From: an uncultured Naasia sp. | GTDB lineage: Bacteria; Actinomycetota; Actinomycetes; Actinomycetales; Microbacteriaceae | Reading direction: 5' to 3' | Length of the DNA stretch: 59,738 nt | Assembly: GCA_913778905.1 (NCBI GenBank) | Contig: CAJYYA010000003.1 | Location: 1 to 59,738, forward strand | In this document: positions 1 to 59,738 of the stretch, in pieces | How positions within the stretch are numbered: position 1 is the first letter of the stretch | Layout: each line of letters begins with the position of its first letter | The notes under the pieces: generated by a model | The model's input: only the letters and a program-made list of their open reading frames with translations | What the model was told of the DNA's origin: nothing | Database searches by the model: none | Translations under genes and position numbers: made by a program

Positions 1-20
1 AGGATCAAACTCTCCGTAAA
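1..20 (-). rRNA. rrs: 16S rRNA gene, 5' end only
   Basis: The reverse complement of the first bases contains AGAGTTTGATCCT, the near-universal start of bacterial 16S rRNA (primer 27F site). The mature 5' end should lie about 7 bases before that motif, near base 20. The rest of the gene lies outside the window to the left. The leader and promoters upstream (to about 495) agree with this being the first gene of an rrn operon read on the minus strand. Confidence 0.9.
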
Positions 21-342
21 AAAGATTTGCTAACCCAACCGGAATAAGGCCGAGCAGCGAGTTTGAAACCAGCTAAAAAGACTGTCTACTGACAATCCAA
101 ATAACCAAAGGAATCTCAAACCCCATCGAACGATGAGGCCGAGGTAATTTGGCATTGACTTAGTGCACGCTGTTGAGTTCTCAAGGATCGGACACACAAC
201 ACCCACCACACCCCCAAACCGGAGGCGGCAGCTGAAGGCTGACATCCAAACACGCCCCTGTGGAGCCCACCCGAAGGCGACTCTTGCCCACACCCAAAAG
301 GCACAGACCATGGGGCTTCATCAGCCCCGGAGCAGCTAGGCA
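21..342 (-). other. pre-16S rRNA leader
   Basis: This gene-free stretch is the transcribed leader of the rRNA operon. On the minus strand, 165-186 reads CCTTGAGAACTCAACAGCGT, the conserved actinobacterial leader block that contains the boxA-type antitermination/processing signal. The open frames here have no ribosome binding site or recognisable product and are treated as chance. Confidence 0.7.
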
Positions 343-371
343 ACTGTAAGACCAGAACCCGCATCCGTCAA
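343..371 (-). promoter_or_regulatory. rrn promoter P2 (proximal)
   Basis: Read on the minus strand there is TTGACG at 366-371, a 17-base spacer, and TACAGT at 343-348. This is a near-consensus housekeeping sigma-70/SigA promoter placed to drive the leader and 16S rRNA. Just upstream, 386-399 is a palindrome (GTCGCT-AC-AGCGAC) that could be a regulator site or part of the P1 transcript. Confidence 0.7.
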
Positions 372-466
372 CCGGACCAGACCCCGTCGCTACAGCGACC
401 GATGTTCCCAACTTGACGGGCTAGAAGCTTCTCCAGCTTCCCGCACCGTTTGGGGCAACAAGAAGA

Positions 467-495
467 ACAATACGTGGGAACCAGAAGACACGCAA
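467..495 (-). promoter_or_regulatory. rrn promoter P1 (distal)
   Basis: On the minus strand TTGCGT (490-495) is separated by exactly 17 bases from TATTGT (467-472). The spacing and match suggest a strong SigA promoter, giving the usual tandem-promoter arrangement of an rRNA operon together with the proximal promoter about 120 bases downstream. Confidence 0.6.
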
Positions 496-559
496 ATCAC
501 AGCGTCCTCACGGCGTGTCCCGCACCATTCCGGGGTTCTCGACGCGCCGGATCGGGCGA

Positions 560-1492
560 CTACGGAAGACGCGTCAGATCTCGCACGATCGAGAGCGCGG
601 CGCGGCCGCCCATGCCTGCGGCGACGATCAGCTGCTGGGGTCCCGACTGCGTGCAATCGCCCACCGCATAGAGACCAGGCGCAGAAGTCCGGCCCCCCTC
701 ATCTGTGATGAGAAGCCCGTCCTCGGTCCGGTCCGGTTCGAGGTTCGCGAGATACTCGAGCGGCGCGGAGTACTCGGGCCGGACGAACGCGGCAACCCGA
801 GGGATGACCTCTCCCCCGGCGACACGGATCCCCGTCAGACCGGAACGATCGCCCTCGAGATCTTCGAGGGGGCGGCGGTCGACGGCGATGCCGGCGGCGG
901 AGAGCCTCGACTCGTCCTCGTCGGAGAGATCTGCCCGCCCATTGGTGAAGACGATCAGGTCCTTCGACCAGCGAGACAGGATTCGCGCCTGATCAGCGAG
1001 GTCGTCGGTCTCTCCGATCAGAGCGATCGCCTCATCGGTGTGCCCGTAGCCGTCGCACATCATGCAGCTGTGCACGCTCGTGCCGTAGTAGGCCCGCAGC
1101 ATTGGGAGCTCGGGCATCTTCTCGGCGACACCCGATGCGATGACCACCGCGGTAGCCCGCACGTCACGCGCCGGCGAACCGCGCATACCGCTCGCCTGCA
1201 CCGAGAAGCGGTCGCTATCTCGGCTCACCTGGTTGACCTGGGCGAACTGAACCTCGCAGTTGTCGTACCCCTCGAGCTCCTCACGACCGAGCTTGCGGAG
1301 CTCGCTCGGAGGGATGCCGTCTCTGGTCGGGTACCCGTGCGAGATGAGAGTGGCCGAGTGACGGGGACGGTTCCCGTCGAGAACCAACACGTCGAAACGC
1401 GCACGCGTCAGATTCAGCGCCGCCGCCAGCCCCGCAGGGCCGGCGCCGATCACGACGACGTCGTAGTCCGTCCCGGGCTCGGCCTCCGTCAC
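560..1492 (-). CDS. thioredoxin-reductase-like FAD oxidoreductase
   Basis: A 310-residue flavoprotein of the thioredoxin reductase-like pyridine nucleotide disulfide oxidoreductase group. Visible are the FAD-binding GAGPAG (16-21), a redox CMMCDG motif (Cys143 and Cys146, then Asp147) corresponding to the CxxCD of thioredoxin reductases, and the C-terminal FAD-contacting [14 protein letters not shown] (275 onward). The middle NADPH domain is odd: where TrxB has GxGxxA, this protein has [11 protein letters not shown] (from 159), so NADPH use is uncertain. The GTG start is chosen because it overlaps the gltX stop as GTGA, so the two are translationally coupled. Substrate unknown; a disulfide-reducing role is inferred from the CxxC. 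Confidence 0.85.
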
Positions 1493-3006
1493 GCCGACGC
1501 CTCGAGCCTCATCCGGAAGTTGTCGAGACGCGCGATGGATTCCTGCTTGCCCAGGATTTCGAGCGATTCGAAGAGCGGGGGTGAGATGCGGCGGCCCGAG
1601 GTCGCGACGCGGACCGGGCCGAAGGCGACGCGGGGCTTGAGCCCCAGGGTCTCGATCAGCCGGCCGTCGAGCGCGGTTTTGATTCCCTCCGCCGTCCACT
1701 CGTTCTCAGCAACCGCCTCCAGAGCGTCGAGCGCCCCCGCGATCACCTCGTCGGCGTTGGCGGGAAGCGACTTGACCGCGGCCTCGTCGAACTCGAGTTC
1801 GTCCGCGCCGCGGAAGAAGGACCCCAGGAGGTCAGGCGCATCGCCGAGCAGCTGCATACGTTCCTGCACCAGCGGCGCGAGTCGCCGCAGCAATTGGAGC
1901 TGCTCGGCATCGGGCTCGGCAGGAAGAACGCCGGCATCTACGAGATACGGCACGAGGCGGCCCGTGAAGTCGTCGACGCCGAGCAGGCGCACGTGGTCGC
2001 CGTTGATCGACTCGGCCTTCTTCTGATCGAAGCGGGCCGGGTTGGGGTTGACGTCCACGACATCGAACGCGGCCACCATCTCGTCGAGCGAGAACACGTC
2101 CCGGTCGTGCGTGAGCGACCAACCCAACAGAGCCAGGTAGTTCACGAGGCCCTCGGGAACGAAGCCCCGATCGCGGTGATGGAACAGGTTCGCCTCGGGG
2201 TCGCGCTTCGAGAGCTTCTTGTTGCCCTCCCCCATCACGTAGGGCAGGTGGCCGAAGCGGGGCACGGCATCCGTGATGCCGATGTCGATGAGCGCGCCGT
2301 AGAGCGCGATCTGCCGAGGGGTGCTCGAGAGCAGGTCCTCGCCGCGCAGCACGTGGGTGATGCCCATAAGCGCATCGTCCACCGGATTCACCAGCGTGTA
2401 GAGCGGGTGCCCGTTTGGGCGCACGAGCACGAAGTCGGGGAAGGAGCCGGCAGGGAACGTGATCGGGCCGCGGACCAGGTCGTCGAACGACAGGTCGGCA
2501 TCCGGGACGCGGAGGCGGAGCGCCGGCTGGCGGCCCTCGTCGCGGTACGCCTGGCGCTGCTCCTCCGTGAGGTCGCGCTCGAAGTTGTCGTACCCGAGCT
2601 TCGGGTCGCGACCGGCGGCGATGTTGCGCGCCTCGATCTCCTCGCCCGTGGCGTAGCTCTCGTAGAGATGGCCGGCCTCGGTCAGCTTGGCGATGACGTC
2701 TCGGTAGATGTCGTAACGCTCCGACTGGCGGTAGGGACCGTGGGGCCCACCGATGTCGATGCCCTCGTCCCAGTCGAGCTTCAGCCAGCGCAGGGCGTCC
2801 AGGATCTGCTCGTAGCTCTCCTGACTGTCGCGCGCGGCATCGGTGTCCTCGATGCGGAACACGAACGTGCCGCCGGTGTGGCGGGCGTACGCCCAGTTGA
2901 AGAGGGCCGTCCGGACGAGCCCGACGTGGGGCGTTCCGGTGGGCGACGGACAGAACCGGACGCGCACATCGGCGCCGGTCGCTTCTGAGACAGGAAAGAG
3001 TGACAT
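1489..3006 (-). CDS. gltX: glutamate--tRNA ligase
   Basis: A 505-residue class I aminoacyl-tRNA synthetase that charges tRNA-Glu (and probably tRNA-Gln, as in most actinobacteria, for later amidation). The HIGH-type signature is [11 protein letters not shown] (20-30) and the KMSKS-type loop is KKLSKRD near residue 264. The length is normal for GltX. The ATG at 3006 is preceded by a purine-rich GAGGGCGG and by a possible TAGGAT -10. Longer upstream frames run into intergenic repeats and are rejected. The last bases overlap the downstream flavoprotein start. Confidence 0.97.
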
Positions 3007-3050
3007 ACCGCCCTCGATCCTATTCGGGAGGGGCTGAGGGGTCGACGGGC

Positions 3051-3300
3051 CCTTCATTTCGCTGCGCTCAATGGGCGGGCGGCCCGCCCGTTGAGCGAAG
3101 CGAAACGCAGGGCCCAGGACCGCGCCGCCCGGGGCGCTTCGCGACGGTCGCAGAGCGACCTCCTCAGCGACCGGAAGAAGGGGCCACCACCACCCGCTCG
3201 TTGAGGAGGGCCGCCAGGCCCGTCGCGAAACGAGCACGGCATAGCGGGCTCCGGATGCCGCACCCAGCCCTTCATTTCGCTGCGCTCAATGGGCGGGTGG
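3051..3300. repeat. two intergenic inverted-repeat families (A and B), tandem block
   Basis: The gap between the GDPD gene and gltX is filled with repeats. Type A (core TTTCGCTKCGCTCAATGGGC) occurs at 3051-3080, inverted at 3082-3113 and again direct at 3268-3300, ending against the GDPD stop codon. Type B (core CGACGGTCGCAGAGCGAC, 3134-3172) is paired with an inverted relative containing GTTGAGGAGGGCCGCCAGGC (3196-3235). Both pairs can form long hairpins. The same two families recur near 53.5-53.8 kb and type A near 45.3 kb, so they are dispersed elements, probably acting at mRNA 3' ends. Confidence 0.8.
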
Positions 3301-4098
3301 TCAGCCGGCGGCGGATCCGAGTTCGGAGCGGAGGGCGCCCGGGCGGTCGGTGGTCAGCTGGCGGATGCCGAGGTCGAGACAGAAGCGCGCGTCCTCCAAT
3401 GTGTTGACCGTCCAGACGCGCACCGGTCGCTCACTCGCCCACCTGCGCGCTGTCGACGGGTCCGCGCGGACGGCCTCGATCCCCGGCCCCAGGGCGACAG
3501 CGATGTCGGACAGAAGACCCGAGCGCGCAATGGCTGGGTCTGCGTCCGCGTCGAGCAGGAGCATCGCGACACCGAAGCCGACGCGCGAGGCAACGAACAC
3601 GATCGTGGGTGGCCAGAAGCTCATGATGTCGACGGTGACCGGATGCGGGCCCGACCCGATGATTCCGGTCGAGGGGTCCCAGCCGGCCCGCTGGAGCAGG
3701 GCGAGAACCGCGTCGTCGAGCACTGCACCGGCGGGGCTCGGCTGTTTGATCTCGAGCGCCAACCGCACGGGACGGCCCGCCGATCCCAGCAGAGAGAGCA
3801 GGTCCTGGAGCGTCATCAGCTCATCGGGCCCGCCCGGCATCCGGGACCGCATCTCGTGGATCGTGAGCTCGTGGACGATCCCGGGCACGCCCGAGACCCG
3901 ATCGGTCGTGCTGTCGTGCCAGCACACGACCGTCCCGTCACCGGTGAGCCGCACGTCCGTCTCGACTCCGTCGGCGCCCTCGTCGAGCGCCGCCGAATAG
4001 GCCGATCGGCTGTGCTCGACGTGGTCGGCGCTCGCACCGCGATGCCCGAAGATGAGCACGTCGTCGACGCCGGAATATACCGGCGCCGCCTCGCTCAT
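3301..4098 (-). CDS. glycerophosphodiester phosphodiesterase
   Basis: A 265-residue GDPD-family TIM-barrel enzyme that hydrolyses deacylated phospholipid diesters to glycerol-3-phosphate and an alcohol. The family motifs are clear: FGHRGAS near the N-terminus (catalytic His-Arg), then GVETDVRLTGDGTVVCWHD carrying the metal-binding Glu and Asp and the second His. There is no signal peptide, so it is probably cytoplasmic. The ATG is chosen because it overlaps the stop of the upstream FAH-family gene as ATGA. Its 3' end abuts a type A repeat. Confidence 0.9.
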   Translation of the reverse strand: MSEAAPVYSGVDDVLIFGHRGASADHVEHSRSAYSAALDEGADGVETDVRLTGDGTVVCWHDSTTDRVSGVPGIVHELTIHEMRSRMPGGPDELMTLQDLLSLLGSAGRPVRLALEIKQPSPAGAVLDDAVLALLQRAGWDPSTGIIGSGPHPVTVDIMSFWPPTIVFVASRVGFGVAMLLLDADADPAIARSGLLSDIAVALGPGIEAVRADPSTARRWASERPVRVWTVNTLEDARFCLDLGIRQLTTDRPGALRSELGSAAG

Positions 4099-4865
4099 CG
4101 GTTGCGGGCGGGGTTCGAGAGCGTGCCGATGCCCTCGATGGTGATGTCGACGGTCTGGCCGTCGACGAATCCGCCGAGGCCGGCCGGGGTGCCCGTCAGG
4201 ATGAGGTCGCCCGGCAGCAGAGTGAATACGTCGGACACGTAGGCGATGATCTCGGGGATGCCGAAGATCAAGTCCTTGGTGTTGCCGTGGCGGCGGGGCT
4301 CCCCGTCGACGAACGTGCTGATCTCGAGGTTCGACACGTCGAGCTCGGTCTCGATGACCGGACCGATCGGGCAGAAGGTGTCGTAGCCCTTGGCTCGGGC
4401 CCACTGGCCGTCGGCCAGCATCTGGTCGCGGGCCGAGACGTCGTTCGCGATCGTGTAACCGAAGATGTAGTCGGTCGCGCGTTCGGCCGGGATCTGCTTG
4501 CCGATCTTGCCGATGACGATCGTCAGCTCGCCCTCGTGCACGATCCGCCCCTCGACGGGAGGGATGCGGATGGTGTCGCCCGGGCCGACCACCGAGGTGT
4601 TGGGCTTGAGGAAGATCAGCGGATGGTCGGCGGGAATGGCCTGCGCCATCTCATCCTTGTGAGCCGCGTAGTTGAGGCCGACGCAGACCACCTTGGACCG
4701 CGGGATGACAGGCGCCAGCAGCTTGACGTCGGCGAGCGGGACGCGCTCCCCCGTCGTGTCGTACCCGGCGAACATCGGGTCGCCCGAGAGGACGACGATC
4801 TCGTCCTCGTCGAGGATCCCGAAGCGGGGGTCGCTGCCATCGATGCTGAACCGCGCGATCTTCAC
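4095..4865 (-). CDS. fumarylacetoacetate hydrolase family protein
   Basis: 256 residues with the complete FAH domain: VGLNYAAHKDEM, then IVHEGELTIVIGK (metal-binding Glu residues) and GYTIANDVSARDQ, followed by ILTGTPAGLG. Members are metal-dependent hydrolases or decarboxylases of 2-keto acids such as 5-oxopent-3-ene-tricarboxylate or acylpyruvates. The exact substrate cannot be read from sequence. The GTG start has no Shine-Dalgarno but TAGGTT (4872-4877) ends 6 bases upstream, so the mRNA is probably leaderless. It is co-transcribed with the overlapping GDPD gene. Confidence 0.9.
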   Translation of the reverse strand: MKIARFSIDGSDPRFGILDEDEIVVLSGDPMFAGYDTTGERVPLADVKLLAPVIPRSKVVCVGLNYAAHKDEMAQAIPADHPLIFLKPNTSVVGPGDTIRIPPVEGRIVHEGELTIVIGKIGKQIPAERATDYIFGYTIANDVSARDQMLADGQWARAKGYDTFCPIGPVIETELDVSNLEISTFVDGEPRRHGNTKDLIFGIPEIIAYVSDVFTLLPGDLILTGTPAGLGGFVDGQTVDITIEGIGTLSNPARNR

Positions 4866-4910
4866 AGGAAGAACCTAACTACGTCGTCTGTCGGGAAGGT
4901 GAACCGGGAA

Positions 4911-6011
4911 TCAGGCGTCGAGGCGCGTGAGCCAGCCGTGGCGGTCGGGGCGGCGGCCGTACTGGATGTCCGTCAGCTCCTCGCGAAGGGCCATTGTGAG
5001 CTCTCCGGCGGGCGCCGACGAGTCGCCGATCTCGAAGTCCTTCGACTTGAGCGCGCCGATGGGTGTGATCACGGCTGCCGTGCCGCACGCGAACACCTCG
5101 GTGATGTCACCCGACGCAACGCCCTCGCGCCACTCGTCGAGGGTCACCGGACGCTCCTCGACCGCGTGGCCGCGGTCCTTGGCGAGTTGGATGATGCTCT
5201 GCCGGGTGATGCCCTCGAGGATCGTGCCGTTGATCTCGGGCGTGACCAGGGTGCCGTCGCGCTTGACCAGAAAGACGTTCATACCGCCGAGCTCCTCGAG
5301 GTACTTGCCCTCCTGCGAGTCGAGGAAGAGCACCTGCGAGCACCCGTTCCGGTAAGCCTCCTCCTGCGGGAGGAGCGATGCCGCGTAGTTGCCGCCGCAC
5401 TTCGCGGCACCGGTTCCGCCGCGGCCGGCACGGGTGTATTCGGTCGACAGCCAGATCGACACCGGGGCGACACCGCCGGAGAAGTAGGCGCCGGCCGGGC
5501 TCGCGATGACGCGGTAGTCGACCTTCTGCGCGGCGCGCACACCGAGGAAGCTCTCGCTCGCGATCATGAACGGACGGATGTAAAGGCAGGTCTCGGGAGC
5601 CGAGGGAACCCAGCCGCCGTCCACCTTGATCAGCTGACGCAGCGACTCGAGGAAGTCCTCGACGCTCAGCTGAGGCAGCGCGAGACGCTCCGCGGAACGC
5701 TGGAGGCGCAGTGCGTTGGCCTCGGGCCGGAAGGCCCAGATGGACCCGTCGGCGTGACGGTACGCCTTGAGACCTTCGAAGATCTCCTGGCCGTAATGCA
5801 GGACCGAGGCGGCCGGGTCCAGAGAGATCGGGCCGTAAGGGACGACTTCGGCGTCGTGCCAGCCGTCCTGGATCGTCCACGTCACCTGGACCATGTGGTC
5901 GGTGAAGTGCTTGCCGAAGCCGGGGTCGGAGAGGATCGCCTCGCGCTCCGCCTCGTCACGCGCGGTGGTCGACGGGGTGGAGGTGAATGCGAGCGGGTAG
6001 GTCGTCGTCAT
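4911..6011 (-). CDS. ilvE: branched-chain amino acid aminotransferase
   Basis: A 366-residue fold-type IV PLP aminotransferase catalysing the final step of valine, leucine and isoleucine synthesis. The pyridoxal lysine lies in AAKCGGNYAASL. Other family marks are EIFEGLKAYRHADG, YLEELGGMNVF and FACGTAAVITPIG. It starts 36 bases after the leuB stop on the same strand and is probably in one operon with it. The remaining branched-chain genes of the window are the ilvD-B-N-C operon near 37-42 kb. Confidence 0.95.
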   Translation of the reverse strand: MTTTYPLAFTSTPSTTARDEAEREAILSDPGFGKHFTDHMVQVTWTIQDGWHDAEVVPYGPISLDPAASVLHYGQEIFEGLKAYRHADGSIWAFRPEANALRLQRSAERLALPQLSVEDFLESLRQLIKVDGGWVPSAPETCLYIRPFMIASESFLGVRAAQKVDYRVIASPAGAYFSGGVAPVSIWLSTEYTRAGRGGTGAAKCGGNYAASLLPQEEAYRNGCSQVLFLDSQEGKYLEELGGMNVFLVKRDGTLVTPEINGTILEGITRQSIIQLAKDRGHAVEERPVTLDEWREGVASGDITEVFACGTAAVITPIGALKSKDFEIGDSSAPAGELTMALREELTDIQYGRRPDRHGWLTRLDA

Positions 6012-6047
6012 GATGAGCCTGGATTCTTGGGGAAGTCGAGGGAGGAG

Positions 6048-7100
6048 TCAGGAGAGGAGGCGGACGATCGCGTCGCCGACCTCGGAGGTGCGACGGGATC
6101 CGGTCGATCCGGACCGCGACGCGAGGTCGGCGGTCACGGCCTCCTCCACTCGACGAGCCGCCTCGGCGAGACCGAGGTGGTCGAAGAGCAGGGCGGTCGA
6201 GAGGATCGCCGCCGTCGGGTCGGCGATCTGCTGTCCAGCGATGTCGGGCGCGGATCCGTGCACGGGCTCGAACATCGAGGGGGCGGTCCCGTCGGGGTTG
6301 ATGTTGCCCGAGGCCGCGAGACCGATACCGCCGCTGATTGCGCCTGCCAGGTCGGTGAGGATGTCGCCGAAGAGGTTGTCCGTGACGATCACATCGAACC
6401 TAGCAGGGTCGGTGACGAGGAAGATCGTCGCCGCATCGACGTGCAGGTAGTCGACGGAGACGTCCGGATGCTCGGCTGCCACGGCGTCGACGACGCGTTT
6501 CCAGAGCGCGCCCGCGAAGGTGAGCACATTGGTCTTGTGCACGAACGTGACCTTGCCTCGACGGCGCTCCGCCAGGTCGAAGGCGTAGCGGACGACGCGC
6601 TCGACACCGAACGCGGTGTTGACGCTGACCTCCGAAGCGACCTCGTGAGGGGTACCGCGGCGGATGGTGCCGCCGTTGCCGACGTAGGGGCCTTCCGTCC
6701 CTTCCCGCACGACGACGAAGTCCACGTCGCCGGGAGAGGTGAGCGGGCTGACGACGCCCGGCTGCAGCTTCGTCGGGCGGAGGTTGACGTAGTGGTCGAG
6801 CTCGAAGCGCAGCTTGAGCAGCAAGCCGCGCTCGATGTTCGCCCCCGCCAGTCGCGGGTCTCCGGGGACGCCGCCGACGGCACCGAGCAGGATCGCGTCG
6901 TGTCCGCGGAGCCGCTCGAGTTCCTCGTCCGGCAGCACATCGCCGGTCTCGAGGTAGCGAGCGGCGCCGAGCTTGTACTCGGTGATGTCGAACTCGACAC
7001 CCTCCGGAGCCGCGACCTTCAGGACCTTGACGGCTTCGGCGACCACCTCGGGGCCGATTCCGTCACCGGGGATGGTGGCGAGCGAGACGGTGCGAGACAT
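6048..7100 (-). CDS. leuB: 3-isopropylmalate dehydrogenase
   Basis: A 350-residue NAD-dependent beta-decarboxylating dehydrogenase of leucine synthesis. It shows [11 protein letters not shown] at the N-terminus, the substrate-binding [24 protein letters not shown], and the metal/NAD region [14 protein letters not shown] followed by [12 protein letters not shown]. The ATG at 7100 has a strong AAGGAG about 5 bases upstream, which excludes the much longer upstream frame. It is divergent from the G6PDH gene. Confidence 0.96.
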
Positions 7101-7202
7101 GCGGCTCCTTCGGCATGGATGCGTCGTTCGTGCCCGGTGGGCCGACGAACTCGACTCCAAGGCTATCGGGCGCGCGACGGCCGCTCGCCCTAGGGTGCAG
7201 GC

Positions 7203-8606
7203 ATGACATCGAAGCGAGCATCGTCGGCCCCCGTCAGCCTCGTCATCCTCGGCGGCGGCGGCGATCTCACCAAACGCCTTCTGCTTCCCGGGCTCGCGAG
7301 TCTGCTCTCGCGGCATCCGCGACCCATCCAGATCATCGGAGCGGGTCTCGAGAAGTCGGACGACGCGGCATGGCAGCAACTCGTGCACGATTCGTTCGCG
7401 GGAGCGAGCCACCATCCGCAAGTCGATACCGAACTCGACGCCACCGAGCACGAGGCCTCCTGGATCACCGCGGACGTCACGGACGGCGAGCAGCTGACGA
7501 AGATCCTCGCCGCCTGCACGGGCACCCCGGTGCTCTACTTCGCCCTGCCGCCCGTCGTCACCGCCGAGGTCTGCGCCGCCCTCGCGAAGATCGACGTGCC
7601 CAAGGACCTCCGACTCGCGATGGAGAAGCCGTTCGGCACCGACCACGACAGCGCTGTAGCGCTGAACGAGCTGGTCGCCCGCATCGTGCCCGAGAGCCAG
7701 ACGTTCCGGATCGACCACTTCCTCGGCAAGTCGACCGTGCTCAACATCGTCGGCCTGCGCTTCTCGAACGCATTGCTGCAGGGCGTGTGGTCGAACGACC
7801 TCGTCGAGAGTGTCGAGATCGTCTACGACGAGTCGCTCGGTCTCGAGGGCCGCGCGGGCTATTACGACAACGCCGGGGCGCTCATCGACATGATCCAGAG
7901 CCACCTCCTGCAGGCGCTGGCGATCCTCGCCATGGAGCCCATCCCCCGTCTCAATGAGATCGAGCTGCGCTCCAACGCGGCCCAGGTGCTCCGCAACACC
8001 CGCGTCTGGCAGGGCGACGCCCGCACTGCCAGCCGTCGGGCGCGTTACACAGCCGGCACGATCGAAGGACGGGACCTGCCGTCCTACGCGGATGCCGAAG
8101 GCGTCGATCCGTCGCGTGGGACCGAGACCCTGGCCCAGGTCGTCTTCGAGGTCGACACCCCGCGCTGGCGCGGCGTGCCGTTCGTGCTCCGTTCCGGCAA
8201 GGCCATCGGAAAGGCCCGCAAGGAGATCTCGGTTCGGCTGCGGCCCGCGGCGCGCATCGAGGGGCTGGCCGGCGCCCCTGCCGGAGACCGCATCATCCTG
8301 GAGATGAAGCAGGAGGAGGTCACGTTCGAGCTCACCATGAACGGCAGCGGCGATCCCTTCACCCTGGAGCGCAACCGGATGACGGTGCGGAAGAGCGCGG
8401 GCCATCTCCTCCCTTACGGCCAGGTCCTGCAGGGCATCCTCGACGGCGACCCGCTGCTGTCCGTCCGCGGCGATGTGGCGGAGGAGTGCTGGCGCGTCGT
8501 CGAACCCGTCATCGCGGCGTGGCGCAAGGATCGGGTACCGCTCGAGGAGTACCCGGCCGGATCGAACGGTCCGGACGGCTGGGACCAGGACCTCCACCGA
8601 TCCTGA
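7203..8606 (+). CDS. zwf: glucose-6-phosphate dehydrogenase (divergent member)
   Basis: 467 residues of the Zwf family, which oxidises glucose-6-phosphate to 6-phosphogluconolactone with NADP. The nucleotide motif is GGGGDLTKR (17-25; GxxGDL pattern), EKPFG follows, and the active-site segment is [14 protein letters not shown] (about 168-180), a variant of the usual RIDHYLGKE in which Glu is Ser. It may therefore be a second, specialised paralogue. No Shine-Dalgarno is present. TAGGGT (7191-7196) lies 6 bases before the ATG, suggesting a leaderless transcript. The gene stands alone, divergent from leuB. Confidence 0.88.
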
Positions 8607-8693
8607 GAGAACGCCGAAGCTCCTCTCGATTCCCAGCATGGGGTGAATACCGTGAGGCGTCTCCTACAGGCCCTTACGAAAGGACAGTCCGCC

Positions 8694-8942
8694 ATGAGTC
8701 TCGGAGCTGGAATCTTCCTCCTCGTCGTCGGAGCGATCCTGACGTTCGCGGTCGACTTCGACGTCCCCGGTCTCGACCTGACGACCATCGGCTACATCCT
8801 GATGATCGCGGGAGCCGTCGGCATCATCCTCGGCATCGTGCTGATGGCTCGCAAGCGCCAGTCCGTCTCGACCACGAGCGAATCCGTTGACCCCGTGAGC
8901 GGAGCGCGCGTTCAGCGCAGCGTCCGCCAGGACGGCTTGTGA
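8694..8942 (+). CDS. DUF6458-type small membrane protein
   Basis: 82 residues beginning MSLGAGIFLLVVGAILTFAV. There are two membrane helices (about 4-22 and 31-51) with the GYILMIAG pattern between them, then a basic ARKRQS and a polar cytoplasmic tail. This matches the DUF6458 family that is common in actinobacteria; its function is unknown. The internal ATG at 8694 is preferred over the in-frame start at 8643 because GAAAGGAC lies at the correct distance and the conserved family start is MSLG. A terminator follows directly. Confidence 0.82.
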   Translation: MSLGAGIFLLVVGAILTFAVDFDVPGLDLTTIGYILMIAGAVGIILGIVLMARKRQSVSTTSESVDPVSGARVQRSVRQDGL

Positions 8943-8965
8943 TCCGAACCGCCCGGAAAGCGTGA

Positions 8966-8995
8966 ACGGCTCGCCCCGATGGGGCGGGCCGTTTT
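8966..8995 (+). terminator. rho-independent terminator
   Basis: The stem ACGGC(T)CGCCCC pairs with GGGGCG(G)GCCGT around a GAT loop, followed by TTTT. It lies 24 bases after the DUF6458 stop on the plus strand. Because the minus-strand gene ending at 9012 converges here, the hairpin may also serve that side. Confidence 0.75.
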
Positions 8996-9011
8996 CACGT
9001 CACCGCCCCGT

Positions 9012-9665
9012 CTAGTCCGCCACGCTGAGGTGGGCATGGCCGGAACGCCCCACGTTCCCCGCCGCGTCCACCGCGACGGCGTAGACGGGCCCCGGCATCG
9101 AGCCCTTGGCGCGAGCGGTCACGTGCGCGACGTCCGCGGCCGTGAGGTCCGCCGTCCATTCGCCGTCGCGTCCCGGGGATGCGACAGCCAGTCGGGTGTC
9201 GCCGCGATAGAAGGCGACACCGGCGACTCCGACATCGTCGGAGGCAAATGCCGAGAGCCGGAGGCCCTTGCCCTTCTTCCCCGCGGGTCCGGGACGCATC
9301 GTCACGGTCGGAGCCGTCTGATCCGAGATCTCGACGTCGATGCGCACGGTGGCGCTCGTGGCTGAGGGCGCGGAAGGCGCCGGTCCCGGACGAACAGGCC
9401 CCGGGGTCTCGTGCAACGGCAACGGCAGCCGGAGGCGGGCTTTCGCCGGCGCGGCGCCGGCCGGATGCTCTTCGGAGACCCTGACGACCCCGGGTGCGAG
9501 CGCCTGAGCCGACGGGGATCCGATCGGCAGCGCCGTGGCCAGGGCCTCGACGCCGAACACGAGGATGATCGCGGCGGGCAGCACGCGCAAGACACGATGC
9601 GCGCGGGTCCGGCCGCTTCTTCCCACCTCGTCACGGCGTGAGGTCCGGCTCGTCTCTTCCGACAT
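9012..9665 (-). CDS. single-pass membrane protein with Ig-like domain, function unknown
   Basis: 217 residues. The N-terminal 25 residues are polar and basic, one hydrophobic helix follows (about 27-47: VLPAAIILVFGVEALATALP), then a Pro/Ala-rich stretch, and then a beta-rich domain (about 110-217) with GVAGVAFYRGDT and YAVAVDAAGNVG, typical of bacterial Ig-like folds in surface proteins. It is probably a type II anchored extracytoplasmic protein. The ATG is chosen for the GGGGGGGAG upstream; longer frames enter the intergenic region. I do not recognise a specific family. It converges with the DUF6458 gene. Confidence 0.6.
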   Translation of the reverse strand: MSEETSRTSRRDEVGRSGRTRAHRVLRVLPAAIILVFGVEALATALPIGSPSAQALAPGVVRVSEEHPAGAAPAKARLRLPLPLHETPGPVRPGPAPSAPSATSATVRIDVEISDQTAPTVTMRPGPAGKKGKGLRLSAFASDDVGVAGVAFYRGDTRLAVASPGRDGEWTADLTAADVAHVTARAKGSMPGPVYAVAVDAAGNVGRSGHAHLSVAD

Positions 9666-9872
9666 GGTGTGCGCTCCCCCCCGAGCATCACAGCCACCCG
9701 CCTGTACCCCATCGGATCGCAGGTCGCGCGCGGCCGTGAAACCATGCAAGACCCCCTCCCCCGCATGTTCAAGGGATTCACCCCCTAACCGGGGCCACCC
9801 ACTCCCCTGAACTGGTGCCAGTCGATGCCGCGATGTACCCCTCGCGAGGGCCACAGAATCTGCCATCGCACG

Positions 9873-9912
9873 AAAAACGGCCCGCCCGGTGGATCTCACC
9901 GGACGGGCCGTT
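9873..9912 (-). terminator. rho-independent terminator after the GH127 gene
   Basis: On the minus strand, CGGCCCGTCCGGTG and CACCGGGCGGGCCG form a 13-14 bp stem followed by TTTTT. It lies 22 bases beyond the GH127 stop codon and marks the left boundary of the glycan-utilisation locus. The rest of the 9666-9933 gap shows no gene; it should contain the promoter of the small Ig-like membrane protein but no convincing -35/-10 pair was found. Confidence 0.88.
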
Positions 9913-9933
9913 CGCGCACCTCGTCTCAGAGGG

Positions 9934-12900
9934 TCAGCAGCTGCGCGCTCCGAAGGAAGCGGTCGCGTCCGCGGAGCGGGTCGCACCGTTCTCCGTGACG
10001 CTGACCTTCGCCGCGATCGATCCCGCGGCCACCGACTTCGCCCTCGTCGAGTAGGACTGCGACACCGTCTTGCCCGGAGCGACCCCCGAGAAGCTCTTGG
10101 TTCCATACGGGGTCGTCTGCGTGACAGTCGTCGAGACCTCGGACTGGTTCGTGGTGGTCACGGTCAACTGCACCGCGCCCGCCACGCACCGGGTCGTCGC
10201 CACCGCGGACACCTTGAGCGGAGCCACCGCGGCCGCCTTCACGATCTTCACCGTGTAAGCCACCTGCGTCGCGTGGTCTTGGGCGAGCGCGTTCAGGGCC
10301 AGCGTCGTGTCGCCGTCGGCCAGCTTCACCGTGCGCGATTGGGTGTCGTCGATGAGGATGTCCCCCACCTTCACCAGACCGCTGGGAGTGACCGGATCGG
10401 CATCGAAGTCCACGCTCGTCGTCCCGGTCGGAACGGTGAGGGTGTACTCACGGGTCGCCTTCGCGAAGGTCGGCGAGAGCGTGCCGGCGGAGAAGGCCAG
10501 CTTGCTCAGGCCCGCATCCGACGAGAAGGTCGTGCTGTTGGCCGTATAGAGGCCGAACAGACCGCCCACGTAGCTGCCCGATCCGTTGTACTCGAACCGC
10601 ACCGTGACGATGGGGATCTTGTCGCCCTTGCTGTCGAGCGCATAGGCGCCGGTCTTGTCGCGCTTGTACGCGTCGTTCGCGGCGATCGACGAGATCGCTG
10701 CCGCGGGGATCTCGTCCCATTCGATGTAGAACTGGTCGCGCCCCGCGTTCGCGTTCACGACCACGGTCTTGAGCTTCTGGCCGTTGATCTTGATATCGAA
10801 CTGGCGCCCGACGTCGCCACTGAAGTAGCGAGCCCCGAGGTAGTTCTTCGGCTGCGACGGGTCGACGGCCATCTCGTACTGGAAGAACGAGCCGGCCGAA
10901 CGGTCGGCGTCGCGGTAGGCCTGCCCGAGGTGGACTCCCACCGTGGAGTTGTTGAACGTGTAGTTCTTGCCCGCCTCACTGTTGTTGTTGTCGAACGAGG
11001 TGAGGGAGTCGATCGTCGTCTCCGCGACTCGCAACTGCTGCTTGTCGCGCAGGATCTGCGCCTGCGCGGCCTGCGAGTCGGGCTCGATGAGCGTCATGTA
11101 CATGCCGTACCTGGCGTTGTACAGGCTGTAGAACGGCTCGAACACCCGAGCGGCCGCCGCGCTGTCGACGTTCTTCATCCCGAAGCGCATGGTCTCGAGC
11201 CCGTTGGCGTTCTTGCCGTTGGGCAGGCGGACCAGGTTCTTCTCGACCTCGGTCTTCCATGCCTCGCTGTCGGCGACGACCACGTTGTTGCTGACCGACT
11301 TGTCGGCCACGCTCATCCGGACGAGGATGCCCGCCTGGTAGGTCGCATCGACGTTGGAGCGGTTGAGTTCCGTCGCGAGGAGGACCGGCCCGTACTTGAA
11401 GGCCACCCAGTTGGGGTTCTCGGTGTCGGCCGAGACCGACACCGCCGCGGGGAGGGTGTAGGAGAGCTTGTCGCCGGCCTTGACGGGCACCGTGAGGAAG
11501 CCGCCCTGGTTCAGGACCGCGACGTCCTGCGCCGCACCGTTCACGGTGAGCGTCGGCGCCCCCTTGACCCAGCCGGGCACGCGCAGCTTCAGGCTGGCGC
11601 CCTCGGCCAGCGCGCCGCCGTCGAGACCTGCGACCGCGTAGGTCACCGTCTCGCTGTTGGGCACGTCCGCCGTCTGGGTGAGCTTGAGGTTCAACGCGCT
11701 CGAGCGGAACTCCGACGACCGGAACTGCGTCACGTAGACCGCTCCCGACTCCTCGAAGTAGAACGAGTCGCCCAGCTTCGTGAAGCTCTCGATACCCGAC
11801 CCGTGGTCGCACCAGAACTCGTCGAGCGGCTTGCCGAAGACCTTCGCGTAACCGGCCGTCATGGGCTGGAAGTACGTGACCATGCCGGTCTCGGGGTTCT
11901 GCGAGGCGAGGATGGTGTTGATGTAGGTCGACTCGTAATAGTCGGCGTACTTCACGTCCTTCGACACCTGGAACAGGGCCCGCGTGAGCTTGAGCATGTT
12001 GTACTCGTTGCACCCCTCGGCCGTCGAGTTCTCGCCGTAGCCGCTGGTCGATCCGTTGGTTGCGACCTGGAACAGCGTGCCGGGGGCGTGGAAATGCTCG
12101 GACTGGCTGTTCGCGCCGTTCGCGTAGGTGTGATCGTCGACCACGATCTGCCAGAACTTCTCCGCGGCGACCCTGTACATGTCGAGCTTGCCCTTCTCCG
12201 CGTCGGAGAGCTGGGCGTACAGGTGGGGGTTGTCGGTGAAGACCTGGTAGCGCTTGAGCGCGCCGGTCAGCTTCGGGATGGTGGTGTTGGCGTGCAGTCC
12301 GCCGAGCACGTCACGGCCGGCGGCGAGGTTCTCGAACAGAGCGGTCTCGTCGAAGTACTCGGCGGCGCGCTTGTGCTTCGGATCGCCGGTCTGTTCGTAC
12401 AGCACGTAGAGCGCCTCGTTCATGCCGCCGTACTCGGTCCGCAGCAGACCACTCGGGTCGGACTGACGCGATGCCCAGTTGGTGACCCAGGTGCCGAATG
12501 CCGAGTTGACCGCGAGAGCCTTGTCGGCGACGGCCTTCGGCGCGTACTTGTGCGCGTCGTTCAGCCCCGCCACGACCTTGTGCAGGTTGTAGAAGGGCAC
12601 GATGAGCCCGTCCTTGCCGTGCGGCAGATAGTCGACCGGGAACGGCGCCGCATACCCGGCGTTCGTCGGGTCCTTCGCCGCGTAGGCATCCTGGACCTTC
12701 TTGAGCCCATCGACGGCCGAGGTCAGCTTGGCGAGCAGGGCCGCCTTCTTCGTGGCATCTTCGGTCGTCGCGTAGGACTGCGAGAGGGCCGTGATGTAGT
12801 GGCCGAAGAAGTGCCCCTGGAACCGGTTGCCCGAAGAGGCCTCCCATCCGCCGTAGCTCGAGTCGGTCGTCGGCTTGAGGCCGGCGTTGACGTACCACGA

Positions 12901-14148
12901 GTAGAGGAACTTCTCGGGGTCGAGGCTCAGCAGGTAGTCGATCGTCTTGCTACCGGCGTTGACCAGGTAGGGATCGCTGACCGTGACGTCCGACAGACCG
13001 GCTTCCATCAGGTAGAGCGAGCTGTCGATTCCCTCGGCGAGGACCTCGACCGGGAAGGTGCGGGTCGAGGCGGTGCTCCCGCCGTAGGTCCCCGAGACCG
13101 TCAGTGTGACGGTCTGCTTGGAGGCCGCACGAGTGACGGTGGCCTCGCCACCGTTGACCGCCACGACGGACGGATCGGACGACGTCCACGTCAGTTCCGT
13201 GCCATTCGTCCCGACGGTCGGGACGCTGAACGAGTTGCCGACCGCGCCGGGCACACTGATGGTGTCGATCTCCGCTTTCGCGACCGCCGTCGGGTCGAAC
13301 GCCGGGTTCCGTTCGGAGACGATCGCCACGACGTCCTTGATCGACGCGACGCCGTCGTACAGCGTGTAGTCATCGAGGAGACCGTTCGCGTGCGCTCCGT
13401 TGTACTGGGGACCGTTGTAACCGATGGTCTTGGTCGACGTGGACTCCGAACCGAGGACGCCGGTCGCGTCTCCGCCGACCCCGTTCTTCACGACCGACTG
13501 GAGCTTCACGCCGTTCCGGAACATCGTGACGGCCTTCGTCGCCTTGTCGTAGGTGACGGCGATGTGGGTCCAGGCGTCGGTGGGGAAGAACGTCGAACGC
13601 GGTGCGTCGACGGCCACCTTGTAAGGCTGGCCGCCGGACGGCCCGATCGACAGCGCGAGGGGCGTGCCCTCACTCTCCGAGGTCAGGTACCACCCGTCGC
13701 TGTTGTAGGCCGTCTTAGACCAGGTGAAGACCTGCTCGCCGGTCATCGCGGCATTCGGTTTGAACCAGAAGGACGCCGTGAGATCGGCCGGCTGCAGGTA
13801 TGCCGCCGTGCCGAGCTTGATCGCGTTCGAACCGTCGAGCTTGAAGGACCGGTTCGCGGCATCCCCCGGCACGACCCCGGCGCCATAGGCGGCGTTGCCC
13901 TTCTGCATCGAGATGGACGCGGCCTTCGGGCTGCTGTCCTTCAGATCTCCGTCGAACTTGAGCTCGAGGATCTTATTCGAATCGATCGATGTCGTGGCTG
14001 CGTGTGCAGGTACGGAGGCTGTGGCCACCAGACCGGCAGCGAGGGCTGTCCCGGTCAGCAGCGCGAGAGTGCGGCGGAGTCGTGTGCGCCCGCCCCCTCC
14101 GCGCTCGTAGCTTCCGGCCGCTGTCGGCCGGTGGGTGGACGGGGTCAT
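9934..14148 (-). CDS. secreted GH127-family beta-L-arabinofuranosidase, multidomain
   Basis: 1404 residues, secreted: a basic N-terminus, a hydrophobic core and a cleavage-like VPAHAA give a signal peptide to about 51. Domains in order: LamG-like (about 53-285), atrophied bacterial Ig (about 300-380), GH127/DUF1680 catalytic domain (about 385-930), accessory beta domain (about 1050-1200), cadherin-like sandwich (about 1215-1300), and a C-terminal Cys-containing module (about 1309-1404) shared with the GH43 protein of this locus. The catalytic metal region has EGC (Glu711, Cys713) and FWCDHGSG (Cys780), where many relatives have a Cys pair. The family removes beta-L-arabinofuranose from plant cell-wall glycans. 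AAGGAG precedes the ATG, and a LacI-type operator lies 66 bases upstream. Confidence 0.88.
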   Translation of the reverse strand: MTPSTHRPTAAGSYERGGGGRTRLRRTLALLTGTALAAGLVATASVPAHAATTSIDSNKILELKFDGDLKDSSPKAASISMQKGNAAYGAGVVPGDAANRSFKLDGSNAIKLGTAAYLQPADLTASFWFKPNAAMTGEQVFTWSKTAYNSDGWYLTSESEGTPLALSIGPSGGQPYKVAVDAPRSTFFPTDAWTHIAVTYDKATKAVTMFRNGVKLQSVVKNGVGGDATGVLGSESTSTKTIGYNGPQYNGAHANGLLDDYTLYDGVASIKDVVAIVSERNPAFDPTAVAKAEIDTISVPGAVGNSFSVPTVGTNGTELTWTSSDPSVVAVNGGEATVTRAASKQTVTLTVSGTYGGSTASTRTFPVEVLAEGIDSSLYLMEAGLSDVTVSDPYLVNAGSKTIDYLLSLDPEKFLYSWYVNAGLKPTTDSSYGGWEASSGNRFQGHFFGHYITALSQSYATTEDATKKAALLAKLTSAVDGLKKVQDAYAAKDPTNAGYAAPFPVDYLPHGKDGLIVPFYNLHKVVAGLNDAHKYAPKAVADKALAVNSAFGTWVTNWASRQSDPSGLLRTEYGGMNEALYVLYEQTGDPKHKRAAEYFDETALFENLAAGRDVLGGLHANTTIPKLTGALKRYQVFTDNPHLYAQLSDAEKGKLDMYRVAAEKFWQIVVDDHTYANGANSQSEHFHAPGTLFQVATNGSTSGYGENSTAEGCNEYNMLKLTRALFQVSKDVKYADYYESTYINTILASQNPETGMVTYFQPMTAGYAKVFGKPLDEFWCDHGSGIESFTKLGDSFYFEESGAVYVTQFRSSEFRSSALNLKLTQTADVPNSETVTYAVAGLDGGALAEGASLKLRVPGWVKGAPTLTVNGAAQDVAVLNQGGFLTVPVKAGDKLSYTLPAAVSVSADTENPNWVAFKYGPVLLATELNRSNVDATYQAGILVRMSVADKSVSNNVVVADSEAWKTEVEKNLVRLPNGKNANGLETMRFGMKNVDSAAAARVFEPFYSLYNARYGMYMTLIEPDSQAAQAQILRDKQQLRVAETTIDSLTSFDNNNSEAGKNYTFNNSTVGVHLGQAYRDADRSAGSFFQYEMAVDPSQPKNYLGARYFSGDVGRQFDIKINGQKLKTVVVNANAGRDQFYIEWDEIPAAAISSIAANDAYKRDKTGAYALDSKGDKIPIVTVRFEYNGSGSYVGGLFGLYTANSTTFSSDAGLSKLAFSAGTLSPTFAKATREYTLTVPTGTTSVDFDADPVTPSGLVKVGDILIDDTQSRTVKLADGDTTLALNALAQDHATQVAYTVKIVKAAAVAPLKVSAVATTRCVAGAVQLTVTTTNQSEVSTTVTQTTPYGTKSFSGVAPGKTVSQSYSTRAKSVAAGSIAAKVSVTENGATRSADATASFGARSC

Positions 14149-14213
14149 AAGGGGACTCCTTCTCGCTACTCAACTCTGAGGGCGGGTCTAACCGATTCAC
14201 ACCGGTCGGCAGA

Positions 14214-14227
14214 TGTTACCGGGAACA
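14214..14227 (-). promoter_or_regulatory. LacI-type operator upstream of the GH127 gene
   Basis: TGTTACCGGGAACA on the plus strand (TGTTCCCGGTAACA on the minus strand) is a 14-bp palindrome with CCGG at the centre, the usual form of a LacI-family operator. Identical copies lie upstream of the importer operon (19228-19241) and the GH43 gene (28513-28526). The regulator is probably the LacI protein encoded at 20851-21879. Confidence 0.85.
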
Positions 14228-14289
14228 GCACGCGGCGACAATGAGATGGCGGCTCGTGCTGTCGCAGCGCCGGCCGCGGGCACGAGAAA

Positions 14290-14319
14290 GGCCCCGCCGC
14301 TCGGGTGAGCGGCGGGGCC
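14290..14319 (-). terminator. rho-independent terminator after the importer operon
   Basis: A 12-13 bp stem, GGCCCCGCCGCT with its complement, followed on the minus strand by TTTCT. It lies 24 bases past the stop of the last permease gene and separates the importer operon from the GH127 gene, which then has its own operator. Confidence 0.85.
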
Positions 14320-14343
14320 GAAGCGCCCTGGGGGGACGGGGCG

Positions 14344-15381
14344 CTACTCGCGCTTCTTCGCGAGGACTCCGCGCTGCAGCAGCACGAAGACGAGGAGGAT
14401 GCCACCGGTGATGATCGTGGTGGCTTCCGGGGGGATCCCTCCGTCGCGAGTGATGAGCACGTTCATGAGGCCCAGGACGAGGGCTCCCACCACCGACCCG
14501 AGCACGAAGCCCGCGCCCCCCGTGAGGAGGGTGCCGCCGATGACGGTCGCCGCGATGGCGTCGAGCTCCCAGCCGATGCCGGTGATGTTCTGGGCGCTGC
14601 CGAGGCGGGCCGTGTAGATCGCCGAGGCGACACCGGCCAGCGTGCCGCTGATGATGTAGATCGCCAGTTTCGTCTTCGCGACGGGCAGGCCCATGAGCTT
14701 GGCGGACTGCTCCGACCCGCCGATCGCGTACACCGTGCGGCCGAGGCGGGTGCGGTGGAGGACGAAGAACCCCGCGACAACCACGATGATCGCGATGATC
14801 ACGCCGGGTGTGATGATGAGGTCGTTGACCTTCGGTCCGTCGATGATCTTGAAGTTCTCCGCGAGGACCAGGAACGGCGAGTCGTCCGCGAGACGCTCCG
14901 GGACGGTGCTGAGCATCGACGCGAGACCCCGGGCCAGGAACATCATGGCCAGCGTCGCGATGAACGGCTGGACGTTGAAGTACTGGATCAGGATCCCCGA
15001 CACCGCTCCGAACGCCGCGCCGATCACGATCATCAGTCCGAGGGCCAACCACGGGTTCCACCCCTGGTTCATGAGGATCACGCCCAGCACGCTGGTGAAG
15101 GCGATGACCGCGCCGACGGAGAGATCGATGCCGCCGGTGAGGATCACGAACGTGAGGCCGACCGCGAGGATGATCAGGTGGGCGTTGTTGATCAACAGGT
15201 TCGACACCGTGTTGGCCTGGAGGATGCCGCCGTAGGCGATCTGCCCGTAGGCGATCATGGCGACGAAGATGACGACGGCGGCGATGGTCGGCAGAAGCTC
15301 GATGTGGAGCTTCAGCCAGCGGAACACGTCGTTGCCGCTCTTCTCGGTCTTGAGCTCAGGGGTGGCAGTCGTCGTGCTCAT
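14344..15381 (-). CDS. yjfF: furanose-type ABC importer permease, YjfF-like
   Basis: A 345-residue inner-membrane permease of the BPD_transp_2 (RbsC/YjfF) type with about eight to ten helices. It contains the family segments ILTGGIDLSVGAVIAF and GGTLLTGGAGFVLGSVVGAL. The ATG overlaps the preceding permease stop as ATGA, fixing the start. It forms the translocation pore as a heterodimer with the upstream permease. YjfF/YtfT pairs in E. coli take up galactofuranose; in this locus L-arabinofuranose or its oligomers are the likely substrates (inference from neighbours). Confidence 0.88.
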   Translation of the reverse strand: MSTTTATPELKTEKSGNDVFRWLKLHIELLPTIAAVVIFVAMIAYGQIAYGGILQANTVSNLLINNAHLIILAVGLTFVILTGGIDLSVGAVIAFTSVLGVILMNQGWNPWLALGLMIVIGAAFGAVSGILIQYFNVQPFIATLAMMFLARGLASMLSTVPERLADDSPFLVLAENFKIIDGPKVNDLIITPGVIIAIIVVVAGFFVLHRTRLGRTVYAIGGSEQSAKLMGLPVAKTKLAIYIISGTLAGVASAIYTARLGSAQNITGIGWELDAIAATVIGGTLLTGGAGFVLGSVVGALVLGLMNVLITRDGGIPPEATTIITGGILLVFVLLQRGVLAKKRE

Positions 15382-16463
15382 GCCGACACCGTCTCCTTCT
15401 TGGTCGCGGCGGTGCCGGTGGGGCGCTGGATGCGGCGCTGACGGAACAGAGCGCGGACGCGCTCCGACTGCAGCAGGCAGAGGGCGACGATGACGATCGC
15501 CTTGAAGGCGGGGGTCGCCGACGACGAGACCCCGAGGAACACGACGGTCTTGTCGAGCGTCGCGATGAGGATCGCTCCGATAGCGGCCCCCGTGATGTTG
15601 AACTTCCCGCCCGCCAGCGACGTACCGCCGATGACGACCGCGAGGATGGCGTCCAGTTCGAGCTGATAGCCCGTGCGGGACACGTCCACCGTCATGACGC
15701 TCGCTGTGGCGAAGATGCCGGCGACACCGGCGAGCAGGCCGCTCGAGATGTACGCGGTCATCAGGAGACCGCGCCGGTTCAGACCCGCGAGACGGGCGGC
15801 CTTGGCGTCCATGCCGATCGCTTCGATCATGAGCCCCAGGGCGGACTTCCGCACGAGCATACCGACCGCGATGGTGATCAACACGGCGAGGACGAAGACG
15901 ACCGGGATGCCGATGGCGTAGCCGTTCGCAACCCACCGGAAGGGCTCGTTCACCGCGGACGTGTTCTGTCCGCCCGTGATGACCTTCGCCAGCCCACGAC
16001 CGGCGAGCATGACGACCAGGGTGCTGATGAAGGGCTGCAGTCCGACGACGGATACGAGGACTCCGTTGACCGCCCCGAGGAGTCCGCTGATCGCGAGCGC
16101 CACGACGATCGCGATGAAGGCCGCGCCCAGCGAGTCGGGGGCGTTCGACCCGGCGAGCAGCTCCATCGACACGGCGCCGGCGACGACCATGATCGAGCCG
16201 ACCGAGAGGTCGATGCCGCCCGTTGCGACCACGAGGCACATGCCGACCGCGATCATGAGGACCGGCGCAGCGGCTCGAAGGATGTCGATCAGGTTGCCGA
16301 CGAGGTTCCCGTCGGTGGGACTGATGGAGATGGCGAGGTAGCTCGGATCCTTGAAGACGTTGACCGCGAGCAGCAGGACGATCGCGATGATGCCCCAGAA
16401 GTACTGCTTGCGGACGACTTCGGCGACGAGGCCCTTGGCGCCTGCCGGCTTCGATGAGTTCAC
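15378..16463 (-). CDS. ytfT: furanose-type ABC importer permease, YtfT-like
   Basis: 361 residues and many membrane helices, with VVATGGIDLSVGSIMVVAG and VVIGGTSLAGGKFNITGA typical of sugar permeases of the ribose/galactofuranose class. The GTG start overlaps the ATPase stop as GTGA. It is the partner of the following YjfF-like permease. Overlaps between all three genes (ATPase, YtfT, YjfF) indicate tight co-expression of one transporter. Confidence 0.88.
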   Translation of the reverse strand: MNSSKPAGAKGLVAEVVRKQYFWGIIAIVLLLAVNVFKDPSYLAISISPTDGNLVGNLIDILRAAAPVLMIAVGMCLVVATGGIDLSVGSIMVVAGAVSMELLAGSNAPDSLGAAFIAIVVALAISGLLGAVNGVLVSVVGLQPFISTLVVMLAGRGLAKVITGGQNTSAVNEPFRWVANGYAIGIPVVFVLAVLITIAVGMLVRKSALGLMIEAIGMDAKAARLAGLNRRGLLMTAYISSGLLAGVAGIFATASVMTVDVSRTGYQLELDAILAVVIGGTSLAGGKFNITGAAIGAILIATLDKTVVFLGVSSSATPAFKAIVIVALCLLQSERVRALFRQRRIQRPTGTAATKKETVSA

Positions 16464-18016
16464 GAGTGTGCTCCCTGCGGGGTGGAGTCTGCGGTGACTC
16501 CCTCCTCCGCGATAGTAGTGACGATGGACTCGGCTGTGACATCCGGTCCGTTGACGATCTCGGCGATCTTCCGGTGGTCCTTCATGACCACGATGCGATC
16601 GCTCAGACGCACGACCTCGTCGAGCTCGGACGAGATGAAGACGACAGCGACGCCCTCGTCGGCGAGAGCCGCGACCTGCTCCTGGATGTCGGCCTTGGCG
16701 CCGACGTCGATTCCGCGGGTGGGCTCGTCCAGGATGAGGACCTCCGGCTTGGTGGCGAGCCACCGGCCGAGCAGGACCTTCTGCTGGTTGCCGCCGGAGA
16801 GGTTGCGGATGGGGCGGTCCGGGTCCGCCGGACGGACTCCGAGCTCCACGAGGTACTTCGAGACGATGGCCTCGACCTCTTTGCGGGGCAAGGGGCGGGC
16901 CCAGCCGCGCTTGGCCTGGACGCCGAGGATGAGATTCTCCCTCACGGAGAGGTCGCGGATGATGCCCTCGTCCCGGCGGTTCTCGCTCGAGAAGGCGATG
17001 CGCTTGGAGAGTGCGATAGCGGGGTTCTTGACGTCGACCGTCTCGCCGCGCATGGCGACCGACCCGGTATCGGGCTTGTCGGCGCCGTAGATGAGACGGG
17101 CGAGCTCGGTGCGGCCGGACCCGAGGAGCCCCGCGAAACCGACGACCTCGCCGGCGTGCAGCTGAAGGTCGGTCTCTTCCACGGACCCGCGGCGACTCAG
17201 ACCGGTGGCCGCGTAGACGGGGGCCTCGTCGTGGGGGTGATCCTTGCGGGCACGCTCCGAATCGAGCGACCGGAGGGAGGCGATGTCCTTACCGATCATC
17301 TTCGAGATGAGCGCCGAGCGGTCGAGCTCGGCGGTCATGTACTCGCCGACGAACTGCCCGTTGCGCAGCACCGTGAGCCGGTCGCTGATGGCGTAGACCT
17401 GGTCGAGGAAGTGCGAGACGAAGAGGATGGCCACGCCTTGGTCGCGCAGGTTCCGCATGACGCGGAAGAGCTGCTCGACCTCGACGGCGTCGAGGCTGGA
17501 GGTGGGCTCGTCGAGGATGAGCACCTTCGACTTGGTGACCATCGACCGACTGATGGCGACGAGCTGCTGCACGGCGAGCGACAGGGTCGACAGGGGCAGG
17601 CGGGGGTCGAGGTGCCCGAGGCCGAGCTTCTGCAGGGCCTCCGATGCGGCGGCGTGAGTGGCCTTCCAGTTGATGCCGAAGGGTCCGCGGGTCTCGTGAC
17701 CGAGCATGACGTTCTCGCCGATGCTCAGGTTGGAGCAGAGGTTGACCTCCTGGTACACCGTGGAGATCCCGGCGTCCTGCGCGTCGGCGGTACCGCTGAG
17801 ACGGCGGGTCTCGCCGAGCACGCGGATCTCGCCCTCGTCGATCGCGTAGACGCCCGTGAGCGCCTTGATGAGCGTCGACTTCCCGGCGCCGTTCTCACCC
17901 ATCAGGGTGTGCACCTCGCCGGGGTAGAGCGTGAAGTCGACGTTGTCGAGTGCCTTCACGCCCGGGAAGGAGATGGAGATCCCCTTCATCTCGATGATCG
18001 GAACCGACGCTGTCAT
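16460..18016 (-). CDS. ytfR: furanose-type ABC importer ATPase, YtfR-like
   Basis: A 518-residue tandem-NBD sugar ATPase. The first half has Walker A GENGAGKST, signature LSLAVQQL and Walker B LILDEPTSSLD. The second half has the usual degenerate P-loop GLLGSGRTE but an intact signature LSGGNQQK and LILDEPTRGID. The ATG at 18016 has AAGGAG 8 bases upstream, so it is preferred to a GTG three codons earlier that overlaps the ribosome binding site. It follows the binding-protein gene after a stem-loop and overlaps the permease gene. Confidence 0.92.
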   Translation of the reverse strand: MTASVPIIEMKGISISFPGVKALDNVDFTLYPGEVHTLMGENGAGKSTLIKALTGVYAIDEGEIRVLGETRRLSGTADAQDAGISTVYQEVNLCSNLSIGENVMLGHETRGPFGINWKATHAAASEALQKLGLGHLDPRLPLSTLSLAVQQLVAISRSMVTKSKVLILDEPTSSLDAVEVEQLFRVMRNLRDQGVAILFVSHFLDQVYAISDRLTVLRNGQFVGEYMTAELDRSALISKMIGKDIASLRSLDSERARKDHPHDEAPVYAATGLSRRGSVEETDLQLHAGEVVGFAGLLGSGRTELARLIYGADKPDTGSVAMRGETVDVKNPAIALSKRIAFSSENRRDEGIIRDLSVRENLILGVQAKRGWARPLPRKEVEAIVSKYLVELGVRPADPDRPIRNLSGGNQQKVLLGRWLATKPEVLILDEPTRGIDVGAKADIQEQVAALADEGVAVVFISSELDEVVRLSDRIVVMKDHRKIAEIVNGPDVTAESIVTTIAEEGVTADSTPQGAHS

Positions 18017-18060
18017 GTCGCTCACTCCTTGCTCTGCGCATCGTTGCGAAGTAGGGGGAC

Positions 18061-18092
18061 GAGGCCCGCCCGCTCTGTGCGGACGGGCCTCG
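18061..18092 (-). other. intercistronic stem-loop between binding protein and ATPase
   Basis: GAGGCCCG(C)CCGC pairs with GCGG(A)CGGGCCTC, with no T-run on the minus strand. In many importer operons such a hairpin after the binding-protein gene stabilises the upstream mRNA or partly terminates transcription, so the binding protein is made in excess over the membrane parts. That role here is inferred. Confidence 0.65.
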
Positions 18093-18121
18093 CGTGCCGC
18101 CCCGCGGGACGGCGGGGGGAA

Positions 18122-19126
18122 TCAGAACTTGCGGTTGGGGAGGGCGGTCGACGCGGCCTCGGGGCTGTCGAAGGTGTCGCTCGGGACGACGATCGAGGAC
18201 TCGACCTTCTCGCCGGCGAGGACCTTCTTGACGACCTCGAGAGCGGTCTCACCGAAGAGGGGGTTGTACTCGGCGACGAAGCTGAGCTTGCCGTCGGCGA
18301 GAGCCTGCAGGGCGTTCTTGGTGCCGTCGATCGTGGCGATCTTGACGTCCTTGCCCGGGGTCAGGCCGGCCTCCTCGACGGCCTGAACGGCGCCGAGACC
18401 CATCTCGTCGTTCTGAGCGAAGACGAGCTGGACGTTGTTGTTGTTCGACTTGAGGACGGTCTCGAAGACGCTCTTCGCCTCTTCGGTCGACCAGTTGGCG
18501 GTCTGCGCACCGAGCTTCACGAGCTTCGGGTCGGCGCCGACGACCTCGTCCCAGCCCTCGTTGCGCTCGTTCACGACCGAGACACCCGCGGGGCCCTCGA
18601 GGGTGAAGTAGTTGGCGCCGTTCGGGAACGTCTTGACGGCCCAGTTGGCGACACCCTCGCTGACCGCGATGTTGTCGGGGGCGATGCGCGTGACGTAGAG
18701 GTCGGTGTTGTTCGGCTCGATACCGCGGTCGATGAGGACGACGGGGATCTCGGCCTCCTTGGCACGCTCGAGCGAGTCCTCCCAGCCCGAGCCCTCCGTG
18801 GCGGACAGCAGGATGACGTCGACACCTTCGTCGACGAACGACGTGAACGCGTCGATCTGCGACTTCTGGTCGTTGTTGGCGGCGGGGGCGTACTTCAGGT
18901 CGAAGCCCGCGTCCTTGGAGAAGGTCTCCTGGATGTTGGCCTCGTTGGCCTTGCGCCACGCGCCCTCGGGGCCGACGGCGACGAAGCCGATGGTCGTGAG
19001 GTCACCGGAGCCGCCGCTGGCGGCGGGCTCGCTCCCCGAACCGGCCGAGCAGGCGGCCAGACCGAGCGTGAGGGCACCGGCGGCGGTGAGCGCCAGGGCC
19101 GAGATGAAACGCCTCTTTGCGAACAT
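18122..19126 (-). CDS. ytfQ: furanose-type ABC importer substrate-binding lipoprotein, YtfQ-like
   Basis: 334 residues: a lipoprotein signal with lipobox LAAC (Cys26), a Ser/Gly-rich linker, then a Peripla_BP_4 fold. The segments GFVAVGPEGAWRKANEANIQ, GVDVILLSATEGSGWEDSL, IPVVLIDRGI and LTPGKDVKIATIDGTKNAL follow E. coli YtfQ, the galactofuranose-binding protein, closely. It is therefore probably a furanose binder, tethered outside the membrane. GGAGGAG lies upstream of the ATG. One full and one partial LacI-type operator precede it. Confidence 0.92.
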   Translation of the reverse strand: MFAKRRFISALALTAAGALTLGLAACSAGSGSEPAASGGSGDLTTIGFVAVGPEGAWRKANEANIQETFSKDAGFDLKYAPAANNDQKSQIDAFTSFVDEGVDVILLSATEGSGWEDSLERAKEAEIPVVLIDRGIEPNNTDLYVTRIAPDNIAVSEGVANWAVKTFPNGANYFTLEGPAGVSVVNERNEGWDEVVGADPKLVKLGAQTANWSTEEAKSVFETVLKSNNNNVQLVFAQNDEMGLGAVQAVEEAGLTPGKDVKIATIDGTKNALQALADGKLSFVAEYNPLFGETALEVVKKVLAGEKVESSIVVPSDTFDSPEAASTALPNRKF

Positions 19127-19170
19127 GTGATCTCCTCCTCGAGATCGCGAGCCTCAGGCTCGCAGTGCTG

Positions 19171-19182
19171 GTTCCCGGTAAC
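19171..19182 (-). promoter_or_regulatory. partial LacI-type operator near the binding-protein start
   Basis: GTTCCCGGTAAC matches the 12-bp core of the locus operator, but the outer T and A are G on both sides. It lies 45 bases upstream of the binding-protein start and 45 bases from the full site at 19228-19241. It may be an auxiliary site; binding is unproven. Confidence 0.55.
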
Positions 19183-19227
19183 GGGATGCAGTGGTGTGGT
19201 GCACCGCGGTGAACTGCGGTGTGGCGA

Positions 19228-19241
19228 TGTTACCGGGAACA
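19228..19241 (-). promoter_or_regulatory. LacI-type operator upstream of the importer operon
   Basis: An exact copy of TGTTACCGGGAACA, identical to the sites before the GH127 and GH43 genes. It sits in the 159-base gap between the second ATPase gene and the binding-protein gene, which shows that the importer has its own regulated promoter. Confidence 0.85.
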
Positions 19242-19285
19242 TTAGCCGGATTGCAAGACACCTTCTGCGTGACTTCCCAGAGCCC

Positions 19286-20851
19286 TCACATGTCGTAGTG
19301 CGAGTCGTCCGCGATGAGCTCGACGATGGTGTCGACGCTCAATCCCGGCCCGCTGGAGACCTCCGCGATCTTCTCCCGATCGCGGAAGATCGCGATCCTG
19401 TCACTGAGTCGGACGACGTCCTCCATCTCGGACGAGATGTAGACGATGGCGACGCCGTCGCCTGCCAGCCGCTCGATCTTCCGCTCGATAGCGGCCTTCG
19501 CCGCGACATCGGCGCCGCGGGTCGGGTCGTCGAGGATGAGCACGCGCGGACGGGTCGCGAGGATCCGGGCGAGAGCCACCCGCCGACGATTCCCGGTCGA
19601 GAGGCGATCGACGGGCTCGTCGATGAGATCGGCCGGGATCGACAGCGACTCCGTCAGCTCCTCCACGAGGGTGTCGGCCTCGGCCGCGCCCACGGGATCG
19701 GCCCAGCCGCGCAGAGCCTGCCTCGCGAGGACGATGTTCTGTCGGACCGTGAGTCCGGTGACGAGTCCGTCGTCCGCGGCGTCCTCGGTCACCATGCCGA
19801 GGCGCAGACGCAGCGCTTGGGCCGGGTCCCGCATCTTCACGACGCGCCCGTCGATGCGAGCCTCACCCGTGTCAGCGCGCAGGGACCCCGTCATGACGTT
19901 CGCGAACTCGGTGCGCCCCGATCCGCGAAGGCCGGCGAAACCGAGAATCTCGCCGCGGTAGAGATCGATGTCGACCGGCGCCACCGCACCGCGCAGCCCG
20001 AGCTTGTCGGTGCGATAGATCGGATCGCCCTCCGGCTCCTGACGGTGCGGTCGGGTTCCCGATCCGAGCATCCGGAGCGAGTCGAGATCCTGCCCCAGCA
20101 TGACGGAGATGAGCTCGGCGCGATCGATGTCGTCGGTCTCGAACGTCCCGACGTCGCGCCCCTCGCGCAGCACGGTCACGCGGTCGCTCACGGCGAAGAC
20201 CTGCTCCAGGATGTGGGAGACGAACAGGACCGCCGCGCCGCGGGCTCGGATCCCGGCGAGGACGGAGAAGATCCGCTCCACCTCGTGCGGCTCGAGACTC
20301 GATGTCGGTTCGTCCAGCACGAGGACGCGAGGATCGTGCACCACCGCGCGGGCGATCGCAACCAACTGACGTTCTGCGACGGGAAGCGCCCAGACAGGGG
20401 TGGTCGAGTCGAGATCGTCGAGTCCGAGCCGTGACAGGGTGCGCCGGGCCACGCGGTGGGTTTCGGGCCAGTCGATGCCGAAACGACCACGCGCTTCCTG
20501 GCCGATCATGATGTTCTCGGCCACGCTGAGGTTCCCGCAGAGGCTGGCCTCCTGGTAAACGCTCGCGATCCCGGCCGCCGACGCCTGCGTCGTCGTCATC
20601 CGTCCGAGCGCGCGCCCGTCGAGACGGATCTCGCCGCCGACCACGGGGAGGGCGCCGGTGAGGGCCGCGACGAGCGTCGACTTGCCGGCACCGTTGACCC
20701 CCATCAACGCGTGGATCTCCCCCGCGTAGAGGGTGACACCGGCTCCGTCGAGGGCGACGCTCGAGTCTCGATCCACCACCAGCCCCGAAGCACGGAGGAC
20801 TTCGGCCCCCGCCCAGGGCGCCTCGGATATCTGCAACGACCGGTCGGACAT
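19286..20851 (-). CDS. second YtfR-like ABC ATPase without its own permeases
   Basis: A 521-residue tandem-NBD sugar ATPase related to the YtfR-like gene of this locus. The first half is intact (GVNGAGKST, LVLDEPTSSLE). The second half is altered: LSTGNRRR replaces LSGGNQQK and LILDDPTRGAD has Asp where the catalytic Glu stands. No binding protein or permease accompanies it. It may serve the same permeases, act as a regulatory ATPase, or be the remnant of a second importer. The start overlaps the lacI stop (TGATG), so translation is coupled to the regulator. Confidence 0.85.
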   Translation of the reverse strand: MSDRSLQISEAPWAGAEVLRASGLVVDRDSSVALDGAGVTLYAGEIHALMGVNGAGKSTLVAALTGALPVVGGEIRLDGRALGRMTTTQASAAGIASVYQEASLCGNLSVAENIMIGQEARGRFGIDWPETHRVARRTLSRLGLDDLDSTTPVWALPVAERQLVAIARAVVHDPRVLVLDEPTSSLEPHEVERIFSVLAGIRARGAAVLFVSHILEQVFAVSDRVTVLREGRDVGTFETDDIDRAELISVMLGQDLDSLRMLGSGTRPHRQEPEGDPIYRTDKLGLRGAVAPVDIDLYRGEILGFAGLRGSGRTEFANVMTGSLRADTGEARIDGRVVKMRDPAQALRLRLGMVTEDAADDGLVTGLTVRQNIVLARQALRGWADPVGAAEADTLVEELTESLSIPADLIDEPVDRLSTGNRRRVALARILATRPRVLILDDPTRGADVAAKAAIERKIERLAGDGVAIVYISSEMEDVVRLSDRIAIFRDREKIAEVSSGPGLSVDTIVELIADDSHYDM

Positions 20852-21879
20852 CAGCGTCCTCCGTCCTTCCCTCTCGGCGGCGCCGTGCTTTCGCGCACGA
20901 CGAGCTCGGTTGCGACGGTGGTCTCCGTCGGCAGCTCACGCCCCTCGATGGCGGCGCGCAAGACCTCGACGGCCTTGTTGCCGACCGAGGCGAAATCCTG
21001 CCGGACCGTCGTGAGCGGGGGCAGGAAGTGCCGAGCCACCGGCAGGTCGTCGAAGCCGACGATGCTGATCTCGCTCGGGACGTCGATACCGCGCTCGATG
21101 AGCCCGTGGACGATGCCGAGCGCCATCTCGTCGTTCGCTACGAAGATGGCCGTGTACTCCGGCAGGTTTCTCAGCGACTTGGCGAAGTCGTACCCGAAGT
21201 CGGCCGTCCAGTCGCCGATCACCGTAGGTCGGGCGCGGAGCCCCCAGGACTTCGCACGCGTGTAGAACGCCCGTTCCCGGGCGCGAGCGTCGAGCCAGTC
21301 GAGCGGACCGGAGACGTGCAGGATCTCGCGGTGCCCCAATTCGACGAGATGGTCGAGAGCGAGCCGGGTGCCGATCTGCTGATCCACCGACACGGTGAGG
21401 AAGTGCGGGTCGGCGTCGGGCTTCAACACGAGAACGGGAACCCCGACGACGAGCTTCCGCAGGGCTGCGACCGAGGACGACCGGGGGGCGACCACGCAGA
21501 TGGCGTCGACCCCCTCGTCGGTGAGGTGGCTGAGTGCTTCGTCAGGCGACTGCTGCCCGTCCCGGAGGGAGACCGTGCTGACCGAGTACCCCGAAGCCCT
21601 CGCCGCCGTCTCGACGGCGCGCACCGTGTTGGAAGGTCCGTAATCGGCGGCCGAATCGACCATGAGGCCGATGCGACGCGTGCGTTGTGACGCGAGCGCC
21701 CGCGCAGCCCCGTTGGGACGGAAGTTCAGTTCCTCGATGACGTCGAGCACCCGCTGGCGGGTGCTCTCCCTCACATTGGGATAGTTGTTGATGACGCGCG
21801 ACACGGTCATATGCGACACCCCGGCCACATTCGCGACATCGCGGATGTTCAGCCGGTCGACGTCGGCGTTCCCACTCAT
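20851..21879 (-). CDS. LacI-family transcriptional regulator of the glycan locus
   Basis: 342 residues with an N-terminal helix-turn-helix (NIRDVANVAGVSHMTVSRVI, about 11-32), the hinge helix FRPNGAARALAS, and a periplasmic-binding-protein-like effector domain (IGLMVDSAADYG, FVANDEMALGIVHGL, ISIVGFDDLPVARHFLPPLT). It should bind the TGTTACCGGGAACA sites before the GH127, importer and GH43 genes and release them with a sugar effector, probably an arabinose derivative (inferred). The ATG at 21879 has GGGGAGAAG upstream. It sits 31 bases after the DUF916 gene and overlaps the second ATPase gene. Confidence 0.92.
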   Translation of the reverse strand: MSGNADVDRLNIRDVANVAGVSHMTVSRVINNYPNVRESTRQRVLDVIEELNFRPNGAARALASQRTRRIGLMVDSAADYGPSNTVRAVETAARASGYSVSTVSLRDGQQSPDEALSHLTDEGVDAICVVAPRSSSVAALRKLVVGVPVLVLKPDADPHFLTVSVDQQIGTRLALDHLVELGHREILHVSGPLDWLDARARERAFYTRAKSWGLRARPTVIGDWTADFGYDFAKSLRNLPEYTAIFVANDEMALGIVHGLIERGIDVPSEISIVGFDDLPVARHFLPPLTTVRQDFASVGNKAVEVLRAAIEGRELPTETTVATELVVRESTAPPRGKDGGR

Positions 21880-21910
21880 TCGATCTTCTCCCCAACCCGG
21901 TGGGATGAGA

Positions 21911-22978
21911 CTAGATGACAGGCGCGGCCGTGTCTCCTCCGCCATGCTTCGCTTCTCGACGCCCCTCTTCGCGGGCTTCCGCCACGAGCGCTTCGGTCTT
22001 CTTGCGGGACCGCCTGCGGTCCCAGAAGACGGCACCGACGATGAGGGCGAGACCGAGGAGGACGAGGAGCTGCGGCAGTGGGACCGCCACGGCGGTGAAG
22101 GACGCGACCGTGGGCTCCACCTCGATGGGCGTCCCGTCGAGCAACGTCACCTGGGGATCGATGCTGATGTCTCCCGGAACGAGGAAGAGCGGCCAGATGT
22201 CGTCGATCTGCTGGGAGAGCTGCCGCTCGTCGCCGGGGAAGAGCTCGGTCGCGCTCTGGCCCGCTGCGGGCCGGTAGTCCACCGTGCGACCCTGCGCGGA
22301 CACCTGCCCCGCCACCGTGAAGCGCAGGTTGCCGGTATTGCGGAGCGTGTAGTCGACCGTCAGGCGACCGGGCTGGAACGGGTTCCAGTTGAGGCGGTAG
22401 TCGCTCGTGACGGCCGAGATCTCCACGGCGGGGAGCGCCTCGCCCGTGACCCGGGTGGTGACTCGGAACCCGACGCGGCTCTCCACGTCCACGTTGCTGC
22501 CCGACTCGTCCTTCCCGCCCGTGATGAGCACGGCCGCGATCCCGGCGATGTGGTCGCCCGGCTCGGCATCGTCCGGGACCGAGACAGTGAAGGGGACGTC
22601 GACGGTAGCCGACGGATCGATCGTGACCTCATCGGGGAGCGTGATCCAGGTGCCCGCATCCACGGATGGGGTGTCCGACGGGAGGATGTCGAATCTGCCG
22701 TCGGAGTTGAGGAACCCGTCAGCGGACGTGAGTTGGAACGTGACCCGCTCGGCGCTGAGGTTGGTGACGGTGAAGGAGTCGCTCGCGGACTGCCCCGGAT
22801 CGAGCTCGTTCACGACCGCTGCGCGGGCCTTGCCGTCCGGGCCGGGGGCGGGCTTGACCGCCCAGGTGATCTGTCCCTCGGCGGGCGCCGCGACCGCGGG
22901 GGCAGCGGTGATGGCGACCCCCATCAGCGCAGCGAGTACGGCGGCGACGAGGGACGAACGACGTGGGGATCGGATCAT
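21911..22978 (-). CDS. DUF916 / WxL-interacting-type cell-surface protein
   Basis: 355 residues: a signal peptide (about 1-30), an N-terminal DUF916-like (WxL peptidoglycan-binding) domain with the ADGFLNSDGRFDIL and WITLPDEVTIDPSATVDVPF patterns, a second host-binding-like beta domain (FQPGRLTVDYTLRNTGNLRF), one membrane helix near the C-terminus (LPQLLVLLGLALIVGAVF) and a basic cytoplasmic tail. In Gram-positive low-GC bacteria such proteins hold WxL proteins at the cell surface. A WxL-like gene lies just upstream. The start with AGGAAGAA upstream is preferred to a GTG 13 codons earlier. Confidence 0.83.
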   Translation of the reverse strand: MIRSPRRSSLVAAVLAALMGVAITAAPAVAAPAEGQITWAVKPAPGPDGKARAAVVNELDPGQSASDSFTVTNLSAERVTFQLTSADGFLNSDGRFDILPSDTPSVDAGTWITLPDEVTIDPSATVDVPFTVSVPDDAEPGDHIAGIAAVLITGGKDESGSNVDVESRVGFRVTTRVTGEALPAVEISAVTSDYRLNWNPFQPGRLTVDYTLRNTGNLRFTVAGQVSAQGRTVDYRPAAGQSATELFPGDERQLSQQIDDIWPLFLVPGDISIDPQVTLLDGTPIEVEPTVASFTAVAVPLPQLLVLLGLALIVGAVFWDRRRSRKKTEALVAEAREEGRREAKHGGGDTAAPVI

Positions 22979-23031
22979 GACGTTCTTCCTGTTCACATGG
23001 CCCGTGTCGCTCGACACAGGGCCGGGACGGC

Positions 23032-23067
23032 GATCGGGCCGCGGTCTCTCACGACCGCGGCCCGATC
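23032..23067 (-). other. intercistronic stem-loop between WxL-like and DUF916 genes
   Basis: GATCGGGCCGCGGTC and its exact complement form a 15-bp stem around a 6-base loop. No T-run follows on the minus strand. It lies in the 137-base gap after the WxL-like gene. As with the hairpin after the binding-protein gene, it may raise the amount of the upstream surface protein relative to the downstream genes. Confidence 0.65.
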
Positions 23068-23115
23068 ACGCTATCCGCGCCGAAGGCCCTGGACGGCCTC
23101 GTGACGCGGGGCGAT

Positions 23116-23775
23116 TCACTCTCCGGCGGCGATGTCCTCGAAGAGCGAGAGCGTCAGCGTCGACGAGTAGGAACCGGCGGCGACGTTCTTGCCCGTCTTC
23201 AGGGTGAGGTCGGCGTTGGCGGTCCACTGGCCGGTCTCGCGCGCGGCGCTGCTATCGACGGCCATGGCGAGGAGCTCCTTGCCGACGAGGCCGACGTTGT
23301 TGCCGGTCGGGGTGGTGCTCTCGTCGCGCGAGGTCAGCACCTCTTCGCCGGGGGCGACATCGCCGGTCCCCACGCTGTCGATGACGGCCGGCTTCCAACC
23401 CAGCTGGCTGGCGGGGATCGGAGTCTGGTTGTTCGTCCCGGTGAACTGGCTGGCCGAGCCGACCACGTACCAGAACGAGTTCGCCGCGATCTGGTCGGCG
23501 GCACGGGTGTCGGTCACCGTCACCGCGGGAAGCTTGCCGGTGAAGACGCGGTTCGCGGCGTCGGACGCAGGGGTGGTCTCGGTGAGGCCCGCAGTCGTTC
23601 CGGCCACGGTCAGAGCCAGAACACCGTCGTTGGCGGGGATCTCGACCGAGACCTTGACCCCGGCGTCGCTGCCCTGCTGCTCAGGGGCCGCGAACGCGGC
23701 TCCCGCGACGGCGGTGAGCATGAGGCCACCGAGTCCGGCGGCCGCGACGCGAAGGCCGAGTGACTTCTTGTTCAT
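23116..23775 (-). CDS. WxL-like secreted surface protein
   Basis: 219 residues with a signal peptide (about 1-29, AGAAFA cleavage region). The mature protein is beta-rich. Its end, ADLTLKTGKNVAAGSYSSTL followed by TLSLFE, matches the C-terminal pattern of WxL domains, although the Trp-x-Leu signature itself is weak. GADVAPGE-like and TVTDTRA segments also fit. It is probably a non-covalently wall-attached protein working with the DUF916 protein encoded next. A GAGAGGAA site precedes the ATG. The gap to the GH43 gene (23776-23911) contains a short hairpin but no clear terminator, so read-through from the GH43 gene is possible. Confidence 0.72.
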   Translation of the reverse strand: MNKKSLGLRVAAAGLGGLMLTAVAGAAFAAPEQQGSDAGVKVSVEIPANDGVLALTVAGTTAGLTETTPASDAANRVFTGKLPAVTVTDTRAADQIAANSFWYVVGSASQFTGTNNQTPIPASQLGWKPAVIDSVGTGDVAPGEEVLTSRDESTTPTGNNVGLVGKELLAMAVDSSAARETGQWTANADLTLKTGKNVAAGSYSSTLTLSLFEDIAAGE

Positions 23776-23911
23776 TTCAGGCTGTTCCTCTCGTAACAGG
23801 GACGACCGCCATGGTCGCCCCTCCAGCGCTGACCCTGTCGGGTCGGGGGTTAGTGGGGGGTGCTGGTCTGGGTGGATGCGACAGCGGACGCTGCGCACTT
23901 TGGGTAGAACG

Positions 23912-26900
23912 TCAGCCGCAGCTGAGCGCCTTGTAGGTGGCCGTGGCCGCGGCCGGAGCTGCGGTCCCGAGCGCGACGCTCACCGTTCCGGCGTCGATCG
24001 AGGTCAGGCGGGTGCTGTTCGCGGTGGAGACGGACTTGCCGCTGGCCACTCCGGGGAAGGTCTTGGTTCCGTAGGGAGTGGTGATCGTGAGATCGAGTGC
24101 GTTGGGGGATGTGTTGGTCGCCTGGGTGTTGAGAACGACCTTGCCCGCCACGCATCGCGTCGCTGCCGTGATCGCCACGGACACGGGGGTCTCCACGGAG
24201 ACGCTCTTCGACGTCGCCGTGGCATTCGGCCACAGCGCCTTGGTTCCCGAGACAACGACGGACAAGGCCTTCCCTGCATCTGCCGACGTCACACGGTAGG
24301 TCGCCGAGGTGGCTCCCCCGATGTCCTGACCGTCGCGCTTCCAACGCACCGAGGCGATGCTCCACCCGTCCTTCACTGTGGCGGTGAGGTCGCTGCCGAC
24401 CTTCGCGTCACCCGACACCGTCACGCTCAGCGGCGTGGGGTTCGGCACCTCGCGCGGCGTCACCGAAGTGAGCGTCGGCGTGATGGTCCCGAAGTAGCCG
24501 TCGGCCGTGATCGGTACCCGGTCGATGGTCGTCTCCCGGTTGGTGCCGTTGCCGTTCGGGATCGCGAAGCGGTGATAGGCGATGTACCACTCGTCGGTTC
24601 CGGGCACGTTGATGATGGAGCTGTGCGCCGGCCCCTTGATCCCGAGCTCGAGGTTCTTCTGCAGGATCACGCCCCGGTAGGTCCATGGTCCGTCGACGCT
24701 GCTCGAGGTGGCGTAGCCGACCCGGTAGTTCTCGCTGCCGGTGTCGTCGATCGCGTACGTCAGGTGATAGCGACCGTCACGGTAGTTCATGAAGAGACCC
24801 TCGCGGAAATCGTTGAGCCCGCTGATCCGCTTGATGGTGCCCGACTTGATCGAGAGCATGTCGTCGCTGAGCTCACCGTAGACGGGCGCCCCGTTGCCCC
24901 AGAACAGGTAGTACTTCCCGGTCTTCGGGTCCTGGAACGTGGCCGGGTCGATCGCCTGGCCGGAGTTCACCGACTCGCTGTTGGTGATCATCGCCTGCTG
25001 CTGAGCGGTGAAGGGCCCTTCGGGGCTGTCCGCGACGGCGACACCGATCGTCTTGGTGTTGAGCTGCGCGTTGTGGCCCGAGAAGTAGAAGTAGTACTTC
25101 CCGCCCTTCTGGATGATCGTCGGGGCCCACGCGTTCCCGACCGCCCACGGCACATTCCCGTTGGTGCCGTCGAGCGTGAGGAACGGCTTCTCCGACCGGG
25201 TCCAATCGACGAGGTTCGTCGACTTCCAGGAGTAGAAGGTGTTGCCACCCCAGCCCGGCGTGCCGTCGGTGGTCGCGTAGATGTAATACGTGCCTCCGAA
25301 GACCGCGATGTTGGGATCCGCGTAGAGACCGGGGAGCACGGGGCTCTTGATCTCGCTGGCGCTGATCGTCCAGGTAGCCTTCGAGCCGTCGGATGCGGTC
25401 ACGGTGTAGGAGACCGGGCTCGTCAGGTCGACCGTCGTCCCGGAGGCCGGCGAGGCGGTCGATCCGCTCGCGAGTTCGAAGGTGGGGGCGAGCTTCGTCA
25501 CGTCGGTACCCCTCTTCACAGGGAAGAGGACGGTCCGCTTGGTCGCGTCCACGAACGGCGCCGTGTGCAGCTGCGACGGATCGGCCAGCGTCGGGGATCC
25601 GAGCCCCGTCGTGTTGCCCGACTGGGTGAGCACCTCGGCCGAGGTCAGAGCCTTGTTGTAGAGCGTGAAGCTGCGGAACTCGCCCGCCAGTCGGCGATCG
25701 GCGTTGTACATCGAGCGGCCGAGGTAGTTCGCGAGAGTCGTTCCGCCGCCGATGTCCTTCGGATCTGTCGTGACACCGGTGTTCTGGGCCACCTGCACAC
25801 CATCGAGGTAAATCGTCGCGGTGCTGCCCTTGAGCGTGTAGGTCAGGTTGACCCAGGTGTCGCGAGGGAGGGCGGAGTTCCCGCTGACCGTCTGCTCGCG
25901 CGTCCAGTTCCCCGTCGTGATGCTCGTGCGGTAGTTGTTACCAGAGGTGAACAGGTAGCCGTTGCCGACTCCCGACCCATCGGTGTTGCCCAACCCGTAG
26001 ATGAAGTAGGAGCCGCCCTGCGCCTGGCGGATCTTCACGTCGGCGGTGATGCTCAGGTCGGTCACCCCCGTGAGCAGGTTGTCGGGGAGGTCGATGTAGT
26101 CGTCCGACCCGTCGAGCGAGATCGAGTCGCCCGTCCAGGTGGCCCCGCCGACGGCGGTCGCGTTCCGGCCGTTACCCGAGGCGTCGACCACAGTCGTGCC
26201 GCTGCCCTGCCGGAAATCGTACTTGACGATCTCGCCCTTCTCGTTGGCCGTGATGGGGGCGGCGGCCGGGCTCAGTCCCTCGAGCTCGGCAGCGGTCACG
26301 GGGATCACCGTGCCGTGGCGGGGGCTGGCGGGCAGGCGGTAGGTGGCCGGAACCTTCCAGTCGGGCTTCTCGAGGTCGGCAGTCGCGAGCGGGATGTAGC
26401 CGCGTCCGCCGTACTCGTCCACGAAGAGGTAGTACTTCTGACCGTTCACATCCCCCGGGTTCGCTTTGAAGACGGTCGGGCCCTCGACGGCCCCGGTTCC
26501 GGCGTCGCGGCCGATGCAGGAGTCGGTGATGGTCCAGGCCGACAGCGGCGCCCTCAGGTCGGACGACTTCTCCTGGATGATGTCGGAGCAGCCGGTGCCG
26601 CTCGCCCCCTCGTCCTTGGTGAAGCGGTAGTAGGTGTTGCTCTCCTTGATGACGGTGGAGTCGATGCGGGAGCGTCCGTCGTCCTGCCAGACCTTGGCCT
26701 CGCTGAAGGTACGGAAGTCGCGCGTCGTCGCATACAGCACGCGGTTGTAGGTGTCGGCCCCACTGGCGTCGTAGAGCTTGGAGGCCCAGAAGACCACATA
26801 GGCGCCGATGGACTCGTCGTAGTAGGCCTCGGGCGCCCAGGTGTTGCCGGCGTTGTCGGGCGAGACGCGCACGTGACGCTGCTCGGACCAGTTCTTCAGG

Positions 26901-28453
26901 TCGCGCGACTCCCACACCTCGAGGTACTTGCTTCCGGTCCGCTGCGAGTCGCCCCATGAGGTTCCGCTCCCGATGGAGAGATCGGTGGCGATCATGTAGA
27001 ACTTGTCGCCTTCAGGGGAGCGGATGACGAACGGGTCGCGCAGGCCCTTCGTACCCTGGTTCGAGCGCAGGACGGGCTGGCCGCCGTTGAGCTCCTTCCA
27101 CGACAGGGCGTTGTTGCCGTTGCTCGCCGCGAAGTAGATGTTCTCGCCCTCGATCGAGTTGCCGGTGAAGTAGGCGAACGCGTAGCCCTCGTAGGTCTGG
27201 GTGGCGACGGCCTTGCGCACGGTCAGCGCGATGTCCTTCGACGAGCTCACACCGTTCTTGCTCGCCGTCGCGGTGAGAGTCACCGAGGCGTCACCCGACG
27301 CGGGCCGCTTCACGATGCCGTCGGTCGCGACGATCGCGGCGTTGGACGACTTCCACGTGACGTCGAACCCCTGGCTGCTGGAGGCGAGGGTCAGGTTGCC
27401 TCGGACATCCCCGGCGTCGACGACGGAGACCGCGGCGACGGCCTCGTCGGCGGACTGCTGAGCTGTGGGAGCCGCCGGAACCGTGACGGAGAACGTCTTG
27501 GTCGCGTTGGCCGACCCCTTGGTGACGGTCGCGGTCAGAGTGACGGTAGCGGCTTGGTTCGCCGGCCGGGTCACCTTGCCCTGCGTGCTGATCACCGCAG
27601 CGTCGCTCGAGGCCCAGGTGATGGTCGAGCCGTTGGCGCCGGCCGTGGGGAGGGCGAGGTCGGTCGTGACGTTCGAGGTGTCGCCGAGGGAGAGCGAGTC
27701 GGCGTCGCGCTGCGCGCGGGTCTGATCCGACGGGACGAGCGCGGCGACCTCGGCAGCGGAGAGCGCCGTCTTCCAGATGCGGAAGTCACGGATCGAGCCC
27801 GCCAGGTTGGGGTCGGCGTTGTAGACCGACTTGCCGATCCAGTTCGACGTCGTCGTGCCGCCTCCGATGTCCTTCGGCGAGATGGTGGTGCCGGTGCGCT
27901 CTCCCACCTGCTTGCCGTCCAGGTAGACGCGCGCGATGTCGCTCGCGCCGTCGAGGGTGTAGGTCAGGGTCGCCCAGCGATCGCGGGGCAGGTTCTGGTT
28001 CGAGTTCGCCGTCTGCTCGGTCTGCCAGTTGCCCGTGGCGATGCTGGTGCGGAACGTGTTGCCGCTGGCGAAGAGATAGCCGTTACCGATGCCGTTGGTC
28101 GTGTTGCCCAGCGCGTAGATCATGTACGACCCGCCCTGGTCTCGACGGACGAGAGCTTCGGTGCTGATGGTGATGGAGTCGAGACCCGTCAGCACGTTGT
28201 CGGGGAGGTCGACGGCGTCGTCGGCCCCGTCGAGGCGGAGACCGTCGGTGGCGGAGCGGGTCGCACCTCCCACGATCGCGGCGTCACGGCCGTTGCCCGA
28301 CAGGTCCGAGACGGTCGTGCCCGATCCCGACGTGAACGAGTAGGAGAGGACGAGATCGGCATCGCTCGCGGCGTGGGCGGCCGTGCCGGTGAAGAGACTG
28401 GCCGTGACCGTGGCGATGGCGAGGGCGGCCAGCGGGGTTTTCAAGCGGGGCAT
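23912..28453 (-). CDS. secreted dual-GH43 arabinosidase with two LamG domains
   Basis: 1513 residues. Order: signal peptide (1-28), LamG 1 (about 30-235), two atrophied Ig domains (about 245-415), GH43 no. 1 (about 417-735; GLRDPFVI, DSTVIKES, VEGPTVFK giving the Asp/Asp/Glu set), LamG 2 (about 755-960), Ig-like linker, GH43 no. 2 (about 1040-1330; GLYADPNIAVFGG, DPATFQD, EGLFMNYRDGRYHLTYA), Ig-like domain (about 1335-1420), and the C-terminal Cys module (about 1424-1513) also found on the GH127 enzyme. It is probably an alpha-L-arabinofuranosidase and/or arabinanase acting outside the cell. The two LamG domains are strongly alike, indicating an internal duplication. It has its own LacI-type operator. 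Confidence 0.9.
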   Translation of the reverse strand: MPRLKTPLAALAIATVTASLFTGTAAHAASDADLVLSYSFTSGSGTTVSDLSGNGRDAAIVGGATRSATDGLRLDGADDAVDLPDNVLTGLDSITISTEALVRRDQGGSYMIYALGNTTNGIGNGYLFASGNTFRTSIATGNWQTEQTANSNQNLPRDRWATLTYTLDGASDIARVYLDGKQVGERTGTTISPKDIGGGTTTSNWIGKSVYNADPNLAGSIRDFRIWKTALSAAEVAALVPSDQTRAQRDADSLSLGDTSNVTTDLALPTAGANGSTITWASSDAAVISTQGKVTRPANQAATVTLTATVTKGSANATKTFSVTVPAAPTAQQSADEAVAAVSVVDAGDVRGNLTLASSSQGFDVTWKSSNAAIVATDGIVKRPASGDASVTLTATASKNGVSSSKDIALTVRKAVATQTYEGYAFAYFTGNSIEGENIYFAASNGNNALSWKELNGGQPVLRSNQGTKGLRDPFVIRSPEGDKFYMIATDLSIGSGTSWGDSQRTGSKYLEVWESRDLKNWSEQRHVRVSPDNAGNTWAPEAYYDESIGAYVVFWASKLYDASGADTYNRVLYATTRDFRTFSEAKVWQDDGRSRIDSTVIKESNTYYRFTKDEGASGTGCSDIIQEKSSDLRAPLSAWTITDSCIGRDAGTGAVEGPTVFKANPGDVNGQKYYLFVDEYGGRGYIPLATADLEKPDWKVPATYRLPASPRHGTVIPVTAAELEGLSPAAAPITANEKGEIVKYDFRQGSGTTVVDASGNGRNATAVGGATWTGDSISLDGSDDYIDLPDNLLTGVTDLSITADVKIRQAQGGSYFIYGLGNTDGSGVGNGYLFTSGNNYRTSITTGNWTREQTVSGNSALPRDTWVNLTYTLKGSTATIYLDGVQVAQNTGVTTDPKDIGGGTTLANYLGRSMYNADRRLAGEFRSFTLYNKALTSAEVLTQSGNTTGLGSPTLADPSQLHTAPFVDATKRTVLFPVKRGTDVTKLAPTFELASGSTASPASGTTVDLTSPVSYTVTASDGSKATWTISASEIKSPVLPGLYADPNIAVFGGTYYIYATTDGTPGWGGNTFYSWKSTNLVDWTRSEKPFLTLDGTNGNVPWAVGNAWAPTIIQKGGKYYFYFSGHNAQLNTKTIGVAVADSPEGPFTAQQQAMITNSESVNSGQAIDPATFQDPKTGKYYLFWGNGAPVYGELSDDMLSIKSGTIKRISGLNDFREGLFMNYRDGRYHLTYAIDDTGSENYRVGYATSSSVDGPWTYRGVILQKNLELGIKGPAHSSIINVPGTDEWYIAYHRFAIPNGNGTNRETTIDRVPITADGYFGTITPTLTSVTPREVPNPTPLSVTVSGDAKVGSDLTATVKDGWSIASVRWKRDGQDIGGATSATYRVTSADAGKALSVVVSGTKALWPNATATSKSVSVETPVSVAITAATRCVAGKVVLNTQATNTSPNALDLTITTPYGTKTFPGVASGKSVSTANSTRLTSIDAGTVSVALGTAAPAAATATYKALSCG

Positions 28454-28512
28454 CGTTGCACTCCGTTAGTGTTTCGGCATCATCGCCGATAGTTCGCGGG
28501 GGGATCGCATCG

Positions 28513-28526
28513 TGTTACCGGGAACA
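28513..28526 (-). promoter_or_regulatory. LacI-type operator upstream of the GH43 gene
   Basis: A third exact TGTTACCGGGAACA, here with a palindrome extended on both sides (ATCG...CGAT) to 22 bases. It is 60 bases upstream of the GH43 start, close to the 66-base spacing at the GH127 gene. It is the likely control point of the run of genes from GH43 to the second ATPase. Confidence 0.87.
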
Positions 28527-28581
28527 CGATGCACACCACCATATGAACCCCGAACGGGGGAGTCAAGCTCGAATATGGGAA

Positions 28582-28609
28582 AGGCCCCGTCCGCGAACGG
28601 ACGGGGCCT
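28582..28609 (-). terminator. rho-independent terminator after serA
   Basis: AGGCCCCGTCCG and CGGACGGGGCCT form a 12-bp stem with a 4-base loop, followed by TTTCCC on the minus strand, 24 bases beyond the serA stop. It insulates the glycan locus from serA transcription and marks its right boundary. Confidence 0.82.
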
Positions 28610-28633
28610 CTCCTGCACCGAAGCGTGGGACGA

Positions 28634-30229
28634 CTAGACCAGATCGATGAGATCGATCTCGCGCAGACTGTCGGCGTCGATCGCGGTGCGGATCTCACTG
28701 AGCAGCGCGTCGGGCGCCTGACTGTCGATCGTGAGCACGCTGAGCGCCTTGCCGCCCTTGCCGCGACGGGCGATCTGCATGCCCGCGATGTTGACGCCGG
28801 CGTCTCCGAACTTCTGGCCGTAGACCGCGACGATGCCGGGGCGGTCGTCGTAGCTGAAGACCACGAAGTGGTTCGCGAACGGCACCTCCACGTCGTAGCC
28901 GTTGATCTCGACGATCTTCTCGATCTGCTTCGAGCCGGTCAGGGTGCCGGAGACGGAGATGGCCGTGCCGTCGGCGAGAGCACCGCGGACGGTGATGACG
29001 TTGCGGTACTCCTCGGAAACCGCGTCGGTGATCATCCGGACGGCGACCCCGCGCTGCTCGGCGATCAGAGGAGCATTGACGTACGAGACCTGCTCGTCGA
29101 CGACCTGGCTGAAGACGCCCTTGAGAGCCGCGAGCTTGAGCACGCTGACGTCGAACTCGGCGAGCTCGCCGCGCACCTCGACGTCCACGTTCGCGAGCGG
29201 GCCCTCCGCGAGCCCGGCGAAGACCTGACCGAGCTTCTCGGTGAGCGAGATGCCGGGACGCACGTAGGGGTCGATGACGCCACCGGCGACGTTGACGGCG
29301 TCGGGAACGAGCTCGCCCGACAGCGCGAGGCGGACGGACTTGGCGACCGAGATACCCGCCTTCTCCTGCGCCTCATCGGTCGACGCCCCGAGGTGGGGCG
29401 TGACGACGATGTTGTCGAGGCCCAGCAGAGGCGACCCGGTCGGGGGCTCGGAGACGAACACGTCGATACCCGCGCCTGCGATCCGCTTGGTCGACAGCGC
29501 CTCGAAGAGCGCCGTCTCGTCGATGATGCCGCCGCGGCTGGCGTTGACGATGCGCAGGTTCGGCTTGGCCTTGGCGAACTGCTCGGTGCTGATGAGGCCC
29601 GTGGTCTCAGGTGTCTTCGGGATGTGGATGGTGATGAAATCGGCTCGCTCGACCAGGTCGTCGAGCGAGACGAGCTCGATCCCGAGCTGCTGCGCACGGC
29701 TGGGCGTCACATAGGGGTCATAGCCGATCAGCTGCGCACCGAAGCCCGCGAGGCGCTGGGCGACGAGGGTGCCGATGCGCCCCAGGCCGACGATGCCGAT
29801 GGTCTTCTCGTAGAGCTCGACGCCCGTGAACTTGGAGCGCTTCCACTCCCCCGCCTTGAGCGACGAGTTGGCGTCGGGGATGAAGCGGGCCAGCGAGAGC
29901 AGGTGCGCGATGGCGAGCTCGGCGGCCGAGATGATGTTCGATGTGGGCGCGTTGACGACCATGACACCGGCCTTCGTGGCGGCCGGGATGTCGACGTTGT
30001 CGAGGCCCACGCCGGCTCGGGCGACGACCTTGAGCTGCTTGGCGGCCGCGAGGGCCTCGGAGTCGATCTGGGTGGCGGAGCGCACGAGGACCGCACTCGC
30101 GTCCGACAGGGCGGACAGCAGAGCCGGACGGTCGGTACCGTCGACGGATCGGATGTCGAAGTCGGGGCCGAGGGCCTCGACGGTCGCGGGCGAGAGTTCT
30201 TCGGCGATCAGCACGATCGGCTTCGTCAC
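28634..30229 (-). CDS. serA: D-3-phosphoglycerate dehydrogenase
   Basis: 531 residues, the long type I PGDH of actinobacteria and the first enzyme of serine synthesis. It has an NAD-binding GLGRIGTLVAQRL, the catalytic region HLGASTDEAQEKAG with ARAGVGLDNVD upstream, then an intervening ASB domain and a C-terminal ACT domain (VFSYDDRPGIVAVYGQKFG, NIAGMQIARRGKGG) for serine feedback. The GTG start has GAAGGAACC upstream. It is followed by a terminator. Confidence 0.96.
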   Translation of the reverse strand: MTKPIVLIAEELSPATVEALGPDFDIRSVDGTDRPALLSALSDASAVLVRSATQIDSEALAAAKQLKVVARAGVGLDNVDIPAATKAGVMVVNAPTSNIISAAELAIAHLLSLARFIPDANSSLKAGEWKRSKFTGVELYEKTIGIVGLGRIGTLVAQRLAGFGAQLIGYDPYVTPSRAQQLGIELVSLDDLVERADFITIHIPKTPETTGLISTEQFAKAKPNLRIVNASRGGIIDETALFEALSTKRIAGAGIDVFVSEPPTGSPLLGLDNIVVTPHLGASTDEAQEKAGISVAKSVRLALSGELVPDAVNVAGGVIDPYVRPGISLTEKLGQVFAGLAEGPLANVDVEVRGELAEFDVSVLKLAALKGVFSQVVDEQVSYVNAPLIAEQRGVAVRMITDAVSEEYRNVITVRGALADGTAISVSGTLTGSKQIEKIVEINGYDVEVPFANHFVVFSYDDRPGIVAVYGQKFGDAGVNIAGMQIARRGKGGKALSVLTIDSQAPDALLSEIRTAIDADSLREIDLIDLV

Positions 30230-30341
30230 AGTGGGTTCCTTCGGCTTGCGAGCACAAACGCGTCAATGCTATCGGCGGGGCTCACCCCGCGCCCGCCAGA
30301 TGACGCCGGGCGACCCGTCCACCCCGGAGCGTCGTCCCTGC

Positions 30342-30422
30342 GCTCAGCAGGAACTTCGACACCTCAGCAGGAGTGGTCAGCCGGATAGTCACTGCTGGAG
30401 TGCCGAAACTACTGCTGAGTGC
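30342..30422. repeat. palindromic intergenic repeat, CAGCAGGA type
   Basis: Two direct copies of CTCAGCAGGA (30343-30352 and 30363-30372) are followed by two inverted relatives (30391-30400 and 30411-30419), so the element folds into a long imperfect hairpin. It lies 5 bases beyond the ackA stop and about 110 bases upstream of serA. The closest relative in the window is at 36611-36697, after ilvC. Confidence 0.75.
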
Positions 30423-30427
30423 GAGGG

Positions 30428-31612
30428 TCAGACGACGGTGACGGCCTGGCGCGCGATCTCGAGCTCCTCGTCGGTGGGGACGACCAGGACCTGGATGCGG
30501 GACGAGTCGGTCGAGATGCGACGCGGCTCGCGGGAGCGGACCGCGTTGAGCTCGGGGTCGATCTCGATGCCGAGACCTTCGAGACCGGCCAGCGATCCGG
30601 CGCGCACGGCGGACGCGTTCTCGCCGACGCCCGCGGTGAAGACGATCGCGTCGGCGCCCCCGAGCTGGGCGAGGTAGGCACCCACGTAGTGCTTGACCCG
30701 GTGCGTGTAGACGTCGAGGGCGACTCGCGCCTTCTCGTCCCCGGACTCGGCCGCCGAGGTGACGTCCCGCATGTCGGCGCTGCCGGTCAGGCCGAGCAGG
30801 CCCGACTTCTTGTTGAGCAGCGCGTCGAGGTCGTCGAGGCTCAGCCCGCCGAAACGCGCGAGCTGGAACACGACAGCAGGGTCGAGGTCACCGGAACGCG
30901 TCCCCATGACGAGCCCCTGGAGGGGCGTGAAGCCCATCGACGTGTCGACCGAGCGGCCTCCGTCGACGGCGCAGGCCGAGGCCCCGTTGCCGAGGTGCAG
31001 CACGATGATCTTCGAGCTCCCGAGCGGGATGCCGAGGAACTGGGCCGCTCGCTCGGAGACGATCTTGTGCGAGGTGCCGTGGAATCCGTAGCGGCGGATG
31101 CGGTACTTCGCGGCCGTCGCCTCATCGATCGCGTAGGTGTACGCGGCGGGCGGCATGGTCTGGTGGAAAGCCGTGTCGAACACCGCGACCTGAGGGACGC
31201 CCGGGAAGGCGGCCGCAGCCGCACGGATACCCGCGAGGTTCGCAGGGTTGTGGAGTGGCGCGTACTCGCTGAGCTCGTCGATGTCCTTCTCGACCTGCTC
31301 GGTCACCACGGTCGGCGCGAAGAAACGGGCGCCGCCGTGCACGACGCGGTGACCCACGGCCGCGAGCGGCGACTCGGCGAGATCAGGTCCGTGTTCGACG
31401 AACGAGGCGATCATCGCTTCGAACGCCGCGTCGTGGTTCGGAGTGGCCGGCTCGCTCGAGAACTCCTCGCCCCCGGTCTCGTGGGTCAGCGATCCGATGT
31501 TCTGGCCGATGCGCTCGATGAGCCCCTTGGCGAGGACGGCTTCCGAATCGGTGTCGATGAGCTGGTACTTCAGGGACGACGAGCCGCTGTTGACGACCAG
31601 GACGCGGGTCAC
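30428..31612 (-). CDS. ackA: acetate kinase
   Basis: 394 residues interconverting acetyl phosphate plus ADP and acetate plus ATP. Signatures: VLVVNSGSSSLKYQLI at the N-terminus, GHRVVHGGARF, VFDTAFHQTMP, RRYGFHGTSHK, and the C-terminal VFTAGVGENASAVR. The GTG start overlaps the pta stop as GTGA, so Pta and AckA are made together for overflow acetate metabolism or acetate assimilation. Confidence 0.96.
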   Translation of the reverse strand: MTRVLVVNSGSSSLKYQLIDTDSEAVLAKGLIERIGQNIGSLTHETGGEEFSSEPATPNHDAAFEAMIASFVEHGPDLAESPLAAVGHRVVHGGARFFAPTVVTEQVEKDIDELSEYAPLHNPANLAGIRAAAAAFPGVPQVAVFDTAFHQTMPPAAYTYAIDEATAAKYRIRRYGFHGTSHKIVSERAAQFLGIPLGSSKIIVLHLGNGASACAVDGGRSVDTSMGFTPLQGLVMGTRSGDLDPAVVFQLARFGGLSLDDLDALLNKKSGLLGLTGSADMRDVTSAAESGDEKARVALDVYTHRVKHYVGAYLAQLGGADAIVFTAGVGENASAVRAGSLAGLEGLGIEIDPELNAVRSREPRRISTDSSRIQVLVVPTDEELEIARQAVTVV

Positions 31613-33762
31613 GCGGTCACCTCCGCGGCGGCCGCCGAGCGGGCCGCTGCCTCCTGGCCGGCCTGGATCGCGGTGATCGCGACCGTGTTGACGATGTCCT
31701 GCACGAGGGCGCCGCGCGACAGATCGTTCACCGGCTTGTTGAGGCCCTGCAGGACGGGCCCGATCGCGACCGCTCCGGCGCTTCGCTGCACCGCCTTGTA
31801 GGTGTTGTTGCCCGTGTTGAGGTCGGGGAATATGTAGACCGTCGCGCGGCCGGCGACCTCGGATCCGGGGAGCTTGGCTGCCGCGACGGCTGCGTCGGCC
31901 GCCGCGTCGTACTGGATCGGCCCCTCGACGAGCAGGTCGGGGCGCCGCTCGCGCACGAGACCGGTCGCGGCACGCACCTTCTCGACATCCTCACCCTCGC
32001 CCGAGACGCCCGTCGAGTACGACAGCATCGCGATGCGCGGGTCGATCCCGAAAGCGCTGGCGGTCGTGGCCGAGGAGACCGCGATGTCGGCGAGCTGGTC
32101 GCTCGTGGGATCCGGGATCACGGCGCAGTCGCCGTAGACGAGCACGCGGTCGGCGAGCGCCATGAGGAATACGCTCGACACGACGGAGACGCCCGGCTTG
32201 GTCTTGATGATCTCGAACGACGGGCGGATGGTGTGGGCGGTGGTGTGCGCGGCGCCCGACACCATGCCGTCGGCGAGGCCGAGGTGCACCATCATCGTGC
32301 CGAAGTAGGAGACATCGCTCACGATGCTGTAGGCCGCCTCGATGGTCATGCCCTTGTGCGAGCGGAGACGCGTGTACTCCTCCGCGAACCGCTCGCGCAA
32401 CTCGGAGGTCTGCGGGTTGACGACCTGAGCGCGCGCGAGATCGACGCCCAAGGCCGACGCACGGGCCCGCACCTCCCCCTCGTCGCCGAGGATCGTGAGC
32501 CGCGCGACCTCGCGACGCAGCAGACGGTCGGCGGCGAGCAGGATCCGGTCGTCGTTGCCCTCGGGGAGGACGATGTGGGACCCGGCGGCGCGGGCCTGTT
32601 CGAGCAGCTGGTGCTCGAACATGAGCGGGGTCGTGACGGTCGCGCGCTTGACCTCGAGCAGGTCGATGAGGGCGCGACGGTCGACCGAGCGCTCGAAGAC
32701 GGCGAGCGCCTGCGAGTACTTCGCGGGCGATTCGGCCGCCAGCTTGCCGCGGGCGCGCGTGACGCGCAGCGTGGTCTCGTAGGTGCCGAGGCTCGTGGAG
32801 ATGATCGGCAGGTTCACGTCGACGCCGTCGATGAGGCGCTGGATCTGCTCCGGCAGCTCGAAGCCGCCGTTGAGGATGATGCCCGCGAGCGACGGGAAGG
32901 TGCCCGACGCCTGGGCGAGGAGGGCCGCGACGAGCACCTCGACCCGGTCGCTCGGGACGACGATGACGGCGCCCTCGGTGAGCCGCGGCAAGACGTTGAC
33001 CATCGACATGCCCGCCACGACGACGCCGAACACACTGCGCTGCAGCATGACCTGGTCGCCCTGGATCAGCGTTCCGTTGACCGCCGACATGAGGTTCTGC
33101 AGGGTCGGCGAGACGAGGAGCTGATCCTCCGGGATGGCCCAGACGGGGACGCTCTCGTCGTTGAGAGTGAGACCGATGGTGAAGCGCACGGCCTGCGTGA
33201 TCGCAGGATCCACGCGGTTCGCGATGACGGCGAGCAGAGAGGCGTGCTCGTTGCGGAGCTCGCCCGCGGCGACCTCCGCGACCTGGGCCAGCTCGTCGGC
33301 CGTGCGGGCGCGGGACAGACCCAGCTCGGCGCCACCGCTGACGCGGCCGCCGAGCACGAGGATGACGGGAGCTCCGAGATTGGCGGCCACACGAGCGTTG
33401 AAGGAGAGCTCGGTCGGCGTTCCGACGTCCGTGTAGTCGGAACCGAGGATGATGACGACGTTGCAGCGCGCCTCGACCGCCTTGTAGCGCTCGACGATCT
33501 TCGAGAGCGCCGCGTCGGAGTTGGCGTGCACATCGTCGTAGGTGACGCCGATGCAGTCCTCGTAGGCGAGGTCGACGCTGTCGTGACCGAGCAGGAGTTC
33601 GAGCACGTAGTCGCGCTCGTTCGTCGACCTGGCGACCGGGCGGAACACCCCGACGCGGTCGGTCTCATGGGACAGCGCGTCGAGGATTCCGAGGGCTACG
33701 GAGGATTTGCCGGTCTCGCCCTCGACCGAGGTGATGTAGACGTTGCGGGTCTCGATTGTCAC
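31609..33762 (-). CDS. pta: phosphate acetyltransferase, long form
   Basis: 717 residues: an N-terminal CobQ/BioD-like P-loop domain (VEGETGKSSVALGILD), a central DRTGG domain, and the C-terminal PTA_PTB catalytic domain (HIVLPEGNDDRILLAADRLL, VSGAAHTTAHTIRPSFEIIK). It converts acetyl-CoA and phosphate to acetyl phosphate. The GTG start at 33762 has no Shine-Dalgarno; TAGTAT (33770-33775) lies 7 bases upstream, indicating a leaderless pta-ackA transcript. Confidence 0.95.
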   Translation of the reverse strand: MTIETRNVYITSVEGETGKSSVALGILDALSHETDRVGVFRPVARSTNERDYVLELLLGHDSVDLAYEDCIGVTYDDVHANSDAALSKIVERYKAVEARCNVVIILGSDYTDVGTPTELSFNARVAANLGAPVILVLGGRVSGGAELGLSRARTADELAQVAEVAAGELRNEHASLLAVIANRVDPAITQAVRFTIGLTLNDESVPVWAIPEDQLLVSPTLQNLMSAVNGTLIQGDQVMLQRSVFGVVVAGMSMVNVLPRLTEGAVIVVPSDRVEVLVAALLAQASGTFPSLAGIILNGGFELPEQIQRLIDGVDVNLPIISTSLGTYETTLRVTRARGKLAAESPAKYSQALAVFERSVDRRALIDLLEVKRATVTTPLMFEHQLLEQARAAGSHIVLPEGNDDRILLAADRLLRREVARLTILGDEGEVRARASALGVDLARAQVVNPQTSELRERFAEEYTRLRSHKGMTIEAAYSIVSDVSYFGTMMVHLGLADGMVSGAAHTTAHTIRPSFEIIKTKPGVSVVSSVFLMALADRVLVYGDCAVIPDPTSDQLADIAVSSATTASAFGIDPRIAMLSYSTGVSGEGEDVEKVRAATGLVRERRPDLLVEGPIQYDAAADAAVAAAKLPGSEVAGRATVYIFPDLNTGNNTYKAVQRSAGAVAIGPVLQGLNKPVNDLSRGALVQDIVNTVAITAIQAGQEAAARSAAAAEVTA

Positions 33763-33862
33763 GAAATCGATACTAATGATCGCGTTCTACACACCGTCGA
33801 AATAAGCGATGGATGCTGGACGCATTCACACGTTCACGCACCCGGGCGAGGGCGCCCTTCTG

Positions 33863-34570
33863 TCAGGACGGGCGGACCGCGCGGAGGGTCTGCTCCACGA
33901 CGTGAGCCGACCGCGTCGCTGCCTCGGGCGCGTTCGATGTGAAGCTCGCCGCCGCCACGGGATCGCAGAGATCCGAGATCCCCCGCACCGAGAGGAACGG
34001 GACGCCGTGCGAGTGCGCCACCTGCGCGATGGCCGCGGACTCCATGTCCGCGGACAACAGCTCGGGGAAGTCCGCGAGTGCGGCCTCGGACCGCAACGGG
34101 GTCATGAACGAGTCCCCCGAGGACATCAGCCCCACGTGGAGGGCTCCAGAGACCTCGGCCTCGCGAGCGGCAGCGAGGAGAGCGGGGGCCGCCTGGTGGC
34201 GGGCCGGCATACCGGGGACCTGCCCGCGTGCGTAGCCGAAGGGGCGGACGTCGGCGTCGAAGAGGACGTACTCCCCGCCCACGACGACATCGGCGACGAC
34301 GACACTCCTCCCGAGACCACCAGCCGTTCCCGCGCTGACGAGGGTCGTCGGAGCATCCTCCCCCCCGAGCAGCACTGCGGTCGCCGCCGAGGAGGCGTTC
34401 ACCATGCCGATCCCGGTGCGAACCAGCAGGATCCGTAGATCGCCGATCTCGATGTCGCGCTGCTCCGCGGATCCGACCCGGCGGGGATCGGTCGCGGCGT
34501 CGGCGAGCGCCAGGAACGGTGCCGCCTCCTCATCCATCGCGACGAGGACCGCGGCGTCGTAGCGGGTCAC
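33863..34570 (-). CDS. mtnN: 5'-methylthioadenosine/S-adenosylhomocysteine nucleosidase
   Basis: 235 residues of the PNP/UDP phosphorylase fold. It shows [11 protein letters not shown] at the start, [42 protein letters not shown] with the catalytic Glu, and [11 protein letters not shown] with the catalytic Asp. The enzyme cleaves SAH to S-ribosylhomocysteine, the substrate of LuxS, encoded immediately upstream. The GTG start overlaps the luxS stop as GTGA. Together the pair detoxifies SAH and makes the AI-2 precursor. Confidence 0.93.
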
Positions 34571-35043
34571 TCGGCGCCCGTCTTCTCGACCTGGGACCAG
34601 GCGTCGCGCTCGGCGAGGAACCCCCGGGCGGCGGCCTGGGCCCCTTCGAGGGAGTGGTTGGCACCCCATCCGCACTGCGTCTCGTTCGCGGCGGGCACGG
34701 CGTCGGCCGTGAGGACGTCCTGCAGCGTCTCCTCGATGAGGGTGAGCACGTGGTCGTAGTCGGGCGTGCCCTGGAGCAGGAGGTAGAAGCCCGTCTGGCA
34801 GCCCATCGGCGAGAAGTCGATCACGTCCTTCGAGTGCGTCCGCGACTTCTCGGCGAAGAGGTGCTCGAGTGAGTGGACGGCGTCCATCTCGAGATGGCCC
34901 TCGTTGGGCTGGGTGAAGCGCACGTCGTACTTCGAGAGCGTGTCGCCGGCGGGCAGCACCTTGTGGTCGGCGAGGCGCACATACGGCGCCGCGACCGTCC
35001 GGTGATCCAGATTGAACGACTCGACGTTCATGCGCTCGGTCAT
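34567..35043 (-). CDS. luxS: S-ribosylhomocysteine lyase
   Basis: 158 residues, the normal LuxS length. The metal site HSLEH (about 57-61) and the third ligand Cys near residue 125 in ETQCGWG are present, as is the GCQTGFYLL segment with the catalytic Cys. It converts S-ribosylhomocysteine to homocysteine and DPD, the precursor of autoinducer 2. GGAGGAAC precedes the ATG. It forms an operon with the nucleosidase gene that supplies its substrate. Confidence 0.96.
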
Positions 35044-35094
35044 GTTGTTCCTCCAGCTCTCCGGCCGCGCCGGAAGCCCTCCAACCTATCCGAG

Positions 35095-35259
35095 ATCAGA
35101 TATTCCGGCACAGTCCGCACGTTCCGGCGAGGGGTTTCCGCCGGAACGTGCGGACGACGCACCGCGCGGTCCATGGTCCGGATGCGCCCACCCCGGTTGT
35201 CCGCACCTTCCGGCGCGAAAAGCTCGCCGGAACGTGCGGTTCATGCCGGAATATCCGAT
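35095..35259. repeat. 165-bp palindromic element between luxS and the SGNH gene
   Basis: The outer arms of 35 bases (35095-35129 and 35225-35259) are inverted copies with 30/35 identity. Inside lie two further inverted units, so TCCGCACGTTCCGGCG-type blocks occur four times in alternating orientation (35114-35129, 35137-35154, 35200-35215 and 35225-35240). The element fills most of the 280-base divergent gap, so it either carries the promoters or was inserted beside them. Nothing else recognisable is in this gap. Confidence 0.75.
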
Positions 35260-35323
35260 CCGGTTCACGTGGTGGACATCGGGGCGTCGCCTGGGCGACC
35301 GACGCCGGTGGAAGCATTCGGCG

Positions 35324-36166
35324 ATGTCTGCGATCGGGGGAACCGTGTGGCCGACGCCCGAGGTGGGGCGGTTCGTGGCCATCGGCGACTCGTTCACCGA
35401 AGGGGTCGGCGATCCGCACCGGCACCTGCCGCACAACCTGCGCGGTTGGGCCGACCGTGTCGCCGATCAGCTCGCGAAGTTCGAGCCCGGATGGGAATAC
35501 GCGAACCTCGCGGTGCGGAGCAAACGTCTCGACCAGATCGTCGCCGACCAGCTCGAACCCGCACTCGCGCTGCGCCCCTCGCTCATCAGCCTCTATGCCG
35601 GCGGCAACGATCTGCTCGACGTGGGCACCGACGTGTCCGACCTCATGCAGCGCTACGAGCACCTCGTGGACCGACTCGCCTGCACGGGCGCGACCCTGAT
35701 GCTCTTCACCGGATACGACGTGCCAGTGCACCCCGTCCTCCGGGTCTTCGAGCGCCGGAACCATCAGTACAACGCGGAGGTCCGCCGGATCGCGGCGGAG
35801 CGCGGCGCCGTCCTCATCGATGCGGCGACCTGGACTCACCTCGCCGATCGACGTATGTGGGCGCCCGACCGCCTGCACATGTCGAAACGGGGTCACAAGT
35901 TGACGGCCGCGAAAGTGCTCGAGACGCTCGGTCGGCCGCATTCGATCTCGGCCGGCCCCTGGGATCCGGAACCGGCACCGACCTTCGCGCAGATCCGACG
36001 CGAGCACCACACGTGGTTGCGTGAGTGGGTGCTCCCGCTCGTCGGCCGCAAGATCCGCCGGGTGACTCTCGGCGACGGCCGCGAGCCGCGCTGGCCCGAT
36101 CCCGTGCGGGTCCCCTCGAAAGGCGGCCTGCGGCGGATGGTGCGGGAGGGGCTACCCCAGCGCTGA
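35324..36166 (+). CDS. SGNH/GDSL-family hydrolase
   Basis: 280 residues. Block I is AIGDSFTEGVGD (Ser23), block III SLYAGGNDLLD, and block V DRLHMSKRGH, which gives the Asp/His of the triad. There is no signal peptide, so it is probably a cytoplasmic esterase or deacylase. The start is uncertain: ATG at 35324 with a weak GGTGGAAG, or GTG seven codons later after GGGGGAA. The C-terminal 60 residues are basic (KIRRVTLGDGREPRWP). Substrate unknown. Confidence 0.82.
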   Translation: MSAIGGTVWPTPEVGRFVAIGDSFTEGVGDPHRHLPHNLRGWADRVADQLAKFEPGWEYANLAVRSKRLDQIVADQLEPALALRPSLISLYAGGNDLLDVGTDVSDLMQRYEHLVDRLACTGATLMLFTGYDVPVHPVLRVFERRNHQYNAEVRRIAAERGAVLIDAATWTHLADRRMWAPDRLHMSKRGHKLTAAKVLETLGRPHSISAGPWDPEPAPTFAQIRREHHTWLREWVLPLVGRKIRRVTLGDGREPRWPDPVRVPSKGGLRRMVREGLPQR

Positions 36167-36193
36167 CGAAGACGCCGGTGTGAAGATGACCGT

Positions 36194-36601
36194 ATGACCA
36201 CCGCCGACGGCACAGGGTTCGAGATCGCACAGTGGGTCGTTCGAATCGCACTCGCGATCCCCATCGCGGCCATGGGCGTCAACCACTTCCGGCGCGGCTC
36301 GGCGCGGGTGATGGCGAAGATGATCCCGCCGCGCATCAGCGGCGGCGACGAGGGGCGCGCCCTTTTCCTGGTCCGCTTCACGGGCGCGTGCGAGATCGCT
36401 GGCGGGGTCGGACTCCTCGTCCCCTACGTGCAGTATGCGGCGGCCGCGGCCCTCATCGTCTTCCTCGTCGCCGTCTTCCCCGCGAACGCCTACGCTTCCG
36501 AACATCCTGATCGCTTCGGCACGCTCGCGTTCCCTTATTGGCCTCGCTTCGTCGCGCAGCTGATCCTCATCGGGTTGCTCGGCCTGACTCTCGCGACCTG
36601 A
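36194..36601 (+). CDS. DoxX-family membrane protein
   Basis: 135 residues with four predicted membrane helices (about 12-30, 55-75, 78-98 and 115-133). MGVNHF near the N-terminus and LVRFTGACEIAGGVGLLVP in the middle are typical of small DoxX-like proteins, some of which work in redox or sulfur metabolism. It starts 27 bases after the SGNH hydrolase gene. No specific function can be assigned. Confidence 0.8.
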   Translation: MTTADGTGFEIAQWVVRIALAIPIAAMGVNHFRRGSARVMAKMIPPRISGGDEGRALFLVRFTGACEIAGGVGLLVPYVQYAAAAALIVFLVAVFPANAYASEHPDRFGTLAFPYWPRFVAQLILIGLLGLTLAT

Positions 36602-36610
36602 CCCGGCCCT

Positions 36611-36697
36611 CGCACTCAGCAGGAACGACGACGCCCCAGCAGGAGGAATCGGGGAGATTCCACCTGCTGGGGCGTCGGGAGTCCTGCTGAGCGCAGG
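36611..36697. repeat. palindromic repeat / putative bidirectional terminator, CAGCAGGA type
   Basis: Arms 36611-36650 and 36656-36697 are inverted copies. Each carries a CTCAGCAGGA unit and a CGCCCCAGCAGG unit, giving a hairpin of about 35 bp with a small loop. It lies between the converging DoxX and ilvC genes and is the only candidate terminator for either. It is the same family as 30342-30422. Confidence 0.8.
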
Positions 36698-36765
36698 CGG
36701 GGATCAGCGCGCAGCGCTACCGTCGCCCATCTCAGACGAACGGAGCGTCCGCGACTACGCCGACA

Positions 36766-40294
<3,529 letters not shown>

Positions 40295-40353
40295 GAGAGA
40301 CAATCCTTCGGGAGGAGGTGAGTGAGAAGGCGGCGAACCACCCCGAGCTCTGC

Positions 40354-42069
40354 TTATCCGGTGATCGCGCCGACAGCGGCGGAGTGGACGAGCTTGGAGT
40401 ACTTCGCGAGGACGCCACGGGTATAGCGCGGAGGAAGCGGGGCCCAGTCGTGGGAACGTGCTTCGAGCTCGGCTACGTCGACAAGTAGTTCGATGGAGCG
40501 AGCGGCGATATCGACCCGAATCAGATCACCATCGCGCACGAAGGCGATCGGACCTGCGTCGACCGCTTCGGGAGCTATGTGGCCGATGCACAGGCCGGTT
40601 GTGCCGCCCGAGAATCTGCCGTCCGTCAAGAGTAGTACATCCTTGCCGAGCCCGGCACCCTTGATGGCGGCGGTGATCGCGAGCATCTCGCGCATGCCCG
40701 GCCCACCCTTGGGGCCCTCGTAGCGGATGACGACGACGTCGCCGGCCTTGATCTCACCGTTGGTGAGGGCGTCCATCGCTCCACGCTCACGCTCGAAGAC
40801 GCGGGCCGGTCCTTCGAAGACCGAGGCGTCGAAGCCTGCGGTCTTGACGACGGCACCCTCGGGAGCCATCGATCCCTTGAGGATCGTGAGTCCGCCGGTG
40901 GCGTGGATCGGGTTGTCGAGCGTGCGTAGGACCTCGCCGTCGAGCGGGTCGATGTCGAGGGCCGCGAGGTTCTCTGCGACCGTCTTGCCCGTGACGGTCA
41001 GCGCGTCGCCGTGGATGAGGCCGGCCTCGAGCAGCGCCTTCATGAGCGTCGGGATGCCGCCGTGACGGTCCACGTCGTTCATGACGTACTTGCCGAACGG
41101 CTTGAGGTCGCCGATGTGCGGGACCTTCGAGCCGATGCGGTTGAAGTCGTCGAGGGTGAGCTCGACCTCGGCCTCGTGCGCGATGGCGAGCAGGTGCAGG
41201 ACGATATTCGTCGATCCTCCGAGCGCCATGCCCACGGCGATGGCGTTCTCGAACGCCTCCTTCGTGAGGATGTCGCGCGCGGTGATTCCGAGGCGCAGCA
41301 GGTTGACCACGGCCTCGCCCGCGCGGTGCGAGTAGTAGTCGCGGCGGCGGTCGGCCGAGGGCGGCGACGCCGAGCCGGGGAGGCTGAGGCCGAGGGCCTC
41401 GGCGACACTCGCCATGGTGTTGGCGGTGTACATGCCACCGCAAGCTCCCTCGCCTGGGGCGAAGGCGCACTCGATGCGCTTGGCGTCGGCCTCGCTCATC
41501 TTGCCGGCCTTGACCGCACCCACCGCCTCGAACGAGTCGATGATCGTGATGTCCTTCTCGGTGCCGTCGCTGAGCTTGACCCAACCCGGCGCGATGGAGC
41601 CGGCGTAGACGAAGACGCTGGACAGGTTGAGACGCGCGGCGGCCATGAGCATGCCGGGGATCGACTTGTCGCACCCGGCGAGCAGCACGGAGCCGTCGAG
41701 ACGCTCGGCCTGCATGACGACCTCGACACTGTCGGCGATGACCTCGCGTGAAACCAGCGAGAAGTGCATGCCCTCGTGGCCCATCGAGATGCCGTCCGAG
41801 ACGCTGACCGTGCCGAACTGCAACGGGTAGCCGCCACCGGAGTGGACACCCTCCTTCGCGGCCTGCGCGAGGCGGTCGAGCGACAGGTTGCAGGGCGTGA
41901 TCTCGTTCCACGAGCTCGCGATGCCGATCTGGGGCTTCTCCCAGTCCGCATCGCCCATGCCCACCGCACGGAGCATGCCGCGGGAGGTGGTGGCTTCGAT
42001 ACCGTCGGTGACGGTGCGACTACGAGGCTTGATGTCGGGTGCGCCCGAGCCCGGCGTGGTTTCCAGCAT
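40354..42069 (-). CDS. ilvD: dihydroxy-acid dehydratase
   Basis: 571 residues. Iron-sulfur cluster ligands are seen in [29 protein letters not shown] and [32 protein letters not shown] is near the end. It forms 2-oxoisovalerate and 2-oxo-3-methylvalerate. The ATG at 42069 has no Shine-Dalgarno. TACCCT (42077-42082) ends 7 bases upstream, with TGTCGA (42099-42104) at a 16-base spacer as a possible -35. The operon ilvD-B-N-C thus seems to start with a leaderless mRNA. Confidence 0.95.
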
Positions 42070-42157
42070 GTAACAGAGGGTAGCGCCCGCGATAGCTCTC
42101 GACAGCCGGTCGACCACCACTCATCCTCTGCCCTTCGACCCGCTCCCACCGCCGGCG

Positions 42158-42310
42158 CTCAACAAATGCAGGAAGTCGCTTATCGAATGCAGGATCCGAC
42201 TGACCGAATGCAGGATCCGCCGCCCTGGATCCGCATGATTCCGCGGGTCGATCCGCAGCCCACCTCCGGATCTCCTGCATTCGTTCTCCCGGCTCCTGCA
42301 TACGTTCAGC
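42158..42310. repeat. palindromic intergenic repeat, ATGCAGGA type
   Basis: Three direct copies of ATGCAGGA (around 42164, 42187 and 42208; two within CGAATGCAGGATCCG) are followed by two inverted copies (around 42274 and 42295; TCCTGCATTCG and TCCTGCATACG). The outer pair (42158 and 42310) and inner pair match in their flanks as well, so the element forms a nested hairpin. It lies between the otsB stop (42332) and the ilvD promoter. Nothing else is seen in this 262-base gap. Confidence 0.75.
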
Positions 42311-42331
42311 GGGGGCCGCGAATGGTGCTGG

Positions 42332-43162
42332 TCAGTGTGTGATGCCGAGGGCGACCCTGCGGAGCTCGGCCAGGAGGCTCAGCACGTGCGCCACGTCCTC
42401 CGGTCCGCCCACGCGATAGTCCGCCGCGGTGGCTCCGTCGCCGCTCTTCAGCCCGAGGTCGTCGGAGCCGAGTGCTTCGAACGCGTCCTCGTCGGTCACG
42501 TCGTCACCGGCGTAGAAGACCGCGGTGGCGCCCGTGTATCGCCGGAGATGTTCGACGGCCTCTCCCTTGGTCGTCGACCGGACCGAGAACTCCAGGACGT
42601 CCTTGCCACTGCGCACAGTGACGTCGTCGACCTCGGCGCGCGCCTCCGACAGCGCCACGAGGTGCGCTACCCGGGAGTCATGCTCGGTCGCGAGACGCGT
42701 GTGCAGTGCGAACCCCGCGGGCTTGGTCTCGATCCAGACCTCGTCGACGTTGTCGGCGACCTGATCGAGCACGTCCCCCAGCAGACCGAGGCGCGCCTGC
42801 TCGTCCTCGTCGAGGGTGAACGCGTCGTCGGGGGAATCGAGGCGGACCTCGATCCCGTGGGATCCGACCAGCAGGGTCTCGTCTCCGACTCCGGCCACCT
42901 CCTCGAGCGACTCCAAGGCCCTCCCCGAGACGAGCGCCACGCGCGTCGACTCGAGGGCGACCAGGCGATCGACGGCCGAGCGGGCCTCGGGCAGGGCGCG
43001 GGCCTGGGCCGGGTCGTCCACGGTGGGAGCCAAGGTGCCGTCGAAGTCGAGGGCGACCAGCAGTCGTTCCGTGCGGGCCAACGCTCCCAGCGCGTCGCGC
43101 AATTCTCGGGGCACCCCCGACCCGGCGGTGGCCACGGGGATGTCGATGGAGTGCTCGCTCAT
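42332..43162 (-). CDS. otsB: trehalose-6-phosphate phosphatase
   Basis: A 276-residue HAD-superfamily phosphatase. Motif I is ALDFDGTLAP, then LVSGRALESL, the cap region, and motif IV GDDVTDEDAFEAL. It dephosphorylates trehalose-6-phosphate to trehalose, an osmoprotectant. The ATG overlaps the otsA stop as ATGA. Confidence 0.94.
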   Translation of the reverse strand: MSEHSIDIPVATAGSGVPRELRDALGALARTERLLVALDFDGTLAPTVDDPAQARALPEARSAVDRLVALESTRVALVSGRALESLEEVAGVGDETLLVGSHGIEVRLDSPDDAFTLDEDEQARLGLLGDVLDQVADNVDEVWIETKPAGFALHTRLATEHDSRVAHLVALSEARAEVDDVTVRSGKDVLEFSVRSTTKGEAVEHLRRYTGATAVFYAGDDVTDEDAFEALGSDDLGLKSGDGATAADYRVGGPEDVAHVLSLLAELRRVALGITH

Positions 43163-44649
43163 GATCCTTCCGGTGCCCGCACCTCGGGAGCCCCGGCGGG
43201 GCGGGCCTGGTCGAGCTCGTCGAGGAAGCTCGCCGACCATCGGGCCACATCATTGTCTCGAACCCGGCGACGGAGTGCGCGCATCCGCTGCACCCGCTCC
43301 CGCCGAGGCATCGAGACGGCCTGCATGATCGTGTCCTTCAGACCGTCGATGTCGTGAGGGTTGACCAGCAGCGCGCTCTTCAACTCGTCGGCGGCGCCGG
43401 CGAACTCGCTGAGGACCAGGATTCCGTCCTCGTCGATGCGACTCGCGACGTATTCCTTGGCCACCAGATTCATACCGTCGCGAAGCGCGGTGACGAGCAT
43501 GATGTCGGACGCCAGGAACAACGCCACCATCTCCTCCCGCGGATAGCTGTGATGGAGGTAGTTGATGGCCTGGTGCCCGATGGACCCGTGGTCGCCGTTG
43601 ATGCGGCCGACCGTCAGCTCGATCTCGTCGCGCAGTGTCTTGTAGGTCTCGACACGCTCACGGCTCGGACTGGCCACCTGCACCAGCACCGCGTCGGTCG
43701 CGCTCAGGCGCTCGTCCTCGAGGAGTTCACCGAAGGCCTTCAGACGGTGGCCGATGCCCTTCGTGTAGTCGAGCCGGTCGACCCCCAGCATGACGACGGA
43801 CGGGTTGCCGAGCTCTGCGCGGATCTCCTCGGCGCGAGCCTGGACGTCGCCGCGCTCCGCGAGCTCCTCGTAGCCGGACACGTCGATCGAGATCGGGAAG
43901 TGCTTCGCGACGACGTTCCGCGTTCCCCCGCTCTCCACCGGCACCTCGATATTCGTGCCCTTGGTGGTGTACCCGAACAGCCGTCGAACGGCTCGCGAGA
44001 AGTTGCCGGCGTCGGCGAGCCGCTGGAAACCGATGACATCGGCTCCGAGCAGTCCGTTGAGGATCTGCTTGCGCCACGGGAGCTGCGAGTAGATGCCGTA
44101 GGCGGGGAAGGGGATGTGATTGAAGAAGCCGATAGTCAGATCAGGCCGCGCCTCGCGCAGCATCTCCGGCACCAGCTGCAACTGGTAGTCGTGGACCCAG
44201 ACGACCGCCCCCTCGTCGGCGACCTCGGCGGCGGCGTCCGCGAAACGCCGGTTGACCGCGACGTAGGCGTCCCACCACTCCCGGTGATAGCTGGGCTGGG
44301 CGATGACGTCGTGGTAGAGCGGCCAGAGCGTGTCGTTCGAGAAGCCTTCGTAGTAGGTCTCGACCTCGTCGGTCGAGAGCTCGACCGGGACCAGCCAGGA
44401 TCCGTCGTTGTCGAATGCGTCGAATTCTTTGTCGGCGACACCGGGCCAGCCGACCCACGCGCCGTCGTTGGCAGCCATGACCGGCTCGAGCGCGGTTACG
44501 AGGCCCCCGGGCGAGCGTCGCCACGAGCCCCCGCCTGGGGCCTCGACCCGGTCGACGGGGAGGCGGTTCGCGACGACGACGAATCCGAATGTGGGCTGCT
44601 CAGTGGTGATGATGGCGTCCGTTCCGTGGGCGTTCCGGGCTGTCGTCAC
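43159..44649 (-). CDS. otsA: trehalose-6-phosphate synthase
   Basis: A 496-residue GT20 enzyme making trehalose-6-phosphate from a nucleotide-sugar donor and glucose-6-phosphate. Motifs: [51 protein letters not shown], and [15 protein letters not shown] near the C-terminus. The only in-frame start near the N-terminus is the GTG at 44649; no good ribosome binding site is visible. It is divergent from the small XRE regulator. Confidence 0.94.
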
Positions 44650-44686
44650 TCTAGCCAGGCTGGATCCGACACTCCTCGGAATCCAA

Positions 44687-44733
44687 TGTCAAGCGCACTT
44701 GACAATCGGATGCGATGTCAAGCATGCTTGACT
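44687..44733 (+). promoter_or_regulatory. promoter with two overlapping operators of the XRE regulator
   Basis: Two palindromes, TGTCAAGCGCACTTGACA (44687-44704) and TGTCAAGCATGCTTGACT (44716-44733), share TGTCAAGC..GCTTGACA with a 29-base centre spacing. The right arm of the first contains a perfect -35, TTGACA (44699-44704). The second overlaps a -10-like CATGCT (44723-44728), which ends 6 bases before the ATG of the regulator. Binding at both would block the promoter, so autoregulation by the small XRE protein is likely. The otsA promoter could also be affected. Confidence 0.75.
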
Positions 44734-44734
44734 C

Positions 44735-44932
44735 ATGAGAAGTTCGGTTCGAGCGAGACGAGAAGGGGCGGGCCTGTCCCAGGCCGCCCTCGGCTCAGCC
44801 CTGGGTGTGTCCCGGCAGACCATCAACTCGATCGAGACCGGGAAGTACGACCCATCCCTGACCCTCGCGGTCAGACTCGCCCGTTATTTCGGATCAACCG
44901 TCGAGGAGCTTTTCGATGTCGACCAAGACTGA
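44735..44932 (+). CDS. small XRE-family transcriptional regulator
   Basis: 65 residues, essentially a single helix-turn-helix domain: RARREGAGLSQAALGSALGV, SRQTINSIETGKYDPSLTLA, then LARYFGSTVEELF. This is the compact type often paired with a membrane protein encoded by an overlapping downstream gene, as here (17-base overlap). The mRNA appears leaderless. Two palindromes in its promoter are the expected binding sites. Confidence 0.92.
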   Translation: MRSSVRARREGAGLSQAALGSALGVSRQTINSIETGKYDPSLTLAVRLARYFGSTVEELFDVDQD

Positions 44933-45323
44933 CCGCCTGCCCATCGCGCCCGTCAACATCATCGCGGTCGGAGCCGCACTCGTGGCCGCCGCCATCGTCG
45001 CGGTGACCGGCAACTGGTGGAGCGCGGCCATCCTCGCCGTCGCCGGTCTCTACATCGGCTGGGCGGCCTGGATGGCCCGTCGCGAATCGTCCACCGACCT
45101 TCACCGCATCAACGCACTCGAATACCGCGACGAGCGGGACCGGACGCTCGGCCGATCGGCGCTCGCGACCGTCGGTCTCGCGGCCCTCGCCGTCTGCTAC
45201 GTCAGCTTCATCGTGTCGATCGTGATCGGCGAGCCCGCGCTGATCCTCGCCACGTGCGCTCAGCTTCTCGTCATCGCGATCGTCTGGATGATCGCGAACG
45301 CGCGGGTTGTGCGGCGCGGCTGA
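44916..45323 (+). CDS. small membrane protein, partner of the XRE regulator
   Basis: 135 residues with four predicted helices (about 12-30, 36-54, 79-100 and 105-125) and a central charged segment, INALEYRDERDRTLGRSALA, resembling the DUF2178-type proteins that accompany small XRE regulators. The start lies inside the regulator gene. It may sense a membrane signal or modulate the regulator; that is inferred from the pairing. The 3' end is followed directly by a type A repeat. Confidence 0.78.
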   Translation: MSTKTDRLPIAPVNIIAVGAALVAAAIVAVTGNWWSAAILAVAGLYIGWAAWMARRESSTDLHRINALEYRDERDRTLGRSALATVGLAALAVCYVSFIVSIVIGEPALILATCAQLLVIAIVWMIANARVVRRG

Positions 45324-45331
45324 CGAGGAGG

Positions 45332-45366
45332 GCCCTTCATTTCGCTTCGCTCAATGGGCGGGCGGG
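45332..45366. repeat. type A intergenic repeat
   Basis: A single copy of the element with TTTCGCTTCGCTCAATGGGC, lying between the converging genes for the small membrane protein (ends 45323) and mnhG (ends 45375). It fills the whole gap, so any terminator function must come from it. Relatives are at 3051-3300 and 53601-53677. Confidence 0.75.
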
Positions 45367-45374
45367 CGGGCGGT

Positions 45375-45746
45375 TCACTCGGGGCGGTGGGCCGCGCGCT
45401 CGATGTCGTCCTCGAGCTCATCGCGATAGATGAGATCGCGCCGGTAGTTGCCCGTGCGGTATCCGGCCCGGCCGATCATGTGCGCGGACATGGGGCTCGT
45501 GATCATCTGCAGGATCAGCGTCGGGATGATGATCAGCAGCGTCTGCCAGTTGCCCTGCTCGAGCGCGACCGCCGCGAGAACGCAGATGAGGCCGAGGATC
45601 TGCGGCTTGGTTGCGGCGTGCATACGGCTGAGCGCATCCGGGAAGCGGAGGAGGCCGACGCCCGCCGCGACCGACAACAGGGCGCCCGCGAGGAGCAGCA
45701 GACCGACGATCCAGTCGACGAGGTCTCCCGAGCTAGTGTTCGGCAT
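45375..45746 (-). CDS. mnhG: Mrp antiporter subunit G
   Basis: 123 residues with three membrane helices. The PhaG/MnhG motif GVGLLRFPDALSRMHAATKP is present, and the C-terminal tail is polar. It is the last gene of the Mrp operon, overlapping mnhF by 14 bases. It is part of the multi-subunit Na+(K+)/H+ antiporter in the cell membrane. Confidence 0.93.
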   Translation of the reverse strand: MPNTSSGDLVDWIVGLLLLAGALLSVAAGVGLLRFPDALSRMHAATKPQILGLICVLAAVALEQGNWQTLLIIIPTLILQMITSPMSAHMIGRAGYRTGNYRRDLIYRDELEDDIERAAHRPE

Positions 45747-46080
45747 CTTCCTCCTCCTTCGTCAGTCCCAATTCCGTGGTCCCCGGGTCGGCGGGCTCGG
45801 CGGGATGACCCGCTTTGTCCTGCTTCGACACGTACCGGGCGACCGCGATCGATCCGAACACCGCGGTTCCCGCCAGCACGAGGACCACCGGCAGCGTCCG
45901 TGTGTGGTGATTGAGTGCCATCTCGGTGGACATCACGAGGATCAGCGTGGTGAGCATCACGTCGGAGGCGATCATCCGATCGAGGATCGTCGGCCCCTTC
46001 ACGATGCGGTACATCACGAGCAGGGCGGTGACGGCCAGCAGGATTCCGACGACGATGTGCAGGAGCGAGATGGGATTCAT
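45733..46080 (-). CDS. mnhF: Mrp antiporter subunit F
   Basis: 115 residues with three helices. YRIVKGPTILDRMIASDVML is the MnhF/PhaF signature. It ends in an acidic tail. The ATG overlaps the mnhE stop as ATGA. Confidence 0.93.
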   Translation of the reverse strand: MNPISLLHIVVGILLAVTALLVMYRIVKGPTILDRMIASDVMLTTLILVMSTEMALNHHTRTLPVVLVLAGTAVFGSIAVARYVSKQDKAGHPAEPADPGTTELGLTKEEEDAEH

Positions 46081-46679
46081 CGCTTCACCGCCGAGCACCG
46101 CGCGTCCGAGCGGTCCAGCTCGTCGCGCGATCCGAGGGCTCGCAGCAGCCGGCGCTCGGTGAGGATGACGTCTCCGCGCGCCTTCTCGATCTTCTCGGGA
46201 GTGTCCGCGTCGATGACGTGGAGGAAGAGGGTCGACTTGTCGCGATCCACCTCGAGGATCAGAGAACCGGGGACCAGCGACGTGGCGATGGCCACCAGCG
46301 TCATGACGAAGTCGGACCGGGTCTCGAGATTGACCTCCACGACCGCGCTCTTCGCGACGCGACCGAAGCGGAACGCGAGGGCCGCGACCTGGATGGATCC
46401 CAGGATCACATGCCAGAGGAAGTCGACCAGGAAGACGATGAGCCAGAGCGGGTTGAAGCGGCCCGACAGCGTCACGGGCGGCAACTCGAAGACCCGGGTC
46501 ACCAGCACGGCCACGAAGATCCCCATGAGGATGTCGACCACCGTGAACGAACCCCAGAGGAACAGCCACAGCAACACCAGCGCCACGAGAAGGGGCAGCT
46601 GCTCGAGGATCTGCTCCCCCATCCCCCGCTTGCGCTCACCCTTGGCCTGCTGGAAGCGCACGGGACCGCGGGGGCTCAT
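46077..46679 (-). CDS. mnhE: Mrp antiporter subunit E
   Basis: 200 residues. After a basic N-terminus come two to three membrane helices and the MnhE domain (NPLWLIVFLVDFLWHVILGS, SLVPGSLILEVDRDKSTLFL). The ATG overlaps the mnhD stop as ATGA. Confidence 0.93.
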   Translation of the reverse strand: MSPRGPVRFQQAKGERKRGMGEQILEQLPLLVALVLLWLFLWGSFTVVDILMGIFVAVLVTRVFELPPVTLSGRFNPLWLIVFLVDFLWHVILGSIQVAALAFRFGRVAKSAVVEVNLETRSDFVMTLVAIATSLVPGSLILEVDRDKSTLFLHVIDADTPEKIEKARGDVILTERRLLRALGSRDELDRSDARCSAVKR

Positions 46680-48250
46680 CGGACTCCCTCCGGTCCGAGG
46701 ATGCTGGTGATGTAGCGCTCGGTACCCTGCAGGTCGTCGCCCGCACGGGTCGCGACGTCGTAGAGCGGACCCGCGAACACCGTCAGGGCTACACCCAGGG
46801 CGACCATGGCCGCCGTCGCACCGATCATGAGCTTCGGCAAAGGACGGGTGCGGACCTTCTCGCCCGCATACGGATCGTCCTTGAGGTTCTCGGTCAGGAA
46901 GCCTTCGTAGTCCTTGGCCTCGTCGCGACTCCGCCAGAACGCGAGGTTCCAGGTTCGCGCGAGCGGGTACAGGGTGAGGAGCGAGACCACGACACCCGCC
47001 GCGATCAGCGTGTACGCCAGCGGAGTGCCGACATCCGACGCCGCTTCGAGCAGACCGAGCTTGCCGAGGAACCCGGAGAACGGCGGGATGCCACCGAGGT
47101 TGAGCGCGGGGACGAAGAACAGCACGCCCATGAGCGGCGACGCCTTGAGCAGACCGCCCACACTGTTCACCGAGGTGGTCCCCGCCTTGCGTTCGATGAG
47201 CCCCGTCGCGAGGAAGAGCGTGGTCTGCACGATGATGTGGTGCACCGTGTAGAAGATCGCGGCCGCGACCCCCGCAGCCGTGCCGAGCGCGACGCCGAGC
47301 ACCATGTACCCGATGTGACTCACGAGGGTGAACGAGAGCATGCGCTTGATGTCGGCCTGGGCGATGGCGCCGAGGATGCCGATGACCATGGTCAGCAACG
47401 CGACCACCATGAGGGCGTTGTTGAGTTCCGGACTCGGGAACAGGATCGTCTCGGCGCGGATGATCGCGTAGACGCCGACCTTGGTGAGCAGCCCTGCGAA
47501 GACCGCGGTGACCGGCGCAGGGGCTGTCGGGTAGGAGTCGGGGAGCCAGAACGACAGCGGGAAGACGGCCGCCTTGATGCCGAACGCAACCAGAAGCATG
47601 ACGTGCAGGAGGGTCTGCAGCTCGACCGGGAGGTCGCCGATCCGCTCGGACAGCTGAGCGATGTTGACCGTGCCGGTCGCACCGTAGAGCATCGCGATCG
47701 AGGCGAGGAAGAGCAGCGACGACAGCAGACTGACGACGATGTAGGTGATGCCGGCGCGGATCCGGGCTTCCGTTCCGCCCAGCGTGAGCAGCACGTAGGA
47801 CGCGACGAGCAGGATCTCGAAGCCCACGTAGAGGTTGAAGAGATCGCCCGCGATGAAGGCGTTGAAGACGCCCGCCCCGAGCACCAGATAGGCCGGGTAG
47901 TAGATCGAGACGGGGGTGTCGTTGTCCTCCCCCTCGTCGGCGAGACCCTGGCCGACCGCGAAGACGAGGACAGCGAGGAGCACCGCCGCCGAGACCGAGA
48001 CCATGAGCGCGCTGAGTCGGTCCACGACGAGCGAGATACCGTATGGCGCCGCCCACCCGCCGACGTTCATGACGAGGGGGCCGTTCTCGTTGACGGCGAA
48101 GAGCAGATAGACGCCGATGACCAGGACGACACCCAGGACCGCGAGCGTGATGAGGCGCTGCAGACGGGGACGTCGGTAGAAGAGCAGCGAGAGGGCCGCA
48201 CCGATGAGCGGCAGCAGGACGGGCAGGGGCACGAGGAGGACGTTGTTCAC
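46676..48250 (-). CDS. mnhD: Mrp antiporter subunit D
   Basis: 524 residues, a proton-translocating subunit homologous to NuoM/N of complex I, with about 14 helices. Seen are YIVVSLLSSLLFLASIAMLY, AVFPLSFWLPDSYPTAPAPV, ADIKRMLSFTLVSHIGYMVL, and FFVPALNLGGIPPFSGFLGK. The GTG start overlaps the mnhC stop as GTGA. Confidence 0.94.
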   Translation of the reverse strand: MNNVLLVPLPVLLPLIGAALSLLFYRRPRLQRLITLAVLGVVLVIGVYLLFAVNENGPLVMNVGGWAAPYGISLVVDRLSALMVSVSAAVLLAVLVFAVGQGLADEGEDNDTPVSIYYPAYLVLGAGVFNAFIAGDLFNLYVGFEILLVASYVLLTLGGTEARIRAGITYIVVSLLSSLLFLASIAMLYGATGTVNIAQLSERIGDLPVELQTLLHVMLLVAFGIKAAVFPLSFWLPDSYPTAPAPVTAVFAGLLTKVGVYAIIRAETILFPSPELNNALMVVALLTMVIGILGAIAQADIKRMLSFTLVSHIGYMVLGVALGTAAGVAAAIFYTVHHIIVQTTLFLATGLIERKAGTTSVNSVGGLLKASPLMGVLFFVPALNLGGIPPFSGFLGKLGLLEAASDVGTPLAYTLIAAGVVVSLLTLYPLARTWNLAFWRSRDEAKDYEGFLTENLKDDPYAGEKVRTRPLPKLMIGATAAMVALGVALTVFAGPLYDVATRAGDDLQGTERYITSILGPEGVR

Positions 48251-48801
48251 TTCTCGCCTCCCCCGTCGCGCACCGGGTGGGGCGCGCCGCCCGGCCCCAT
48301 CGGCTGGTCCTCGGGCATCTTCTCCCCGGGCTGCGCTGCGGTTGTAGGCGCGTCGAGGTCGACGGCGCCCTCGACCGCCGCGTCGGCACGTGTGCCGAAC
48401 TCGGTGTCGTCCTCGTCGGCCACGGGGGTCTCGGACTCGGCGCCACCCGAGGTGAGGAGGTTGACGTCGTCCGGGTCGACCACGAGCACGTCCTCGCGCG
48501 CGAGGCGCCACGACCGGTAGACCAGGGCCATGAGGAACGCGGAGACGGCGAAGGTGATGACGATGGCCGTCAGGATCAGGGCCTGCGGGAGCGGGTCGGC
48601 GAACTCCGACGGATCCGTCTCGCCGTCGACGATCGGGGCCGCACCGGGACGCCCCGACATGATCAGCAGCAGGATGTTGGTCGCATTGCCGATGAGCAGG
48701 AAGCCCAGGATGACCCGGGTCATGCTCTTCTCGAGCAGGAGATAGACGCCGCACGCGTAGAGCACGGCCATGGTCACGAGGAGGGCGAGGGAGACGCTCA
48801 T
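48247..48801 (-). CDS. mnhC: Mrp antiporter subunit C
   Basis: 184 residues. The first 110 are the NuoK-like MnhC domain with three helices (YACGVYLLLEKSMTRVILGF, LIGNATNILLL, QALILTAIVITFAVSAFLMA). The last 70 are an acidic, probably disordered cytoplasmic tail, longer than usual for the family. The ATG overlaps the mnhA stop as ATGA. Confidence 0.93.
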   Translation of the reverse strand: MSVSLALLVTMAVLYACGVYLLLEKSMTRVILGFLLIGNATNILLLIMSGRPGAAPIVDGETDPSEFADPLPQALILTAIVITFAVSAFLMALVYRSWRLAREDVLVVDPDDVNLLTSGGAESETPVADEDDTEFGTRADAAVEGAVDLDAPTTAAQPGEKMPEDQPMGPGGAPHPVRDGGGEK

Positions 48802-51719
48802 GCGGTCGTCTCCTTCTGTCGCACGGGTTCGTTCGGATGGGGCGAGAGGGGCGAGTCCTCGCCTTCCTCCTCGTCCTGCTGCCGGTCCACTTCGCCGCCG
48901 AGGCTGCGGAGGACGTCGAGCACGAGACCGATGACGACCAGGTAGACCCCGATGTCGAAGAACGTCGAGGTCACGAACTTGATGCCCCCGAACGGGCCGA
49001 AGTCGGCCTGGAACACCGTCGAGGTGAGCGCGTCCGCCCCGAAGAAGAGCGGGACGGCCGCCGTGCCGACCGCGAAGATGAGCCCACTGCCGAGCAGCGC
49101 ACCCGCGTTGACGGGAGCGGCGGCGGCCAGCTCGATCCGCCCGGCCGCGAGGTAGCGGGCGACGAGGGCGAGCCCCACGACGAGTCCTCCCGCGAAGCCG
49201 CCGCCCGGGGCGTTGTGCCCCGCGATGAGCAGGTAGAGCGAGATGACGATGAGCACGTGGAAGACGAGCCGGACGACGACCTCGAGCAGGATCGACCGGT
49301 TGCGCGGGGCGAGCGTGCGCCCGGCGAGCAGCCACGGGTTGCGCATGTCGTCGACCGAGTCGCCCCCGCGAGAACGGAGACCGGAGATGCCGCGGCCCGA
49401 GCGGCGTGCGAACTCCGGCATGCGGTCGCTCCGGCTGGAGATGAAGACGAGGCTCGCGACACCGGTCGCTGCGGCGATGAGCACGCTCAGCTCGCCCATG
49501 GTGTCCCATCCGCGGATGTCGACCAGGGTCACGTTCACGACGTTGTAGCCCTCGCCGCCGGTCACCGCGAGCTCGGGGAACGCGATGGAGATCGGCTGCG
49601 CCGTGCGAGCTCCGAGGGCCACGACCGCGACGACGGCCATGAGGATGCCCACGGCGCCCCCCAGAACAGCGCGGCCGACGCGGAACTGACTGCCGTTCTG
49701 CTCACCCAGCCGCGCGGGCAGACGTCGGAGGACCAGGACGAAAGCGACGAGCGTCACGAGTTCGACGAGCGTCTGCGTCAGCGCGAGGTCCGGGGCGCCG
49801 TGCATCGCGAAGAGGACGGCCATCCCGAAACCGGTGACGCCGACCAGCACGACGGCCTGGAAGCGCTTGGCGGCGAAGGTCGCGGCGACGGCGGCGACCA
49901 TCATGACGGCGCCGATGACGACCTGATAGGGGCTGTCCCACGGCAGGATCTCATCCGGCCAGTTCTGCACGCGGACGAGAGCGGCTCCGGCGCTCGCGAG
50001 GAGGACGATGAGGATGATCGCCAGGTAGAACGGCAACGATCCGCGCTGGGTGGTGCTGGTGACGAGCGCCGCGAAACGGTCGGTGGTGCGGAGCGTGCCG
50101 CGGTAGGCGTCGGCCGCCATGGTCCGGCGGGGCGACTCCGTGCCGGCGGGCGCCTCCTGCCTGCGGCGCAGCCAGAAGACGAGCAGACCGCCGAGGATCG
50201 TGCCCGCCGAGATGAGGAGAGCCGGCTCGATGCCATGCCAGAGAGCCAGGTGGTAGGGCTTCTCCCCCTCCGACGGAAGCGCATCGGCGGCGGGCGCGAT
50301 GAGCCCATCGATCGCGGAGGAGAAGAGTCCGGCGGCGAGCCCCGCGGCACCGAGCACGACGGGGGCGAGGATGAACGAGGGCTGCTCGCGAAGGACCTTG
50401 ACCTTCTCGACGCCGGGCTTCGAGGAGAACGCACCCCAGACGAACCGCGTCGCGTAGGCCATCGTGAGCACGGACCCGAGGGCCACGCCGACGAGGGCGA
50501 TCCATCCCCAGACATCGCCCGCCTCACCCGCCTCCTGGAGGCTGGTAAGCACGGCCTCCTTCGCGACGAATCCGAAGAGGGGCGGGATGCCCGCCATCGA
50601 TGCGGCCGCGAGGATGCCGGTGACGGCGAGTACCGGCGCCCGGCGACCGAGCCCGGACAACCGCCTGAGGTCTCGCGTGCCGGCACGGTGGTCGATCACG
50701 CCGACGGTCAGGAAGAGCGTCGACTTGAAGAGCGCATGAGCGACGAGCAATGCCAGACCCGCGAGGGCGGTATCGCGTGTGCCGAATCCGACGACCACGG
50801 CCAGGAAGCCGAGCTGGCCGACCGTGCCGTAGGCGAGGAGGAGCTTGAGATCCGTCTCGCGAATGGCCCGCCACCCGCCGATGAGCATCGTCACGACGCC
50901 GAGCGTCACGAGCACCTCGTGCCACCCGGGCGTATCGGCGAAGCCGGGGGCCAGGCGCGCGAGCAGGTAGATGCCCGCCTTGACCATCGCCGCGGCGTGG
51001 AGGTACGCGCTGACCGGGGTCGGGGCCGCCATGGCGCCCGGGAGCCAGAAGTGGAACGGCACGATGGCCGACTTGGTGACGACACCGACGAGGACGAGCA
51101 TGATCGCGACGGTCGTCAGCTGGCCGGTCGGGGCCGTCTCGATGATCGCGGTCAGGTTGCTCGTGCCGCTCTCGGTGGCCAGCAGGACGAAGCCGACGAG
51201 CATCGCCAGGCCGCCGAGGGTCGTGACGAGGAGGGCCTGAAGCGCCGCGGCCCGGCTCGCCCGTCGGCCCGTGTTGTGTCCGACCAGCAGGTAGGAGAAG
51301 ACCGTGGTCAACTCCCAGAACACGAAGAGCAGGTAGACGTCGTCCGCGAGGACCAAGCCGTACATCGATCCGGCGAAGGCCGTGAGGATCGCGGCGAAAC
51401 GGCCGAGACCGGGCTCGTCGTCTTCGAAGTACTTGACGCAGTAGACGAGCACGAGTGCGCCGACGCCGGTCACGACCAGTGTCATGAGCCAGGACAGCGA
51501 GTCCATCCGCAGGTCGAGCGTGAGCCCCAGCTGGGGAACCCACGGCGTCCGCTCCGCGACGGGCGAGCCGTCGAGGACATCGGGGGCGACCATGACGGCC
51601 TGCCCGAAGGCGAGGACAGCCGGGATCGCTCCGACGACGAAGGCCTTGGTACCCAGCTTCTTCACGAGGAAGGGCAGCAGCAGGGCGACGAGGCCGAACG
51701 CGCACAGGAGGATCAGCAT
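48798..51719 (-). CDS. mnhA: Mrp antiporter subunit A fused to subunit B
   Basis: 973 residues. The N-terminal part (about 1-560) is the NuoL-like proton pump (VFWELTTVFSYLLVGHNTGR, PFHFWLPGAMAAPTPVSAYLH, DLKLLLAYGTVGQLGFLAVV). The middle contains the MbhD/E-like domains. The C-terminal part (about 810-950) is the MnhB domain (LYLLIAGHNAPGGGFAGGLV, FVTSTFFDIGVYLVVIGLVL). No separate mnhB gene exists here, so the operon is A+B, C, D, E, F, G. GGAGGAAG precedes the ATG, and TAAAAT (51799-51804) upstream is a plausible -10 for the operon. Roles: sodium and pH homeostasis. Confidence 0.94.
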   Translation of the reverse strand: MLILLCAFGLVALLLPFLVKKLGTKAFVVGAIPAVLAFGQAVMVAPDVLDGSPVAERTPWVPQLGLTLDLRMDSLSWLMTLVVTGVGALVLVYCVKYFEDDEPGLGRFAAILTAFAGSMYGLVLADDVYLLFVFWELTTVFSYLLVGHNTGRRASRAAALQALLVTTLGGLAMLVGFVLLATESGTSNLTAIIETAPTGQLTTVAIMLVLVGVVTKSAIVPFHFWLPGAMAAPTPVSAYLHAAAMVKAGIYLLARLAPGFADTPGWHEVLVTLGVVTMLIGGWRAIRETDLKLLLAYGTVGQLGFLAVVVGFGTRDTALAGLALLVAHALFKSTLFLTVGVIDHRAGTRDLRRLSGLGRRAPVLAVTGILAAASMAGIPPLFGFVAKEAVLTSLQEAGEAGDVWGWIALVGVALGSVLTMAYATRFVWGAFSSKPGVEKVKVLREQPSFILAPVVLGAAGLAAGLFSSAIDGLIAPAADALPSEGEKPYHLALWHGIEPALLISAGTILGGLLVFWLRRRQEAPAGTESPRRTMAADAYRGTLRTTDRFAALVTSTTQRGSLPFYLAIILIVLLASAGAALVRVQNWPDEILPWDSPYQVVIGAVMMVAAVAATFAAKRFQAVVLVGVTGFGMAVLFAMHGAPDLALTQTLVELVTLVAFVLVLRRLPARLGEQNGSQFRVGRAVLGGAVGILMAVVAVVALGARTAQPISIAFPELAVTGGEGYNVVNVTLVDIRGWDTMGELSVLIAAATGVASLVFISSRSDRMPEFARRSGRGISGLRSRGGDSVDDMRNPWLLAGRTLAPRNRSILLEVVVRLVFHVLIVISLYLLIAGHNAPGGGFAGGLVVGLALVARYLAAGRIELAAAAPVNAGALLGSGLIFAVGTAAVPLFFGADALTSTVFQADFGPFGGIKFVTSTFFDIGVYLVVIGLVLDVLRSLGGEVDRQQDEEEGEDSPLSPHPNEPVRQKETTA

Positions 51720-51881
51720 GCTTCCTCCGTACGTCAGGCGGCCAATGGTCGTCGCGTGCGGTCACGCCCCCGTGCAGGGGCCTGCGCCACGGTTCCCTAT
51801 TTTACGGGTCTGCTGTGGGGTTGTGCTGGGAACGCCCAGAACGGCTGAGTGCGAACACCTCCCCGCTCGCGACCGAGCCGA

Positions 51882-52661
51882 TCAGAGCGCCAGAACCCGC
51901 TCGGCGGCCTCTACGAGCGGTCCGGCATAGGAGGCCCCATGCGAGGCCGCGTGCACTGCCAGCGGATGGAGCTGGTGAAGCGGGATGCGCTCGCGCCATC
52001 CCGCGGCGAGCGTGCCGACCGATTCGTAGCCGTCGAACACCGAGTCGAGGTGGGGGCAGCCGAAGAGCGCGAGCATGGCGAGGTCGGTCTCCGCGTGTCC
52101 GCCGTGCGCGGCCGGGTCGATGAGCGCGACGCCGTCGGGCGTCCACAGCACGTTGCCGTTCCAGAGGTCGCCGTGGATGCGCGCGGGAGGGCGGCCGTCA
52201 TCGAAACGCCCCTCGGCGACGATCGCCAAGGCCCGGTCGACGATGTCGGCATCGCGAGTGTCGACGTGACCGCGCTTCACAGCCCGCCGCAGATAGGGCC
52301 GCACCCGCTGATCGGCGTAGAAGCGACCCCATCGGTCGTCCGGTTTCGTCGACATGGGCTGTCGGCCGATGAAAGTGGCGCCGTCCCAGCTCGGGGGTGG
52401 CGAGCCGAAGCCCGCCGCTCCCGCCGCGTGGGTCCGAGCGAGCGCACCCCCGAACGCGCGGGCGGCCGGGGCGGTCGGGCGTGCGCTCGCGAGTCGCTCC
52501 AGCTCGATCCATCCCGGACCGACCCCCTTCACCCCGGCGATCCGGGCTCCGCCGTCGGGCTCCGCTTCGGCGAGCCAGCCGAGGCCCGCGGCCTCCGCTT
52601 CGAAGAAGCCGGCGGGGGCGTCGGCGCGCTCCTTGCGGATGGTTCGTCCGTCGGTCGTCAC
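51882..52661 (-). CDS. fructosamine kinase family protein
   Basis: 259 residues of the fructosamine-3-kinase/APH fold. The catalytic loop RIHGDLWNGNVLW and the metal-binding LIDPAAHGGHAETDLAM are intact. It probably phosphorylates glycated amines or ketosamines for repair or salvage. The GTG at 52661 lacks a Shine-Dalgarno, but TACGGT (52668-52673) lies 6 bases upstream, giving a leaderless start. It is divergent from the isomerase gene at 52726; the two promoters share only 64 bases. Confidence 0.87.
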   Translation of the reverse strand: MTTDGRTIRKERADAPAGFFEAEAAGLGWLAEAEPDGGARIAGVKGVGPGWIELERLASARPTAPAARAFGGALARTHAAGAAGFGSPPPSWDGATFIGRQPMSTKPDDRWGRFYADQRVRPYLRRAVKRGHVDTRDADIVDRALAIVAEGRFDDGRPPARIHGDLWNGNVLWTPDGVALIDPAAHGGHAETDLAMLALFGCPHLDSVFDGYESVGTLAAGWRERIPLHQLHPLAVHAASHGASYAGPLVEAAERVLAL

Positions 52662-52725
52662 CTGTTCACCGTAGGTACTCCGTCCGAGCCCCGGCCGGGA
52701 ACGCATCGCGTCGTAACCTGCCCGC

Positions 52726-53535
52726 GTGATCCGCATCGGCATGAGCACCAGCTGCGTCCACACCCTCCCCGTCGACCGAGCGTTCGCCATCGCGAAGCAG
52801 GCCGGTTTCGACGGGGTGGAGGTCATGGTCACTCACGATCCGGCGACTCGGAACATCAAGTCGCTCCGCGAGCTGTCGGCCCGCTACGACCTGCCCATCC
52901 TGTCGATCCATGCCCCCGTGCTCCTGCTGACGCAGTTCGTGTGGGGAACGGATCCGCACGTCAAGCTGGCTCGCAGCGCCGAGCTCGCAGTCGGGGTGGG
53001 GGCGTCGACCGTCGTCGTGCACCCGCCGTTCCGGTGGCAGCGGCGCACCGCCCGCGGCTTCACCGAGTCGGTGCGGACGCTGTCGCGCGAGTGGGGTATC
53101 GACATCGCGGTGGAGAACATGTTCGCGCCGCGCATCCTCGGGCGCCGGGTCGCGGCGTACTCCCCCGGGTGGAGCCCCGTCGACATGGACTGCGATGCGG
53201 CGACGCTCGACTTCTCGCATGCGTCGCTCGCCGGCGATGACGCTCTCGTCATGGCCGAGCGCCTCGGTTCGCGGCTGCGTCATGTGCATCTCTGCGACGG
53301 ATCCGGCGCGCCGGGCGCGGTATTCGATGAGCACCTGGTTCCGGGCGAGGGCTCCCAGCCGGTAGCGGAGACGCTGCGGCTGCTGGCCGCCACGAGGTGG
53401 AGCGGCTCGGTCGTGGCCGAGGTGCACGCCTCCGGTCCCTCCGCAGCGGACCGTCTCGACATCCTCCACCGCACGCTCGCTTTCGCCCGCGAGCACACCC
53501 GCCTCGAAGCCCCTGCCCCTGCCCCCGGTCGTTGA
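52726..53535 (+). CDS. sugar phosphate isomerase/epimerase-like TIM-barrel protein
   Basis: 269 residues of the xylose-isomerase-like (AP_endonuc_2) barrel: MSTSCVHTLPVDRAFAIAKQ, LPILSIHAPVLLLT, TVVVHPPFRWQ, IAVENMF (metal-binding Glu), DFSHASLAG, and HVHLCDG. A metal-dependent sugar isomerase or epimerase is likely; the substrate is unknown. TAACCT (52714-52719) lies 6 bases before the GTG, so the mRNA is probably leaderless. The TGA stop lies within the first bases of a type B repeat. Confidence 0.85.
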   Translation: MIRIGMSTSCVHTLPVDRAFAIAKQAGFDGVEVMVTHDPATRNIKSLRELSARYDLPILSIHAPVLLLTQFVWGTDPHVKLARSAELAVGVGASTVVVHPPFRWQRRTARGFTESVRTLSREWGIDIAVENMFAPRILGRRVAAYSPGWSPVDMDCDAATLDFSHASLAGDDALVMAERLGSRLRHVHLCDGSGAPGAVFDEHLVPGEGSQPVAETLRLLAATRWSGSVVAEVHASGPSAADRLDILHRTLAFAREHTRLEAPAPAPGR

Positions 53536-53785
53536 GGAGGGCCGCCAGGCCCGCCGCGAAACGACCATCGATCAGCAGCCGCCGCGGACGATCCCGACAC
53601 CCCCTTCATTTCGCTTCGCTCAATGGGCGGGACACAAGCCATCACCGCCCGCCCGTTGAGCGAAGCGAAATGAAGGGCACCGCGCACCCCGGGCCGCTTC
53701 GCGACGATCGCAGAGCGACGTCCTCAGCGACCACACACCACCACCCCTGACCGTTGAGGAGGGTCGCCAGGCCCGCCGCGAAACG
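53528..53785. repeat. block of type A and type B inverted repeats
   Basis: Order: type B' (53528-53565; overlaps the stop codon of the isomerase gene), type A direct (53601-53632), type A inverted (53647-53677), type B (53694-53732) and type B' (53752-53785). This is the same set of elements as at 3051-3300. The block fills the convergent gap between the isomerase and YhgE genes. It offers several long hairpins but no T-run. Confidence 0.8.
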
Positions 53786-53803
53786 CCCACGGCGCGGCGC
53801 GGT

Positions 53804-55822
53804 TTACGCAGCGTGGGCGATCAGACCCAGGGAGCGGGCCGAGCGGCGGTGGGCGACTGCCGCGAAGGTCGCGAGCGCGCCGAGCAGGCCCCAGATGAGC
53901 AGCGGCGCTGCGCCGGCGACGACGTTGCCTCCGCCCGATCCGGTGATGATCGCCTGCATGCCGTTCACCGCGCCCGTCACCGGGAGCAGCGGCGAGATCG
54001 CCCGGAACGGAGCCGACAGCAACTCCACCGGGTAGAGCCCGCCGGTTGCCGTCAGCTGGAGCGCTAGGAACACGAGCGACACCACGTATCCGGCGCGACC
54101 GGCGACGGTCACGAGCGCCCCGTGGATCGCCGCGAACGACAGCGCGATCAGCAACGCGAACGGCAGCGTCGCCGGGAGCGACGACCACGCCACCCCGAGA
54201 GCGCCGTGCAGCAGACCGACGAGCAGCACCGCCTGGATCGCACCGAGTCCGAACGCCCGGCCGAGGGTCTGCCCGACGATCCGCCCGGTTCCGATCGGCG
54301 ACGCGAGGATGCGTCGGCGCGGCCCTCCCAAGACCAGGAACGTGGCGATCGCCCCGACCCACAAGCCAGCAGGGACGAGCAGAGTCGTCGCGATGGTCTT
54401 GACGTCGGACACCTCGTTCTCGCGGGACGTCGTGAGCCCGACCGGGTTGGCGGCGACCTCGGAGATGTCCTTCACCTGGTCGGAGGAGTAATCGGGCACC
54501 TGTTCGGCACCGGAGCGCAGGCCGTTCTCGAGTTGGTTCGCGCCGTCGGCGAGCTGGGACGCTCCGCCGGCGGCGCTGCCGATACCCGTCTGAAGCTGAC
54601 CGAGTCCCCCCGCGAGCTGGTCCGCGCCGCTGACGAGTGCGCTGCTGGCCTCGGACAGCTGAGACGCACCGGACGCGGACTGGGCGACACCGGACTGAAG
54701 CGCGGCAGCCCCCTCGGCGCCCTGAACGAGAGCGTCGTTGCCCTGGGTGATCTGACCGGCACCCGCAGCCGACTGCGCGACGCCGGACTGCAGTGAGGCG
54801 GCACCCTGGGCGCCCTCGACGAGGAAAGGGCTCGCTTGATCGAGCCGATCGAGGCCTGCCGCGATCTCCTCAAGAGCTTCCCGGGTGGCGGGAAGCAGGG
54901 TCGGATCCGCAAGCACCTTCCGGACGCCGTCCGCGCTCCCCGATACACCTGCTGTGTAATCGCGGACCGCGCCGGGCAGAGCCTGCAGTCCGGCCGACTT
55001 CGCCGCCGCATCGGAGAGACCGTCTCGCAGCTGCGCAACCCCTTCGGTGTACTGCCGCACACCACCGGGCAACTGCTGCAGACCGGCCGACTGGCTCGCC
55101 GCCGTCGAGAGGCCGCTGCTCAGCCGGTCCACCCCGTTCGTGTAGTCCCGGAGTCCCGAGGCGAGGGCTCCCGCCCCGGTCTGGGCCGTACCGGTCTGCG
55201 TCGCTGCTTCGGTGAGCCCCGACGCGAGGCTTTGCGCCCCGTTGTCGAGCCCGCCTGCGCCGTCCGCCGCAGTGTTCAAAGAACCGGCGATGGCCCCGGT
55301 TCCGCCGACCAGCCCTGCGATGTACTGCTGCGACAGCTGCGTGCCGAAGATCGCGGCGAGACCGCCGCCCAGCGCGTCGGTCAGGGGGCCGGTCAGGTAG
55401 CCGTGGGCGTCGTCGGTCTTCAGCGAGATGTGCGCCTGCACCGGATTGTCGGAGCCGAGCGAGACGACCGAGGCGGAGAAGTCCTTCGGGATCGTGATGA
55501 CGGCGTAGACCTCACCGTCGGCGAGCGCTGCGGCGGCCTCGTCGGCTCCGGTGACCTGCCAGTCGAAGGCGGATCCGGCGGGTCCGGCGCTCGAGTCGGA
55601 CCCCGTCAGCGCGGTGACGAGCAGCCGTCCGGCGAGGACGGGCGTGGTGGTGCCGTCGGCCTGCGTCCGCTGCACCATCTCGTCCTGGTTGACGATCGCG
55701 GCGGGCACCCGGGCATCGTCGCTGCCGACCGCGGACAATGCGCCCGCGAACAGGCCGACGACGGCCAATGGGACGATGGCCAGCCCGACGAGGGCAACCC
55801 AGCGGCGAGGTGAGCGGGTCAT
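53804..55822 (-). CDS. YhgE/Pip-family membrane protein (ABC-2-like)
   Basis: 672 residues: one N-terminal membrane helix (about 8-30), a large extracytoplasmic part, and about five C-terminal helices (about 470-650) of the ABC-2 permease type (AGRAGYVVSLVFLALQLTAT, GGLYPVELL). The extracytoplasmic part (about 160-450) holds degenerate Ser/Ala/Gly/Gln repeats (ALQSGVAQSA, QLADGANQL and similar) predicted to form long coiled coils, as in YhgE, phage-infection protein and EsaA-like proteins. The ATG overlaps the MMPL gene stop as ATGA, so it is made with that transporter. The substrate is unknown; lipid or polymer export is possible. Confidence 0.88.
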   Translation of the reverse strand: MTRSPRRWVALVGLAIVPLAVVGLFAGALSAVGSDDARVPAAIVNQDEMVQRTQADGTTTPVLAGRLLVTALTGSDSSAGPAGSAFDWQVTGADEAAAALADGEVYAVITIPKDFSASVVSLGSDNPVQAHISLKTDDAHGYLTGPLTDALGGGLAAIFGTQLSQQYIAGLVGGTGAIAGSLNTAADGAGGLDNGAQSLASGLTEAATQTGTAQTGAGALASGLRDYTNGVDRLSSGLSTAASQSAGLQQLPGGVRQYTEGVAQLRDGLSDAAAKSAGLQALPGAVRDYTAGVSGSADGVRKVLADPTLLPATREALEEIAAGLDRLDQASPFLVEGAQGAASLQSGVAQSAAGAGQITQGNDALVQGAEGAAALQSGVAQSASGASQLSEASSALVSGADQLAGGLGQLQTGIGSAAGGASQLADGANQLENGLRSGAEQVPDYSSDQVKDISEVAANPVGLTTSRENEVSDVKTIATTLLVPAGLWVGAIATFLVLGGPRRRILASPIGTGRIVGQTLGRAFGLGAIQAVLLVGLLHGALGVAWSSLPATLPFALLIALSFAAIHGALVTVAGRAGYVVSLVFLALQLTATGGLYPVELLSAPFRAISPLLPVTGAVNGMQAIITGSGGGNVVAGAAPLLIWGLLGALATFAAVAHRRSARSLGLIAHAA

Positions 55823-58692
55823 GACAGCACCGGCTTCCGATCGGATTCGATGAGGGTGAGAGGGCGCCCGGCGCGGAGGATGACCGAGCTGGCGCGAGTG
55901 ACGCCGACGAGCACGGTGACGTGCGCCGGCACGAGGGTGTCGACGAGACGCACCTGACGTTCGAGTTCCTCGCCGACGGCGTCGCCCAGGTCGATGACGA
56001 GAACCGAGGCCCCCGACGCGAGAGCGAGAGCGACACCCGCCGCGACGCGACCGTCGGGATGCAGGGTGCCGGCGAGGGTGTCGGAGCCGAAACCCTCTCC
56101 CCCGCCGTCGACGACGGCCCGTGAGGCGCGTGCGACGAGCGCATCCGTGCCGCTCCGACGACGCGGGGCGCCGAACACCGAGCCGGCGAGCGTGAAACGC
56201 TCACGAATGAGGTCGCCGACCCGCTCCCCCGCGTCGGCACCCACCGCGTCGGGGTCGACCACGGCGACCGATCTGGCCACGTGCCCGGCGTCGCTCGGGA
56301 GCGGCCGGCCCTGGACCTGAGCCCGCCCGGAGACGGGCTCGGCCCGTCCGGCGAGAACAGCCGCCAGACCGCGCCGCGCGGAGTCGTCCGCCGACAGCAG
56401 CGCGAATCCGCCCGCGGGAACCTGGAGATCGAAGGCGCGATCCGATCCGGGAACCACGAGCTGCTCGGCGCTGATCCCGGCCCCGCCCTGTTCCTCGGCC
56501 CACTCGACACCTTCGCGGTGCGCTCCCAGGCTTTCGCCTTCGATGTCGACGTTCGGCAGCACGCGTCCGAGCCACTTCGGCAGATACCAGGCATGCCGCC
56601 CGGCAAGCGCCATCGCCGCGGGCACGAGCGTCATCCGCACGAGGAACGCGTCGAAGAACACGCCCGCTGCGAGACCGAACGCGATGGCCTTGATGACACC
56701 GGCCCCCTCGGGGACGAACGCGAAGAAGACGAAGAACATGATGAGCGCCGCCGCCGTCACGACGCGGGCCGCATGCGAGAAGCCCGCCTCCACCGACTGT
56801 CGCGCACGGCCGGTGCGTACGAACTCCTCGCGCATCCCGCTAACGAGGAACACCTCATAGTCCATCGCGAGGCCGAACAGCACCGCGATCAGGATGATCG
56901 GCAAAAAGCTCAGAATCGGATTCGGCTCGACGTGGATGAGATCCGCGCCGTATCCGAACTGGAACACCAGAACCGTCGCACCGAACGAGCCGACCAGGGA
57001 GAGCACGAATCCGAGAGCCGCCTTGAGCGGCACGAAGAGCGACCGGAACACCATCATGAGCAGCAGGACGGAAAGCCCGACGACGATCGCAGCGAACGGG
57101 ATCAGCGCGTTCTGCAGCGTGCTCGAGATGTCGACGGCGACCGCAGTCGCCCCCGTCACCTGGATGGGCGTCTTGTAGTCGGCCGCTATCGACGGCTCGA
57201 GCTCTCGGATCCGCTCGACCAGGGCCGTCGTCGCCGGATCCGTCGGTCCGCTCTTCGGGATGACCTGGATGATCGCGGTGTCGACGGTCGGATTCGGGAT
57301 GCCGCGGCCGACCGCCGATACGTCGTCGAGCCCGGCGATCCGGTCGCCGATCTTCTCGAGGTCGCCCAGCGGATCGGTCGTCTGCGTGATATCGACGAGC
57401 ACGATGAGCGGGCCGTTGCGACCGGCGCCGAACGAGTCCGCGACGATGTCGTAGGCCGCCCTCTGAGTGGTGCCCTTCGGATCCTGGCCGTTGTCGGGCA
57501 GGCCGAGCTGCAGCTGGCTGGCGGGCAGTGCGAGCGCTCCGAGGACACCGACCACGAGGATGACGGGAACGATCGGCGCCTTGAGGACGAGACGCACCCA
57601 ACGGGTGCCGAGCGAGGGCTTCCCGCCGTCCGCCCCCGGCTGCTGCGCGAGCGCACGGCGGTGCGCGCGTCCGCCTGCCTTCGGTGCGAGGCGCGCCTTG
57701 GCAAGGCCGAGGATCGCCGGGAGCAGGGTCACCGAGGCGAGAACGGCCACCAGGACGGCGACCGCCGCGGTGACGCCCATGACCGAGAGGAACGGGATCC
57801 CTACGACCAGCAGACCGAGCAGCGCGATGATCACAGTGAGCCCGGCGAAGACGACGGCGCTGCCGGAGGTCGCGATCGCGGTTCCCGCCGACGTTCTCGG
57901 ATCCATCCCGGTCGCGAGCTGGTTGCGGTGGCGAGACACGATGAAGAGCGAGTAGTCGATGCCGACGGCGAGGCCGATCATCAGGGCGAGCAACGGAGCC
58001 GTCGTGGACACCGCCGTGAATGCCGATGTGATGAGCACGACGGCCATCGCGATCCCCACGCCCGCCAACGCGATGATGAGCGGCATCCCCGCGGCGAGCA
58101 GCGATCCGAACGTGATGATGAGCACCACGGCCGCGAAGATCACGCCGAACAGCTCCACGATCGACAGGCCGACGCTGGTCTCCTGCAGTACCTGACCGGC
58201 GAACTCGACCGTGAGGCCTGCGCCTTCACCGATGGAGGCCGTTTGCTTGATCTCGTCGACCAGCTCAGGAGTGACCTGATCCGATTGATCGGCGAGAGTC
58301 ACCTGCACGATTGCGACGCGCTTGTCGCCGGATACCGAGTTGACCGCGTACTCCGAGAACGGATCGACGGCCGACTCGACGCCGCCGATGTCTCTGGCGG
58401 CCTTCACCGTGTCCTCGATGGCGGGCCGGTACGTGTCGCTCGTGATGTCGTCGCCCTCAGGGGCCTGCAGCACAATCTGGATGTTGGCTCCCGCCGTCTG
58501 CGGGAAGACGGCGGCGAGTTTGTCGATGGCCTGCTGCGACTCCGTGCCCGGGATCACGTACGAGTTCTTCAGTGTGCCGCCGAGACTGAGCGCACCGGCG
58601 CCGAGCGCGGCGAGGATCAGCACCCAGGTGACGATGACGCGCCACGGCCGGTGGTAGGTCCAGAGACCGATGCGGTAGAGCAGGGTTGCCAT
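55819..58692 (-). CDS. MMPL/RND transporter fused to a degenerate ABC-ATPase-like domain
   Basis: 957 residues. About 1-735 is a complete MMPL exporter: two sets of helices, two extracytoplasmic loops, with GLAVGIDYSLFIVSRHRNQL and FGLAMDYEVFLVSGMREEF at the proton-relay positions. About 755-957 follows the order of an ABC nucleotide-binding domain but without catalytic residues. GGFALLSADDSARRGLAAVL stands for Walker A with no Lys, then SGRAQVQG, and DGRVAAGVALALASGASVLV followed by IDLGDA stands for signature plus Walker B with no Glu. The partner YhgE/Pip gene overlaps it. GAGGAA precedes the ATG. Confidence 0.88.
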   Translation of the reverse strand: MATLLYRIGLWTYHRPWRVIVTWVLILAALGAGALSLGGTLKNSYVIPGTESQQAIDKLAAVFPQTAGANIQIVLQAPEGDDITSDTYRPAIEDTVKAARDIGGVESAVDPFSEYAVNSVSGDKRVAIVQVTLADQSDQVTPELVDEIKQTASIGEGAGLTVEFAGQVLQETSVGLSIVELFGVIFAAVVLIITFGSLLAAGMPLIIALAGVGIAMAVVLITSAFTAVSTTAPLLALMIGLAVGIDYSLFIVSRHRNQLATGMDPRTSAGTAIATSGSAVVFAGLTVIIALLGLLVVGIPFLSVMGVTAAVAVLVAVLASVTLLPAILGLAKARLAPKAGGRAHRRALAQQPGADGGKPSLGTRWVRLVLKAPIVPVILVVGVLGALALPASQLQLGLPDNGQDPKGTTQRAAYDIVADSFGAGRNGPLIVLVDITQTTDPLGDLEKIGDRIAGLDDVSAVGRGIPNPTVDTAIIQVIPKSGPTDPATTALVERIRELEPSIAADYKTPIQVTGATAVAVDISSTLQNALIPFAAIVVGLSVLLLMMVFRSLFVPLKAALGFVLSLVGSFGATVLVFQFGYGADLIHVEPNPILSFLPIILIAVLFGLAMDYEVFLVSGMREEFVRTGRARQSVEAGFSHAARVVTAAALIMFFVFFAFVPEGAGVIKAIAFGLAAGVFFDAFLVRMTLVPAAMALAGRHAWYLPKWLGRVLPNVDIEGESLGAHREGVEWAEEQGGAGISAEQLVVPGSDRAFDLQVPAGGFALLSADDSARRGLAAVLAGRAEPVSGRAQVQGRPLPSDAGHVARSVAVVDPDAVGADAGERVGDLIRERFTLAGSVFGAPRRRSGTDALVARASRAVVDGGGEGFGSDTLAGTLHPDGRVAAGVALALASGASVLVIDLGDAVGEELERQVRLVDTLVPAHVTVLVGVTRASSVILRAGRPLTLIESDRKPVLS

Positions 58693-58796
58693 GGGCGGTG
58701 TTCCTCGTGGGATCGGCCGAAGCGGCGATGCGTATGTGCGGGGTTACGTGGAGGTCGAGGTCGGCGGGTCAGCGGTGAGCGTCGGATCCGGGTCGG

Positions 58797-59447
58797 TCAA
58801 CCCGCGTGCGCGGGTTCGGGGGACGTGTGGCTCTCCGATGGAGCCGACAGCGGGCGGACGGCCAGCACCTCTCCTCCCGCCGAGCGGACGGCGGGAGGAA
58901 TCGGCGCGAGGAGCTGCGTGATGCTCACGACGAGAGCGGAGCGGATCTCCTCCTCCGGTACCGGGTCCGTGGTCGGCGCGAACGCACGGGTGGCGGCGAC
59001 CAGGTAGGCCGCGCCCCCGAGGGCCATACCGAAGCGCACCCGACCCTCGACGGTCGGGATCCCGGCATCCGCGAGGCCCGCGAGGCGCTCGACGAGCTGA
59101 TTCGCGCGCCCGATCGCGCCGACGTTGCCGAGCGCCTGACCCTGGCCGATGAAGATGTGCAGTTCAGCACCGTGCTCGAGGACGAAGTCGACGAAGGCGG
59201 CGACGAACGTCGCGTGCCCGTCCTCCCCCGCGGGGGCGAAGCCGTCGATGATCGCGTGCAGCTTCTCAACGGCGGGAGTCACCGCGGCGTCGAGTAGCGC
59301 CTCCTTCGAGGCGTAGTGGTAGAGCACGCTCGACTTCGACATCCCCGCTTCCTCGGCGATGGAGCCGAGCGACGCTCCCGCGAACCCCACCGTGGAGAAC
59401 TGCTCCAGAGCGATGCGGCGAAGGTCGTCGGCTGTGGTGTTGGGCAC
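58797..59447 (-). CDS. TetR-family transcriptional regulator
   Basis: 216 residues. The N-terminal helix-turn-helix is typical (FAGASLGSIAEEAGMSKSSV followed by LYHYASKEALLDA); the rest is the ligand-binding dimer domain, with a polar tail. It is located 104 bases upstream of the MMPL gene on the same strand and is its likely repressor. The GTG has no Shine-Dalgarno. TAAAGT (59454-59459) lies 6 bases upstream, so the transcript is leaderless. Two palindromic operators follow directly upstream, suggesting autorepression. Confidence 0.92.
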   Translation of the reverse strand: MPNTTADDLRRIALEQFSTVGFAGASLGSIAEEAGMSKSSVLYHYASKEALLDAAVTPAVEKLHAIIDGFAPAGEDGHATFVAAFVDFVLEHGAELHIFIGQGQALGNVGAIGRANQLVERLAGLADAGIPTVEGRVRFGMALGGAAYLVAATRAFAPTTDPVPEEEIRSALVVSITQLLAPIPPAVRSAGGEVLAVRPLSAPSESHTSPEPAHAG

Positions 59448-59459
59448 CGGAACACTTTA

Positions 59460-59495
59460 CTGTCCGATCGGTCAGGATGCTGACCGAGCGGTCAG
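59460..59495 (-). promoter_or_regulatory. tandem TetR-type operators
   Basis: CTGTCCGATCGGTCAG (59460-59475) and CTGACCGAGCGGTCAG (59480-59495) are two 16-bp palindromes of consensus CTGACCGANCGGTCAG with 20-base centre spacing, about two helical turns. The first touches the -10 box of the regulator gene, the second covers its -35 region. The pattern TGACCG..CGGTCA is common for TetR-family regulators. Confidence 0.85.
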
Positions 59496-59560
59496 TTCTC
59501 TCGGCGGCTTCCCACCTTCCTCACCTGTGCGAGACCGCTCGCCCCCAGTAGCGTCTGAGT

Positions 59561-59738
59561 GTGCGCAAATATCTGCTGAACGGATCCATCGTCTCCGCTG
59601 TCGTGAGCTCGATCTCGACTCTTCGCACCGGCGCCGCCGGAAAGACGGACTGGCGTTTCTGGCTCAGCGTGGTCGCCTCGATCATCACCCTGGTCGTCGC
59701 CATCGGCACGGTCCACATCGAGTCGAAGGAAATGGACT
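59561..59738 (+). CDS. small membrane protein, partial at window edge
   Basis: 59 codons are visible. The product starts VRKYLLNGSIVSAVVSSIST and has a polar segment followed by a membrane helix (FWLSVVASIITLVVAIGTV). TAGCGT (59549-59554) lies 6 bases before the GTG, a leaderless start like others nearby. It is divergent from the TetR gene. The family is not recognised; the 3' end lies outside the window. Confidence 0.6.
   Translation, partial: MRKYLLNGSIVSAVVSSISTLRTGAAGKTDWRFWLSVVASIITLVVAIGTVHIESKEMD

Follow-up and report, generated by a model that had tools for sequence, protein, structure and literature searches.

The window, a stretch of 59,738 nucleotides from an uncultured Naasia sp., encodes an MMPL-family RND pump that carries a degenerate ABC domain at its C-terminus and is followed directly by a YhgE/Pip gene. 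This tail is most likely the ATPase subunit of YhgE/Pip itself, which, we infer, was captured by the pump and inactivated. The reading preferred here, with a probability of roughly 0.6, is that a YhgE/Pip ABC-2-type system once used the tail as its nucleotide-binding subunit and that, fused to MMPL and stripped of ATPase activity, it now acts as a non-catalytic adaptor.

The MMPL gene (55819..58692, minus strand) is an intact reading frame, running from 58692 to 55819, that codes for 957 aa and matches PF03176 at 1.1e-84. Its stop codon shares four bases, ATGA (55819..55822, minus strand), with the start of the YhgE/Pip gene (53804..55822, minus strand, 672 aa). The YhgE/Pip protein scores above both family cut-offs, 100.6 against 96.15 bits for TIGR03061 and 137.5 against 102.2 bits for TIGR03062, and its C-terminal membrane part is of the ABC-2 type, with a Pfam ABC2_membrane_3 match of 3.9e-19. 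Upstream of the MMPL gene lies a TetR-family regulator (58797..59447, minus strand; TetR_N, 2.1e-11), presumed from strand and spacing to be the first gene of the operon. Three further frames were read by eye, and we take them to be like a sugar-phosphate isomerase (52726-53535, plus strand), a fructosamine kinase or phosphotransferase (51882-52832, minus strand) and an MrpA-type antiporter subunit (48798-51719, minus strand).

Residues 1-703 (56584..58692, minus strand) form the RND body. PF03176 covers two stretches of the protein, that is, the MMPL domain is present twice (Pfam). Two Asp-Tyr pairs, D246-Y247 and D611-Y612, are invariant in all 28 aligned rows and presumably correspond to the proton relay of MmpL3. 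The full-length model (pLDDT 87.2, pTM 0.80) has MmpL3 as its best PDB matches (Foldseek, 1.1e-32) and has at the C-terminus a helical linker leading into a well-folded domain. The RND body, the MmpL3 matches and the Asp-Tyr pairs thus resemble the MMPL/HAE2 RND transporters of the MmpL3 type, whereas the degenerate ABC tail, with a YhgE/Pip neighbour in every judged tailed locus, sets the protein apart from them.

The C-terminal region (residues 704-957, 254 aa; 55822..56583, minus strand) begins with a linker, LPKWL...DIEGE, that is common to tail-less MMPLs; the degenerate ABC domain follows from about residue 738. In Pfam the whole 957-aa protein matched MMPL only and the tail alone matched nothing, and an NCBIfam search with the window tail alone was likewise empty. 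Profiles were needed for the ABC reading because these single-sequence searches of the tail found nothing and would by themselves have left it as an unknown domain. A profile of 61 tails matched PDB ABC domains with an E value of 2.5e-16 (ABCA3), and one built from 19 long window-type tails matched EcfA1 (PDB) at 1.8e-8. Taken singly, 9 of the 61 tails matched Pfam ABC_tran at E values up to 1, the best at 3.7e-8. Structure prediction, which the first-pass annotation had proposed as a check, gave an ABC fold for the tail (AlphaFold, pLDDT 89.1, pTM 0.85); the best 50 PDB matches listed for this model are all ABC systems by title (Foldseek, E 1.8e-10 to 3.8e-9). The predicted elements follow the ABC order. 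Strands 35-43, 50-56 and 60-64 (tail numbering) lead to a two-residue turn at the place of the P-loop and a helix, 67-77. A helical insert comes next, then a helix after the signature position (176-189) and the Walker-B strand (194-198).

The catalytic motifs have been lost from this fold. The former Walker A or P-loop, placed by the alignment and the turn in the model, is SADDSARR (residues 767-774; 56371..56394, minus strand), which has no Gly-rich loop and no Lys and does not match the Walker A pattern GxxxxGK[ST]. The canonical ABC signature motif is LSGGQ. At the signature position, located by alignment and model, the window tail has LHPDGR in place of LSGGQR (residues 877-882; 56047..56064, minus strand), with the Leu of this position invariant in all 19 long tails aligned. 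The Walker-B strand, VLVID (residues 897-901; 55990..56004, minus strand; alignment and model), continues as VLVIDLGDA, in which the Asp is kept and the catalytic Glu is missing; this Asp is invariant in alignment A2 and present in at least 90% of the 61 tails of alignment A1. The H-loop His is also missing, the last core strand reading VTVLVGVTRASS (by eye, at a position taken from the model). The motifs quoted in the first-pass annotation, SGRAQVQG, a signature-like position (LHPDGR) and VLVID without the Glu, are all there. Its claim that the MMPL protein ends in an ABC-like, catalytically dead domain holds: profiles, predicted fold and motif losses agree, and on these grounds the window tail is confirmed as an ABC nucleotide-binding domain that has degenerated and lost its catalytic motifs.

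Related tails were collected from 158 assessable MMPL loci, 119 of which have an ABC-like tail. With the tail profile none of the 119 scores below 94.7 bits, and 58 of these tails are outside the set from which it was built. The tail is at least 245 aa long in 36 and shorter in 83; in the alignment rows shown the short tails lack the helical subdomain, and their docking therefore cannot quite match that of a normal ABC domain. A strict Walker A, G....GK[ST], is kept in nine tails (for example GPSGSGKT in L178-L180) and requires four changes on the tree of MMPL bodies. Five long Walker-A-bearing tails (L177-L180 and L185) have by eye an intact P-loop, a LSRLERK-like signature and VDDxD at Walker B, with no H-loop, and from these motifs they read like half-way forms. 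A loose [TS]H pattern for the H-loop His, which is not position-specific, was found in 11 of the 119. With Walker A and the Walker-B Asp kept in some tails, some relatives could bind nucleotide. The tail might then serve in regulation or sensing, for the MMPL pump alone or for both proteins, as a former nucleotide switch that in the window branch answers to another signal or is constitutive. Nine strict P-loops and the widely conserved Asp speak for such a role. It is nevertheless unlikely, given that strict Walker A has been lost from 110 of the 119 tails, the window's included, that the catalytic-Glu pattern is matched by none, and that the signature is in place in none, the lone LSGG-like match (L065) being off position.

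The tail and YhgE/Pip go together. The sample of loci was not random: 80 were taken as the top matches of the window protein, and a further 80 regions were hand-picked from match listings with long matches favoured. In this sample YhgE/Pip lies directly downstream on the same strand in 118/118 ABC-tailed loci with readable downstream DNA, and behind 0 of the 39 MMPLs that have no ABC-like tail (YhgE and ABC neighbours scored with a 27-sequence ABC profile). On the question raised earlier, whether other MMPL-ABC-like fusions also adjoin YhgE/Pip, no fusion lacking YhgE/Pip was found among the 118 judged in this non-random sample. The 158 loci divide into the 118 with tail and YhgE/Pip, 36 with a tail below 100 aa and no YhgE/Pip (16 Streptomyces and one Cohnella among them; for one, L166, just 1355 bases downstream were available), and four whose tail is long and behind which no YhgE/Pip was seen (L126, L189, L190 and L195). 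L126 has an ABC-like tail on a contig that ends 88 bases past the gene, so that its downstream region is not readable. The other three, which have no YhgE/Pip, carry long tails that look by eye like repeated beta-sandwich or carboxypeptidase-regulatory-like domains, and their only match to the tail profile lies in the linker that MMPLs have in common, at profile positions 1-26. There were 163 rows in all; left out of the 158 were L007, whose gene is cut by the contig end, L115 and L116, MMPL paralogues of the window genome taken for other purposes, and L003 and L010. These last two, in which the MMPL gene is split between frames, come from a Microbacteriaceae MAG and a Clavibacter genome. Two identical pairs, L004/L117 and L060/L149, are each counted twice.

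In the 118 loci the YhgE N-domain starts 0-114 bases after the end of the MMPL frame, and an ATGA-type overlap (ATGA, GTGA or TTGA) is present in 94. Tail and YhgE change together in three of three independent contrasts (p 0.25). The association of tail and YhgE/Pip in this sample is strict and phylogenetically thin. It bears on a second alternative, in which the tail solely assembles or stabilises MMPL subunits by homo-oligomerisation and YhgE works separately. A well-folded domain behind a helical linker would suit that role, but the absence of YhgE behind all 39 MMPLs that lack an ABC-like tail, together with the paired changes in the contrasts, makes it about as improbable as a sensing domain.

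Sequence divergence was compared between tail and pump body in close pairs of loci. In the 23 non-identical pairs among 25 listed (81 in all; pairs overlap), tail dN/dS is 0.09-0.61, and in 22 of them it is higher than in the MMPL body; by this measure the tail is under purifying selection and is constrained less than the pump body. That the fusion is a relic drifting to loss with no present function is the least probable of the alternatives: the faster tail, the lost motifs and the shortness of most tails would fit it, but dN/dS is below 1 in every non-identical listed pair and the tail is present in all 118 YhgE-linked loci counted.

The preferred reading, a captured YhgE/Pip subunit, draws on YhgE/Pip genes located away from MMPL. 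The first-pass annotation had supposed that YhgE/Pip lacks an ATPase of its own. This calls for correction: immediately upstream of its paralogues elsewhere, and in the same orientation, there is a degenerate standalone ABC gene in 20/20 fetched same-class loci, as found with a partner profile iterated on the same 20 loci. An ordinary-ABC profile detected 14 of these partners and Pfam ABC_tran 13. The 20 belong to 27 YhgE matches above the cut-off, of which four are MMPL-linked and three are others; in G021, among these three, a partner match lies just upstream on the same strand. The partner frame ends 38-92 bases before the YhgE N-domain in the 20 loci. None of the 20 has GK[ST] (by eye); partners in the seven f37 genomes have GSGRT or GTGRT, and the window genome's own partner has nothing recognisable. 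That partner (L245, G000:C18:37500-50000) lies at about 3148-3741, with a second YhgE/Pip N-domain from 3804. Thus the fusion and a standalone partner coexist in the window genome.

Farther afield, an upstream ABC partner is present in an Amycolatopsis locus (L259). None was found at the tandem overlapping YhgE/Pip genes of a Bifidobacterium locus (L258, 5217-10294). The phylum of Cohnella is represented by 14 regions (L255-L257 and L260-L270); the partner occurs in two (L260:2526-3215 and L261:7528-8337) and is missing from 12. In these two partners both Walker A and DEP are intact and LSGGQ is absent; even in them the signature and the H-loop are missing (by eye). Judged by their motifs, they are the least decayed forms seen and the nearest to a working motor.

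The tails were compared with these partners and with ordinary ABC domains. Against 27 ordinary domains, all from the window genome, the partners gave the higher profile-profile scores with window-type tails (126.9, E 7.9e-19, vs 87.7, 1.3e-12), with short tails (131.4 vs 90.9) and with Walker-A-bearing tails (245.1 vs 167.0), although with the latter the more decayed half of the partners was level with the ordinary domains (168.0 vs 167.0). In searches of 12 genomes with the partner profile, an MMPL tail was the best match in G306 and G423 (3.0e-43 and 7.6e-39), the next matches being at 1.8e-17 and 6.0e-15. Genome G008 also has a tail (L139), but its top match was neither tail nor partner. 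In the window genome the tail is not among the matches listed while ordinary ABC domains are, and the window tail alone scores 34.6 bits with the partner profile against a median of 36.0 for ordinary ABC domains. The reverse search, with the tail profile, had the partner as top match in just four of six other genomes, and in the window genome the standalone partner is not among the matches listed. A tree separates tails and partners from 22 ordinary ABC domains with an SH-aLRT of 100, on long branches and with the ordinary domains from one genome; neither the tails (two changes) nor the partners (three changes) form a single clade in it. As profiles, then, the tails resemble ordinary ABC domains less than they resemble the standalone partners, and the window tail alone does not show this. 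On the profile, genome-search and tree results, for and against, there is good support at the family level for MMPL having fused with the YhgE partner; for the window the support comes through related tails. The same upstream position of the partners and their likeness as profiles make the tail most likely YhgE/Pip's own ATPase subunit. The earlier suggestion of a hybrid RND-ABC assembly, with the dead domain as a structural link, survives in part: the degenerate ABC domain and the YhgE/Pip neighbour are there, but the tail has the look of an ATPase that once belonged to YhgE/Pip, not of a link from elsewhere.

A mechanism can be proposed from these features. The pseudo-ABC domain, no longer hydrolysing ATP, would sit on the cytoplasmic side as a non-catalytic adaptor and dock the pump onto the YhgE/Pip permease. 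Energy would come from the proton gradient by way of the MMPL part, in which both Asp-Tyr pairs are kept. Proton-driven movement of the pump might be coupled to YhgE/Pip and its coiled-coil domain, or might deliver substrate to them. From its topology the large coiled-coil domain presumably lies outside the cell, where it would carry the substrate, probably a lipid, across the wall or relay it. We infer that the MMPL-tail protein and YhgE/Pip are physically coupled. RND and ABC transporters are usually classified apart, each with an energy source of its own. It is possible, if somewhat short of an even chance, that the pair represents a new transporter class, in which an ABC-2-type permease swapped its ATPase for a proton-driven RND pump and the dead motor became the clutch. 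If true, this would show that a transporter has exchanged its power source in nature, and the YhgE/Pip family would gain a partner subunit and with it a testable biochemical role.

Co-variation lends the mechanism weak support. When distances are corrected for the MMPL body (99 loci), those of the tail correlate with the YhgE ABC-2 half (r 0.24) and the YhgE N-domain (0.14), and with TetR at 0.01 (p 0.37). TetR itself co-varies with YhgE given MMPL (0.33 for the N-domain, 0.16 for the ABC-2 half), so such correlations need no contact.

The lipid substrate of the pair is a guess by analogy, prompted by the likeness to MmpL3 and by a cholesterol response. In Saccharopolyspora hirsuta on cholesterol, an account of expression in PMC9782250 has the YhgE/Pip gene F1721_04135 up 3.82-fold and the MMPL gene F1721_04140 up 3.33-fold. 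Their locus tags are five apart. A tailed MMPL with YhgE/Pip was seen in two other Saccharopolyspora loci (L053 and L061).

Among known systems, the window's downstream gene belongs with the YhgE/Pip family (TIGR03061/TIGR03062; TC 9.B.74) by both cut-offs, and differs from it in being paired with an RND-fused pseudo-ABC domain. A passage in PMC3924187 includes putative ABC-2 transport proteins among the PIP homologues, and one in PMC4999554 describes the YhgE/Pip domain as without known function, with some members serving as phage receptors, and notes a likeness of YhgE/PIP to EsaA of type VII secretion. The N-terminal part of the window YhgE matches the EsaA model TIGR03929 at 2.3e-6, far below the cut-off; unlike EsaA, the window YhgE/Pip is paired with an MMPL-pseudoABC protein. 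There is also a likeness to DrrAB-type ABC-2 exporters: the C-terminus of the window YhgE matches DrrB weakly (8.3e-5) and the L260 partner matches DrrA best (7.4e-21), both far below cut-off. In contrast to those exporters, no catalytic motif is complete in the window tail, and the L260 and L261 partners are without signature and H-loop. Searches of the open-licence PMC literature turned up no paper on an ABC-tailed MMPL and none that assigns YhgE/Pip an ABC subunit.

A plasmid search with the MMPL-tail protein returned 241 records, none covering 80% of the protein. Ordinary ABC ATPase genes were considered as neighbours of tailed MMPLs and set aside, since they occur at only nine of 119 loci in the fetched DNA, 3.3-7.7 kb away. 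At L115:8555-9466, the tail-less MMPL paralogue of the window genome has an ABC transporter ATPase gene about 1.3 kb downstream on the same strand.
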